40,185 bases of DNA from Bacillota bacterium. Its GTDB lineage: Bacteria > Bacillota > Negativicutes > Sporomusales > Sporomusaceae. Position 1 is the first letter of the stretch, and every line of letters starts with the position of its first letter. Position numbers and translations under genes: made by a program. A model generated the notes under the pieces. The model worked only from the letters and a program-made list of their open reading frames with translations. It ran no database searches and was not told the DNA's origin. Positions 1 through 40,185 of this stretch are shown here, piece by piece. The stretch lies in the NCBI GenBank assembly GCA_017889675.1, contig JAGGAA010000004.1, forward strand, positions 1 through 40,185, in the 5' to 3' direction.

Positions 1-185
1 TATAAATTAGTATAGCCAGACAATTTTAGAATTCCTTTAGAAAATAGTGGTAAGTGATAAGATATAGACTAAATATATTTCAAATAATTACATGCGATAA
101 TAAAATAAATCTGCATATGAAAGTCAAAGAGGTAAATACCTATAATGGGTTATATAAATTTTGGTGACTATAGGAGGAGTGCGCT

Positions 186-557
186 TTGGCAGCAAAGGTG
201 ATTCCATTTCCTACTCAATCTGAACCTAATTTAACGGAAATAGAGATTCTTATTCGGGAATGGCTATTCAATATATCAGAAGAACATGATTTCATTGAGC
301 ATGTTGCGACACGGATGATGAGTTTTATTAGTAACTATGCCAACAAATGGTTTGAACCTACCTTCAACTTAGCAGTACCACCAACTTTGACACTGGAAGA
401 GCGGAAAACACTTGTGGTTTCCATTGAAACCGGTGTTGACGATACAGCCAAGCAGGTACAAGAAATGGTTAACAAGATAATCGTAGAACGATTTTTCCTT
501 GAGGTAGAAATGTACGAAAGTAGGGAAAAAAGTAAATTAGTATGCCCTAAGCGGTAA
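186..557 (+). CDS. hypothetical protein (123 aa)
   Basis: ORF track; TTG start preceded by 'aggagg'; followed by a strong terminator. No family recognised. Confidence 0.6.
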   Translation: MAAKVIPFPTQSEPNLTEIEILIREWLFNISEEHDFIEHVATRMMSFISNYANKWFEPTFNLAVPPTLTLEERKTLVVSIETGVDDTAKQVQEMVNKIIVERFFLEVEMYESREKSKLVCPKR

Positions 558-578
558 GTGAAACAAGCATAAGAGGAA

Positions 579-624
579 AGCATTTGTAGTGCGATTGCCT
601 ACAGATGCTTATTTTTTTTTTTTT
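579..624 (+). terminator. rho-independent terminator
   Basis: AGCATTTGTAG-N9-CTACAGATGCT stem (one G-U) followed by a long T tract. Confidence 0.85.
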
Positions 625-771
625 GATGGTTTAGAGTCGAATTCTAGGGCATGTTTTCCCGATAGTAGTCATAGTTATAAGTTAGAGATTTGCCTGCAAC
701 CATACATTTTTGTCACATAAAAATTAGTGCAGGCATATATATAATTAGAATATACAAAGGGGGGAATCTGC

Positions 772-1458
772 ATGGACGATAGAGCCTATAAAGAGTGTAC
801 TCTTGGCATTGAAACCGGAACTATTATCGTGCGTCAAATCGTGGGGGAAAAAGAAAAACAAAAAGCATTGGATATTCACGTGGTTGTTCCGGAAAGAAAA
901 CCTTCCATTGAACAAATTATTGATGTATTTGTTAAAGAAGTAGAAGTATGCAGTGTTGACGTAATTACCGATAAAGTTATTGTTCGGGGTGAGTTTGAGG
1001 TTAAAGCCATTTATGTCGCGGATTTGCCTGAACAACCTGTTCTTGCCGTAGAAATCAAGCATTACAAATGGACTCTTGATATTGATATTCCAGGCGCCCG
1101 CCGGGGGATGGATGCTGAGGCTAGCGTTGTTGTTGAGTTTGTGGATTATGATGTTGAACACCATCACCGTGCTTATAAATACAAAAATTTTGAGCCTCTA
1201 GACGATCACGATCACGATCACGATGATTGCCACGATCACGATGACGATCATGATCACGATGATTGCCACGATCACGATGACTGTCATGATCACGATGACT
1301 GTCATGATCACGATGATTGCCACGACCATGACCATCACCATCACCGCCACTGCCGGGAGTTTGATGTATCAGTTATCTTGAAAGTTACCGCCAAAGTTAT
1401 GACTGATCGGGAAGTTACTATTGGAACAGGAACTATGCCAACTACACCCAAAGGATAG
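772..1458 (+). CDS. DUF3794/SPOCS-domain protein with His/Asp/Cys-rich repeat tract
   Basis: 'IEQIIDVFVKEVEVCSVDVITDKVIVRGEFEVKAIYVADLPEQPV' matches the downstream paralogue and DUF3794-like pattern; (CHDHDD)n tract; RBS ggggggaat. Confidence 0.8.
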   Translation: MDDRAYKECTLGIETGTIIVRQIVGEKEKQKALDIHVVVPERKPSIEQIIDVFVKEVEVCSVDVITDKVIVRGEFEVKAIYVADLPEQPVLAVEIKHYKWTLDIDIPGARRGMDAEASVVVEFVDYDVEHHHRAYKYKNFEPLDDHDHDHDDCHDHDDDHDHDDCHDHDDCHDHDDCHDHDDCHDHDHHHHRHCREFDVSVILKVTAKVMTDREVTIGTGTMPTTPKG

Positions 1459-1495
1459 GTTTGTTGAGGGGTATTAATGGAGAGGGGGGGAAACG

Positions 1496-2455
1496 ATGGA
1501 CGATACAACAAGAGCAGCCTCAGGCTCAAGTAATACTTCAGGCATGACAGTGAAAACAGTTGCCGGCGTAACTACTGTCGATAGTGCTGAACTGGAATGC
1601 GGCTGCCCAGAACCAGGTCCGGAGACAATTGAGGTAGAACAAGTTCTAGGTGCTGAAATGGCTCAACGGGTTGTGGAATTGGATTTGTTTGTTCCGGCAG
1701 AGAAGCCGGATATTGAACAAGTGGTTGATGTATATGTAAAAGAACTGGAAATTAACAAAGTTGATGTTATTCCAGACAAGGTCATTGTGCGCGGTGAATT
1801 AGAGGTAAAGGTAATGTATGTTGCCGATTTACCCAATCAGCCGGTACATGCGTTTGAAAAAAGACACATCCGCTGGACACGGGATATTGTGATTGATGGT
1901 GCGGAACCTGATATGAAGGCAACTGCTGATGCAACTGTGGAATTTGTTGACTATGATTTCCACTGTCATCATGACAGGCGCAAGGTGCACATTACTATTG
2001 TACTTAAAGTCTGGGCGCGCGTAGTTACTACCACCGAGATGGATGTATTTGCATTAAGTCCTGTCGACGAAATTGGTGTGGTCGAAAGCACTACATCAAC
2101 AGATAAAGTCAGCGCTAGCCAGTTTACGGATGAAAATGTATCTGCTTCAGAAACTGGTGGTGGAAACATAGCAGGGTTTGGTGAACAAAATGTTATCGTT
2201 ACCGGTCCAATGACACCGACCGCCGGCACAGCCACCAGTGTCAGCGGAACGGTAACAGTAACAGGCAATACGGTTAATATCAGAAGCGGACCTGGCACCA
2301 ATTTTCCAGTTGTAACCAAGGTTAAAAAAGGTACGACGCTAACTGTCAAAGAACAGGCTTTTGGTTGGTATAAAGTAGTGCTTACTGACGGTGCTACTAC
2401 TGGCTGGATCGCTAGTTGGCTGGTAAATAGCACTGCGGTTAATGCAAAAGGTTGA
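1496..2455 (+). CDS. DUF3794/SPOCS-domain protein with C-terminal bacterial SH3 domain
   Basis: Paralogue of the preceding CDS; C-terminus 'GNTVNIRSGPGTNFPVVTKVKKGTTLTVKEQAFGWYKVVLTDGATTGWIASWLV' is a classic SH3b. Confidence 0.85.
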   Translation: MDDTTRAASGSSNTSGMTVKTVAGVTTVDSAELECGCPEPGPETIEVEQVLGAEMAQRVVELDLFVPAEKPDIEQVVDVYVKELEINKVDVIPDKVIVRGELEVKVMYVADLPNQPVHAFEKRHIRWTRDIVIDGAEPDMKATADATVEFVDYDFHCHHDRRKVHITIVLKVWARVVTTTEMDVFALSPVDEIGVVESTTSTDKVSASQFTDENVSASETGGGNIAGFGEQNVIVTGPMTPTAGTATSVSGTVTVTGNTVNIRSGPGTNFPVVTKVKKGTTLTVKEQAFGWYKVVLTDGATTGWIASWLVNSTAVNAKG

Positions 2456-2462
2456 GAATAGC

Positions 2463-2495
2463 GACCCAGGGACGGTAATAATCCCTGGGTATTGT
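2463..2495 (+). terminator. rho-independent terminator
   Basis: ACCCAGGGAcggtaataaTCCCTGGGT followed by attgtttta. Confidence 0.75.
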
Positions 2496-2517
2496 TTTAT
2501 ATGGCGGCTACTCACAC

Positions 2518-2552
2518 AAAAATCCCGGAGGCGCTAAGCTACCGGGATTTTT
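2518..2552. terminator. bidirectional terminator-like hairpin
   Basis: AAAAATCCCGG...CCGGGATTTTT. Confidence 0.75.
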
Positions 2553-2578
2553 GGTGAGTGGGTATAGGAGGTGGCCTA

Positions 2579-3382
2579 ATGTATCGGGCACTAAAATATA
2601 TCGGTCCGGTGGGGCTGGGAGCGACATCTCCGCAACTATTTTGTGCCGAAAATGATTGTGGGGAAGTAAAAGTATGTGTTGTTAAGTTATCGACCAACCG
2701 TCTTGGAACCAAGGTTCTGGTAAATGAGCTGTTGGCCGCTCATTTTGGTGATTGGCTAAAGCTCTGCTTTCCGCCAGGGGGACCTATTTACATTTCCCCG
2801 GAAGTACTGGGCAGTAGCCGGCGATTAACTGCTGCCGCCGTACTGCCAGGTTGGCACTTTGGGTGTGAGTATTTGCAAGGAGTTGGCTATGTAAACAAAT
2901 ACAATCTGCATCAGGCAGTAAATAAAGAACAAATGGCGGGCGTTATGCTGTTTGACCATTTGTTCCATAATCCCGACCGGACGGAAAATAGAAAAAATCT
3001 GCTCATTCGCAAAGAACGTGACGGCTATAAGCTTTATGCCATTGATAATTCTCATTTGTTTCGTCGTGGCAAATGGACAATTGCTATGCTGGAGGAGTTA
3101 GCTGACACTATTACAGTAAATCATCGCCGTTCCTATGGCGTGCTTTTAAAATATTATCTAAGGCCAGCGCAATTATTTAAGTATGCTGCGGCCGTTAAGA
3201 ATATTGAAGATGCAAAAATTACTCTGTTTGTTGAGGGCATTCCCGAAGAGTGGCTGCCTGATAAGGCGGAGCGGCAGGCTTTGCTTGAATTTCTTGTTAT
3301 CAGGCGTGATAAAGCCTGCTGGGTGGCAGAACAATTAAGTCAGTTAATCCCGAATATACATCGGAGTGCCGATATTTATTAA
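2579..3382 (+). CDS. HipA-like kinase-fold protein (HipA_2-type), function unknown
   Basis: ORF 2558..3382, likely ATG at 2579 after 'aggaggtgg'; motifs 'LLAAHFGDWL', 'MLFDHLFHNPDRTENRKNLL', 'YAIDNSHLF' resemble the HipA-like kinase catalytic region (NPDR...N, xxDNS). Confidence 0.6.
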   Translation: MYRALKYIGPVGLGATSPQLFCAENDCGEVKVCVVKLSTNRLGTKVLVNELLAAHFGDWLKLCFPPGGPIYISPEVLGSSRRLTAAAVLPGWHFGCEYLQGVGYVNKYNLHQAVNKEQMAGVMLFDHLFHNPDRTENRKNLLIRKERDGYKLYAIDNSHLFRRGKWTIAMLEELADTITVNHRRSYGVLLKYYLRPAQLFKYAAAVKNIEDAKITLFVEGIPEEWLPDKAERQALLEFLVIRRDKACWVAEQLSQLIPNIHRSADIY

Positions 3383-3829
3383 GGTGAAAATCTCTTCGGC
3401 ATGTGCATTATGCATCCGGATACAACCGTTAGAAACCATTTGACCAATTAGCCAGGGGGAGTTTGTGCCATGCAGGCCATAGGCATCATAATTGAGGCCC
3501 ATCCAGCGTGTTCCCAGTACCCCGCCCGGGTTGGTAATTTTGGTGGCAATGGCATAATTGCCGGTAGGTGTGGGGGTTGACGGCTTGCCGATGGCAACTG
3601 GATACTGCCGGACCGGGTTGTTACCATCAAATAAGGTTAGATGGCGTTGGGATTTGACTAGGAGAATATTAGCTCTGGGTAGTGTTAAGCTGACTCTGTC
3701 AGTGCAAGGGATCGGTGTTACGTCCATGTTGGTAGCAGAAAGCTTTTGGCAGTAGGAGATGTAGCTTTCCCCTTCAGCCAGTTTGATTGTTTTTAATGAC
3801 TCGGGTAAATAGATCCTTCTAATATTCAT
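3344..3829 (-). CDS. L,D-transpeptidase (YkuD family)
   Basis: ORF 3344..3889 with likely ATG at 3829 after GGAGG; catalytic motif 'LHGTNSPWLIGQMVSNGCIRM' (HX..SNGCIRM). Confidence 0.9.
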   Translation of the reverse strand: MNIRRIYLPESLKTIKLAEGESYISYCQKLSATNMDVTPIPCTDRVSLTLPRANILLVKSQRHLTLFDGNNPVRQYPVAIGKPSTPTPTGNYAIATKITNPGGVLGTRWMGLNYDAYGLHGTNSPWLIGQMVSNGCIRMHNAHAEEIFTLINIGTPMYIRD

Positions 3830-3973
3830 AGATGCTTCGACCTCCGTTTTCTCCCATTTTTCTGCTTTATTGTATTCATGAGCAGACAAAATGGTTAGTA
3901 AAACCTATTGAATAAAACTTATACAATTTTGGCAAAAATAGGAATAAAGAATAAATGGGAGAGTTATGCTAGG

Positions 3974-4786
3974 ATGAATGATGCAATAGGTAGTTTGCTT
4001 ATCATTGGTGGTCATGAAGATAAAGTAGGCGAGTGCTTGATCTTGCGCCGTTTTATTGATATGGCTGGTGGTCGGAATAGCCGGATTGTAGTGATTGCTA
4101 CTGCCACCGGCCAGCCCCGCATTGTGGGTAATGAATATCGGGAACTATTTTCTGAACTGGGGGCGGCAGTGGTAACCATTGTGGCTGTTGCTGACAGAGA
4201 AACGGCAAACCAAAAAGAACAGGCTGAGGTTATTAAGCAGGCTACCGGCATATTTTTCACTGGTGGCGACCAATTGCGGTTTACCAGTATTCTCGGTGGA
4301 TCGGCAGTTGACGCCGCCATTCGTGCTGCTTTTCGACAAGGGGCTGTTATTGCCGGGACTAGTGCCGGGGCGGCTGTTATGAGTGAAACTATGATTGTGG
4401 CTGGTAACTCTAATGATGCTCCCAAAAAATCGTCCCTAATCATGGCTCAGGGTATGGGGCTTTTGGCAGAGGGGGTAGTTGATCAACATTTTGCCCAACG
4501 CGGACGAATTAACCGGCTTCTGGAAGCAGTAGCCCAGAACCCGCATGTTTTAGGAATTGGCATTGACGAAGATACGGCCCTTGTTGTTGGCCCTGACCGA
4601 CTTTGTCAGGTGATTGGGTCCCAGACAGTGACGATTATTGACGGGAAGAGTATTATTTATTCCAACATTTCTGAGTCTACCCGCTGTGAGCCGTTAGCCA
4701 TATCTAATGTGCTATTACATATTTTACCTTCAGGATTTGGTTTTGATTTAAATCTAAGGCTGCCGCTGCAACTTGCTACTAACTAG
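3974..4786 (+). CDS. cphB: cyanophycinase
   Basis: ORF 3908..4786; 'IGSLLIIGGHEDK', 'FFTGGDQLR', 'IAGTSAGAAVMS' (S51-type nucleophile elbow); immediately upstream of cphA. Confidence 0.92.
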   Translation: MNDAIGSLLIIGGHEDKVGECLILRRFIDMAGGRNSRIVVIATATGQPRIVGNEYRELFSELGAAVVTIVAVADRETANQKEQAEVIKQATGIFFTGGDQLRFTSILGGSAVDAAIRAAFRQGAVIAGTSAGAAVMSETMIVAGNSNDAPKKSSLIMAQGMGLLAEGVVDQHFAQRGRINRLLEAVAQNPHVLGIGIDEDTALVVGPDRLCQVIGSQTVTIIDGKSIIYSNISESTRCEPLAISNVLLHILPSGFGFDLNLRLPLQLATN

Positions 4787-4803
4787 CTAAAGGGGATTGC
4801 AAC

Positions 4804-7470
4804 ATGAAATTATTGTCTACACGCTTTATTGCTGGAGCTAACATTTACAGTTACCGCCCTGTCATTAAAGCAACCATTGATATTGGTAGCTATGAAGATA
4901 TAGCCAGCAATGGTATAGACGGTTTTGTCACGTGTTTATTAGCATTATTGCCAGGACTCAGCAAGCATAGCTGCTCGCGGGGTTACCCTGGTGGTTTTGT
5001 GGAACGTTTACAGGAAGGAACCTATTTAGCACATGTTTTTGAGCATGTGGCGCTTGAACTACAGTCATTGTGCGGTCAAGAGTATGCCTCTGCCTTTGGT
5101 AAGACCCGTGGGTCTGGTCGCCGTGGTGTTTATCATGTTGTTTTTGGCTGTAGATCAGGGCCGGTAGGGTTAGCTGCCGCTGAGAGTGCCTATCGCTTAC
5201 TTATGGCTGTACTTAAAGGGCACGATTTTAATGTGCCAGAGGCAGTGGCGATGCTGAAGAACATTGGGGAAGAGAACAGATTAGGACCAAGTACAGCGGC
5301 CATTTATGAAGCAGCGCGGCGGCGGAGTATTCCTGTTTTACGTCCCGATTATGAAGCACATTTTCTTATTCTTGGTTATGGCAATAAGCAGCAGCGGGTT
5401 TGGGCCACGATTACAGGCCAGACAAGTTCGCTGGCTGTTGATTTGGTGGGAGATAAGTTTCTTACCAATACATTGTTGCGGCAAAATGCCGTGCCTGTAC
5501 CGATGGGCTATATTGTTACAGATTTGACGGAGGCGATAGCTGCTTTTACTACGATCGGTGCACCGGTTGTCTTGAAACCTGTCAATGGTAATCACGGGAA
5601 GGGGGTTACACTAAATATTTTTAATACAGCTGAGGTGGAACGAGCCTATCAGTTGGCTGCAGAGTATGATGAACGGGTGTTAGTAGAAGAATATGTAGCA
5701 GGTCGCCAGTATCGACTGTGTGTTGTTAATGGTAAACTGGCGGCAGGGGCTGAACGGATACCGGCTCATGTTGTTGGCGATGGTATCCATACAATTGTAG
5801 AGCTTGTTGAATTGGTCAATCTAGACCCAGCGCGCGGCTGTGGTCACAGTCGACCACTAACCTATCTGCAATTAGATACCGCGGCTATTATGACTTTGTT
5901 CCGGCAAAGTCTAACTGCAGCGTCTGTTCCTGCTGCCAGACAGCTTGTTTATATCAGGGACAATGCGAACTTGAGTACTGGTGCCACATCTAAAGATGTA
6001 ACTGCCGATATTCACCCGGAGACCATCAAACTGGTGGAACGGGCAGTACGACTTACTGGTTTAGATGTGGCTGGTGTTGACCTGGTTATGCCAGATATTT
6101 GTCAGCCATTGACTGCCGGGCAGGGGGCCATTATCGAAATTAATGCTGCACCCGGCCTTAGAATGCATCTGTATCCAAGCTCAGGGCTGGCTCATGATGT
6201 GGGCGCGGCCATTATTGATTATTTATTTCCTGATAAGGCTGATGGCCGGATACCGATAGTAGCCGTTACTGGTACAAATGGGAAAACCACAGTAACAAGG
6301 CTTATTGCTCATATCTTTAGGCAAGCTGGTTATAAAACAGGTATGACCACATCTAGCGGCATTTATGTGGATCAGGAGTGTATCGCGCAAGGCGACACGA
6401 CTGGTCCGACCAGTACAACTATGCTATTGTCTGACCCTGCGGTGGAGGCGGCGGTGCTGGAGGTGGCTCGTGGTGGTATCGTTCGAGGTGGCTTGGGCTA
6501 TGATTTTGCGAATGTCGGCATAATTACCAATATTACGGAAGATCATATTGGTCAAGACGGTATTGAGGATCTTGAAGATTTAGCCTATATAAAATCCTTG
6601 GTTATCGAACGCGTGCGACCAGATGGTATTGTGCTTTTAAATGCGGATGACAGTCGAGTGGCAGCGCTCAAAGTACGGGCAAAGAGTGAAATTATTTATT
6701 TTAGTACCCAGTCTGACAATATTATTGTTCGCCGTCATCTAGGGGAAGGCGGCAGGGCGTGTTTTGTCAAAAATGGTGCAATATATCTAGCCGATGGAAA
6801 AAAAGAGCAAGCTTTGATTGCCATTGTGGATATTCCACTTACCTTGCATGGGTTTGCTTATCACAATATTCAAAACGCGGTTATTGGCGTTGCTGCCTGC
6901 TGGTCGCAGAAACTTTCCCTAGAGGCTATTCGTAAAGGCGTGACAGAATTTAACCAAAATCCAGGGCGGCTTATGTTGATGGCGATAGGCGGTTTTCAGG
7001 TTTGTGTTGATTATGCTCACAATCCGGCGGGTTGTCAGGCATTGGCAAGTACCTTGCGGCGACTTAAGCCGCGAAGGTTAATTGGAGTTATTGCAGCTCC
7101 CGGTGACCGGAGGGATGATGTTATTATTAGTCTTGGCAGGGCTGCTGGTCAGGGATTTGATAGTATCTACGTTAAAGAAGATGGTGATTTGCGCGGGCGG
7201 CAGCCGGGTGAGACCGCGGCCTTGCTGCTGCAAGGCGCTTTGGAAGCTGGCCTTACGCCTATGCAAGTAACCACGATTTTTGATGAATCCGCGGCAGTGA
7301 CTGCCGCCTTGAAGCAAGCCGCAGCCGATGACCTGATTGCTGTTTTTTATGAAAACTATGATGCTGTAATGACTACGATAGCAGAATTTGAGCAACAACA
7401 AACGTCTGACTGCCTATGCAAACCAGACGACCGTCAATTGGTAGTTGCCGGTATCGGCGTCAAAGGATAA
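4804..7470 (+). CDS. cphA: cyanophycin synthetase
   Basis: 888 aa; N-terminal 'CSRGYPGGFVERLQEGTYLAHVFEHVALELQ', ATP-grasp 'VVLKPVNGNHGKGVTLNI', Mur-ligase 'VTGTNGKTTVTRLI'. Confidence 0.95.
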   Translation: MKLLSTRFIAGANIYSYRPVIKATIDIGSYEDIASNGIDGFVTCLLALLPGLSKHSCSRGYPGGFVERLQEGTYLAHVFEHVALELQSLCGQEYASAFGKTRGSGRRGVYHVVFGCRSGPVGLAAAESAYRLLMAVLKGHDFNVPEAVAMLKNIGEENRLGPSTAAIYEAARRRSIPVLRPDYEAHFLILGYGNKQQRVWATITGQTSSLAVDLVGDKFLTNTLLRQNAVPVPMGYIVTDLTEAIAAFTTIGAPVVLKPVNGNHGKGVTLNIFNTAEVERAYQLAAEYDERVLVEEYVAGRQYRLCVVNGKLAAGAERIPAHVVGDGIHTIVELVELVNLDPARGCGHSRPLTYLQLDTAAIMTLFRQSLTAASVPAARQLVYIRDNANLSTGATSKDVTADIHPETIKLVERAVRLTGLDVAGVDLVMPDICQPLTAGQGAIIEINAAPGLRMHLYPSSGLAHDVGAAIIDYLFPDKADGRIPIVAVTGTNGKTTVTRLIAHIFRQAGYKTGMTTSSGIYVDQECIAQGDTTGPTSTTMLLSDPAVEAAVLEVARGGIVRGGLGYDFANVGIITNITEDHIGQDGIEDLEDLAYIKSLVIERVRPDGIVLLNADDSRVAALKVRAKSEIIYFSTQSDNIIVRRHLGEGGRACFVKNGAIYLADGKKEQALIAIVDIPLTLHGFAYHNIQNAVIGVAACWSQKLSLEAIRKGVTEFNQNPGRLMLMAIGGFQVCVDYAHNPAGCQALASTLRRLKPRRLIGVIAAPGDRRDDVIISLGRAAGQGFDSIYVKEDGDLRGRQPGETAALLLQGALEAGLTPMQVTTIFDESAAVTAALKQAAADDLIAVFYENYDAVMTTIAEFEQQQTSDCLCKPDDRQLVVAGIGVKG

Positions 7471-7548
7471 GGAAAAAAATGTAGAAAGCAAATTGGCAGT
7501 TGCAGGCAACTACCCGAACAGGTAGAATATATATATTATAAACTGCTT

Positions 7549-8040
7549 GTGGAGGTGTCAAGGATGGGAAAAAATGATGCAATTGTTGATCAAGAGTTCC
7601 AACTGGTAATTTTTCGATTGGCCCAGGAAGAATATGGGTTACCAATTACCAAAGTGCAAGAAATAAACCGTCTGGTGCCTATTACCAAATTGCCGCAAAC
7701 GCCTCCGTTTATGGAAGGCATCATAAACTTGCGCGGTCAGATTATTCCGGTAATAGACCTCAGGAAACGTTTTACACTTGCCGTTTCTGAATACAATGAT
7801 GACAGTCGAATTATTATTGTGGAGATAGACGGCGAGACGGTTGGCGTTATTGTCGATGCGGTTGCTGAAGTAGTTCAGATAGCGGCTGCTGATGTAGAGC
7901 CGCCGCCCCCGTCGTTTATTCTGGATGCCAAATATATTCAAGGCGTAGGTAAACTAGAGGACCGGTTACTTATCCTGCTTGAAATTGATCAAGTGTTGAC
8001 TTCACAAGAGACCATTACGTTGAAGCAGCTTGCCGTATAA
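7549..8040 (+). CDS. cheW: CheW-like chemotaxis adaptor
   Basis: 'LVIFRLAQEEYGLPITKVQEINRLVPITKLPQTPPFMEGIINLRGQIIPVIDLRKRF' is typical CheW. Confidence 0.92.
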   Translation: MEVSRMGKNDAIVDQEFQLVIFRLAQEEYGLPITKVQEINRLVPITKLPQTPPFMEGIINLRGQIIPVIDLRKRFTLAVSEYNDDSRIIIVEIDGETVGVIVDAVAEVVQIAAADVEPPPPSFILDAKYIQGVGKLEDRLLILLEIDQVLTSQETITLKQLAV

Positions 8041-8049
8041 GGACAGAGT

Positions 8050-8910
8050 ATGCTTATACTTAATGCTTATGCTAAGATCAATTTGGCGCTAGATGTCCTC
8101 TATAAACGCCCTGACGGCTATCATGAAGTAGCTATGATTATGCAGGCCGTTCGGCTTGCTGATACGGTAACGTTAACCAGTCAGCCAAATGATATTGTAT
8201 TGAGTGTCAATATTGTTGGGTTACCCGCAGATGCCAGCAACTTGGCTTATCGGGCGGCTGCTCTGCTCAAGCCGTATGCGTCCGTAAAACAAGGGGTTCA
8301 TATCCGGTTGGACAAACAGATCCCATTGGCGGCAGGCTTAGCTGGTGGCAGTGCAGATGCCGCCGCGGTGCTTAAGGGACTAAATAGCTTATGGGAACTT
8401 AATCTGAGTTTGGACGAGCTGAGTAAGCTTGCTGCCCAGCTTGGTTCGGATGTGCCATTTTGTTTGTATAACAGTACCATGCTGGCAACCGGGCGGGGAG
8501 AACTACTCGAACCGTTGCCGCCGCTCAAAAACTGTTATATTGTGCTTGCTAAGCCGGCAATTGCAGTGCCTACTGCCTGGGTGTATCAGCAGTTCAAAGC
8601 GGACGAAGTTATGCGGCGTCCGGATATTGCAGCTATGCGTAACTACCTTGCTGAAGGCAGCTTGGCGGGGGTAGCCCAAAATTTGGTTAACGTGTTGGAG
8701 AGTGTTACTATTCCCGTATACCCGGAAATTGCTAAGATTAAAGATTCTATGCTCAAATACGGAGCTATGGCAGCCCTCATGTCTGGTAGTGGGCCAACCG
8801 TATTTGGTCTTGCTCATTGCCAAGAGCAGGCAGAGGCGATTGCTGATCAGCTAAAGGCTGAGGGCATACCTGAAATATTTGTGGCAGAAACAGTTTCAAA
8901 GGTGGAGTGA
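8050..8910 (+). CDS. ispE: 4-(cytidine 5'-diphospho)-2-C-methyl-D-erythritol kinase
   Basis: 'AYAKINLALDVLYKRPDGYHEV', 'IPLAAGLAGGSADAAAVL' GHMP motif. Confidence 0.95.
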   Translation: MLILNAYAKINLALDVLYKRPDGYHEVAMIMQAVRLADTVTLTSQPNDIVLSVNIVGLPADASNLAYRAAALLKPYASVKQGVHIRLDKQIPLAAGLAGGSADAAAVLKGLNSLWELNLSLDELSKLAAQLGSDVPFCLYNSTMLATGRGELLEPLPPLKNCYIVLAKPAIAVPTAWVYQQFKADEVMRRPDIAAMRNYLAEGSLAGVAQNLVNVLESVTIPVYPEIAKIKDSMLKYGAMAALMSGSGPTVFGLAHCQEQAEAIADQLKAEGIPEIFVAETVSKVE

Positions 8911-9596
8911 TTGTGGAGAGGCGATTAGTACCTATTAGATTAGACAGCTATAAACCGCTTAGAGAAGTGGTAGCAGAAACATTGCGCGAGGCCATTGTTA
9001 ATGGAACGTTAAACCCCGGTGAGCGGTTGATGGAAATTCAACTAGCAGAAGAACTAGGGGTAAGTCGGACGCCGGTACGAGAAGCCATTCGTAAATTGGA
9101 GCTGGAAGGCTTTGTTATTATGATTCCCCGGCGGGGAACCTATGTGGCGGATCTGTCAATTAAAGACATTAATGAGGTCTTCGAAATACGTACTGCACTT
9201 GATATTTTGGCTGCAGGTCTTGCGGTTGAGCGTATTACGGAAGATGAATTGGAACAACTGGAACGACTCCTGGTGGAAATCGGTAAATTAATCGAGGGAG
9301 ACGATATTGATAAAATAGTTGAAGTTGACAGCCAATTTCATGATGTCTTATATAAGGCCAGCCGTAATGATCGGTTAGTAGGCATTATCAATAATCTTAG
9401 AGAGCAGATTACCCGGTTTCGCTCGATCTCTATACAGTATCCGGGGCGGATGAAAGTATCGATAGAAGAACACCGTCAATTGGTAGAGGCGATTGCTGAC
9501 CGCAATACCGAGTTGGCTCAGCAAATTGCTCGCGAGCATATGGAGAATTCAGAACAGACATTATTGCAGGAGTTGAACGAACGCCGTCAGGCCTAA
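8907..9596 (+). CDS. GntR family transcriptional regulator (FadR/FCD type)
   Basis: N-terminal wHTH 'LREAIVNGTLNPGERLMEIQLAEELGVSRTPVREAIRKLELEGFV' plus FCD C-terminal domain; 4 nt overlap with ispE. Confidence 0.92.
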   Translation: MIVERRLVPIRLDSYKPLREVVAETLREAIVNGTLNPGERLMEIQLAEELGVSRTPVREAIRKLELEGFVIMIPRRGTYVADLSIKDINEVFEIRTALDILAAGLAVERITEDELEQLERLLVEIGKLIEGDDIDKIVEVDSQFHDVLYKASRNDRLVGIINNLREQITRFRSISIQYPGRMKVSIEEHRQLVEAIADRNTELAQQIAREHMENSEQTLLQELNERRQA

Positions 9597-9619
9597 CATT
9601 GCAAAAGGAGTGTAACTTA

Positions 9620-10378
9620 ATGTATGATGCCATAATCCTGGCTGGTGGAGAAAATAATGAGCATTTAAACCGCTATACAGCACAGTCTTACGAGGCCCTG
9701 ATTGATATTGACGGCAAACCAATGGTGGAGTTTGTGGCTAGGGCACTTGCAGCCAGCTGTCATATTTCCCGCATTTTTGTTGCTGGTCCGGCTGAAGAAC
9801 TGGGCAAATGCTCTTTCCCGGAAAAGACTGTCATCCTAAATGGCGGCCAGACAATTATGGAAACCATCAGCTTAGGCATGAAGGCATTAGGACATGAAAA
9901 CCTGACATTGGTGGTAACTGCTGATATTCCGTTACTGACCCCGGCGGCTATTGATGATTTTCTTAGCCAATGTGCCAACGTGAGTGCAGATGTATATTAT
10001 CCTGTTGTTGCTCAGCGTGATCATGAACGCCGTTTCCCAGGTAATAAGCGAACCTATGTCCGTTTAAAAGAAGGAACATTTACCGGGGGAAACATCTTTC
10101 TTGTTAATCCCCGGATTGTTCCGCAATGTGTACAAGTTGCCGAACGTATTATTGCCAATCGAAAAAACCCTATTAGGTTATGCTGCTTATTAGGTTGGAC
10201 TTTTGTGGTGCAGTTTATTGTAGGGACATTGAAGCTAACGCAGGTAGAAGCTCGGGTAAGTGATATTCTGGGGATTAAGGGTGCGGTGATTTGCTCCCCC
10301 TATGCGGAATTGGGCATTGATGTAGATAAGCCAAGTGATTTGGAGTTAGTAAGAAGCTGGTTTTCCCAAACCTGCTAA
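9620..10378 (+). CDS. nucleotidyltransferase family (NTP-transferase/MobA-like fold)
   Basis: 'YDAIILAGGENNE', 'LVVTADIPLLTPAAIDDFL'; ORF 9599..10378 with ATG at 9620. Confidence 0.8.
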   Translation: MYDAIILAGGENNEHLNRYTAQSYEALIDIDGKPMVEFVARALAASCHISRIFVAGPAEELGKCSFPEKTVILNGGQTIMETISLGMKALGHENLTLVVTADIPLLTPAAIDDFLSQCANVSADVYYPVVAQRDHERRFPGNKRTYVRLKEGTFTGGNIFLVNPRIVPQCVQVAERIIANRKNPIRLCCLLGWTFVVQFIVGTLKLTQVEARVSDILGIKGAVICSPYAELGIDVDKPSDLELVRSWFSQTC

Positions 10379-10380
10379 TT

Positions 10381-10408
10381 GAACGCGGAATAGTTCCCGC
10401 GTTTTTTT
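10381..10408 (+). terminator. rho-independent terminator
   Basis: GAACGCGGAAT/AGTTCCCGCGTTTTTTT. Confidence 0.85.
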
Positions 10409-10440
10409 AATTGCCATAATACAAAATTTTTATAAGTGGC

Positions 10441-10465
10441 AGGAATTGTGCGCTCTATAGAGAAT
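10441..10465 (+). promoter_or_regulatory. candidate sigma-H-like promoter upstream of purR
   Basis: AGGAATT-N12-GAGAAT resembles RNAGGAWWW-N11/12-RNNGAAT. Confidence 0.35.
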
Positions 10466-10529
10466 GTGAATAAAAAAATATATTTAGGAGATAATATTCG
10501 GTATTTCCCTGATCGTGGAGGAAGTAAAC

Positions 10530-11348
10530 ATGGATAAAGTACGGAAAATGGAGCGAATAGCTGCGTTGACCAAGATTATGACCGATCGGCCTCGGTACTT
10601 ATTTTCACTTAGTCAGTTTAGTGAACTGTTTGGGGCTGCCAAGTCAACCGTATGTGAGGATATTACAACTATAAAAGAAACCATGGGTCATTTCGGGTTA
10701 GGGACAATTGAGACGGTAGCCGGAGCGGCAGGTGGTGTCCGGTTTATTCCCAAAGTATCAGCCAGAGATACGGATAAGCTTTTACAGGAACTGGCCTGTC
10801 GGCTAGCTGAACCTGACCGTATTATTCCTGGTGGTTTTTTATATATGTCAGACCTGTTATTTACCCCCCATTTGATGGTTAAAGTGGGAGAAATATTTAT
10901 GGAGCGGCTGGCGCATTTGGAGCCCAATTACATTTTGACAGTGGAGACTAAGGGCATTCCCCTAGCCTTTATGACCGCGCGGGCATTTGATCTGCCGCTT
11001 ATTACCGTAAGACACGGCAGCAAGGTGACTGAGGGATCAGCTGTCAGTATAAATTATGTTTCCGGTTCTTCTAAACGTATTCAAACCATGTCACTCCCCA
11101 AGCGGGCGGTGCCTGGTGGTGCCAAGGTACTGATTATTGATGATTTTATGAAAGCCGGTGCTACGGCGAGTGGTATGGTTGCGCTAGCCCAAGAAGTGGG
11201 GGCTAAAGTTGCCGGTATCGGTGTGTTGGTAGCTACCGCCGAACCTGAACATAAATTAGTGGATGACTACTTATCACTGCTTATTTTACATGATGTTGAT
11301 GAACATACTAAGGTAACAGACATTAGACCGGTATTAACATCAGGCTAG
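10530..11348 (+). CDS. purR: pur operon repressor
   Basis: 'RKMERIAALTKIMTDRPRYLFSLSQFSELFGAAKSTVCEDI' plus PRTase 'VLIIDDFMKAGATASGM'. Confidence 0.95.
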   Translation: MDKVRKMERIAALTKIMTDRPRYLFSLSQFSELFGAAKSTVCEDITTIKETMGHFGLGTIETVAGAAGGVRFIPKVSARDTDKLLQELACRLAEPDRIIPGGFLYMSDLLFTPHLMVKVGEIFMERLAHLEPNYILTVETKGIPLAFMTARAFDLPLITVRHGSKVTEGSAVSINYVSGSSKRIQTMSLPKRAVPGGAKVLIIDDFMKAGATASGMVALAQEVGAKVAGIGVLVATAEPEHKLVDDYLSLLILHDVDEHTKVTDIRPVLTSG

Positions 11349-11491
11349 TAGGGAGGCGCTCTTCTTCTTTTGTAGTACATCCCACTTTATTTTTAGTTGC
11401 TGGAGGAATTTGCATTTTAGTGTCGAATGGAGAATAGTTCACTCAAGACCGAGCCTGAATTGCTTGATAAGCAGTCAGGAATGGAGGTATA

Positions 11492-12862
11492 TTGATGTCA
11501 AATTTGATGGCTATCATCCTGGCAGCCGGCAAAGGCACTCGGATGAAATCAGCCTTACCTAAGGTTCTCCACCAGGTAGGCGGCAAACCGATGGTTCAGC
11601 AGGTGCTTGATGCAGCCAGGTTCGCGGGGGCTGGCAAGAAAGTTGTCGTCATAGGCTTTGGCGCGCAAAGTGTAGCTGATGCGTTAGCTGGTCAGGCCGA
11701 ATTTGTTGTTCAGACTGAGCAGCTAGGGACAGGGCATGCAGTGCTGCAGGCCCGGAGAGAACTAAGTGATTTTGCTGGCACGGTTATGGTATTATGTGGC
11801 GATACGCCGCTTTTGACCGGAGACTTGTTGGCCAAGCTGTATGCTGAGCATGGTAAGGTGCACGCTGCCGCTACGGTACTTACAGCAGTCATGCTTGATC
11901 CGGCAGGGTATGGGCGGGTCATTCGTAATTCAGCCGGACAGGTGGAAAAAATTGTGGAACAAAAAGATGCCAGTCCGGCAGAGCTCGCGGTAGGTGAGAT
12001 TAATACCGGCATTTATTGTTTTGCGGCCAGGGAATTGTTGGCGGCACTGGATGGGTTGACCTGTAATAATGCCCAAGGCGAGTATTACCTGACTGATGTT
12101 ATCGCAATTTTAAACAAACAAGGCAAAAAAGTATGGGCAGTACAAGCAGAGGATTACCGCGAAACGCTAGGGATAAATTCCCGTCTGCAACTGGCAGAGG
12201 CTGAAAGTATTATTCGGCGGCGCAAACTCGATGACCTAATGGAAAACGGTGTTACGATTATGGATACCAGCAGCACTTTTATTGATACCCAGGTTGAGAT
12301 CGGACCGGATACCATTATTTATCCGTTTACCTGGATTGAGGGTCAGAGTAAAATTGGTGCCAATTGCTTAATTGGTCCCAATACCCGTTTGAGTAATACC
12401 ACAGTAGGGGATGAGACTACCATTCATTTTAGTTATACTCATGACTGTACGGTGGGTAATCATGTGATTGTTGGTCCTTATGTACACCTGAGGCCCGATA
12501 CCTGGCTTAAAGATGGAGTGAAGGTTGGCAATTTTGTTGAAGTAAAGAACAGCGTTGTCGGTGAAAAAAGTAAGTTACCGCATCTTAGCTATATTGGTGA
12601 TACCGATATGGGTTCTGGCGTCAACATTGGGTCAGGCACGATTACCGTGAACTATGACGGTAAACATAAACATCGTACAACAATTGAAGATGATGCATTT
12701 ATTGGCTGCAATACCAATTTGGTAGCGCCAGTGACAGTTGGCAGTGGCGCTTATGTGGCTGCCGGTTCGACCATTACCAAAAACGTTCCCCCCGGTTCTC
12801 TGGGAGTAGCGCGCGCGCGTCAAAATAATATTGAGGGCTGGGCGGAAAAACAGCGGAGGTAA
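11492..12862 (+). CDS. glmU: bifunctional UDP-N-acetylglucosamine pyrophosphorylase/glucosamine-1-phosphate N-acetyltransferase
   Basis: 'LAAGKGTRMKSALPKVLHQVGGKPM' and left-handed beta-helix C-terminus. Confidence 0.97.
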   Translation: MMSNLMAIILAAGKGTRMKSALPKVLHQVGGKPMVQQVLDAARFAGAGKKVVVIGFGAQSVADALAGQAEFVVQTEQLGTGHAVLQARRELSDFAGTVMVLCGDTPLLTGDLLAKLYAEHGKVHAAATVLTAVMLDPAGYGRVIRNSAGQVEKIVEQKDASPAELAVGEINTGIYCFAARELLAALDGLTCNNAQGEYYLTDVIAILNKQGKKVWAVQAEDYRETLGINSRLQLAEAESIIRRRKLDDLMENGVTIMDTSSTFIDTQVEIGPDTIIYPFTWIEGQSKIGANCLIGPNTRLSNTTVGDETTIHFSYTHDCTVGNHVIVGPYVHLRPDTWLKDGVKVGNFVEVKNSVVGEKSKLPHLSYIGDTDMGSGVNIGSGTITVNYDGKHKHRTTIEDDAFIGCNTNLVAPVTVGSGAYVAAGSTITKNVPPGSLGVARARQNNIEGWAEKQRR

Positions 12863-12867
12863 GATAA

Positions 12868-13815
12868 ATGGAAGATACAAAGAGATTGCGAATATTTAGT
12901 GGCAACGCTAACCCGGTATTGGCCAAGGAGATTGCCGCCTATCTTGGACTGACAGTGGGCGATGCCTTTGTTGGTAAATTTAACAATGGTGAAATTCAGG
13001 TAATGATCGACGAAAGTGTGCGCGGCACAGATGTGTTTATTGTTCAGCCGACAAGCCAGCCGGTCAATGACAATATGATGGAACTATTAATCATGATTGA
13101 TGCAGTAAAACGGGCTTCGGCCAAAAATATCACTGCTGTTATTCCCTACTATGCTTATGCCCGCCAGGACAGGAAAACGCGTGGTCGTGAGCCAATATCG
13201 GCCAAGCTAATGGCGAATCTCCTGACAGTAGCTGGCGCTACCCGGGTTGTTACTATGGATTTACATGCCGGGCAGATCCAAGGTTTCTTTGATATTCCGG
13301 TGGATAATTTGCCAGGCGTTCCTACGCTGGCTGAATATATTATGTCTTTACATTTGCAAGACCTTGTTATAGTATCGCCTGACCTTGGCGGCGTATCAAG
13401 AGCACGGTTGTTTGCCGATCGGATGCATGCGCCGATTGCTATTATTGAAAAGCGTCGTCCAGCTCCTGGTGTAGCTGAAGTTATGAATTTAATCGGTAAT
13501 GTAGAGGGCAAAACCGCGGTTATCGTCGATGATATTGTCGATACAGCCGGTTCCTTGACCGAGGGAGCAAACGCTTTGGCCAGAATGGGTGCTAAAGCCG
13601 TATATGCTTGTTGTACCCATGCCGTATTAAGCGATCCCGCAGTAGAACGCATTGAAAAATCCAATATTACTGAACTTATTGTTACTAATACCATTCCGAT
13701 GTCAGAGGCAACTCGCTCTCCTAAGATTAAGGTGTTGTCGGTAGCTCCGCTTCTTGGTGAAGCCATCATTCGGATTTTTGGCGAATTATCGGTTAGCAAG
13801 CTGTTTGATGATTAA
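12868..13815 (+). CDS. prs: ribose-phosphate pyrophosphokinase
   Basis: '[21 protein letters not shown]', '[21 protein letters not shown]', '[13 protein letters not shown]'. Confidence 0.97.
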
Positions 13816-13875
13816 GTTATCACTTCGGTCATTGTGAGCGTAGGTGGCAATCTCACTGGCTATAATGGGAGGTAC

Positions 13876-13908
13876 GCAAATAGGGCGCGAATATCGCGCC
13901 CTATTTGC
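13876..13908. repeat. 33-nt perfect inverted repeat (15-bp arms, 3-nt spacer)
   Basis: GCAAATAGGGCGCGA-ATA-TCGCGCCCTATTTGC. Confidence 0.9.
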
Positions 13909-13922
13909 AAATAAACTTCTAT

Positions 13923-14576
13923 ATGAATAAATATGTAATTATGCGGGCCCGGCTGACAGATGTGCCGGATATTGCCCGACTGTTTACCGAAAGTTTTATG
14001 GACAGTGTACTGCATCATTGCGGCGGCCGTTTGCCTAAACCGCAGGCCATGCAGGATGTGTTTACACTGGTTTATCAGGCAGAGCCGTCAGCAGCCTTAC
14101 TTGCTAAAAACCAAGCCGGAGAAGTGCTGGGATATTGTTTTGCCCCGGTGATCGTAAGCCGACTTTGGTGGCAGGCTCTTATCGACGGGCACCTAATGAA
14201 GTGGGCCTGGCGCTGGCTTACAGGCCAATATGGCTTTGGTCTAAACCCTGTCAAAATCATTGTGCTTAACAAACTGGCTTTTCTTCGTTCTGCCGCTACT
14301 CCTGGTAAGGCAGCCAGCGCTCGCATTTTATCCATTGCTGTCGCGCCAAGCGCCCGCGGCCAGGGTATTGCCAGCGCACTGATGGCTGAAGCCGACAAGT
14401 ACTTTAAGGATAATAAAGTGCAAAGAGTACGCTTGGAAGTACGGCCAGATAATCATCCGGCTATCCGGGTTTATGAAAAATTAGGTTACTATCCGGGGGG
14501 GACTACCTATGATTCTCAGGGACCCTGGCTTATCATGTTTAAAGAAATCTCCGGAAACGGGGTTACTATACCATGA
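13923..14576 (+). CDS. GNAT family N-acetyltransferase
   Basis: ORF 13905..14576; 'ILSIAVAPSARGQGIASALMAEADKYFKDNKVQRVRLEVRPDNHPAIRVYEKLGY'. Confidence 0.9.
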   Translation: MNKYVIMRARLTDVPDIARLFTESFMDSVLHHCGGRLPKPQAMQDVFTLVYQAEPSAALLAKNQAGEVLGYCFAPVIVSRLWWQALIDGHLMKWAWRWLTGQYGFGLNPVKIIVLNKLAFLRSAATPGKAASARILSIAVAPSARGQGIASALMAEADKYFKDNKVQRVRLEVRPDNHPAIRVYEKLGYYPGGTTYDSQGPWLIMFKEISGNGVTIP

Positions 14577-15391
14577 TTGATACCAATGTCCGCCTTATTA
14601 GCATGCTGGGATTGCTCACGATAGTAGTGATTATCAGCTTGTTTTTTGACTATCTGCGGATACTTAGACGACCAGTACGGCTGGGGCTTAGTGTAGCTAT
14701 TCTTGGCATTATTGCCGGCTTTATTTTAACCTTGAATGCTGTATTGCCAGCTAATCATTTTTATGGTCCGGTATTTTCGGAAAGCCGGACAAGTCAGAAG
14801 CTGGTGGCGCTGACCTTTGATGATGGGCCCTATCCGCCCTATACTGGTAAAATTTTGGATGTGCTAAAAGAACGGCAAGTACCAGCTACTTTTTTTGTAA
14901 TTGGTCAAAATGCCGCCAAATATCCAGAATTAATCAGACGGATTGCCGCCGAAGGCCATCAACTGGGCAACCACACCTATAATCATGTGGATTTGCTAAA
15001 ACTTGACCGCCAAGCAATTATAACAGAGATAACACAGACGAATGAGGCAATTGCCAGCGCTGTTGGCTATATGCCTCATGTCATGCGGCCGCCGCATGGT
15101 TTTCGTGATGCTGTTGTGATGGATACTATGGCCGAGTATCAGCTAAAGGTGGTTGAATGGTCAGTGTCCAGCCGCGACTGGGTAAATCCTGGAGCCGAAG
15201 TTATTGCCGATCGAACGCTAGGTAAGGTCCGAAATGGCTCAATCATTCTGCTCCATGATGGTGATGGTATTGCTGCCGCTTTGCCGCGTGAGCAGACGGT
15301 GGCGGCTACCTGCATAATCATTGACAACTTAGTAGCGCAGGGCTACAAATTTGTCACTGTTGATGAAATTCTCAAAGTGTCGGAGGAGTAA
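14573..15391 (+). CDS. polysaccharide deacetylase family protein (NodB domain, N-terminal TM)
   Basis: 'VALTFDDGPYPPYTGKIL', 'GHQLGNHTYNHVDL', 'MRPPHG', 'IILLHDG'. Confidence 0.93.
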   Translation: MIDTNVRLISMLGLLTIVVIISLFFDYLRILRRPVRLGLSVAILGIIAGFILTLNAVLPANHFYGPVFSESRTSQKLVALTFDDGPYPPYTGKILDVLKERQVPATFFVIGQNAAKYPELIRRIAAEGHQLGNHTYNHVDLLKLDRQAIITEITQTNEAIASAVGYMPHVMRPPHGFRDAVVMDTMAEYQLKVVEWSVSSRDWVNPGAEVIADRTLGKVRNGSIILLHDGDGIAAALPREQTVAATCIIIDNLVAQGYKFVTVDEILKVSEE

Positions 15392-15952
15392 ATGAAAATT
15401 GTAGTTGGTCTGGGTAACCCCGGACAAGAATATAGCGCCACCCGCCACAATATTGGTTTTATGGCGGTAGATAAGCTGGCTGAGCGATGGGCGGTACCGT
15501 CCTGGCGTGAGCGCCATAATGCCGCAGTGGCTGAATACCGGGGTGAGGAAACCATATTATTGGTAAAACCTCAAACCTTTATGAATTTAAGTGGTCGGGC
15601 GGTAGTGCCGCTGGCGGCATTTTATAAGGTATCCTATGAGGATATTATTGTTATTTATGATGACCTGGATTTGCCGACAGGGAAACTGCGGCTTAGACTC
15701 AAAGGCGGTTCCGGCGGGCACCGTGGTATTGAATCCTTGCTCTATGAATCAGGCAAAGATGATTTTTCCCGAATTCGCATTGGGATTGGCCGGCCGCCTG
15801 TGGGCTGGGAAACAGCCAACTATGTGCTTGGACGGTTTACGTTGGAGGAAGCCCCTGGTATTAGCGAGGCCATCAGCCAGGCGGCTGACGCGGTGGAGTG
15901 TATTATCAAAGAGGGTTTCAATAAGGCGATGAATAAATTTAACAAAGGGTAA
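15392..15952 (+). CDS. pth: peptidyl-tRNA hydrolase
   Basis: 'MKIVVGLGNPGQEYSATRHNIGFMAVDKLA', 'KPQTFMNLSG'. Confidence 0.97.
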   Translation: MKIVVGLGNPGQEYSATRHNIGFMAVDKLAERWAVPSWRERHNAAVAEYRGEETILLVKPQTFMNLSGRAVVPLAAFYKVSYEDIIVIYDDLDLPTGKLRLRLKGGSGGHRGIESLLYESGKDDFSRIRIGIGRPPVGWETANYVLGRFTLEEAPGISEAISQAADAVECIIKEGFNKAMNKFNKG

Positions 15953-15958
15953 AAAATA

Positions 15959-17182
15959 ATGATTACAACACTCTATGCAGATAAAAATGGTGAGATATTT
16001 GATGCTCCCGGCTGCCATGCTGTTGGTTGCCAAGGACAAGACTATCGCGCCTTACAACCGGACGACATGATTCCCTTGCCAGAAGGCGCGGAACTAATGT
16101 TTCTGCCAGGACGTAACGCACTACAGATGAAAGGCGGTACGCCCCAAATGCTCAAAGGCCGCTTAGCTGTGGCGGCGATGTTGCCTGTGGGCTATACCCG
16201 TACTTTATTGCCAGCCTACGAACGTCAGGCCAAAGCACCGCAGTTACCGCTGTATGGCTATACTGCGGCTGCTTTGTTCAATGATGAAATCTATGTGGCT
16301 GCAGTTAAAACAGCAGATAACGCCAAATGGCATCCCTATCGTTATAACACGCCAGACTTAAAGAAGCGAGTTGCCCAGGTAAAACGTGATTTGCCAGACA
16401 ACCGTCTGGTAGAGCACTTAGCGAACTGCTCACTTACCTGGCATTGTTGTACTGCGCAAAACCTGTTTTACCGACGCTGGGAAGCCGGTATCCCAGTTAG
16501 CCCGGCCTGCAATGCCAATTGTCTAGGTTGTATTTCCTTGCAACCCGCCGAATGCTGTCCTGCTCCGCAGAGTCGCATTACCTTTGCGCCTACACCAGAA
16601 GAAATTGCAGCTATTGGTACATACCACCTAACCCATGCGCCAGAACCCATCATTAGTTTTGGGCAGGGCTGTGAAGGTGAGCCTTCGATGGCCGCTGAGT
16701 CCATTGCCGCAGGCATCAAGCTGGTGCGTAATAAAACGTCTAGAGGCCAAATCAACATCAACACTAACGCCGGGTTTACGCAGGGCATCCAAACCATTGT
16801 GGATGCCGGGCTAGATAGCATGCGGGTAAGTATTATTAGTGCTTTGCCAGACACCTACCAAGCGTATTACCAAGCCAAGTACAGCCTTAATGACGTTAAG
16901 CATTCCATTGCTTATGCCAAACAGAATGGTGTGTATGTATCACTAAACATGCTGCTATTCCCTGGACTCAATGACAGAGACGAGGAACAGGCAGCTTGGC
17001 TCGAATTCTTAAGCGAAACCGGCGTAGATATGATTCAGCTTAGAAACCTTAACTTTGATCCGGACGTTTTTTTGACAGCTATGCCCGCCGGTGGCCAGGC
17101 TGGTGGCGTAAAGAATTTTCTCAAAACCATTACTGGCAAGTTCCCGGCCATTAAACTGGGTAGTTTTACCGAGAAGGTATAG
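15959..17182 (+). CDS. radical SAM protein of unknown function
   Basis: 'SPACNANCLGCISLQ' (CxxxCxxC), 'ISFGQGCEGEPSM', 'INTNAGF'. Confidence 0.85.
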   Translation: MITTLYADKNGEIFDAPGCHAVGCQGQDYRALQPDDMIPLPEGAELMFLPGRNALQMKGGTPQMLKGRLAVAAMLPVGYTRTLLPAYERQAKAPQLPLYGYTAAALFNDEIYVAAVKTADNAKWHPYRYNTPDLKKRVAQVKRDLPDNRLVEHLANCSLTWHCCTAQNLFYRRWEAGIPVSPACNANCLGCISLQPAECCPAPQSRITFAPTPEEIAAIGTYHLTHAPEPIISFGQGCEGEPSMAAESIAAGIKLVRNKTSRGQININTNAGFTQGIQTIVDAGLDSMRVSIISALPDTYQAYYQAKYSLNDVKHSIAYAKQNGVYVSLNMLLFPGLNDRDEEQAAWLEFLSETGVDMIQLRNLNFDPDVFLTAMPAGGQAGGVKNFLKTITGKFPAIKLGSFTEKV

Positions 17183-17216
17183 CCAAAGACTAGAGGGCTG
17201 ATAGCAATTTATCAGG

Positions 17217-17259
17217 ACAGTATCAATCCATGCTCAATGCAGGAGTGATACTGTTTTTC
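17217..17259 (+). terminator. rho-independent terminator
   Basis: ACAGTATCA...TGATACTGT followed by TTTTTCT. Confidence 0.75.
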
Positions 17260-17463
17260 TATAAAGGGAATGACGGGATTGACAGCAATATGCGTCTTTA
17301 ATTTTTGGCAAATCAGATTCAGTCTGAATGCAACCCTTTGATGCGATATAGTGTGCAATATTCTTATGGCGGAGGTTAATTAATTCCGAAGGGAATTGAG
17401 TGATAATTAACAAATGTATAAATATAGCAAATAAACTGGCTAATTCCAATTATATCAAAGGAT

Positions 17464-18219
17464 GTGAATTATATGATAATTGACGTGCATGCACATTTAG
17501 GGTGTGACGTTGTGTTTGATGAAGAGCAGTCTGAGGAGCAATTGATTACTAGTTATTATGAGCATAACATTCATGGAGCTATAGTTCAGCCATATATTTG
17601 CCGACCCTATCTTGAAGATACCAGGCAGATTCATAACCGTATTTATGAACTAACGAAAAACAAAGATAAACGTTTTTGGGGTATGGCTTCGATAAATCCA
17701 CATTTTAAAGCAGCGGACTATGATAAAGAAGCGGTTAGGTGCATCAAAGAACTAGGATTCGTGGGTTTAAAAATAACACCGATTGCGCATGCTGTTCACC
17801 CATCTTCCAAAGATGCGTTGCATACTTTTGAGATTGCAAGAGAGCTTAATGTTCCCTTAATGATTCACACCGGAGCGGGTGTACCATTTTCTGATCCGAT
17901 AAGTGTGATCAATGCTATCGAAAGCTTTAAGGACGTAATTGTTGTACTTGCTCATGCCGGTTCGGAAATGCACAATCAGCAGGCCACTTTTATCGCAAAA
18001 AAATATGATAATGTTTATCTTGAACCTAGTTGGGTTGGCGTAATCGGGCTTGAAAAAATGGTTCAGCAGGTTGGGTGCGGCAAAATCATGTTTTCTTCCG
18101 ACTCAATAAACAATATTCCAGTTGAATTAGCAAAATATCGGTCTGTTATTAAAAACCAGAATGATTTGGATAAAGTATTTGCTTTAAATGCAATGAAAAT
18201 TTACAAACTTACTATTTAA
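17464..18219 (+). CDS. amidohydrolase family protein (TIM-barrel metal-dependent hydrolase)
   Basis: 'IIDVHAHLG', 'VPLMIHTGAG', 'VVLAHAGSE', 'IMFSSDSI' metal-binding motif series. Confidence 0.82.
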   Translation: MNYMIIDVHAHLGCDVVFDEEQSEEQLITSYYEHNIHGAIVQPYICRPYLEDTRQIHNRIYELTKNKDKRFWGMASINPHFKAADYDKEAVRCIKELGFVGLKITPIAHAVHPSSKDALHTFEIARELNVPLMIHTGAGVPFSDPISVINAIESFKDVIVVLAHAGSEMHNQQATFIAKKYDNVYLEPSWVGVIGLEKMVQQVGCGKIMFSSDSINNIPVELAKYRSVIKNQNDLDKVFALNAMKIYKLTI

Positions 18220-18366
18220 ACTGCTTTTCTTTCATCTAAATTATCTGAATTATATTATATAGCTTTTAATGCTATAAAACCTACGCTAATGCAGGGGGAT
18301 GTGATATTGGCTAGCTATGCGATATTTGCCATATTGAATAGGTTATAAAAAAGGGGGAGAGTTATT

Positions 18367-19419
18367 ATGAAAAAAAATGTAAGTCGTTTTTTGTTAGTAG
18401 TTTTGGCTGTAGTTGTTATGCTAACTATCGCTGCTTGCGGTAATTCCCAGCAAGCAACTAAAACAGAACCAAATGCGGGTGGAAAGAAACCTGTTATTGC
18501 ATTGTCAAATTCATTTTATGGTAATACATGGAGACATCAAATGGTTGATGCTTTTGAAGCAGCCGCAAAACTGGCTAAAGCGGAAGGTTTGATCGCCGAT
18601 TATATAATTTTAAACGGTGATGGTACACAACAGACGCAGATGACTCAGATGAATGATCTTATCCTAAAACATGTTGATATTATCGCTATAGATTCTTTTT
18701 CACCTACTGCAATGAATGGTGCAATTGAAAAGGCTGAGAAAGCGGGCATTAAGGTACTTTCTTTTGACTCTATTGCCACCGAAAAGGATAATTATAAGTT
18801 GAACTTTGATTTCCCGAAATTTGGGAAAGATATGGCGAATTATGCAGTTCAACAGTTTAACGGCAAGGCGAATGTCTTGATTGTCCGTGGTGTTGCTGGT
18901 TCAGCTCCCGACAATGATATGTATGAGGGAACCATGGAAGTTTTGAAAAATCACCCAGACATGAAGGTGGTTGGAACAGTTTACGGACAGTGTACAACCT
19001 CTGTAACAAATTCCCAAATTAGCAGCATACTACCAAGTTTACCTAATGTTGACGTTGTTATTTTGCAAAGTGGCGGTGATGATTACGGTGCCGTTCAAGC
19101 TTTCCAAACTGCAGGAAAACCAGTTCCCAAGATATTGGCTAATGGATCTGCCGAGTTTGTGAAGTGGTGGAGTGAAGAAAATAAGAAAAACGGATATACA
19201 ACCTGGGGCGAATGTTCTACTCCGGGAATTGGAAGTGCCGCTGTGTGGCTGTCAATTGCCTTGGCTAATGGTGAAAATGTTCCCAAAGATATGATTATGC
19301 CTTTTGCGGAAATTTCCCAAAAAGATCTTGAAAAATATCAAAGCATGCAGCCTGGTACAATTGTAAGTCCGGAATACACAAAAGACTGGGTTTACCAGAA
19401 TCTTTTAAATAAGAAATAA
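18367..19419 (+). CDS. ABC transporter sugar-type substrate-binding lipoprotein
   Basis: Lipoprotein signal 'VVMLTIAACGNS'; periplasmic-binding protein pattern 'IALSNSFYGNTWRHQMVDAFEAAA', 'VDIIAIDSFSPTAMNGAIEKAEKAGIKV'. Confidence 0.9.
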   Translation: MKKNVSRFLLVVLAVVVMLTIAACGNSQQATKTEPNAGGKKPVIALSNSFYGNTWRHQMVDAFEAAAKLAKAEGLIADYIILNGDGTQQTQMTQMNDLILKHVDIIAIDSFSPTAMNGAIEKAEKAGIKVLSFDSIATEKDNYKLNFDFPKFGKDMANYAVQQFNGKANVLIVRGVAGSAPDNDMYEGTMEVLKNHPDMKVVGTVYGQCTTSVTNSQISSILPSLPNVDVVILQSGGDDYGAVQAFQTAGKPVPKILANGSAEFVKWWSEENKKNGYTTWGECSTPGIGSAAVWLSIALANGENVPKDMIMPFAEISQKDLEKYQSMQPGTIVSPEYTKDWVYQNLLNKK

Positions 19420-19467
19420 GGTTCAATAGCTGGATAAAGGAATTCTTATAATGTGGGTGTACGTAGT

Positions 19468-19500
19468 GAACCTTGAGCAACAACTCAAGGTTCTTTTTTT
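19468..19500 (+). terminator. rho-independent terminator (possibly attenuating readthrough to the ABC permease genes)
   Basis: GAACCTTGAG-CAACAA-CTCAAGGTTC-TTTTTTT. Confidence 0.88.
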
Positions 19501-19597
19501 CCTAACTGCGTAGCCACGAAACGATGTATTTTCTTAAGCTAAGAATACGTGAAAATTTATGTGCAATCTTTAACAAAAATAGATAAGGAGGTTCTTC

Positions 19598-22096
19598 ATG
19601 GTCACAAATGATTCGCAGACGCCAGACAAAAAAGAAGTGCTGTTGGAAGCGTCAGAAATAATTAAAACGTACGGTGCTACCAAGGCCGTGGACAAAATGT
19701 CTGTTTTTCTAAATAAAGGGGAAGTGTTAGGTTTAGTCGGTGCTAACGGCGCTGGCAAAAGCACCATGATGCGGATTATTTCAGGGGTAACAAAACCTGA
19801 TTCAGGAACACTTGCATTTTTGGGAAATAATTTAAATATAAAAGAGTATTCAACTACAATTGCTCGACAACTTGGTATTAGAGTGGTATATCAGGAGCTT
19901 TCACTTTGCACCAATTTAAAGGTATATGAGAATTTTTTTATTGAACAGCATCAAATCTTTGCAGTGGGCAATTGGCGAAGAGCAGCCAATGAAGCGGCAC
20001 GTAAATCGTTAGACAAAGTTTTTCCAGGCAATAACATTGATACTACCGAAGCAGTGTCAAATCTATCTATTGCACAGCGTCAAATGGTTGAAATTGCAAG
20101 AGCTGCCTGTGATCCTGATTTGAAATTACTTATTTTGGATGAGCCTACCTCTTCGCTAGGCGCGGAACAAACCGAACAACTGATACAGTATGTCTTAAAA
20201 ACAAGAGAAACAGGAATGTCTTTTATTTTTATATCCCATAGACTGCAAGAGGTATTAAAAATATGTAACAATGTTACGGTAATGAATAATGGCCAGTTAA
20301 AATGCAATAACCAAGCATGCTCTATAAATGAAGCAATTCTTATTCAACAAATGGGTGGCGTGAGCGTTGCGGAAAAAAGCCTAGAAAGTAAGACTGAAAA
20401 GCGAACTGCAAATTATGACGCGGCAAACCTGAAACTCGAAATAAATAAATTGGAAACCGACCAAGTTCATAGAATCAACGCTAAAATGTATGCTGGCGAG
20501 GTAATCGGGGTGACTGGTCTTGAGGGTAGCGGTCAGAAAGCCCTTTTGAACATTTTATATCAGGCCAGTCGAAAAACAGCTAAAATGAATGGTATTTCCA
20601 TTCATGATACAGTTGCTTATGTATCGGGTGACCGCGCTAAAGAAGGTGTATTCCCGTTATGGTCTATTTTGACCAATATGACGATAACAACCTTAACAAA
20701 GTTTAAAAAGGATATCCTCATCGACAAAAAACAAGAAGAACTAAGCGGAAAAACCTGGTATGATCGTCTCAAAATTAAAGCGTCTGACATACATGTTCCG
20801 TTAACTAGTTTGAGCGGCGGTAATCAGCAAAAGGCGCTGATTGCAAGGGCTTTTTTAGCAGATGCTAACATAATATTGTTGGATGATCCGAGCAGAGGGG
20901 TAGATGTAGAAACCAAAAAGCAGCTTGCGCAGCTTTACCGGGAAGCAGCAGCACAAGGTAAGTTAATTATATGGTACAGCACGGAAGAAGAGGAATTGAC
21001 AGAATGCGACAGAGTACTTGTGATGCATGACGGTTATCTAGTTAAAGAGTTGTCAGGCAGTGAGATTACAAAAGCTAATATTATTGATGCCTCTTTTATT
21101 ACCGTGGAGGATGACAAGAAAGCTAAAACCGAAAATGGTGAGAAAAAGAAGCATACAATTGCGGATTTCTTCAATAAACAAAGAACCGCAATGCCATGCA
21201 TTGCGTTACTATTGATTATTGCGGTAATAAGCTTTGTTAATCCGCATGCCGTATCAAATTTTGGTATAAATCTGCTGATAGGTTCAGCCATACCGCTGAT
21301 ATTGGCGTCAATTAGTCAAATGTTTATCATTGCTGCAAGTGACATAGATCTGGGAATGGGAGCGTATCTAGGGTTTGCTAATGTTATCAGCGCCACAGTA
21401 TTAATTGCTAATCCAGCCTTAGGGATGCTAATTCTGGTTTTGGGAATCGTGGGCTATGGGGTTTTGGGGGCCATCATTCATGTGCGTAAAATTCCAGCTA
21501 TTGTTGTCACATTAGGATCATCATTTATATGGCTGGGAATTGCTTTAAGTGTCATGGAAAAACCGGGAGGGAGTGCCCCGGCGGCTTTGGTCGATTTTTT
21601 CAATCTAGATTTTCCTCTGATACCTATGTCAATCATACTTGCACTGGCCATTGCCGTTATTTCGTATTTTATCATTATACGGTCTAAATATGGAACTGTT
21701 CTGAGAGGCTTTGGCAATAATCCCAAAGCAGTTGCAAGAAGTGGTTGGTCAACACTGAAAGCGAAAGTATCCTTATATGTGTTAGCTGGATTTTTTGGCG
21801 TGCTGGCCGGAATATCGCTAACAGGTATAACAACCGCTGCCGATGCAAATGCGGCCTCTTCTTATACGCTTTTAAGTATCGCAGCTGTGGTTATGGGGGG
21901 CGGAGAGCTTGTTGGCGGAATTGTCGAACCTTTTGGTGTAGTCTTCGGGGCGGTAACACTCTCACTTATTGGTGCTCTTGTCGGTTTCATTCACATTGGA
22001 AGCAACTACCAACCAGCTGTTCAAGGCTGTCTAATGTTTATCATTTTGGCAATCCGTATTGCCATTAGGAGGAAGAATAATGAAACTTGCTATTAA
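19598..22096 (+). CDS. sugar-type ABC transporter: two ATPase domains fused to a permease domain
   Basis: Walker A 'GANGAGKST', 'LLILDEPTSSLG', second NBD signature 'LSGGNQQKALIARAFLADANIILLDDPSRGVD', then RbsC-like multi-TM region after about residue 510. Confidence 0.92.
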   Translation: MVTNDSQTPDKKEVLLEASEIIKTYGATKAVDKMSVFLNKGEVLGLVGANGAGKSTMMRIISGVTKPDSGTLAFLGNNLNIKEYSTTIARQLGIRVVYQELSLCTNLKVYENFFIEQHQIFAVGNWRRAANEAARKSLDKVFPGNNIDTTEAVSNLSIAQRQMVEIARAACDPDLKLLILDEPTSSLGAEQTEQLIQYVLKTRETGMSFIFISHRLQEVLKICNNVTVMNNGQLKCNNQACSINEAILIQQMGGVSVAEKSLESKTEKRTANYDAANLKLEINKLETDQVHRINAKMYAGEVIGVTGLEGSGQKALLNILYQASRKTAKMNGISIHDTVAYVSGDRAKEGVFPLWSILTNMTITTLTKFKKDILIDKKQEELSGKTWYDRLKIKASDIHVPLTSLSGGNQQKALIARAFLADANIILLDDPSRGVDVETKKQLAQLYREAAAQGKLIIWYSTEEEELTECDRVLVMHDGYLVKELSGSEITKANIIDASFITVEDDKKAKTENGEKKKHTIADFFNKQRTAMPCIALLLIIAVISFVNPHAVSNFGINLLIGSAIPLILASISQMFIIAASDIDLGMGAYLGFANVISATVLIANPALGMLILVLGIVGYGVLGAIIHVRKIPAIVVTLGSSFIWLGIALSVMEKPGGSAPAALVDFFNLDFPLIPMSIILALAIAVISYFIIIRSKYGTVLRGFGNNPKAVARSGWSTLKAKVSLYVLAGFFGVLAGISLTGITTAADANAASSYTLLSIAAVVMGGGELVGGIVEPFGVVFGAVTLSLIGALVGFIHIGSNYQPAVQGCLMFIILAIRIAIRRKNNETCY

Positions 22097-23033
22097 TAAT
22101 ATAGGCAAAAATACCCCCTGGATTTGGGCCTGTCTCGGTAGTTTGATCTGTTGGCTTCTTACAAGCCTGTTATTGTCGAAGCTGGATTTTCAGTCATTGC
22201 TTGTCAATGCGGCATTGGCATCGCTCTTGACTATTGTTTCTTTAGGGCAGATGTTTGCTATGACATCAGGAGATGGCGGCATTGATCTGTCAATTCCGTA
22301 CACAATTACCCTGTCTGCCTTTTTGTCTTTTGGCATTATCCAAGGGTCTGAAAGTAACTTGATTCTGGGAATGTCAGTGGTAGCAGTTGTAGGAATAGTA
22401 ATCGGTTTTCTGAACGCTATCTCAATTATTACCTTCAAAATCCCGCCGATAATTGCAACAATGGCAATTGGTTTCATTGTTAATTCAGGCGTATTGGTTT
22501 ATTCTTCGAGTTTTACGTCTAACAAAACAAGTGCTGTTTTGACAACAATAGCCAATGGCAGATTGTTGGGAATTCCGATTATTATATTGTTTGCGATTGC
22601 TTTGATTTTGATAATTACATTTGTATTTGAAAAAATGTCCTATGGGCGAGCAATTACTGCCGTGGGGCAAAATCGGCTTGCCGCCTTTTTTGCCGGGATT
22701 AATGTAAATAGGACGATTATGCTTGCCTATATGATAAGTGGTTTGCTGGCTGCTGTGGGTGGAGCTTTGATAGGGGCGAGAATTGATGGTGCGTTTCTGG
22801 AAATGGGACAGTCTTATATGCTGCAATCAGTTGGCGCGGTTGTTATTGGCGGTACATTAGTTTCAGGTGGCAAAGCATCCACCGTTGGAACAGCGTTTGG
22901 TGCGCTTATGTTGACGCTGATGGTAACACTTATGGTAATAAGCCGTCTGCCGATCGGTGTTCAATATATCATAGAAGGTATTATTTTAATTCTGGTGTTA
23001 ATTATTGATAAACCGCATACAGAAAGTGATTGA
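22080..23033 (+). CDS. sugar-type ABC transporter permease (RbsC-like)
   Basis: ORF 22059..23033, ATG 22080 after 'aggagg'; hydrophobic, 'GRAITAVGQNRLAAFFAGINV', 'GAVVIGGTLVSGGKASTVGTAFGALML'. Confidence 0.9.
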   Translation: MKLAINNIGKNTPWIWACLGSLICWLLTSLLLSKLDFQSLLVNAALASLLTIVSLGQMFAMTSGDGGIDLSIPYTITLSAFLSFGIIQGSESNLILGMSVVAVVGIVIGFLNAISIITFKIPPIIATMAIGFIVNSGVLVYSSSFTSNKTSAVLTTIANGRLLGIPIIILFAIALILIITFVFEKMSYGRAITAVGQNRLAAFFAGINVNRTIMLAYMISGLLAAVGGALIGARIDGAFLEMGQSYMLQSVGAVVIGGTLVSGGKASTVGTAFGALMLTLMVTLMVISRLPIGVQYIIEGIILILVLIIDKPHTESD

Positions 23034-23085
23034 TAGAAGAATGTGCGCTATATAGCAGGTGGGAAGAGCTTGCATAAATCATAGC

Positions 23086-23427
23086 CTAGTTACTAGCAAT
23101 TTTGCTGTTTTTGGGCGCATCTTTATTGCAAATTCGACTCAACGCAATATCAAGTGCCTCCTTGGCAGTATTGGCGTAGTCAAGTTTGACCCATTTTCGT
23201 TCATCAAGATAGGAACCGTCATAGGCCATTCCCCGAACTTTTGCGGCCCATCCCCCAGACGGTTCGACAATTACGACAGGCTTACGATTTAAATATGCCG
23301 CAGATAACTCGCCCAGCGTACCATTACCGCCGGCGATCATGATGATTACATCAGAAGAATGTACTAATATTAGGCTTCTATAGTCAAAACTCAATCCCGT
23401 CGAAATCGGGACATCGATATACTCACT
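23086..23427 (-). pseudogene. truncated TIGR00725/LOG-like Rossmann protein, C-terminal half only
   Basis: 'SEYIDVPISTGLSFDYRSLILVHSSDVIIMIAGGNGTLGELSAAYLNRKPVVIV': readable homology continues upstream of the ORF ATG to an in-frame TAA (complement of 23428-23430); the N-terminal half is absent. Confidence 0.65.
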
Positions 23428-23481
23428 TTATGGGCTGGCTACAGCAGAGTTCAGCTTTTTAAAAATTTGGTTATAACATAC

Positions 23482-23532
23482 CCTCCCTTGGTAGATACTT
23501 GTAAATGTAGATAAGTAGCTCAACAAGGGAGG
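23482..23532 (+). promoter_or_regulatory. SD-sequestering inverted repeat in the leader of the APC permease
   Basis: CCTCCCTTG (23482-23490) / CAAGGGAGG (23524-23532), the latter containing the SD of the TTG start at 23540. Confidence 0.5.
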
Positions 23533-23539
23533 AACTAGG

Positions 23540-25099
23540 TTGAAAAGGCAAAGTGAAGGTTTATCGGCTTGGCAATTAACCATGATGGCGCTAGGCACGG
23601 TAATCGGAGGCTCCTTTTTTTTAGGGTCGGCTGTTGCTATTCGAGCTGCGGGACCGGCAATCATACTGTCCTTTGTAATGGGCGGTGCTCTCGTATATGC
23701 CATTCTGTATGCTTTATCGGAAATGACGGTAGCTGACCCAGCGCCAGGTTCTTTTCGGACATTTTCCGAAAAGGCGTATGGCCCTGCTGTTGGGTTTATT
23801 GTAGGGTGGGTATACTGGACAGGGATGGTACTGGCGATGTCCAGTGAGGCAATAGCTGTATCATCGTTGCTTCAAGCATGGTTGCAGGGAGTTTCTATTC
23901 CCGTACTTGGCGCAGCTGTTATTATTGTTGTTACCATTCTTAATCTGTTTGGAGCCGACCGGTTAAGTAAGTTGGAAGGGGGCCTTGCGGCGATAAAACT
24001 ACTGGCCATTATCGGCTTTGTAGTTTTGAGTGTAGCCATTGTTAGCGGGTTAATGCCAGGGACTGCGCAAGGCAAAGCAGGAGGCTTGGTGACAGAACCG
24101 ATATTCCCGACAGGGCTTGGCGGCATTGCAGGGAGTATGTTGATTGTTATGTTTTCCTATGCAGGCTTTGAGATTATTGGACTAGCTGCATCGGAAACTG
24201 CCAGGCCGGATAAAACAGTGCCGCAAGCAATTACCTATACTGTTTTTGGTTTAGTCGGTTTATATGTAACTGCTATCACGGCTTTATTGCTGCTTGTCCC
24301 AACTACGGCATTGACACCAGACCAAAGTCCCTTGGTAACCGCACTAACAGCCTGGAACTTAGGGTGGGCCAGTAATGCAATTAACATTGTGCTGGTGACG
24401 GCCATTCTATCAACCATGCTGGCTGCCATGTTTGGGTTAGGGCGAATGCTGCGGTCACTGGCTGATGAAGGTCATGCGCCGTCCTGGGTGAGAGATAAAG
24501 GCGATATCCCCTATCGCGGTATTGTTTTTTCGGGTGCAGCCATGCTTGGCGGGCTTGGTCTCGGGTTGTTGCTGCCAGCACAGGTATATCTCTTCTTAGT
24601 TAGTTCGGGTGGGTTTGCCTTGCTTTTTTCCTACTTGGTTATTTTGGCAACACACTATAAATTGAGGAAGCAGCAGGGATGTCCGCCTCAGGGAAAATGT
24701 CAGCTTCCCGGGTTTCCTGTTACCTCCTGGGTGGCCTTGCTAAGTATTGTGGGTATCATTGCCAGCATGCCGTTAATTCCCGGGCAAGGGGCGGGGCTAT
24801 TCGCTGGGGTGGGGTTTGTCGCTTTGTTTTCGCTGATGTATGTGGTTAATAAGAAGTTTGGAAAGAGACTAGCGCAGGTAGACGTAAGAAGCGCAGAGAG
24901 TTGGGCTAGCCAGGGGCTGCGCACTGCGGAGATGCAGTTTGAAACCGCGGAAGAGTTCTCTGTTGAAAGTAAATTACCCCAAGAGCAAGAACGGAATAGC
25001 AGCAGTAACAAGGATAAATATTGCCTAGATACTGGCAATAAAATAGATAACAAAAAAGTGGTTGAGTCTGATAGTAATAAGGGCAGCAGACATAAGTAG
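23540..25099 (+). CDS. APC family amino acid permease with extended hydrophilic C-terminal tail
   Basis: 'LSAWQLTMMALGTVIGGSFFLGSAVAIRAAGPAIILSFVMGG', multiple TM segments, 'FSYAGFEIIGLAASE'. Confidence 0.9.
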   Translation: MKRQSEGLSAWQLTMMALGTVIGGSFFLGSAVAIRAAGPAIILSFVMGGALVYAILYALSEMTVADPAPGSFRTFSEKAYGPAVGFIVGWVYWTGMVLAMSSEAIAVSSLLQAWLQGVSIPVLGAAVIIVVTILNLFGADRLSKLEGGLAAIKLLAIIGFVVLSVAIVSGLMPGTAQGKAGGLVTEPIFPTGLGGIAGSMLIVMFSYAGFEIIGLAASETARPDKTVPQAITYTVFGLVGLYVTAITALLLLVPTTALTPDQSPLVTALTAWNLGWASNAINIVLVTAILSTMLAAMFGLGRMLRSLADEGHAPSWVRDKGDIPYRGIVFSGAAMLGGLGLGLLLPAQVYLFLVSSGGFALLFSYLVILATHYKLRKQQGCPPQGKCQLPGFPVTSWVALLSIVGIIASMPLIPGQGAGLFAGVGFVALFSLMYVVNKKFGKRLAQVDVRSAESWASQGLRTAEMQFETAEEFSVESKLPQEQERNSSSNKDKYCLDTGNKIDNKKVVESDSNKGSRHK

Positions 25100-25140
25100 C
25101 GTGCTGATTTAATAAGGTTGGCGAAGGTATTATCGAGTAA

Positions 25141-25186
25141 AAAAGAAGGAATGTTCCTATCAAAGGAGCCATTCCTTCTTTTATAG
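25141..25186. terminator. terminator hairpin
   Basis: AAAAGAAGGAATG...CATTCCTTCTTTT. Confidence 0.8.
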
Positions 25187-25267
25187 TTTAATGTTATACT
25201 CAAAATATCAGTACAAAGAGAGTCGGCATTTGAAGCAATGAAGTAGATATGTTTTTTTATAAGGCAG

Positions 25268-25774
25268 GTGGGGTTTATGATACAGTCGTGGAAAAGTTTC
25301 ATAGCAGGCGCTCTTGCTATGTTGATAGTGATAGCAGCCGCCTATATGCTATTCTTAGGAATGGAAAAGCGTGCTACTATTCCTGAAAATAGCGTAGCAG
25401 ATACCGAGGACTTCGCTAATAAAGTTACGATTATACCGCTGCCATCGTTGCGGATTATTCGGGGAACAGAGGTAGCTTTTGAAGGGAAAAAAGAATTACG
25501 GCAGGCTATTGGCGGACAAGCTGCTCAAGATATATCAATTGTTAATTTCCAAGCGACTGGCGAACATGCCGATAAATCAGTAATTACGATTATATGGGAA
25601 AATGGTGAGGTTGAAAAAGTATATCCTGGTACAAAAAATAAAAAGTTCTCACCGGAGAAACGGGCTGTAGAAATTTTGGTAACAGGATACAGCATGCACG
25701 AACGCCCCATTTTTAGGGATTCTAGCCGTAAAGGCACGCTGACCTGGGAGATTCGGTATGAACAGGTTAACTAA
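25268..25774 (+). CDS. hypothetical protein with N-terminal TM anchor
   Basis: ORF 168 aa; 'FIAGALAMLIVIAAAYMLFLGM' TM segment; RBS-like 'aggcaggtgggg'. Confidence 0.65.
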   Translation: MGFMIQSWKSFIAGALAMLIVIAAAYMLFLGMEKRATIPENSVADTEDFANKVTIIPLPSLRIIRGTEVAFEGKKELRQAIGGQAAQDISIVNFQATGEHADKSVITIIWENGEVEKVYPGTKNKKFSPEKRAVEILVTGYSMHERPIFRDSSRKGTLTWEIRYEQVN

Positions 25775-25852
25775 AATCGGACGGTAGCCCTATAGCTGAC
25801 TGGGCGGTGATAATGGCAGTGGACATAAGTAGTTGGTCTATTTACTAATAAC

Positions 25853-25896
25853 AAAAAGCAACCTGTACCGATTATGCGGTACAGGTTGCTTTTTTG
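25853..25896. terminator. bidirectional terminator
   Basis: AAAAAGCAACCTGTACCG-ATTATG-CGGTACAGGTTGCTTTTTT between convergent genes. Confidence 0.92.
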
Positions 25897-25938
25897 TCCT
25901 AACAGTCATCGCCGCTGATTCGGCTAGCTGGCTTTTTG

Positions 25939-27321
25939 TTATTCAACAAAAAAACGTATGTTTTTGGTAATGTTTAGTTTTTTTATGCGAGCTTGCAGGT
26001 TTTGCCGGTGGATGCCAAGTGATAGGGCTGCTTGGGTAATGTTACCGTTATTTGCTGTGAGGGCATTGATAATCAGCTTGCGCTCTAACTCGTCAAGTGT
26101 TTGGGGTAACGATTGGTTTCTGGTGTTGCCAAGCGCTGTGGGTCGCATATATGCTAATGATTGTTTATGAAAATAATCGGGAAGATAGGCCGAAGTTAAG
26201 GTTGTCTCATTATCGGAAAAACTAATGGCATTTTCAAATACATGGCATAATTCACGAACATTACCAGGCCAACTATGCTTAAGAAGAATGTCTTCCAAAT
26301 CAGGTGAAAGCTGGGTTATCTGTTTGCCATAGGCTTTGTTGAATTTGCTAATGAAGTATTTGGCAAGCAGTAAAATATCTTCCTGGCGTTCGCGCAAGGG
26401 TGGGATAGTTAAATTAACAACAGCTATGCGATAATAGAAGTCTTCTCGCATCTTGTTTTCGGATAGCAGAGTGTGGCAATCAATGTTGGTAGAACTAATT
26501 ATCCGGCAGTTAACAGGTGCTTCATGGTTACTGCCAAGACGACGAAATTTTTTCTCCTCAAGAATTCGCAGCAGCTTTGCCTGCAGTACTAAATTCATAC
26601 TATTTATTTCATCTAAAAATAAGGTCCCCTTTCCCGCCTGTTCCAACAACCCTTGTGTGTTTTCGGCACCGGTAAAAGCTCCCTTGGTTGTGCCAAAAAT
26701 CATACTCTCCAGTAAGGTTTCAGGGATAGCCGCACAATTCAAAGCGACAAACGGATGGGAACGAGAAGGACTGTAATTATGGATGCTTTGGGCAAAAATT
26801 TCTTTTCCGGTACCAGTTTCGCCTGTTAGTAATATGGGGGCCAAGCTGAACGCAGCTTTTTTCGCCTTATCTATAACTGGGCCCATTTGCGGACTTTTAC
26901 CAATTAAGCATTCAAAATTATAGCTGGTGCCGTTTTGTAAGTCATTTCTGCCGTCACAGTACGATTGCAATTGCTCTTGCAGTTTGTATACTTTATTAAG
27001 TAAATTGGTCATTTCGGTAATATTTTTGTTAATTGAGCAAACGGCCACAATTTCACCGTGGCTTTCAATGGGAACTATGGTTGAGAGCATATGTACTTCA
27101 CGGTGATCTACCGTGCGATATGTATTATATTTATCAAATGACGGTTTACCTGTAAAAAATACACCACGCAGTTCCTCAAGCATATGTTTTCGCTCTGAAG
27201 GCTCAAACCGCTCTATTTTGTTATTGTAGAATAATTCTTCGCCGAACTTGTTGATTACATAGACCGAATCTTGCATGTAATTGGCAATAGTTTGTAAATA
27301 TAACGATTTATCGATATCCAT
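25939..27321 (-). CDS. sigma-54-dependent transcriptional activator (PAS + AAA+ + Fis HTH)
   Basis: 'LLTGETGTGKEIFAQSIH', 'GTTKGAFTGAENTQGLLEQAGKGTLFLDEI', C-terminal 'LIINALTANNGNITQAALSLGIHRQNLQARIKKL'. Confidence 0.95.
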   Translation of the reverse strand: MDIDKSLYLQTIANYMQDSVYVINKFGEELFYNNKIERFEPSERKHMLEELRGVFFTGKPSFDKYNTYRTVDHREVHMLSTIVPIESHGEIVAVCSINKNITEMTNLLNKVYKLQEQLQSYCDGRNDLQNGTSYNFECLIGKSPQMGPVIDKAKKAAFSLAPILLTGETGTGKEIFAQSIHNYSPSRSHPFVALNCAAIPETLLESMIFGTTKGAFTGAENTQGLLEQAGKGTLFLDEINSMNLVLQAKLLRILEEKKFRRLGSNHEAPVNCRIISSTNIDCHTLLSENKMREDFYYRIAVVNLTIPPLRERQEDILLLAKYFISKFNKAYGKQITQLSPDLEDILLKHSWPGNVRELCHVFENAISFSDNETTLTSAYLPDYFHKQSLAYMRPTALGNTRNQSLPQTLDELERKLIINALTANNGNITQAALSLGIHRQNLQARIKKLNITKNIRFFVE

Positions 27322-27438
27322 GTTTCCAATTCACCACCTGATAATAATAATAATAGTTTAGTCAATATTAGCCTGGATGTAAAGCAATATGCAATAAAAT
27401 AATGCGCAAGATTTTATTGCGGTTGTTGCTTGTGCTGC

Positions 27439-27459
27439 ACTACGATAGAAATACGTAGT
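27439..27459. promoter_or_regulatory. candidate upstream activator site (dyad)
   Basis: ACTACG-N9-CGTAGT, about 65-85 bp upstream of the -24 element. Confidence 0.5.
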
Positions 27460-27523
27460 ACGATTTGAATACAATGAGGTTGAAAGTAAGGGACAAAAAT
27501 TATTTAGCAAGAATAAGCTCACT

Positions 27524-27539
27524 TGGCACGAATTTTGCA
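27524..27539 (+). promoter_or_regulatory. sigma-54 (-24/-12) promoter
   Basis: TGGCAC-GAATT-TTGCA, exact consensus spacing; gene for a sigma-54 activator is divergent next to it. Confidence 0.88.
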
Positions 27540-27639
27540 AATATTAAGGTAGGCATAGGAATTTGAGATAATTATGAAAACTTGATGCTATTGACTAGTA
27601 ATAATGCCACAACGGCAGCGATAGAGAGGGGCGGATATT

Positions 27640-29157
27640 TTGAATAAGGATACAGTGGTGTTAACAGGCAATAATCTTACTATTGATGAAGTGGCGCAAG
27701 TCGCCATTAATGGCGTACAGGTGGTGATTGCTCCAGCGGCACAACGGAAAATGGAAGAATCTAGAGAGTTTGTTTACAAACTTGCTAACAGTAACGTTCC
27801 GGTTTATGGGTTTAACACCGGGGTTGGTGCCAATAAGGATAGAAAGATTGAGGCCGATTACTATAATCAGTTCAATATCAATATGATTAGGTCTCACTGC
27901 GTAGCCTTAGGTCCTGAAGCGTCGCAGGCAGAAGTGCGCGCCATGATTGTAATAAGACTCAATACGTTGTTATTAGGCTATACAGGTATGAGTCCGGTGA
28001 TCGCTTATATGTATTGTGATCTTCTTAATAATGATATTACACCGGTTGTGCCGGAACGCGGCTCAATCGGGGAAGCAGATATTGCTTGTTTGTCACATAT
28101 TGCTTTGACTATGATTGGTGAGGGCGAGGCCTACTATCATGGCGAGAAGATGCCAGCTAAAGATGCTTTAGCAAAAGCTGGCCTTGAACCAATTCTTTTA
28201 GGCCCGAAAGATGGACTGGCACTTGTAAGTTCTAATGCTTTGGCGGCAGGTCAGGGTGCCTTGGTTTTATATGAACTAAAAAAACTAATTACGCTGGCAG
28301 ACGTAATTTACAGTTTCAGCCTGGAAGCTTTTAAGGGTAATGTCAGCCCGCTTAATGAGGAAATCAACCGGGTGCGCCGCTTCAAAGGGCAAAACGAAAG
28401 CGCGGCCAATGTAAGAAACCTTCTCAAAGGCAGCTATCTTTGGGTGCCAAACATTGCGACTGCCCTGCAAGATCCACTTTGTTTCCGCTGTGCCTGCCAT
28501 ATTCATGGTGCTGTTCGCGATTCGCTCTATTATCTCGAAGAACTTATGGATATTCAGATGAATTCTTCAGATGACAACCCTTGCGTGCTAATGAACCAAA
28601 ATGCAATCATGTCCTGTGGTAATTTTGAAGTTGTTAACTGGGCAGTAGCTTTTGAAATGGTTGGCATAGCGCTCAGCCATCTTTCACGGGCCGCTTGCTT
28701 CCGAACTATCAAGTTAAGCACTGGGCACTTTACTGGCCTACCACGGTTTTTGACGCCTGACCCGGAACATGTAATTGCTTTTGGTACAATTCAAAAACCG
28801 GTTACTGCGCTTGATGCGGAGATTAGGCATTTGGCTAATCCGGTAAGTATGGACTTTTATGCTGTTGCTGGCGATATTGAAGACCATTGCAGTAATACTC
28901 CCTATGTGGTGCAAAAGACCCGGAAGATTGTTGATAACCTCTATTACATTCTTGGCATAGAAGCCATTCATGCTGCGCAAGCCTGTGATTTGCGGCAAGA
29001 AGGAGAATTCAGATTGGGCGATGCTGGTCATGGTGTGCACCAAAAGATCCGCGAGGTCATCCCCTTTTTAGCACAAGACCGCAATCTTACCATCGATATT
29101 GCTAATGCCTATAAATTACTGAAATCCGGCGTCCTCTTAGACGTAATTAATAGTTAA
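27640..29157 (+). CDS. PAL/histidase-fold protein lacking the MIO Ala-Ser-Gly triad (ergothionase-like candidate)
   Basis: HAL-family landmarks 'VYGFNTGVG', 'MSSGNFE'-type region 'MSCGNFEVVN', 'DIQMNSSDDNPCV'; but 'PERGSIGEADIACLSHIAL' replaces canonical 'GSVGASGDLAPLAH'. Confidence 0.85.
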   Translation: MNKDTVVLTGNNLTIDEVAQVAINGVQVVIAPAAQRKMEESREFVYKLANSNVPVYGFNTGVGANKDRKIEADYYNQFNINMIRSHCVALGPEASQAEVRAMIVIRLNTLLLGYTGMSPVIAYMYCDLLNNDITPVVPERGSIGEADIACLSHIALTMIGEGEAYYHGEKMPAKDALAKAGLEPILLGPKDGLALVSSNALAAGQGALVLYELKKLITLADVIYSFSLEAFKGNVSPLNEEINRVRRFKGQNESAANVRNLLKGSYLWVPNIATALQDPLCFRCACHIHGAVRDSLYYLEELMDIQMNSSDDNPCVLMNQNAIMSCGNFEVVNWAVAFEMVGIALSHLSRAACFRTIKLSTGHFTGLPRFLTPDPEHVIAFGTIQKPVTALDAEIRHLANPVSMDFYAVAGDIEDHCSNTPYVVQKTRKIVDNLYYILGIEAIHAAQACDLRQEGEFRLGDAGHGVHQKIREVIPFLAQDRNLTIDIANAYKLLKSGVLLDVINS

Positions 29158-29546
29158 TAAAGCCCGGATTGAACAATGCTGTAGGCTCCCGGAAAGATGA
29201 TGATACAGATGGGTAAAGGGACCAGTGATAATCCGGGAGTATACATCACCAGAGGGGGGAGTGTGTAATTGACTTAAAGCATAATTTTATTTGCGTTTTG
29301 GAGAGCAAATGAGGAGGTGAATATTGGACAGGAAAATAAAGAAAACACGGCTTGTGCCGAGCCTTTGGCGAAAGCGGAAGTCGATGTTGCCCTTATCCTG
29401 CTTTTAAGAAAGTTTAATACTCTCTGTTAGGGTAAAAAAATGCCGTCTACTCTGTGGCAACAGAGCAAAGCGGCAAAAAAGAAATAAAATTAATTCAATT
29501 ACATTATAGTAACAAATATTTATGCAGAATTCAAGGAGGTAAATAT

Positions 29547-30797
29547 ATGAAAAAGAATATAGCAGCTACGTTAGCCCTCGTATTTGGACTAAGTATTGCC
29601 GGGACAGCTTTTGCCGCTAATCCTTTCGCGGACGTTCCGGTGAAACATTGGTCGTATGACGCTGTTCAGCAGTTGGCTAACGATGGCATCATTACCGGTG
29701 GTGGCGATGGCAGTTATCAAGGTGAAAGAGCAGTTAGCCGCTATGAAATGGCTGCTGTTGTTGCTAGCGCGATAGCTCATGCTGACAAAGCCAATGCGGC
29801 TGATAAAGCCCTCATTGAAAAATTGGCTGCGGAGTATGAAGCCGAACTGGAAGGCTTAAATGTTCGCCTGACTAAGGTAGAAAAGAAGCAGGGCAATATT
29901 AAGTTCTCGGGAGAGTTCCGTGAGCGTTATGAGTGGACAAAGGTTGATCCTAGTACTGGTACCGACTCCACAGCGATGAAGACGCGTGTGCGTTTAAATA
30001 TCGCTACTCAGATGTCAGATGATGTAGCGTTTAATGCCCGGTTTCACAGTGAATCCAAAAAAACTAACGAAGCTGGCGATGCATATATAGATCTTGCCTA
30101 TTTATCAGGCAAACTTTTTGAGGGCGTGAATTTTACCGCAGGGCGTATGGTTATGTCTGTTGGTAAAGGTATTACTTGTGATACCTGGCATGATTGGGAT
30201 GGAGCGAAAATTAGTTTTGGGAATAAAGTGAAAGTTAACGTAGGTGCTGCCAAGTATCATAGTACAACAGGCTGGGATTCGCCTAACTATGCGTATGCTG
30301 ATCTAAACTATGCGTTTACTCCTAACTTTGATATGAGCTTAGCTTATTTTACAGACAGTCAAGACTATAATGAATATAAAACAAAGGCCATTGGGTTCAG
30401 TTATGCCTTTAACAAATTTGTTCTAAAAGCAGAATATGGTAAAAATGGAGCTGACAATGCGAAACAAGCAAATAATGGTTCTGAGGCCAAAGCCTGGTAT
30501 GGCAATCTGAAATACCTGGGTGCTAACGCTGCTAAAGTGCATTCCTATGGCGCTTGGATAGGCTATAGAAAAGCTGATAAAGGCTTTGACCCAGAATGGT
30601 GGAGCACTCCGGAATCTAGCGATGTAGCTGGAGGCCTTGCCGCTCTTAACGACACCAAAGGCTTTGAATATGGTGTTGAGTACACCGTATTTAAAAATGC
30701 CATTTTCGCTGTGCAATACAATGATATGAAAGACAAAAATGGTGATAGCCCAGACGGTAGACGCAATCTATTTACGAGCTTATCCTACTCCTTCTAG
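29547..30797 (+). CDS. SLH-domain outer-membrane beta-barrel porin (OmpM-like)
   Basis: ORF 29454..30797, ATG 29547 after 'aaggaggt'; signal peptide; SLH 'NPFADVPVKHWSYDAVQQLANDGIITGGGDGSYQGERAVSRYEMAAVVASA'; coiled coil; alternating beta-strand pattern ending in 'FTSLSYSF'. Confidence 0.92.
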   Translation: MKKNIAATLALVFGLSIAGTAFAANPFADVPVKHWSYDAVQQLANDGIITGGGDGSYQGERAVSRYEMAAVVASAIAHADKANAADKALIEKLAAEYEAELEGLNVRLTKVEKKQGNIKFSGEFRERYEWTKVDPSTGTDSTAMKTRVRLNIATQMSDDVAFNARFHSESKKTNEAGDAYIDLAYLSGKLFEGVNFTAGRMVMSVGKGITCDTWHDWDGAKISFGNKVKVNVGAAKYHSTTGWDSPNYAYADLNYAFTPNFDMSLAYFTDSQDYNEYKTKAIGFSYAFNKFVLKAEYGKNGADNAKQANNGSEAKAWYGNLKYLGANAAKVHSYGAWIGYRKADKGFDPEWWSTPESSDVAGGLAALNDTKGFEYGVEYTVFKNAIFAVQYNDMKDKNGDSPDGRRNLFTSLSYSF

Positions 30798-30956
30798 GTA
30801 AAAGACCAAGGCAAATGCCTTGATCCATATAATATCTCTGATTTCCGAGAAGAGCACATAACATAGAGGGGGATGCAGCTAACATATTGAGAGCGATGAT
30901 TTCGATAGAAATATATATGAAGCGCACAACGTGCGCACGAAAGGAAGGCAGAGCTT

Positions 30957-32567
30957 ATGAGCACACAAATCCATACTCCGGTAGAGAAAAACTCCGGTAA
31001 GGGTTTTTGGGACGGTGTCCGCAAGGACGTTTTTATTCCAGGCATCATTCTCTTCAGCATTGCGGCAATCATCGGAATTGTGAACAACAAGGCGCTGACC
31101 CAAAGCTCTCAGGCGTTCTTTACCTGGTCTTTGGAGAACTTTGGCTGGCTATACCAGTATGCGTTAATGAGCAGTACTATTCTGGTGGCCATTATCACGT
31201 TTTCCAAAGTAGGCAACATCAAGCTGGGCGGTGCGGAGGCCCAGCCCAAATACCCCTTCTGGACCTGGTTTGCCATGACCCTCACTGGCGGCGTTGCCAC
31301 AGGCATCGTCACTTGGGGTGTCAACGAGCCTCTGATCTATTACGGTAATGTCTGGGGCGAGCTGGACACGCTGGGCATTACGCCCTTTACCGCAGAAGCG
31401 GCGCGATTTGCCATGGGGCGCAGTTTTTATAACTGGACCTTTATGCCTTATTCGATTTATGCTCTGTGCGGTGTACTGGTAGCCTACCTGTATTTTAACA
31501 AAAAGCAAAAGCTCAATATTACCGCCACCCTTCAGCCCGTTTTCGGCCAGCGGATCACCAAGGGTGTTCTGTCTTCCTGTGTGGATTGTCTTTCCATGCT
31601 GGCTCTGGGCGTGGGCATCTGCGGCGGCCTTGCCATGTGCATCACGTTGGTAGTCACCGGCCTGCGTACCTACGGCATACAGGAAAGCATACCTCTGTTT
31701 GTGTTGATCGGCGTGGTGTTAATTGCCAGCTTCACCTTCTCATCTTACATTGGCATGGATAAGGGTCTGAAGGTGTTAGGCAGCCTCAACGCCTGGTTCT
31801 ACTACGGCATTCTGGTGCTGCTGCTGTTCACCGGCCCCATGCTGTTCATCCTGCGCAACAGCACCGCCGGTTTGGCCGTGTGGCTGCATCAATTTTGGCT
31901 GTGGGGCTTGGATCCCATCGATATCGGCGGCGCAGCCCTTACCCGCTCCTGGACCTTGTTTGACTGGGCTTGCTGGATTGCCTATGCGCCGGTAACCGGC
32001 ATCTTCCTGGCCATGATGGCCAGGGGGCGCACCATCCGGGAATTTCTCGTCGTTAACTGGATTCTTCCTTCGGTGTTCGGCCTGATATGGTTCAGTATCT
32101 GGGGCAACAGCGCACTGTACATGCAGATGACCGGTACGGCCGACCTGGTGGGCGCTATCAAAGAGGGCGGCGCGGTTATGGCCCTGTGGGAGTTCCTCAA
32201 GCATCTGCCCTTCGGCCTTGGGGCCATCGTTATTCCTGTGAATATCATTATTATCTTCATTTCTTTTGTTACGGCGGCTGACGCTACCCTGACAAACGTA
32301 GGTTCCATGTGCATGAAGGACGTTCCCATCGGTACCGAGCCTCCCGGCTTCATCAAGATCATTTGGGGTATTATCATCGGTGTCGTGGCTGTGGTCATGG
32401 CAGCCTTCGGCGGCGGCGCTCAGGGTGTTGACGGCGTTAAGGCGTTGGCAACGGCAGGCGGATTTTTGGTGCTCTTTATATTCTTGTTCCAAATTATCGC
32501 GGCATGCAAGGTGTTCTTTACCCAAAAGGCATCCAGCGACGTGGTAGACGTGAAAGAAGAAGATTAA
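30957..32567 (+). CDS. BCCT family (betaine/carnitine/choline-type) transporter
   Basis: 'GGVATGIVTWGVNEPLIYYG', 'WTLFDWACWIAYAPVTGIFLAMMARGRTIREFLVVNWILPS' (BCCT signature). Confidence 0.93.
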   Translation: MSTQIHTPVEKNSGKGFWDGVRKDVFIPGIILFSIAAIIGIVNNKALTQSSQAFFTWSLENFGWLYQYALMSSTILVAIITFSKVGNIKLGGAEAQPKYPFWTWFAMTLTGGVATGIVTWGVNEPLIYYGNVWGELDTLGITPFTAEAARFAMGRSFYNWTFMPYSIYALCGVLVAYLYFNKKQKLNITATLQPVFGQRITKGVLSSCVDCLSMLALGVGICGGLAMCITLVVTGLRTYGIQESIPLFVLIGVVLIASFTFSSYIGMDKGLKVLGSLNAWFYYGILVLLLFTGPMLFILRNSTAGLAVWLHQFWLWGLDPIDIGGAALTRSWTLFDWACWIAYAPVTGIFLAMMARGRTIREFLVVNWILPSVFGLIWFSIWGNSALYMQMTGTADLVGAIKEGGAVMALWEFLKHLPFGLGAIVIPVNIIIIFISFVTAADATLTNVGSMCMKDVPIGTEPPGFIKIIWGIIIGVVAVVMAAFGGGAQGVDGVKALATAGGFLVLFIFLFQIIAACKVFFTQKASSDVVDVKEED

Positions 32568-32581
32568 GCAGGCCGTATCCC

Positions 32582-32622
32582 GGGGAAGCCTGTATCTCTA
32601 CAGTCTTCCCCCTCCTTATGTT
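32582..32622 (+). terminator. possible terminator hairpin after BCCT gene (weak T tract)
   Basis: GGGGAAG-cc-TGTA-tctc-TACA-gt-CTTCCCC. Confidence 0.5.
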
Positions 32623-32660
32623 TTGTAAAACATAGTATAAGCCAAATGAACAAAAACTTT

Positions 32661-32710
32661 GATTGTCGGGTAAGGCGGCAAAATTTCCGGCAAAGAAATA
32701 CCCGACAATC
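32661..32710. repeat. 12-bp inverted repeat just upstream of Mo-hydroxylase genes
   Basis: GATTGTCGGGTA ... TACCCGACAATC with 26-nt spacer. Confidence 0.85.
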
Positions 32711-32726
32711 TGATGGGAGGGAAGAA

Positions 32727-33194
32727 ATGCTAATTAACCTTACTGTTAATGGCAGACAGCATACGTTAGAGGTAGAACCGCAGGAAAGGCTGCTTGACAT
32801 GCTGCGGCAAAAACTGAAATTGACAGGTGCCAAAGAAGGCTGTGGCGAAGGTGAATGCGGTGCTTGCACTGTCATCATGAACGGGGAGGCTGTTAATTCT
32901 TGTATGGTGCTTGCGTATCAGGCCAGAGAGGCCGAAATACTGACAATTGAAGGTTTAGCGCCTAATGGCGGGTTGGATGCTGTGCAGCACGCATTTGTCG
33001 AAAATGGTGCCGTACAGTGCGGGTACTGTACGCCAGGCATGGTTATGAGTACCAAAGCCTTGTTAATGAAAAACACTAATCCAACTGAAGCGGAGATAAA
33101 AGAGGCTCTTGCTGGGAACCTTTGCCGGTGTACCGGCTATGTAAATATTATCAAAGCAGTTAAGGCCGCTGCTGGCGAATTGAATGGAGGCTAA
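32727..33194 (+). CDS. xanthine dehydrogenase family [2Fe-2S] subunit
   Basis: ORF 32646..33194, ATG 32727 after 'gggaggg'; 'CGEGECGACTVIMNG...CGYCTPGMVM...CRCTGY'. Confidence 0.95.
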   Translation: MLINLTVNGRQHTLEVEPQERLLDMLRQKLKLTGAKEGCGEGECGACTVIMNGEAVNSCMVLAYQAREAEILTIEGLAPNGGLDAVQHAFVENGAVQCGYCTPGMVMSTKALLMKNTNPTEAEIKEALAGNLCRCTGYVNIIKAVKAAAGELNGG

Positions 33195-33199
33195 AGCAG

Positions 33200-34048
33200 A
33201 TGACCGGCTATAGAATCGCAGGTTTTTTGAGGTTGGAGGATGTTTTGCGGGAAATTACGCAGACCTCTGTCAGAACAGTGTTTATTAGCGGCGGCACTGA
33301 TTTTATCAATAATGGTATTGGGGACAAGGCCGAATTGGTGATAGACCTTGCGCAAGTCGCAGATCTTAAATATATAAAAGATCTTGGTTCTGAAATAAGG
33401 ATTGGCGGCGGTACGACCTTTGCCGCCATCGCGGCCAGTCCGATTATTAAGGCCAGAGCTAGCGCCCTGGCACAGGCTGCAAGTCGAGTCGGTTCGGTGC
33501 AAATCAGAAACCGGGCGACAATCGGCGGCAATATTGCCAGTGCTTCGCCTGCCGGTGACAGTCTGCCGGTACTTGCTGCTTTTACTGCCGGTGTCCATAC
33601 CGCAGGCAGTCAAGGCACTCGCTCCTTGACATTAACAGAAGCTTTGAATGGGCTTCAGGCTAAAGAAATAATAACAGAAGTCGTTATTCCGACTCCTGGG
33701 GAGAGTCGCAGCGGGTTTGTGAAAATTGGCAGCCGGTCACAGGTGACGATTGCCAAGGTGAGTTTGGCTGCCAATATTATGTATGATCGCAGTAAAAAGA
33801 TGATTATTGTCGGTAAGGCAGCAATGGGCGCTTTGGGGAAAGTGCCGGTATGTCCGCTTACAGTACAGCAATTCTTCAGTCAACGGGTAGTTGATGAACA
33901 TTTTGCTGACGATTTATCACAGCTGCTTGTTGAAACGGTAGACGAGATGATAGCGGGCCGGGCTTCACGTCCCTACAAAAGGGCAGCCGTGAAAGGACTG
34001 GTTTATGATTTGGCCGGACTATTGTTTGACGCTTGCGAAAATAATTAA
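33200..34048 (+). CDS. xanthine dehydrogenase family FAD-binding subunit
   Basis: 'FISGGTDF', 'IRIGGGTTFAAIA', 'QIRNRATIGGNIASASPAGDSLPVLAA'. Confidence 0.93.
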   Translation: MTGYRIAGFLRLEDVLREITQTSVRTVFISGGTDFINNGIGDKAELVIDLAQVADLKYIKDLGSEIRIGGGTTFAAIAASPIIKARASALAQAASRVGSVQIRNRATIGGNIASASPAGDSLPVLAAFTAGVHTAGSQGTRSLTLTEALNGLQAKEIITEVVIPTPGESRSGFVKIGSRSQVTIAKVSLAANIMYDRSKKMIIVGKAAMGALGKVPVCPLTVQQFFSQRVVDEHFADDLSQLLVETVDEMIAGRASRPYKRAAVKGLVYDLAGLLFDACENN

Positions 34049-34074
34049 TTACGATGGAATCAGGAGGTAACGAA

Positions 34075-36351
34075 ATGGACGCTAAACCTGCGCACAATTT
34101 TAAGTATGTTGGCAGGTCCATACCCATCGAGGATGGAGCGGCTAAAGCAAGCGGCAGCATAAAATATACTGGGGACATGGTTGTGGATGGGATTTTATAT
34201 GCCCAACTAGTATTTAGTCAGGTTCCCCACGCTCGAATCAAGAATATTGACATTTCTGAGGCCATGGCTGTGCCTGGCGTTGTAAAAATATATCAACGTG
34301 ACAACTCAACGCAGATAAAATTTAATTCGCAAATGTGGTTTGCCGGACAGAATGCGGTCGAGGATCAGGAGCTTTTTCCAGAAGTAGTACGATATATTGG
34401 TGATACGGTAGCAGCGGTAGTCGCAGAAACTAAGGAGGCAGCTCTGGCGGCGGCAGACCTTATCAAGGCTGAGTACGATACTTTGCCAGTTGTTATTGAT
34501 CCAGAGGAGGCACTTAGTGGACAGGTTGCTCTTCATGATAGCGGCAATCCATTTTTCACAATGGAAGCTAACTGCGGTGATGTTGAAGCTGTTCTAAAAA
34601 CAAATGCAGGCGTAGTGGTTGAAGACCGGGTGGAAACACCCAAAATTCATCATGCGGCCATGGAAAACCATGTATGTATTGCCGTACCAGACCATCGGGG
34701 GAGAATGACAGTATACAGCCCCTGTCAGATTGTATATTCGGTGCGCCTCATTGTGGCTAAGGTGTTAGGGGTACCGTATCACAAGGTTCGAGTTATCAAA
34801 ACTCCCATCGGCGGATCGTTTGGCGGCAAACAGGAAGTAACCCTTGAAACGTATTGTGCCTATTTTGCTAAAGACTTGAACAGACCAGTGAAAATTGAAT
34901 TTGACCGCTGGGCAAGTATTGTAGCCACTCGTACAAGAACAAAGACGATTGGTTATGTAAAAACAATGGTAAGCCCTGAAGGCAAGATTTGGGCGAGGGA
35001 TATGAAATATATTGTTGATACCGGGGCTTATACCTCAAATGGTCGTGCCATTTGCTATGCTATGGCCAAAAAACTGTTTAGACTATACCGCATTCCGAAC
35101 CAACATTATCAAGCGCTAGCTGTACATACCAATACAACCATAGCGGGGGCTGCACGGGGCTATGGTTCGCCGCAAGTTCAAACAATTGCCGAAATCAATT
35201 TGGATAATGCAGCAAGACATTTAAATATGGACCCAGTTGAATTTCGCCTGAAAAACTTAGTGCATCCCTATGACGCTGATCCGAGCGGCGGGCCTGATCT
35301 AGGTAACGCCAGGATTATTGATTGCGTGCGTAAAGGTGCGGAGACGTTTGGCTGGAACGCAAAATGGAGTCAGCCAAAGCGTGCGGGCCGATGGCAAACC
35401 GGGGTTGGGATGGCCTGCGCTACCCATGGAAATGGTTATTACGGCGCATACCAGGAATTTGGTACAATGACGATTCGAATGCTGGAAGACGGTAGTATTA
35501 TGCTTAATGCCGGTTTGCATGACCTGGGTAATGGTACGGTTACAGCCATGAAGCAGATTGTCGCAGAAGTCTTGGATATTTCACTGGATATGATTGAAGC
35601 TCCGGAAGCCGATACCGATGTCAGTCCATACGATATTGGCTGCCAGGCCAGTCGGGTAATTCATGTTTGCGGTGCCAATGCTATGCAGGCAGCCGAAGAA
35701 TTGCGCAGTTTGTTCATAATCGAAGCGGCTAAAATTCTTACGTGCAATGAAGCAGAGATAGCGTTAGAAGACGGCAGAATTTGGCGTAACGGCAATTCCG
35801 GGAACACCATGAGCTATGGTCAAATGGCGGCTATGATTCAACAAAAAAATCAGGTCGAACTTATCCGTACTGTTACCTATCAAGCACCCGCCAATCCGGG
35901 TTCCTATGCAGCAAATTTTGTGGAAGTGGCTGTAGATACCTATACTGGTTTTGTTAAGGTTGTGGACGTTGTAGCCGTACATGATATTGGTCAGGCGATT
36001 AACACTGGCTTTGTCGAAGGGCAGATCCACGGCGGTATTCAAATGGGATTAGGTATGGCAATCGCTGAAGATATTGATTATGATGAAAAGTCAGGTATCG
36101 CCCGTGGCAGCCGCTTTAGCAAATACCATCTTGTTAATGCGCCAGATATGCCGCCTGTCAGAGTCATATTAATTGAAAAAGGGGAAGAATATGGTCCGTA
36201 TGGAGCCAAAAGCATAGGTGAGATTGCGACGATTCCCATTACTGCAGCTACCGTAAATGCAATAAACCATGCTCTTAATGCCAATCTAACAATACTGCCG
36301 GTAACACCGGATAAAATTATGGCCATGCTTACTGAGCAGCAGAATAAGTAA
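34075..36351 (+). CDS. xanthine dehydrogenase family molybdopterin-binding subunit
   Basis: ORF 34054..36351, ATG 34075 after 'aggaggt'; 'PIGGSFGGKQEVTLE', 'AGAARGYGSPQ', 'GAKSIGEIATIPITAA'. Confidence 0.95.
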   Translation: MDAKPAHNFKYVGRSIPIEDGAAKASGSIKYTGDMVVDGILYAQLVFSQVPHARIKNIDISEAMAVPGVVKIYQRDNSTQIKFNSQMWFAGQNAVEDQELFPEVVRYIGDTVAAVVAETKEAALAAADLIKAEYDTLPVVIDPEEALSGQVALHDSGNPFFTMEANCGDVEAVLKTNAGVVVEDRVETPKIHHAAMENHVCIAVPDHRGRMTVYSPCQIVYSVRLIVAKVLGVPYHKVRVIKTPIGGSFGGKQEVTLETYCAYFAKDLNRPVKIEFDRWASIVATRTRTKTIGYVKTMVSPEGKIWARDMKYIVDTGAYTSNGRAICYAMAKKLFRLYRIPNQHYQALAVHTNTTIAGAARGYGSPQVQTIAEINLDNAARHLNMDPVEFRLKNLVHPYDADPSGGPDLGNARIIDCVRKGAETFGWNAKWSQPKRAGRWQTGVGMACATHGNGYYGAYQEFGTMTIRMLEDGSIMLNAGLHDLGNGTVTAMKQIVAEVLDISLDMIEAPEADTDVSPYDIGCQASRVIHVCGANAMQAAEELRSLFIIEAAKILTCNEAEIALEDGRIWRNGNSGNTMSYGQMAAMIQQKNQVELIRTVTYQAPANPGSYAANFVEVAVDTYTGFVKVVDVVAVHDIGQAINTGFVEGQIHGGIQMGLGMAIAEDIDYDEKSGIARGSRFSKYHLVNAPDMPPVRVILIEKGEEYGPYGAKSIGEIATIPITAATVNAINHALNANLTILPVTPDKIMAMLTEQQNK

Positions 36352-36355
36352 CTAA

Positions 36356-36405
36356 AGAAGATGCACTAGTCAGTCATTCGTTGACGAGCTAGTGCATCTT
36401 TCTTT
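36356..36405. terminator. bidirectional terminator
   Basis: AAGAAGATGCACTAG ... CTAGTGCATCTTTCTT between convergent genes. Confidence 0.82.
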
Positions 36406-36435
36406 GGTAAAACGTCAGATTATAGAGGAGCTATA

Positions 36436-36849
36436 CTATTTAATTTTCCCAATAGAAATATTTATTCGGTAATTGCCATATTTCAAAACAGAATCCAAAA
36501 AACAGTTCAGAGCTTCTTGTGACTTGACCTGAACTTTCAGCAGATAACAGCCTTCGCCACTGATTCGGCTAGCTTCTACCACTGCTTCCTGGCTTTGTAA
36601 GAATACATGGAGAGCTCGATGATTAGTTGTTTTCATAAATATGGTTATATATGCTGTTATGGTTGTTCCCAGCAGTTGTTCATCAAGCAAAACAGAGTAT
36701 CCCTGTATCACACCTAACTCTTCCATTCGTGAAATTCGCTTCGAAACTGCCTGACCTGTTAGGTGAACTAGTTCACCGATATCTCTAAGCTGCATTTTGC
36801 AGTTTGTTTTTAATAGTTTTATGATCGCCAAATCAGTATGATCAAGCAT
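36436..36849 (-). CDS. Lrp/AsnC family transcriptional regulator
   Basis: 'MLDHTDLAIIKLLKTNCKMQLRDIGELVHLTGQAVSKRISRMEELGVIQGYSVLLD'. Confidence 0.92.
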   Translation of the reverse strand: MLDHTDLAIIKLLKTNCKMQLRDIGELVHLTGQAVSKRISRMEELGVIQGYSVLLDEQLLGTTITAYITIFMKTTNHRALHVFLQSQEAVVEASRISGEGCYLLKVQVKSQEALNCFLDSVLKYGNYRINISIGKIK

Positions 36850-36981
36850 TTTTCATTAAATCCTTTCATGAGGAAATCGGAAATGGTTCCATACTTTCGC
36901 GGCACAATTGGAGCTGTCAGTATAATTAGTATAACAAAGGATGTGAGCATAATCCAGAATGAAATATGGGGGGAATTGACA

Positions 36982-37533
36982 GTGAAAAAAGCGTTACTCG
37001 TAATTGATGTGCAAAATGAATACTTTACCGGCAAAATGCCGGTTACTTACCCACCGGGGAGTTTTAATAAAATTCTTCAGGCTGTAGAGGCAGCTAATCA
37101 AAATAACATTCCGGTAATTCTTATCAGACATGAAGCAACACAACAAGCTGCTGCTTTTGTAAAAGGCAGTAGGGGTTGGGAAATTCGTGAAGAGCTGCTG
37201 GAAAAAGAATATGTACGTATTTTTGATAAGGATCTTCCGGGAAGTTTTACAGGTACCGGACTTCGGGATTATTTAACAGGGAGGGGTATAGATACAATTG
37301 TTATCTGCGGCTACATGACCCAGATGTGCTGTGATACGACGGCGAGGCAGGCATTTCATCTTGGATTTTTTGTCGAATTTCTGTCAGATGCCACCGGTAC
37401 TTTGGATGTATCCAATAATGCTGGTAAAATAACGGCAGAGGAACTGCACAAGGCGATACTTATAACGCAAGCTATGCGGTTTTCTAAGGTGATTTCTACT
37501 GATGAATGGATTAAAAATTATAAAAAGGAATAG
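36982..37533 (+). CDS. isochorismatase family cysteine hydrolase
   Basis: ORF 36838..37533, likely GTG 36982 after 'gggggga'; 'ALLVIDVQNEYF', 'DKDLPGSFTGTGLRDYL', 'ICGYMTQMCCDTTARQA' (Asp-Lys-Cys triad). Confidence 0.92.
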   Translation: MKKALLVIDVQNEYFTGKMPVTYPPGSFNKILQAVEAANQNNIPVILIRHEATQQAAAFVKGSRGWEIREELLEKEYVRIFDKDLPGSFTGTGLRDYLTGRGIDTIVICGYMTQMCCDTTARQAFHLGFFVEFLSDATGTLDVSNNAGKITAEELHKAILITQAMRFSKVISTDEWIKNYKKE

Positions 37534-37566
37534 TGGGATAGGGAACCTCTGTCTGCAGGTTAAGGC

Positions 37567-37595
37567 TTGACAACTGTTTCCAGGAATGGTATTCT
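37567..37595 (+). promoter_or_regulatory. sigma-A-type promoter for riboswitch 1 transcript
   Basis: TTGACA-N17-TATTCT. Confidence 0.75.
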
Positions 37596-37625
37596 AATTC
37601 CATAATAAAAAACTGAATAGTACGA

Positions 37626-37822
37626 GATAGGTGCCTTAAGGGCTTAATAGGGAAGTCCGGTTAAATGCCGGCGCGGTCCCGCCACTGTAACGGGGAGCAA
37701 GTTTAAAATATGCCACTGAGACGATAGTCTTGGGAAGGTTTAAGCAAGCAACGATCCGGAGTCAGGAGAACTGCCTAGCTGACAATCACCGTTTGTTACC
37801 CACGAGGTATGGGGAGGGGATT
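37626..37822 (+). ncRNA. cobalamin (B12) riboswitch 1
   Basis: 'gcttaatagggaa..ccggttaaa.gccggcgcggtcccgccactgtaacgg' and B12 box 'gtcaggagaactgcc', 'gacaatcaccg'. Confidence 0.96.
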
Positions 37823-37857
37823 ACAGTAGGCACTTTTAAGTGTACCTAGTTTAATTC

Positions 37858-37884
37858 GCTCCTGGCTAACCGCCAGGAGCTTTG
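37858..37884 (+). terminator. terminator hairpin A of riboswitch 1 platform
   Basis: GCTCCTGG-CTAACCG-CCAGGAGC-TTTG. Confidence 0.7.
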
Positions 37885-37903
37885 TATTAGCTTACTGGTT
37901 ATC

Positions 37904-37940
37904 ACTCCTGACTATAAACGGTCAGGAGTTTTAATATTTA
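37904..37940 (+). terminator. terminator hairpin B of riboswitch 1 platform
   Basis: ACTCCTGAC-TATAAACG-GTCAGGAGT-TTTAATATTT. Confidence 0.7.
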
Positions 37941-38109
37941 TGACATTTTTCTCAAACGCTCCTTTTGAATATTGCGCCGTTGGCGCGGGTCATTTTTGAC
38001 CCTTTCTTTTTACAATTCTACTATGATATAAATTCACTGGAAATTGTGCATGTCAAACAGTATAGTAAACAAACTTGAACCATTATATTAACAAGACAGG
38101 AATAACAAT

Positions 38110-39054
38110 ATGGATATTTCATTAGCATTATCAGATGTTTTGAAAATGTGGAAAACTGCATTACCGGCCATGTTTTTAGGCTGTTATTGTGGTGTTGTTC
38201 TTAAAAACCGACGTTTTTTTACTTGGTTCAGCAAAGTGTTGCGGCCGATGACTTCACTGGGTAAATTGCCGGAAGCTTTAGGCCCATTTTTTATTTTATG
38301 TTTACTGAACAGGTATGCGGCTAATGCTATGCTGGCTGAATTTGGCCGTAACGCTGTTGTAAATAAAAATGGCATCATTGCTGTTTATCTGATGGGTTCT
38401 CTGCCTACCGGCATCTATTTCACTATCTTTTATTTCAGTCCAGCTTTGATCGCCGGGTTGGGCTGGAAACTGGGTATGGCATTTATGGCGATAAACATTG
38501 GCATGAGTACTCTTGTAACAGTAATTGGCATCTTATGGAATCGCATTAACTTCCGGCAAGATGACGCCAGCCATTCGGAACATCAGCAGACATTTTCCAG
38601 TGCGACAGCCGATAAGATCGATCTGGTAGCTGCGGCTAGGACGGCCTTTTGGCAATTTTGGGATATAGCCGTAGTTTTTGTGCCGGTTACGTTTGTTTTC
38701 GCGTTGTTTATGCATACCGATATTATTAACGAGATTCTGCCAGGTGCTGCCCCTGTTTTACACAAGGTCAATTTGACTGCAGCCGGAGTTTTGGTTATTT
38801 TGGCTGGGATACCTACGATGATTGCGGCCATAGGTGTTGCCGGAACGCTGCTGCAAAGCGGCGCACTGGTGGCGGAGGAGATAATTTTTACACTTTTGGT
38901 GGCGTCTTTTTTTCATAATGTATATGATGCTGTATCCCGTGTATTACCGACAAATGTTTCGATATTTGGTGTCAAGTTGGGTGTTGTTGTTACTGTCGTG
39001 GGTACTGTCGTCTATCTTGCGATGGTGGCGCTGGCCGCCAGCCTCGCTTTGTAA
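38110..39054 (+). CDS. nucleoside recognition (Gate) domain-type integral membrane protein
   Basis: Hydrophobic 314 aa; repeated 'KMWKTALPAMFLGCYCGVVL' / 'AFWQFWDIAVVFVPVTFVFALF' segments and 'GIPTMIAAIGVAGTLL' typical of Gate-domain proteins; directly downstream of the riboswitch. Confidence 0.7.
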   Translation: MDISLALSDVLKMWKTALPAMFLGCYCGVVLKNRRFFTWFSKVLRPMTSLGKLPEALGPFFILCLLNRYAANAMLAEFGRNAVVNKNGIIAVYLMGSLPTGIYFTIFYFSPALIAGLGWKLGMAFMAINIGMSTLVTVIGILWNRINFRQDDASHSEHQQTFSSATADKIDLVAAARTAFWQFWDIAVVFVPVTFVFALFMHTDIINEILPGAAPVLHKVNLTAAGVLVILAGIPTMIAAIGVAGTLLQSGALVAEEIIFTLLVASFFHNVYDAVSRVLPTNVSIFGVKLGVVVTVVGTVVYLAMVALAASLAL

Positions 39055-39090
39055 GCGCGAGCTACTGATGGTGAATGTGTAAAATAATCA

Positions 39091-39120
39091 TTGACGCTCT
39101 ATGTCGATCAATGATATGAT
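39091..39120 (+). promoter_or_regulatory. sigma-A-type promoter for riboswitch 2 transcript
   Basis: TTGACG-N18-TATGAT. Confidence 0.65.
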
Positions 39121-39170
39121 TGGTAAAAATATGGAATATTATATTTTCTAACAGACAACTGAATATATTG

Positions 39171-39367
39171 AGATAGGTGCCCATTAGGGCTTAATAGGGA
39201 AGACCGGTTAAAAGCCGGCGCGGTCCCGCCACTGTAACGGGGAGTAAGCTTAAGATATACCACTGGGACAACAGTCTTGGGAAGGTTTAAGCAAACCATG
39301 ATCCGGAGCCAGGAGAACTGCCTGTCTGACAATCACCGTTTTTCACCCACGCGGTATGGGGAGGGGA
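39171..39367 (+). ncRNA. cobalamin (B12) riboswitch 2
   Basis: Near-identical to riboswitch 1 through core and B12 box 'gccaggagaactgcc'. Confidence 0.96.
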
Positions 39368-39403
39368 TTACAGTTAAGTGCTATTACGTATTTTGCTGAA
39401 TTC

Positions 39404-39431
39404 ACTCCTGGTTTTAAACCAGGAGTTTTTC
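39404..39431 (+). terminator. terminator hairpin A of riboswitch 2 platform
   Basis: ACTCCTGG-TTTTAAA-CCAGGAGT-TTTT. Confidence 0.8.
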
Positions 39432-39449
39432 ATTTCACTTTACTGTTTC

Positions 39450-39484
39450 ACTCCCTGATTTTTACGGCAGGGAGTTTATTTTTT
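39450..39484 (+). terminator. terminator hairpin B of riboswitch 2 platform
   Basis: ACTCCCTG-ATTTTTACGG-CAGGGAGT-TTATTTTTT. Confidence 0.8.
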
Positions 39485-39627
39485 GCCACTTCTCTGTCAT
39501 GCTCATTTAAGTATGTCTTATTTGGCGTGGGGTATAAAACCTGGAGGATAATAATGGAGCACTAAAAAACTATATCTATTTTCGATCTTGAGGTAAAAAG
39601 ATAATTACAAGGATAGGGGAAATTTTG

Positions 39628-40185
39628 ATGAAAAAGAAAACTGCTATTGCATTGTGTGCTGTATTTAGTTTAAGTGTGGCTGGTACTGTATTGGCTGCTC
39701 CGGCGAATCTTTTTGCTGTAGTTCCGGAAAAACACTGGACCTACAGTGCTATCAGTCAGTTGGCGGATGCTGGTCTGGTCGAAGCCTTTGGCGGAGGAGT
39801 TTACAGAAAAGATGTCATCTTAACGCGCTGCGAAATGGCAGCTATTGTAGCCAAAGCCATGGTAAAATCAGCTAACGCTGATGTGGCAGCCCAAGCCACT
39901 ATTGAAAAACTTAAAGCTGAATTTGCTCCTGAATTTAACCTGAGTGAAACAAATAATGTTGCCAGCCGTTTAGACAAATTAGAGAAAAATGCGTCGCCGA
40001 TAAAAATCACCAATGGTGATGTCCGGATTCGTTACCAGAGTAACTGGGATCAAAAAGCTAAAAATACTGACAAAGACGCAGACACACGCATACAAGAGCG
40101 AGTGAGACTAAATATTGCGGCAGATATTACCGATAATCTAAAGTTCAATAGCCGTCTTGTGGCAACACATACCAGTAATAAGCGT
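39628..40185 (+). CDS. SLH-domain outer-membrane porin (OmpM-like), truncated by window end
   Basis: Not in ORF track (no stop in window). ATG 39628 translates 'MKKKTAIALCAVFSLSVAGTVLAAPANLFAVVPEKHWTYSAISQLADAGLVEAFGGGVYRKDVILTRCEMAAIVAKAM...'; paralogous in layout to the 29547 porin. Confidence 0.9.
   Translation, partial: MKKKTAIALCAVFSLSVAGTVLAAPANLFAVVPEKHWTYSAISQLADAGLVEAFGGGVYRKDVILTRCEMAAIVAKAMVKSANADVAAQATIEKLKAEFAPEFNLSETNNVASRLDKLEKNASPIKITNGDVRIRYQSNWDQKAKNTDKDADTRIQERVRLNIAADITDNLKFNSRLVATHTSNKR

Follow-up and report, generated by a model that had tools for sequence, protein, structure and literature searches.

An OmpM-family SLH porin encoded behind a cobalamin (B12) riboswitch in a Sporomusa genome is probably a B12-repressed gene product through which the substrate of a nickel-type ABC importer, most likely cobalt or a small cobalt chelate, crosses the outer membrane. 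The window, meaning the whole stretch of DNA analyzed, is a complete contig of 40,185 bases from a genome with an estimated completeness of 58%. The riboswitch, its promoter and terminators, the mutually exclusive pairings, the porin family, and the linkage of the porin to ABC genes in Sporomusa sp. KB1 were all identified at the level of sequence.

Riboswitch and expression platform

The aptamer (positions 39158 to 39339, + strand) matched RF00174 over the full model (1 to 189) with a cmscan score of 109.9 bits (E, 7.8e-27; gathering score, 31.5). A B12 riboswitch upstream of the porin, as proposed in an earlier note on this DNA, was therefore confirmed; the start given there (39171) was 13 bases late. 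A scan placed a sigma-A-type promoter, TTGACG-18 nt-TATGAT, at 39091 to 39120 (+ strand), with 10 of 12 matches and a TG before the -10 element; TTGACA-17-TATCAT was read by eye from the alignment at the corresponding place in KB1. Intrinsic terminator 1 (39404 to 39426, + strand) consists of a 10-bp stem and then TTTTTC (hairpin, -14.8 kcal/mol), and a second terminator-like hairpin (39450 to 39475, + strand; -12.4 kcal/mol) is followed by a T-rich tail, these two hairpins bearing out the terminator-like platform described earlier.

The B12-box strand GAGCCAGGAG (39306 to 39315, + strand), a putative antiterminator, is complementary to the 5' arm of terminator 1 and can pair with it. In an enforced alternative fold, 10 pairs formed between these segments and excluded the terminator (computed energies, -94.6 kcal/mol for the antiterminator versus -101.5 kcal/mol for the terminator). 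Of 223 riboswitches, 58 had a terminator complementary to the B12 box of the same element; as no shuffled control accompanied it, this count is given no weight here. The scan found no promoter-like site on the + strand between terminator 2 and the porin ATG.

Promoter, aptamer, antiterminator, and terminators are arranged as in an OFF switch that acts on transcription, and, judging from the riboswitch class, we infer cobamide binding and repression. At low cobamide levels, pairing of the B12-box strand with terminator 1 (5' arm) would allow readthrough into the porin gene and, as the gene order seen in KB1 suggests, into ABC genes. With ample cobamide, the B12-box strand would be held by the aptamer, the terminators would form, and expression would stop.

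The 60 bases from 39511 to 39570, which separate terminator 2 from the porin ribosome-binding site region, were 88% conserved with KB1 and include GGAGG and, after it, a tiny ORF (ATG GAG CAC TAA). A second cobalamin riboswitch, missed by the earlier note, lies 1.5 kb upstream of the porin riboswitch (37612 to 37792, + strand; cmscan, 112.9 bits versus a gathering score of 31.5), and scanning located its promoter (37567 to 37595) and its terminators (37858 to 37880 and 37904 to 37929). The ORF behind this sister element (38110 to 39054, + strand) encodes a 314-amino-acid membrane protein with only a subthreshold match to Pfam Gate (PF07670). This protein, which is conserved in KB1 and adjoins the riboswitch-porin unit there, has no clear family and is possibly another cobalt or corrinoid transporter.

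Assignment of the porin

The porin ORF (39628 to 40185, + strand) starts at an ATG at 39628, behind a ribosome-binding site region, AGGATAGGGG (39610 to 39619, + strand), that was located in the upstream alignment. The contig ends 558 bases into this ORF, leaving the first 186 amino acids; its description as the only gene downstream of the riboswitch was an artifact of the contig stopping inside it. The window porin was 89% identical in amino acid sequence to a complete 439-amino-acid porin of KB1. A profile of 13 related porins, the window protein included, matched Veillonella OmpM structure 8bys end to end (positions 1 to 432; E, 3e-79), the KB1 ortholog being complete and the window gene ending at 186 amino acids. 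The same profile matched the OmpM stalk structure 8bz2 (E, 2.2e-39), as expected of a protein with an N-terminal SLH domain; Pfam SLH alone scored 15.9 in the window fragment, below the cutoff of 20.8.

Because the 13-porin profile matched both 8bys at full length and the 8bz2 stalk, the window protein is assigned by homology to the OmpM family, with the complete barrel seen in its relatives only. The KB1 identity and the profile match thereby upheld the claim of an SLH porin beginning at 39628 on the same strand as the riboswitch. AlphaFold2 predictions on six porin sequences had a pLDDT of 34.7 and are not used as evidence. Neither the window protein nor the KB1 ortholog matched Plug or TonB_dep_Rec domains; since a Plug domain is lacking, the window porin is not TonB dependent and, by family, would be a passive, wall-tethered porin.

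Porin-associated ABC genes in Sporomusa

The gene order in KB1 is riboswitch, 319-amino-acid membrane protein, riboswitch, porin, and NikB-NikC-SBP-NikD-NikE, with a methyltransferase gene and then tandem riboswitches and a chelatase-like gene downstream of the ABC genes. The KB1 permeases passed NCBI curated nickel cutoffs (Opp2B, 399.6 against 350; Opp2C, 330.4 against 300), and the SBP (SBP_bac_5), encoded at L050:17658-19235, had its best match to Opp5A_nikA (328.6), below the curated NikA cutoff of 600. The genes behind the KB1 porin belong to the BPD_transp_1, OppC_N, and SBP_bac_5 families and not to BtuF, BtuC, or BtuD. BtuFCD, which had been suggested to lie further downstream, was therefore rejected as the partner of the porin in KB1, where an importer of the nickel/peptide class follows instead. 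Weak similarity to the nikB leader of other genomes (73 to 78% over 46 to 74 bases) was found between the KB1 porin and nikB. No orthologs of KB1 nikB or of the KB1 SBP were found elsewhere in the window's own genome (58% complete), and the contig ends inside the porin; for these reasons the operon was modeled on KB1, and the same genes would be expected past the contig end.

Between the window and KB1, the aptamer was 98.9% identical and the stretch just after it 98.4% identical, compared with 73 to 77% for the upstream flanks and 89% for the porin DNA. A scan of genome contigs with the KB1 porin returned five close copies only. RF00174 was not found in the stretches read at related porins of Sporomusa ovata, the KB1 second replicon, and MAG CTSoil_079. 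The riboswitch-free copies in the KB1 second replicon and S. ovata adjoin Opp-type ABC genes, and the porin is thus not bound to B12 control. The riboswitch-free orthologs could be aligned with the window DNA only from about the ribosome-binding site onward, which indicates that their promoter region was not kept here; persistence of the porin's own older promoter behind the riboswitch was rejected on this basis. ABC-adjacent porins form a specific subset, with 24 other OmpM loci having no such ABC gene within ~1.5 kb. That relatives of the window porin adjoin Nik/Opp ABC genes agrees with the earlier proposal of a role in uptake.

Riboswitch neighbors and the outer-membrane slot

Genes behind 224 riboswitches, among the matches listed for 24 Sporomusales genomes, were surveyed as a sample. 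An SLH porin was the first gene in 3 of these 224 (the window genome, KB1, and genome G009), against ~38 with TonB-dependent receptors, some of which were counted twice where riboswitches occur in tandem. The survey of porins behind B12 riboswitches that the earlier note had called for thus recovered the pairing repeatedly but at low frequency among the matches listed. The riboswitch-porin pairing is real and recurrent but uncommon, and it is not unique to the window genome, being present also in KB1 and, with a second porin lineage, in G009 and G012.

A BtuB-like receptor is encoded under a B12 riboswitch in the window's own genome (L013:184-2076). The suggestion that diderm Firmicutes use a porin instead of TonB/BtuB is supported neither by this receptor nor by the survey counts; the porin does not replace BtuB, and a system with a B12-regulated porin only and no TonB component was rejected. 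In KB1 (L050:5090-11849), a B12 riboswitch, a very large TonB receptor, and a 416-amino-acid unknown protein form a cluster that recurs in L079, L095, and other loci, joined by a papain-like peptidase in KB1, S. ovata, and G003. G009 has a barrel without an SLH domain behind a riboswitch and ahead of nitrogenase-like genes. Cobalamin riboswitches precede nitrogenase-like H-D-K genes in G009 (L059:3039-7627), G003, G010, and G015, and the G009 locus also contains a porin and FecBCD-type ABC genes.

Rfam was run on 20 nikB loci from across the Negativicutes (L182, L183, and L249-L274), and 19 of them had RF00174 just upstream of nikB, which makes this a class-wide B12-controlled nickel-type importer. 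MAG CTSoil_079 has riboswitch-nikB-nikC-SBP-nikD-nikE without an intervening porin (ABC genes 77 to 89% identical to those of KB1), and the G010 ABC genes (80 to 88% identical to those of KB1) directly follow a B12 riboswitch, also with no porin. RF00174 lies directly before nikB in G015 and just upstream of it in G059; in these genomes, from two other families, porins of the window type are found just after nikE (64% and 58%, respectively). The second SLH-porin lineage, 29% identical to the window porin over part of its length, is placed after a B12 riboswitch and before a NikA-like SBP in G009 and G012 (another family). TonB receptors stand between the riboswitch and Nik/Opp-type genes in S. 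ovata, KB1, and G003. Riboswitch-ABC operons thus come in three forms: with a porin in the outer-membrane slot, with a TonB receptor in it, or with the slot empty. We read this as the apparent placement of a porin into an older B12-controlled importer operon.

Tentatively, diderm Firmicutes may possess a B12-repressed, wall-tethered cobalt porin together with the class-wide nickel-type ABC importer, with lineages differing in whether a porin or a TonB receptor occupies the slot or it is left empty; this broader proposal is less secure than the reading of the window porin itself. If true, a scarce metal would have a way across the outer membrane that is independent of TonB and regulated by RNA. 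Work on cobalt uptake in Negativicutes has a clear target in the class-wide riboswitch-nikBC-SBP-DE operon.

Substrate and alternative explanations

Metal ions can pass general porins, so a dedicated porin may not be needed. Cobalt fits as the substrate because NikABCDE members behind B12 riboswitches are predicted to be cobalt specific (PMC2667541) and because porins may give cobalt passage through the outer membrane (PMC7689651). The cargo of the importer would serve corrinoid synthesis and most likely consists of cobalt or small cobalt chelates rather than intact corrinoids. Import by the porin and ABC genes of corrinoids or their fragments (cobinamide, cobamides) in place of cobalt is unlikely. 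B12 riboswitches do also control BtuB and BtuFCD-type genes, and S. ovata has a riboswitch that is followed by a TonB receptor and then by Nik-like ABC genes; however, the ABC genes here are of the nickel/peptide class and not BtuFCD, the window genome already has its riboswitch-controlled BtuB-like receptor, and porins pass molecules of ~600 Da (PMC10628300), a limit that corrinoids exceed. Of the two substrates named in the earlier proposal of a dedicated porin for corrinoid or cobalt uptake, corrinoids are thus disfavored by size and cobalt is the better guess.

The weak match of the KB1 SBP to the staphylopine receptor CntA, the match of NikC to CntC, and the methyltransferase gene after the KB1 ABC genes would be consistent with an importer for a peptide or a metallophore-metal complex (nickel, opine-like), with the porin passing the metallophore and B12 control reflecting metal cross talk. 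This explanation is about as improbable as corrinoid import, given that no metallophore-synthesis genes were recognized near the KB1 operon in the ORF lists and that cobalt is indicated by the class-wide placement of nikB under B12 control. Less probable still is a chance pairing produced by shuffling of riboswitches and genes, with no special role for the porin. The genus is rich in both elements (up to 38 riboswitch and up to 25 SLH-porin matches per genome), and the low count of SLH porins among the matches listed would be compatible with chance, but the riboswitch-porin-ABC arrangement occurs in two porin lineages, the ABC-adjacent porins are a specific subset of OmpM loci, and conservation is higher in the aptamer and leader than in the DNA around them. 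A B12-repressed porin serving a nickel-type importer of cobalt or a small cobalt chelate remains the preferred reading.

Comparison with known systems

In diderm Firmicutes, OmpM is considered to act as a general porin and as a wall tether. An OmpM copy that is controlled directly by RNA and has a metal importer as its partner would demonstrate specialization within the family. The Veillonella parvula OmpM structures (8bys, 8bym, and 8bz2) resemble the window family in having a signal peptide, an SLH domain, a helical stretch, and a barrel. OmpM1 is an abundant general porin (PMC10628300), whereas the window copy lies behind a B12 riboswitch and, unlike OmpM1, has relatives that adjoin a nickel-type ABC importer.

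The NikABCDE systems of Clostridium tetani and Desulfitobacterium hafniense (PMC2667541) likewise have an upstream cobalamin riboswitch and are predicted cobalt carriers. In contrast to these, the gene order here is B-C-A-D-E, the host is diderm, and an OmpM porin is added; other riboswitch-nik operons described here differ from them in carrying a TonB receptor. BtuB and the predicted cobalt TonB receptors (PMC7689651) are also outer-membrane components behind a cobalamin riboswitch, but the window porin has no Plug domain. No cobalt-specific outer-membrane receptor had been confirmed as of PMC7689651, which makes the riboswitch-borne porin and TonB receptors testable candidates. The S. ovata btuB2 riboswitch, studied with a Bacillus subtilis reporter, is of the same class and from the same genus, and according to the main text of PMC9600662, in which the word "porin" does not occur, it controls a TonB receptor.

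Neither a riboswitch-controlled OmpM nor the joint occurrence of these elements with a nickel-type importer was found in the literature searched, most subscription journals being outside its scope. Each part of the system is known from elsewhere, and only the way in which the cobalamin riboswitch, the OmpM porin, and the nickel-type importer are combined appears to be new.
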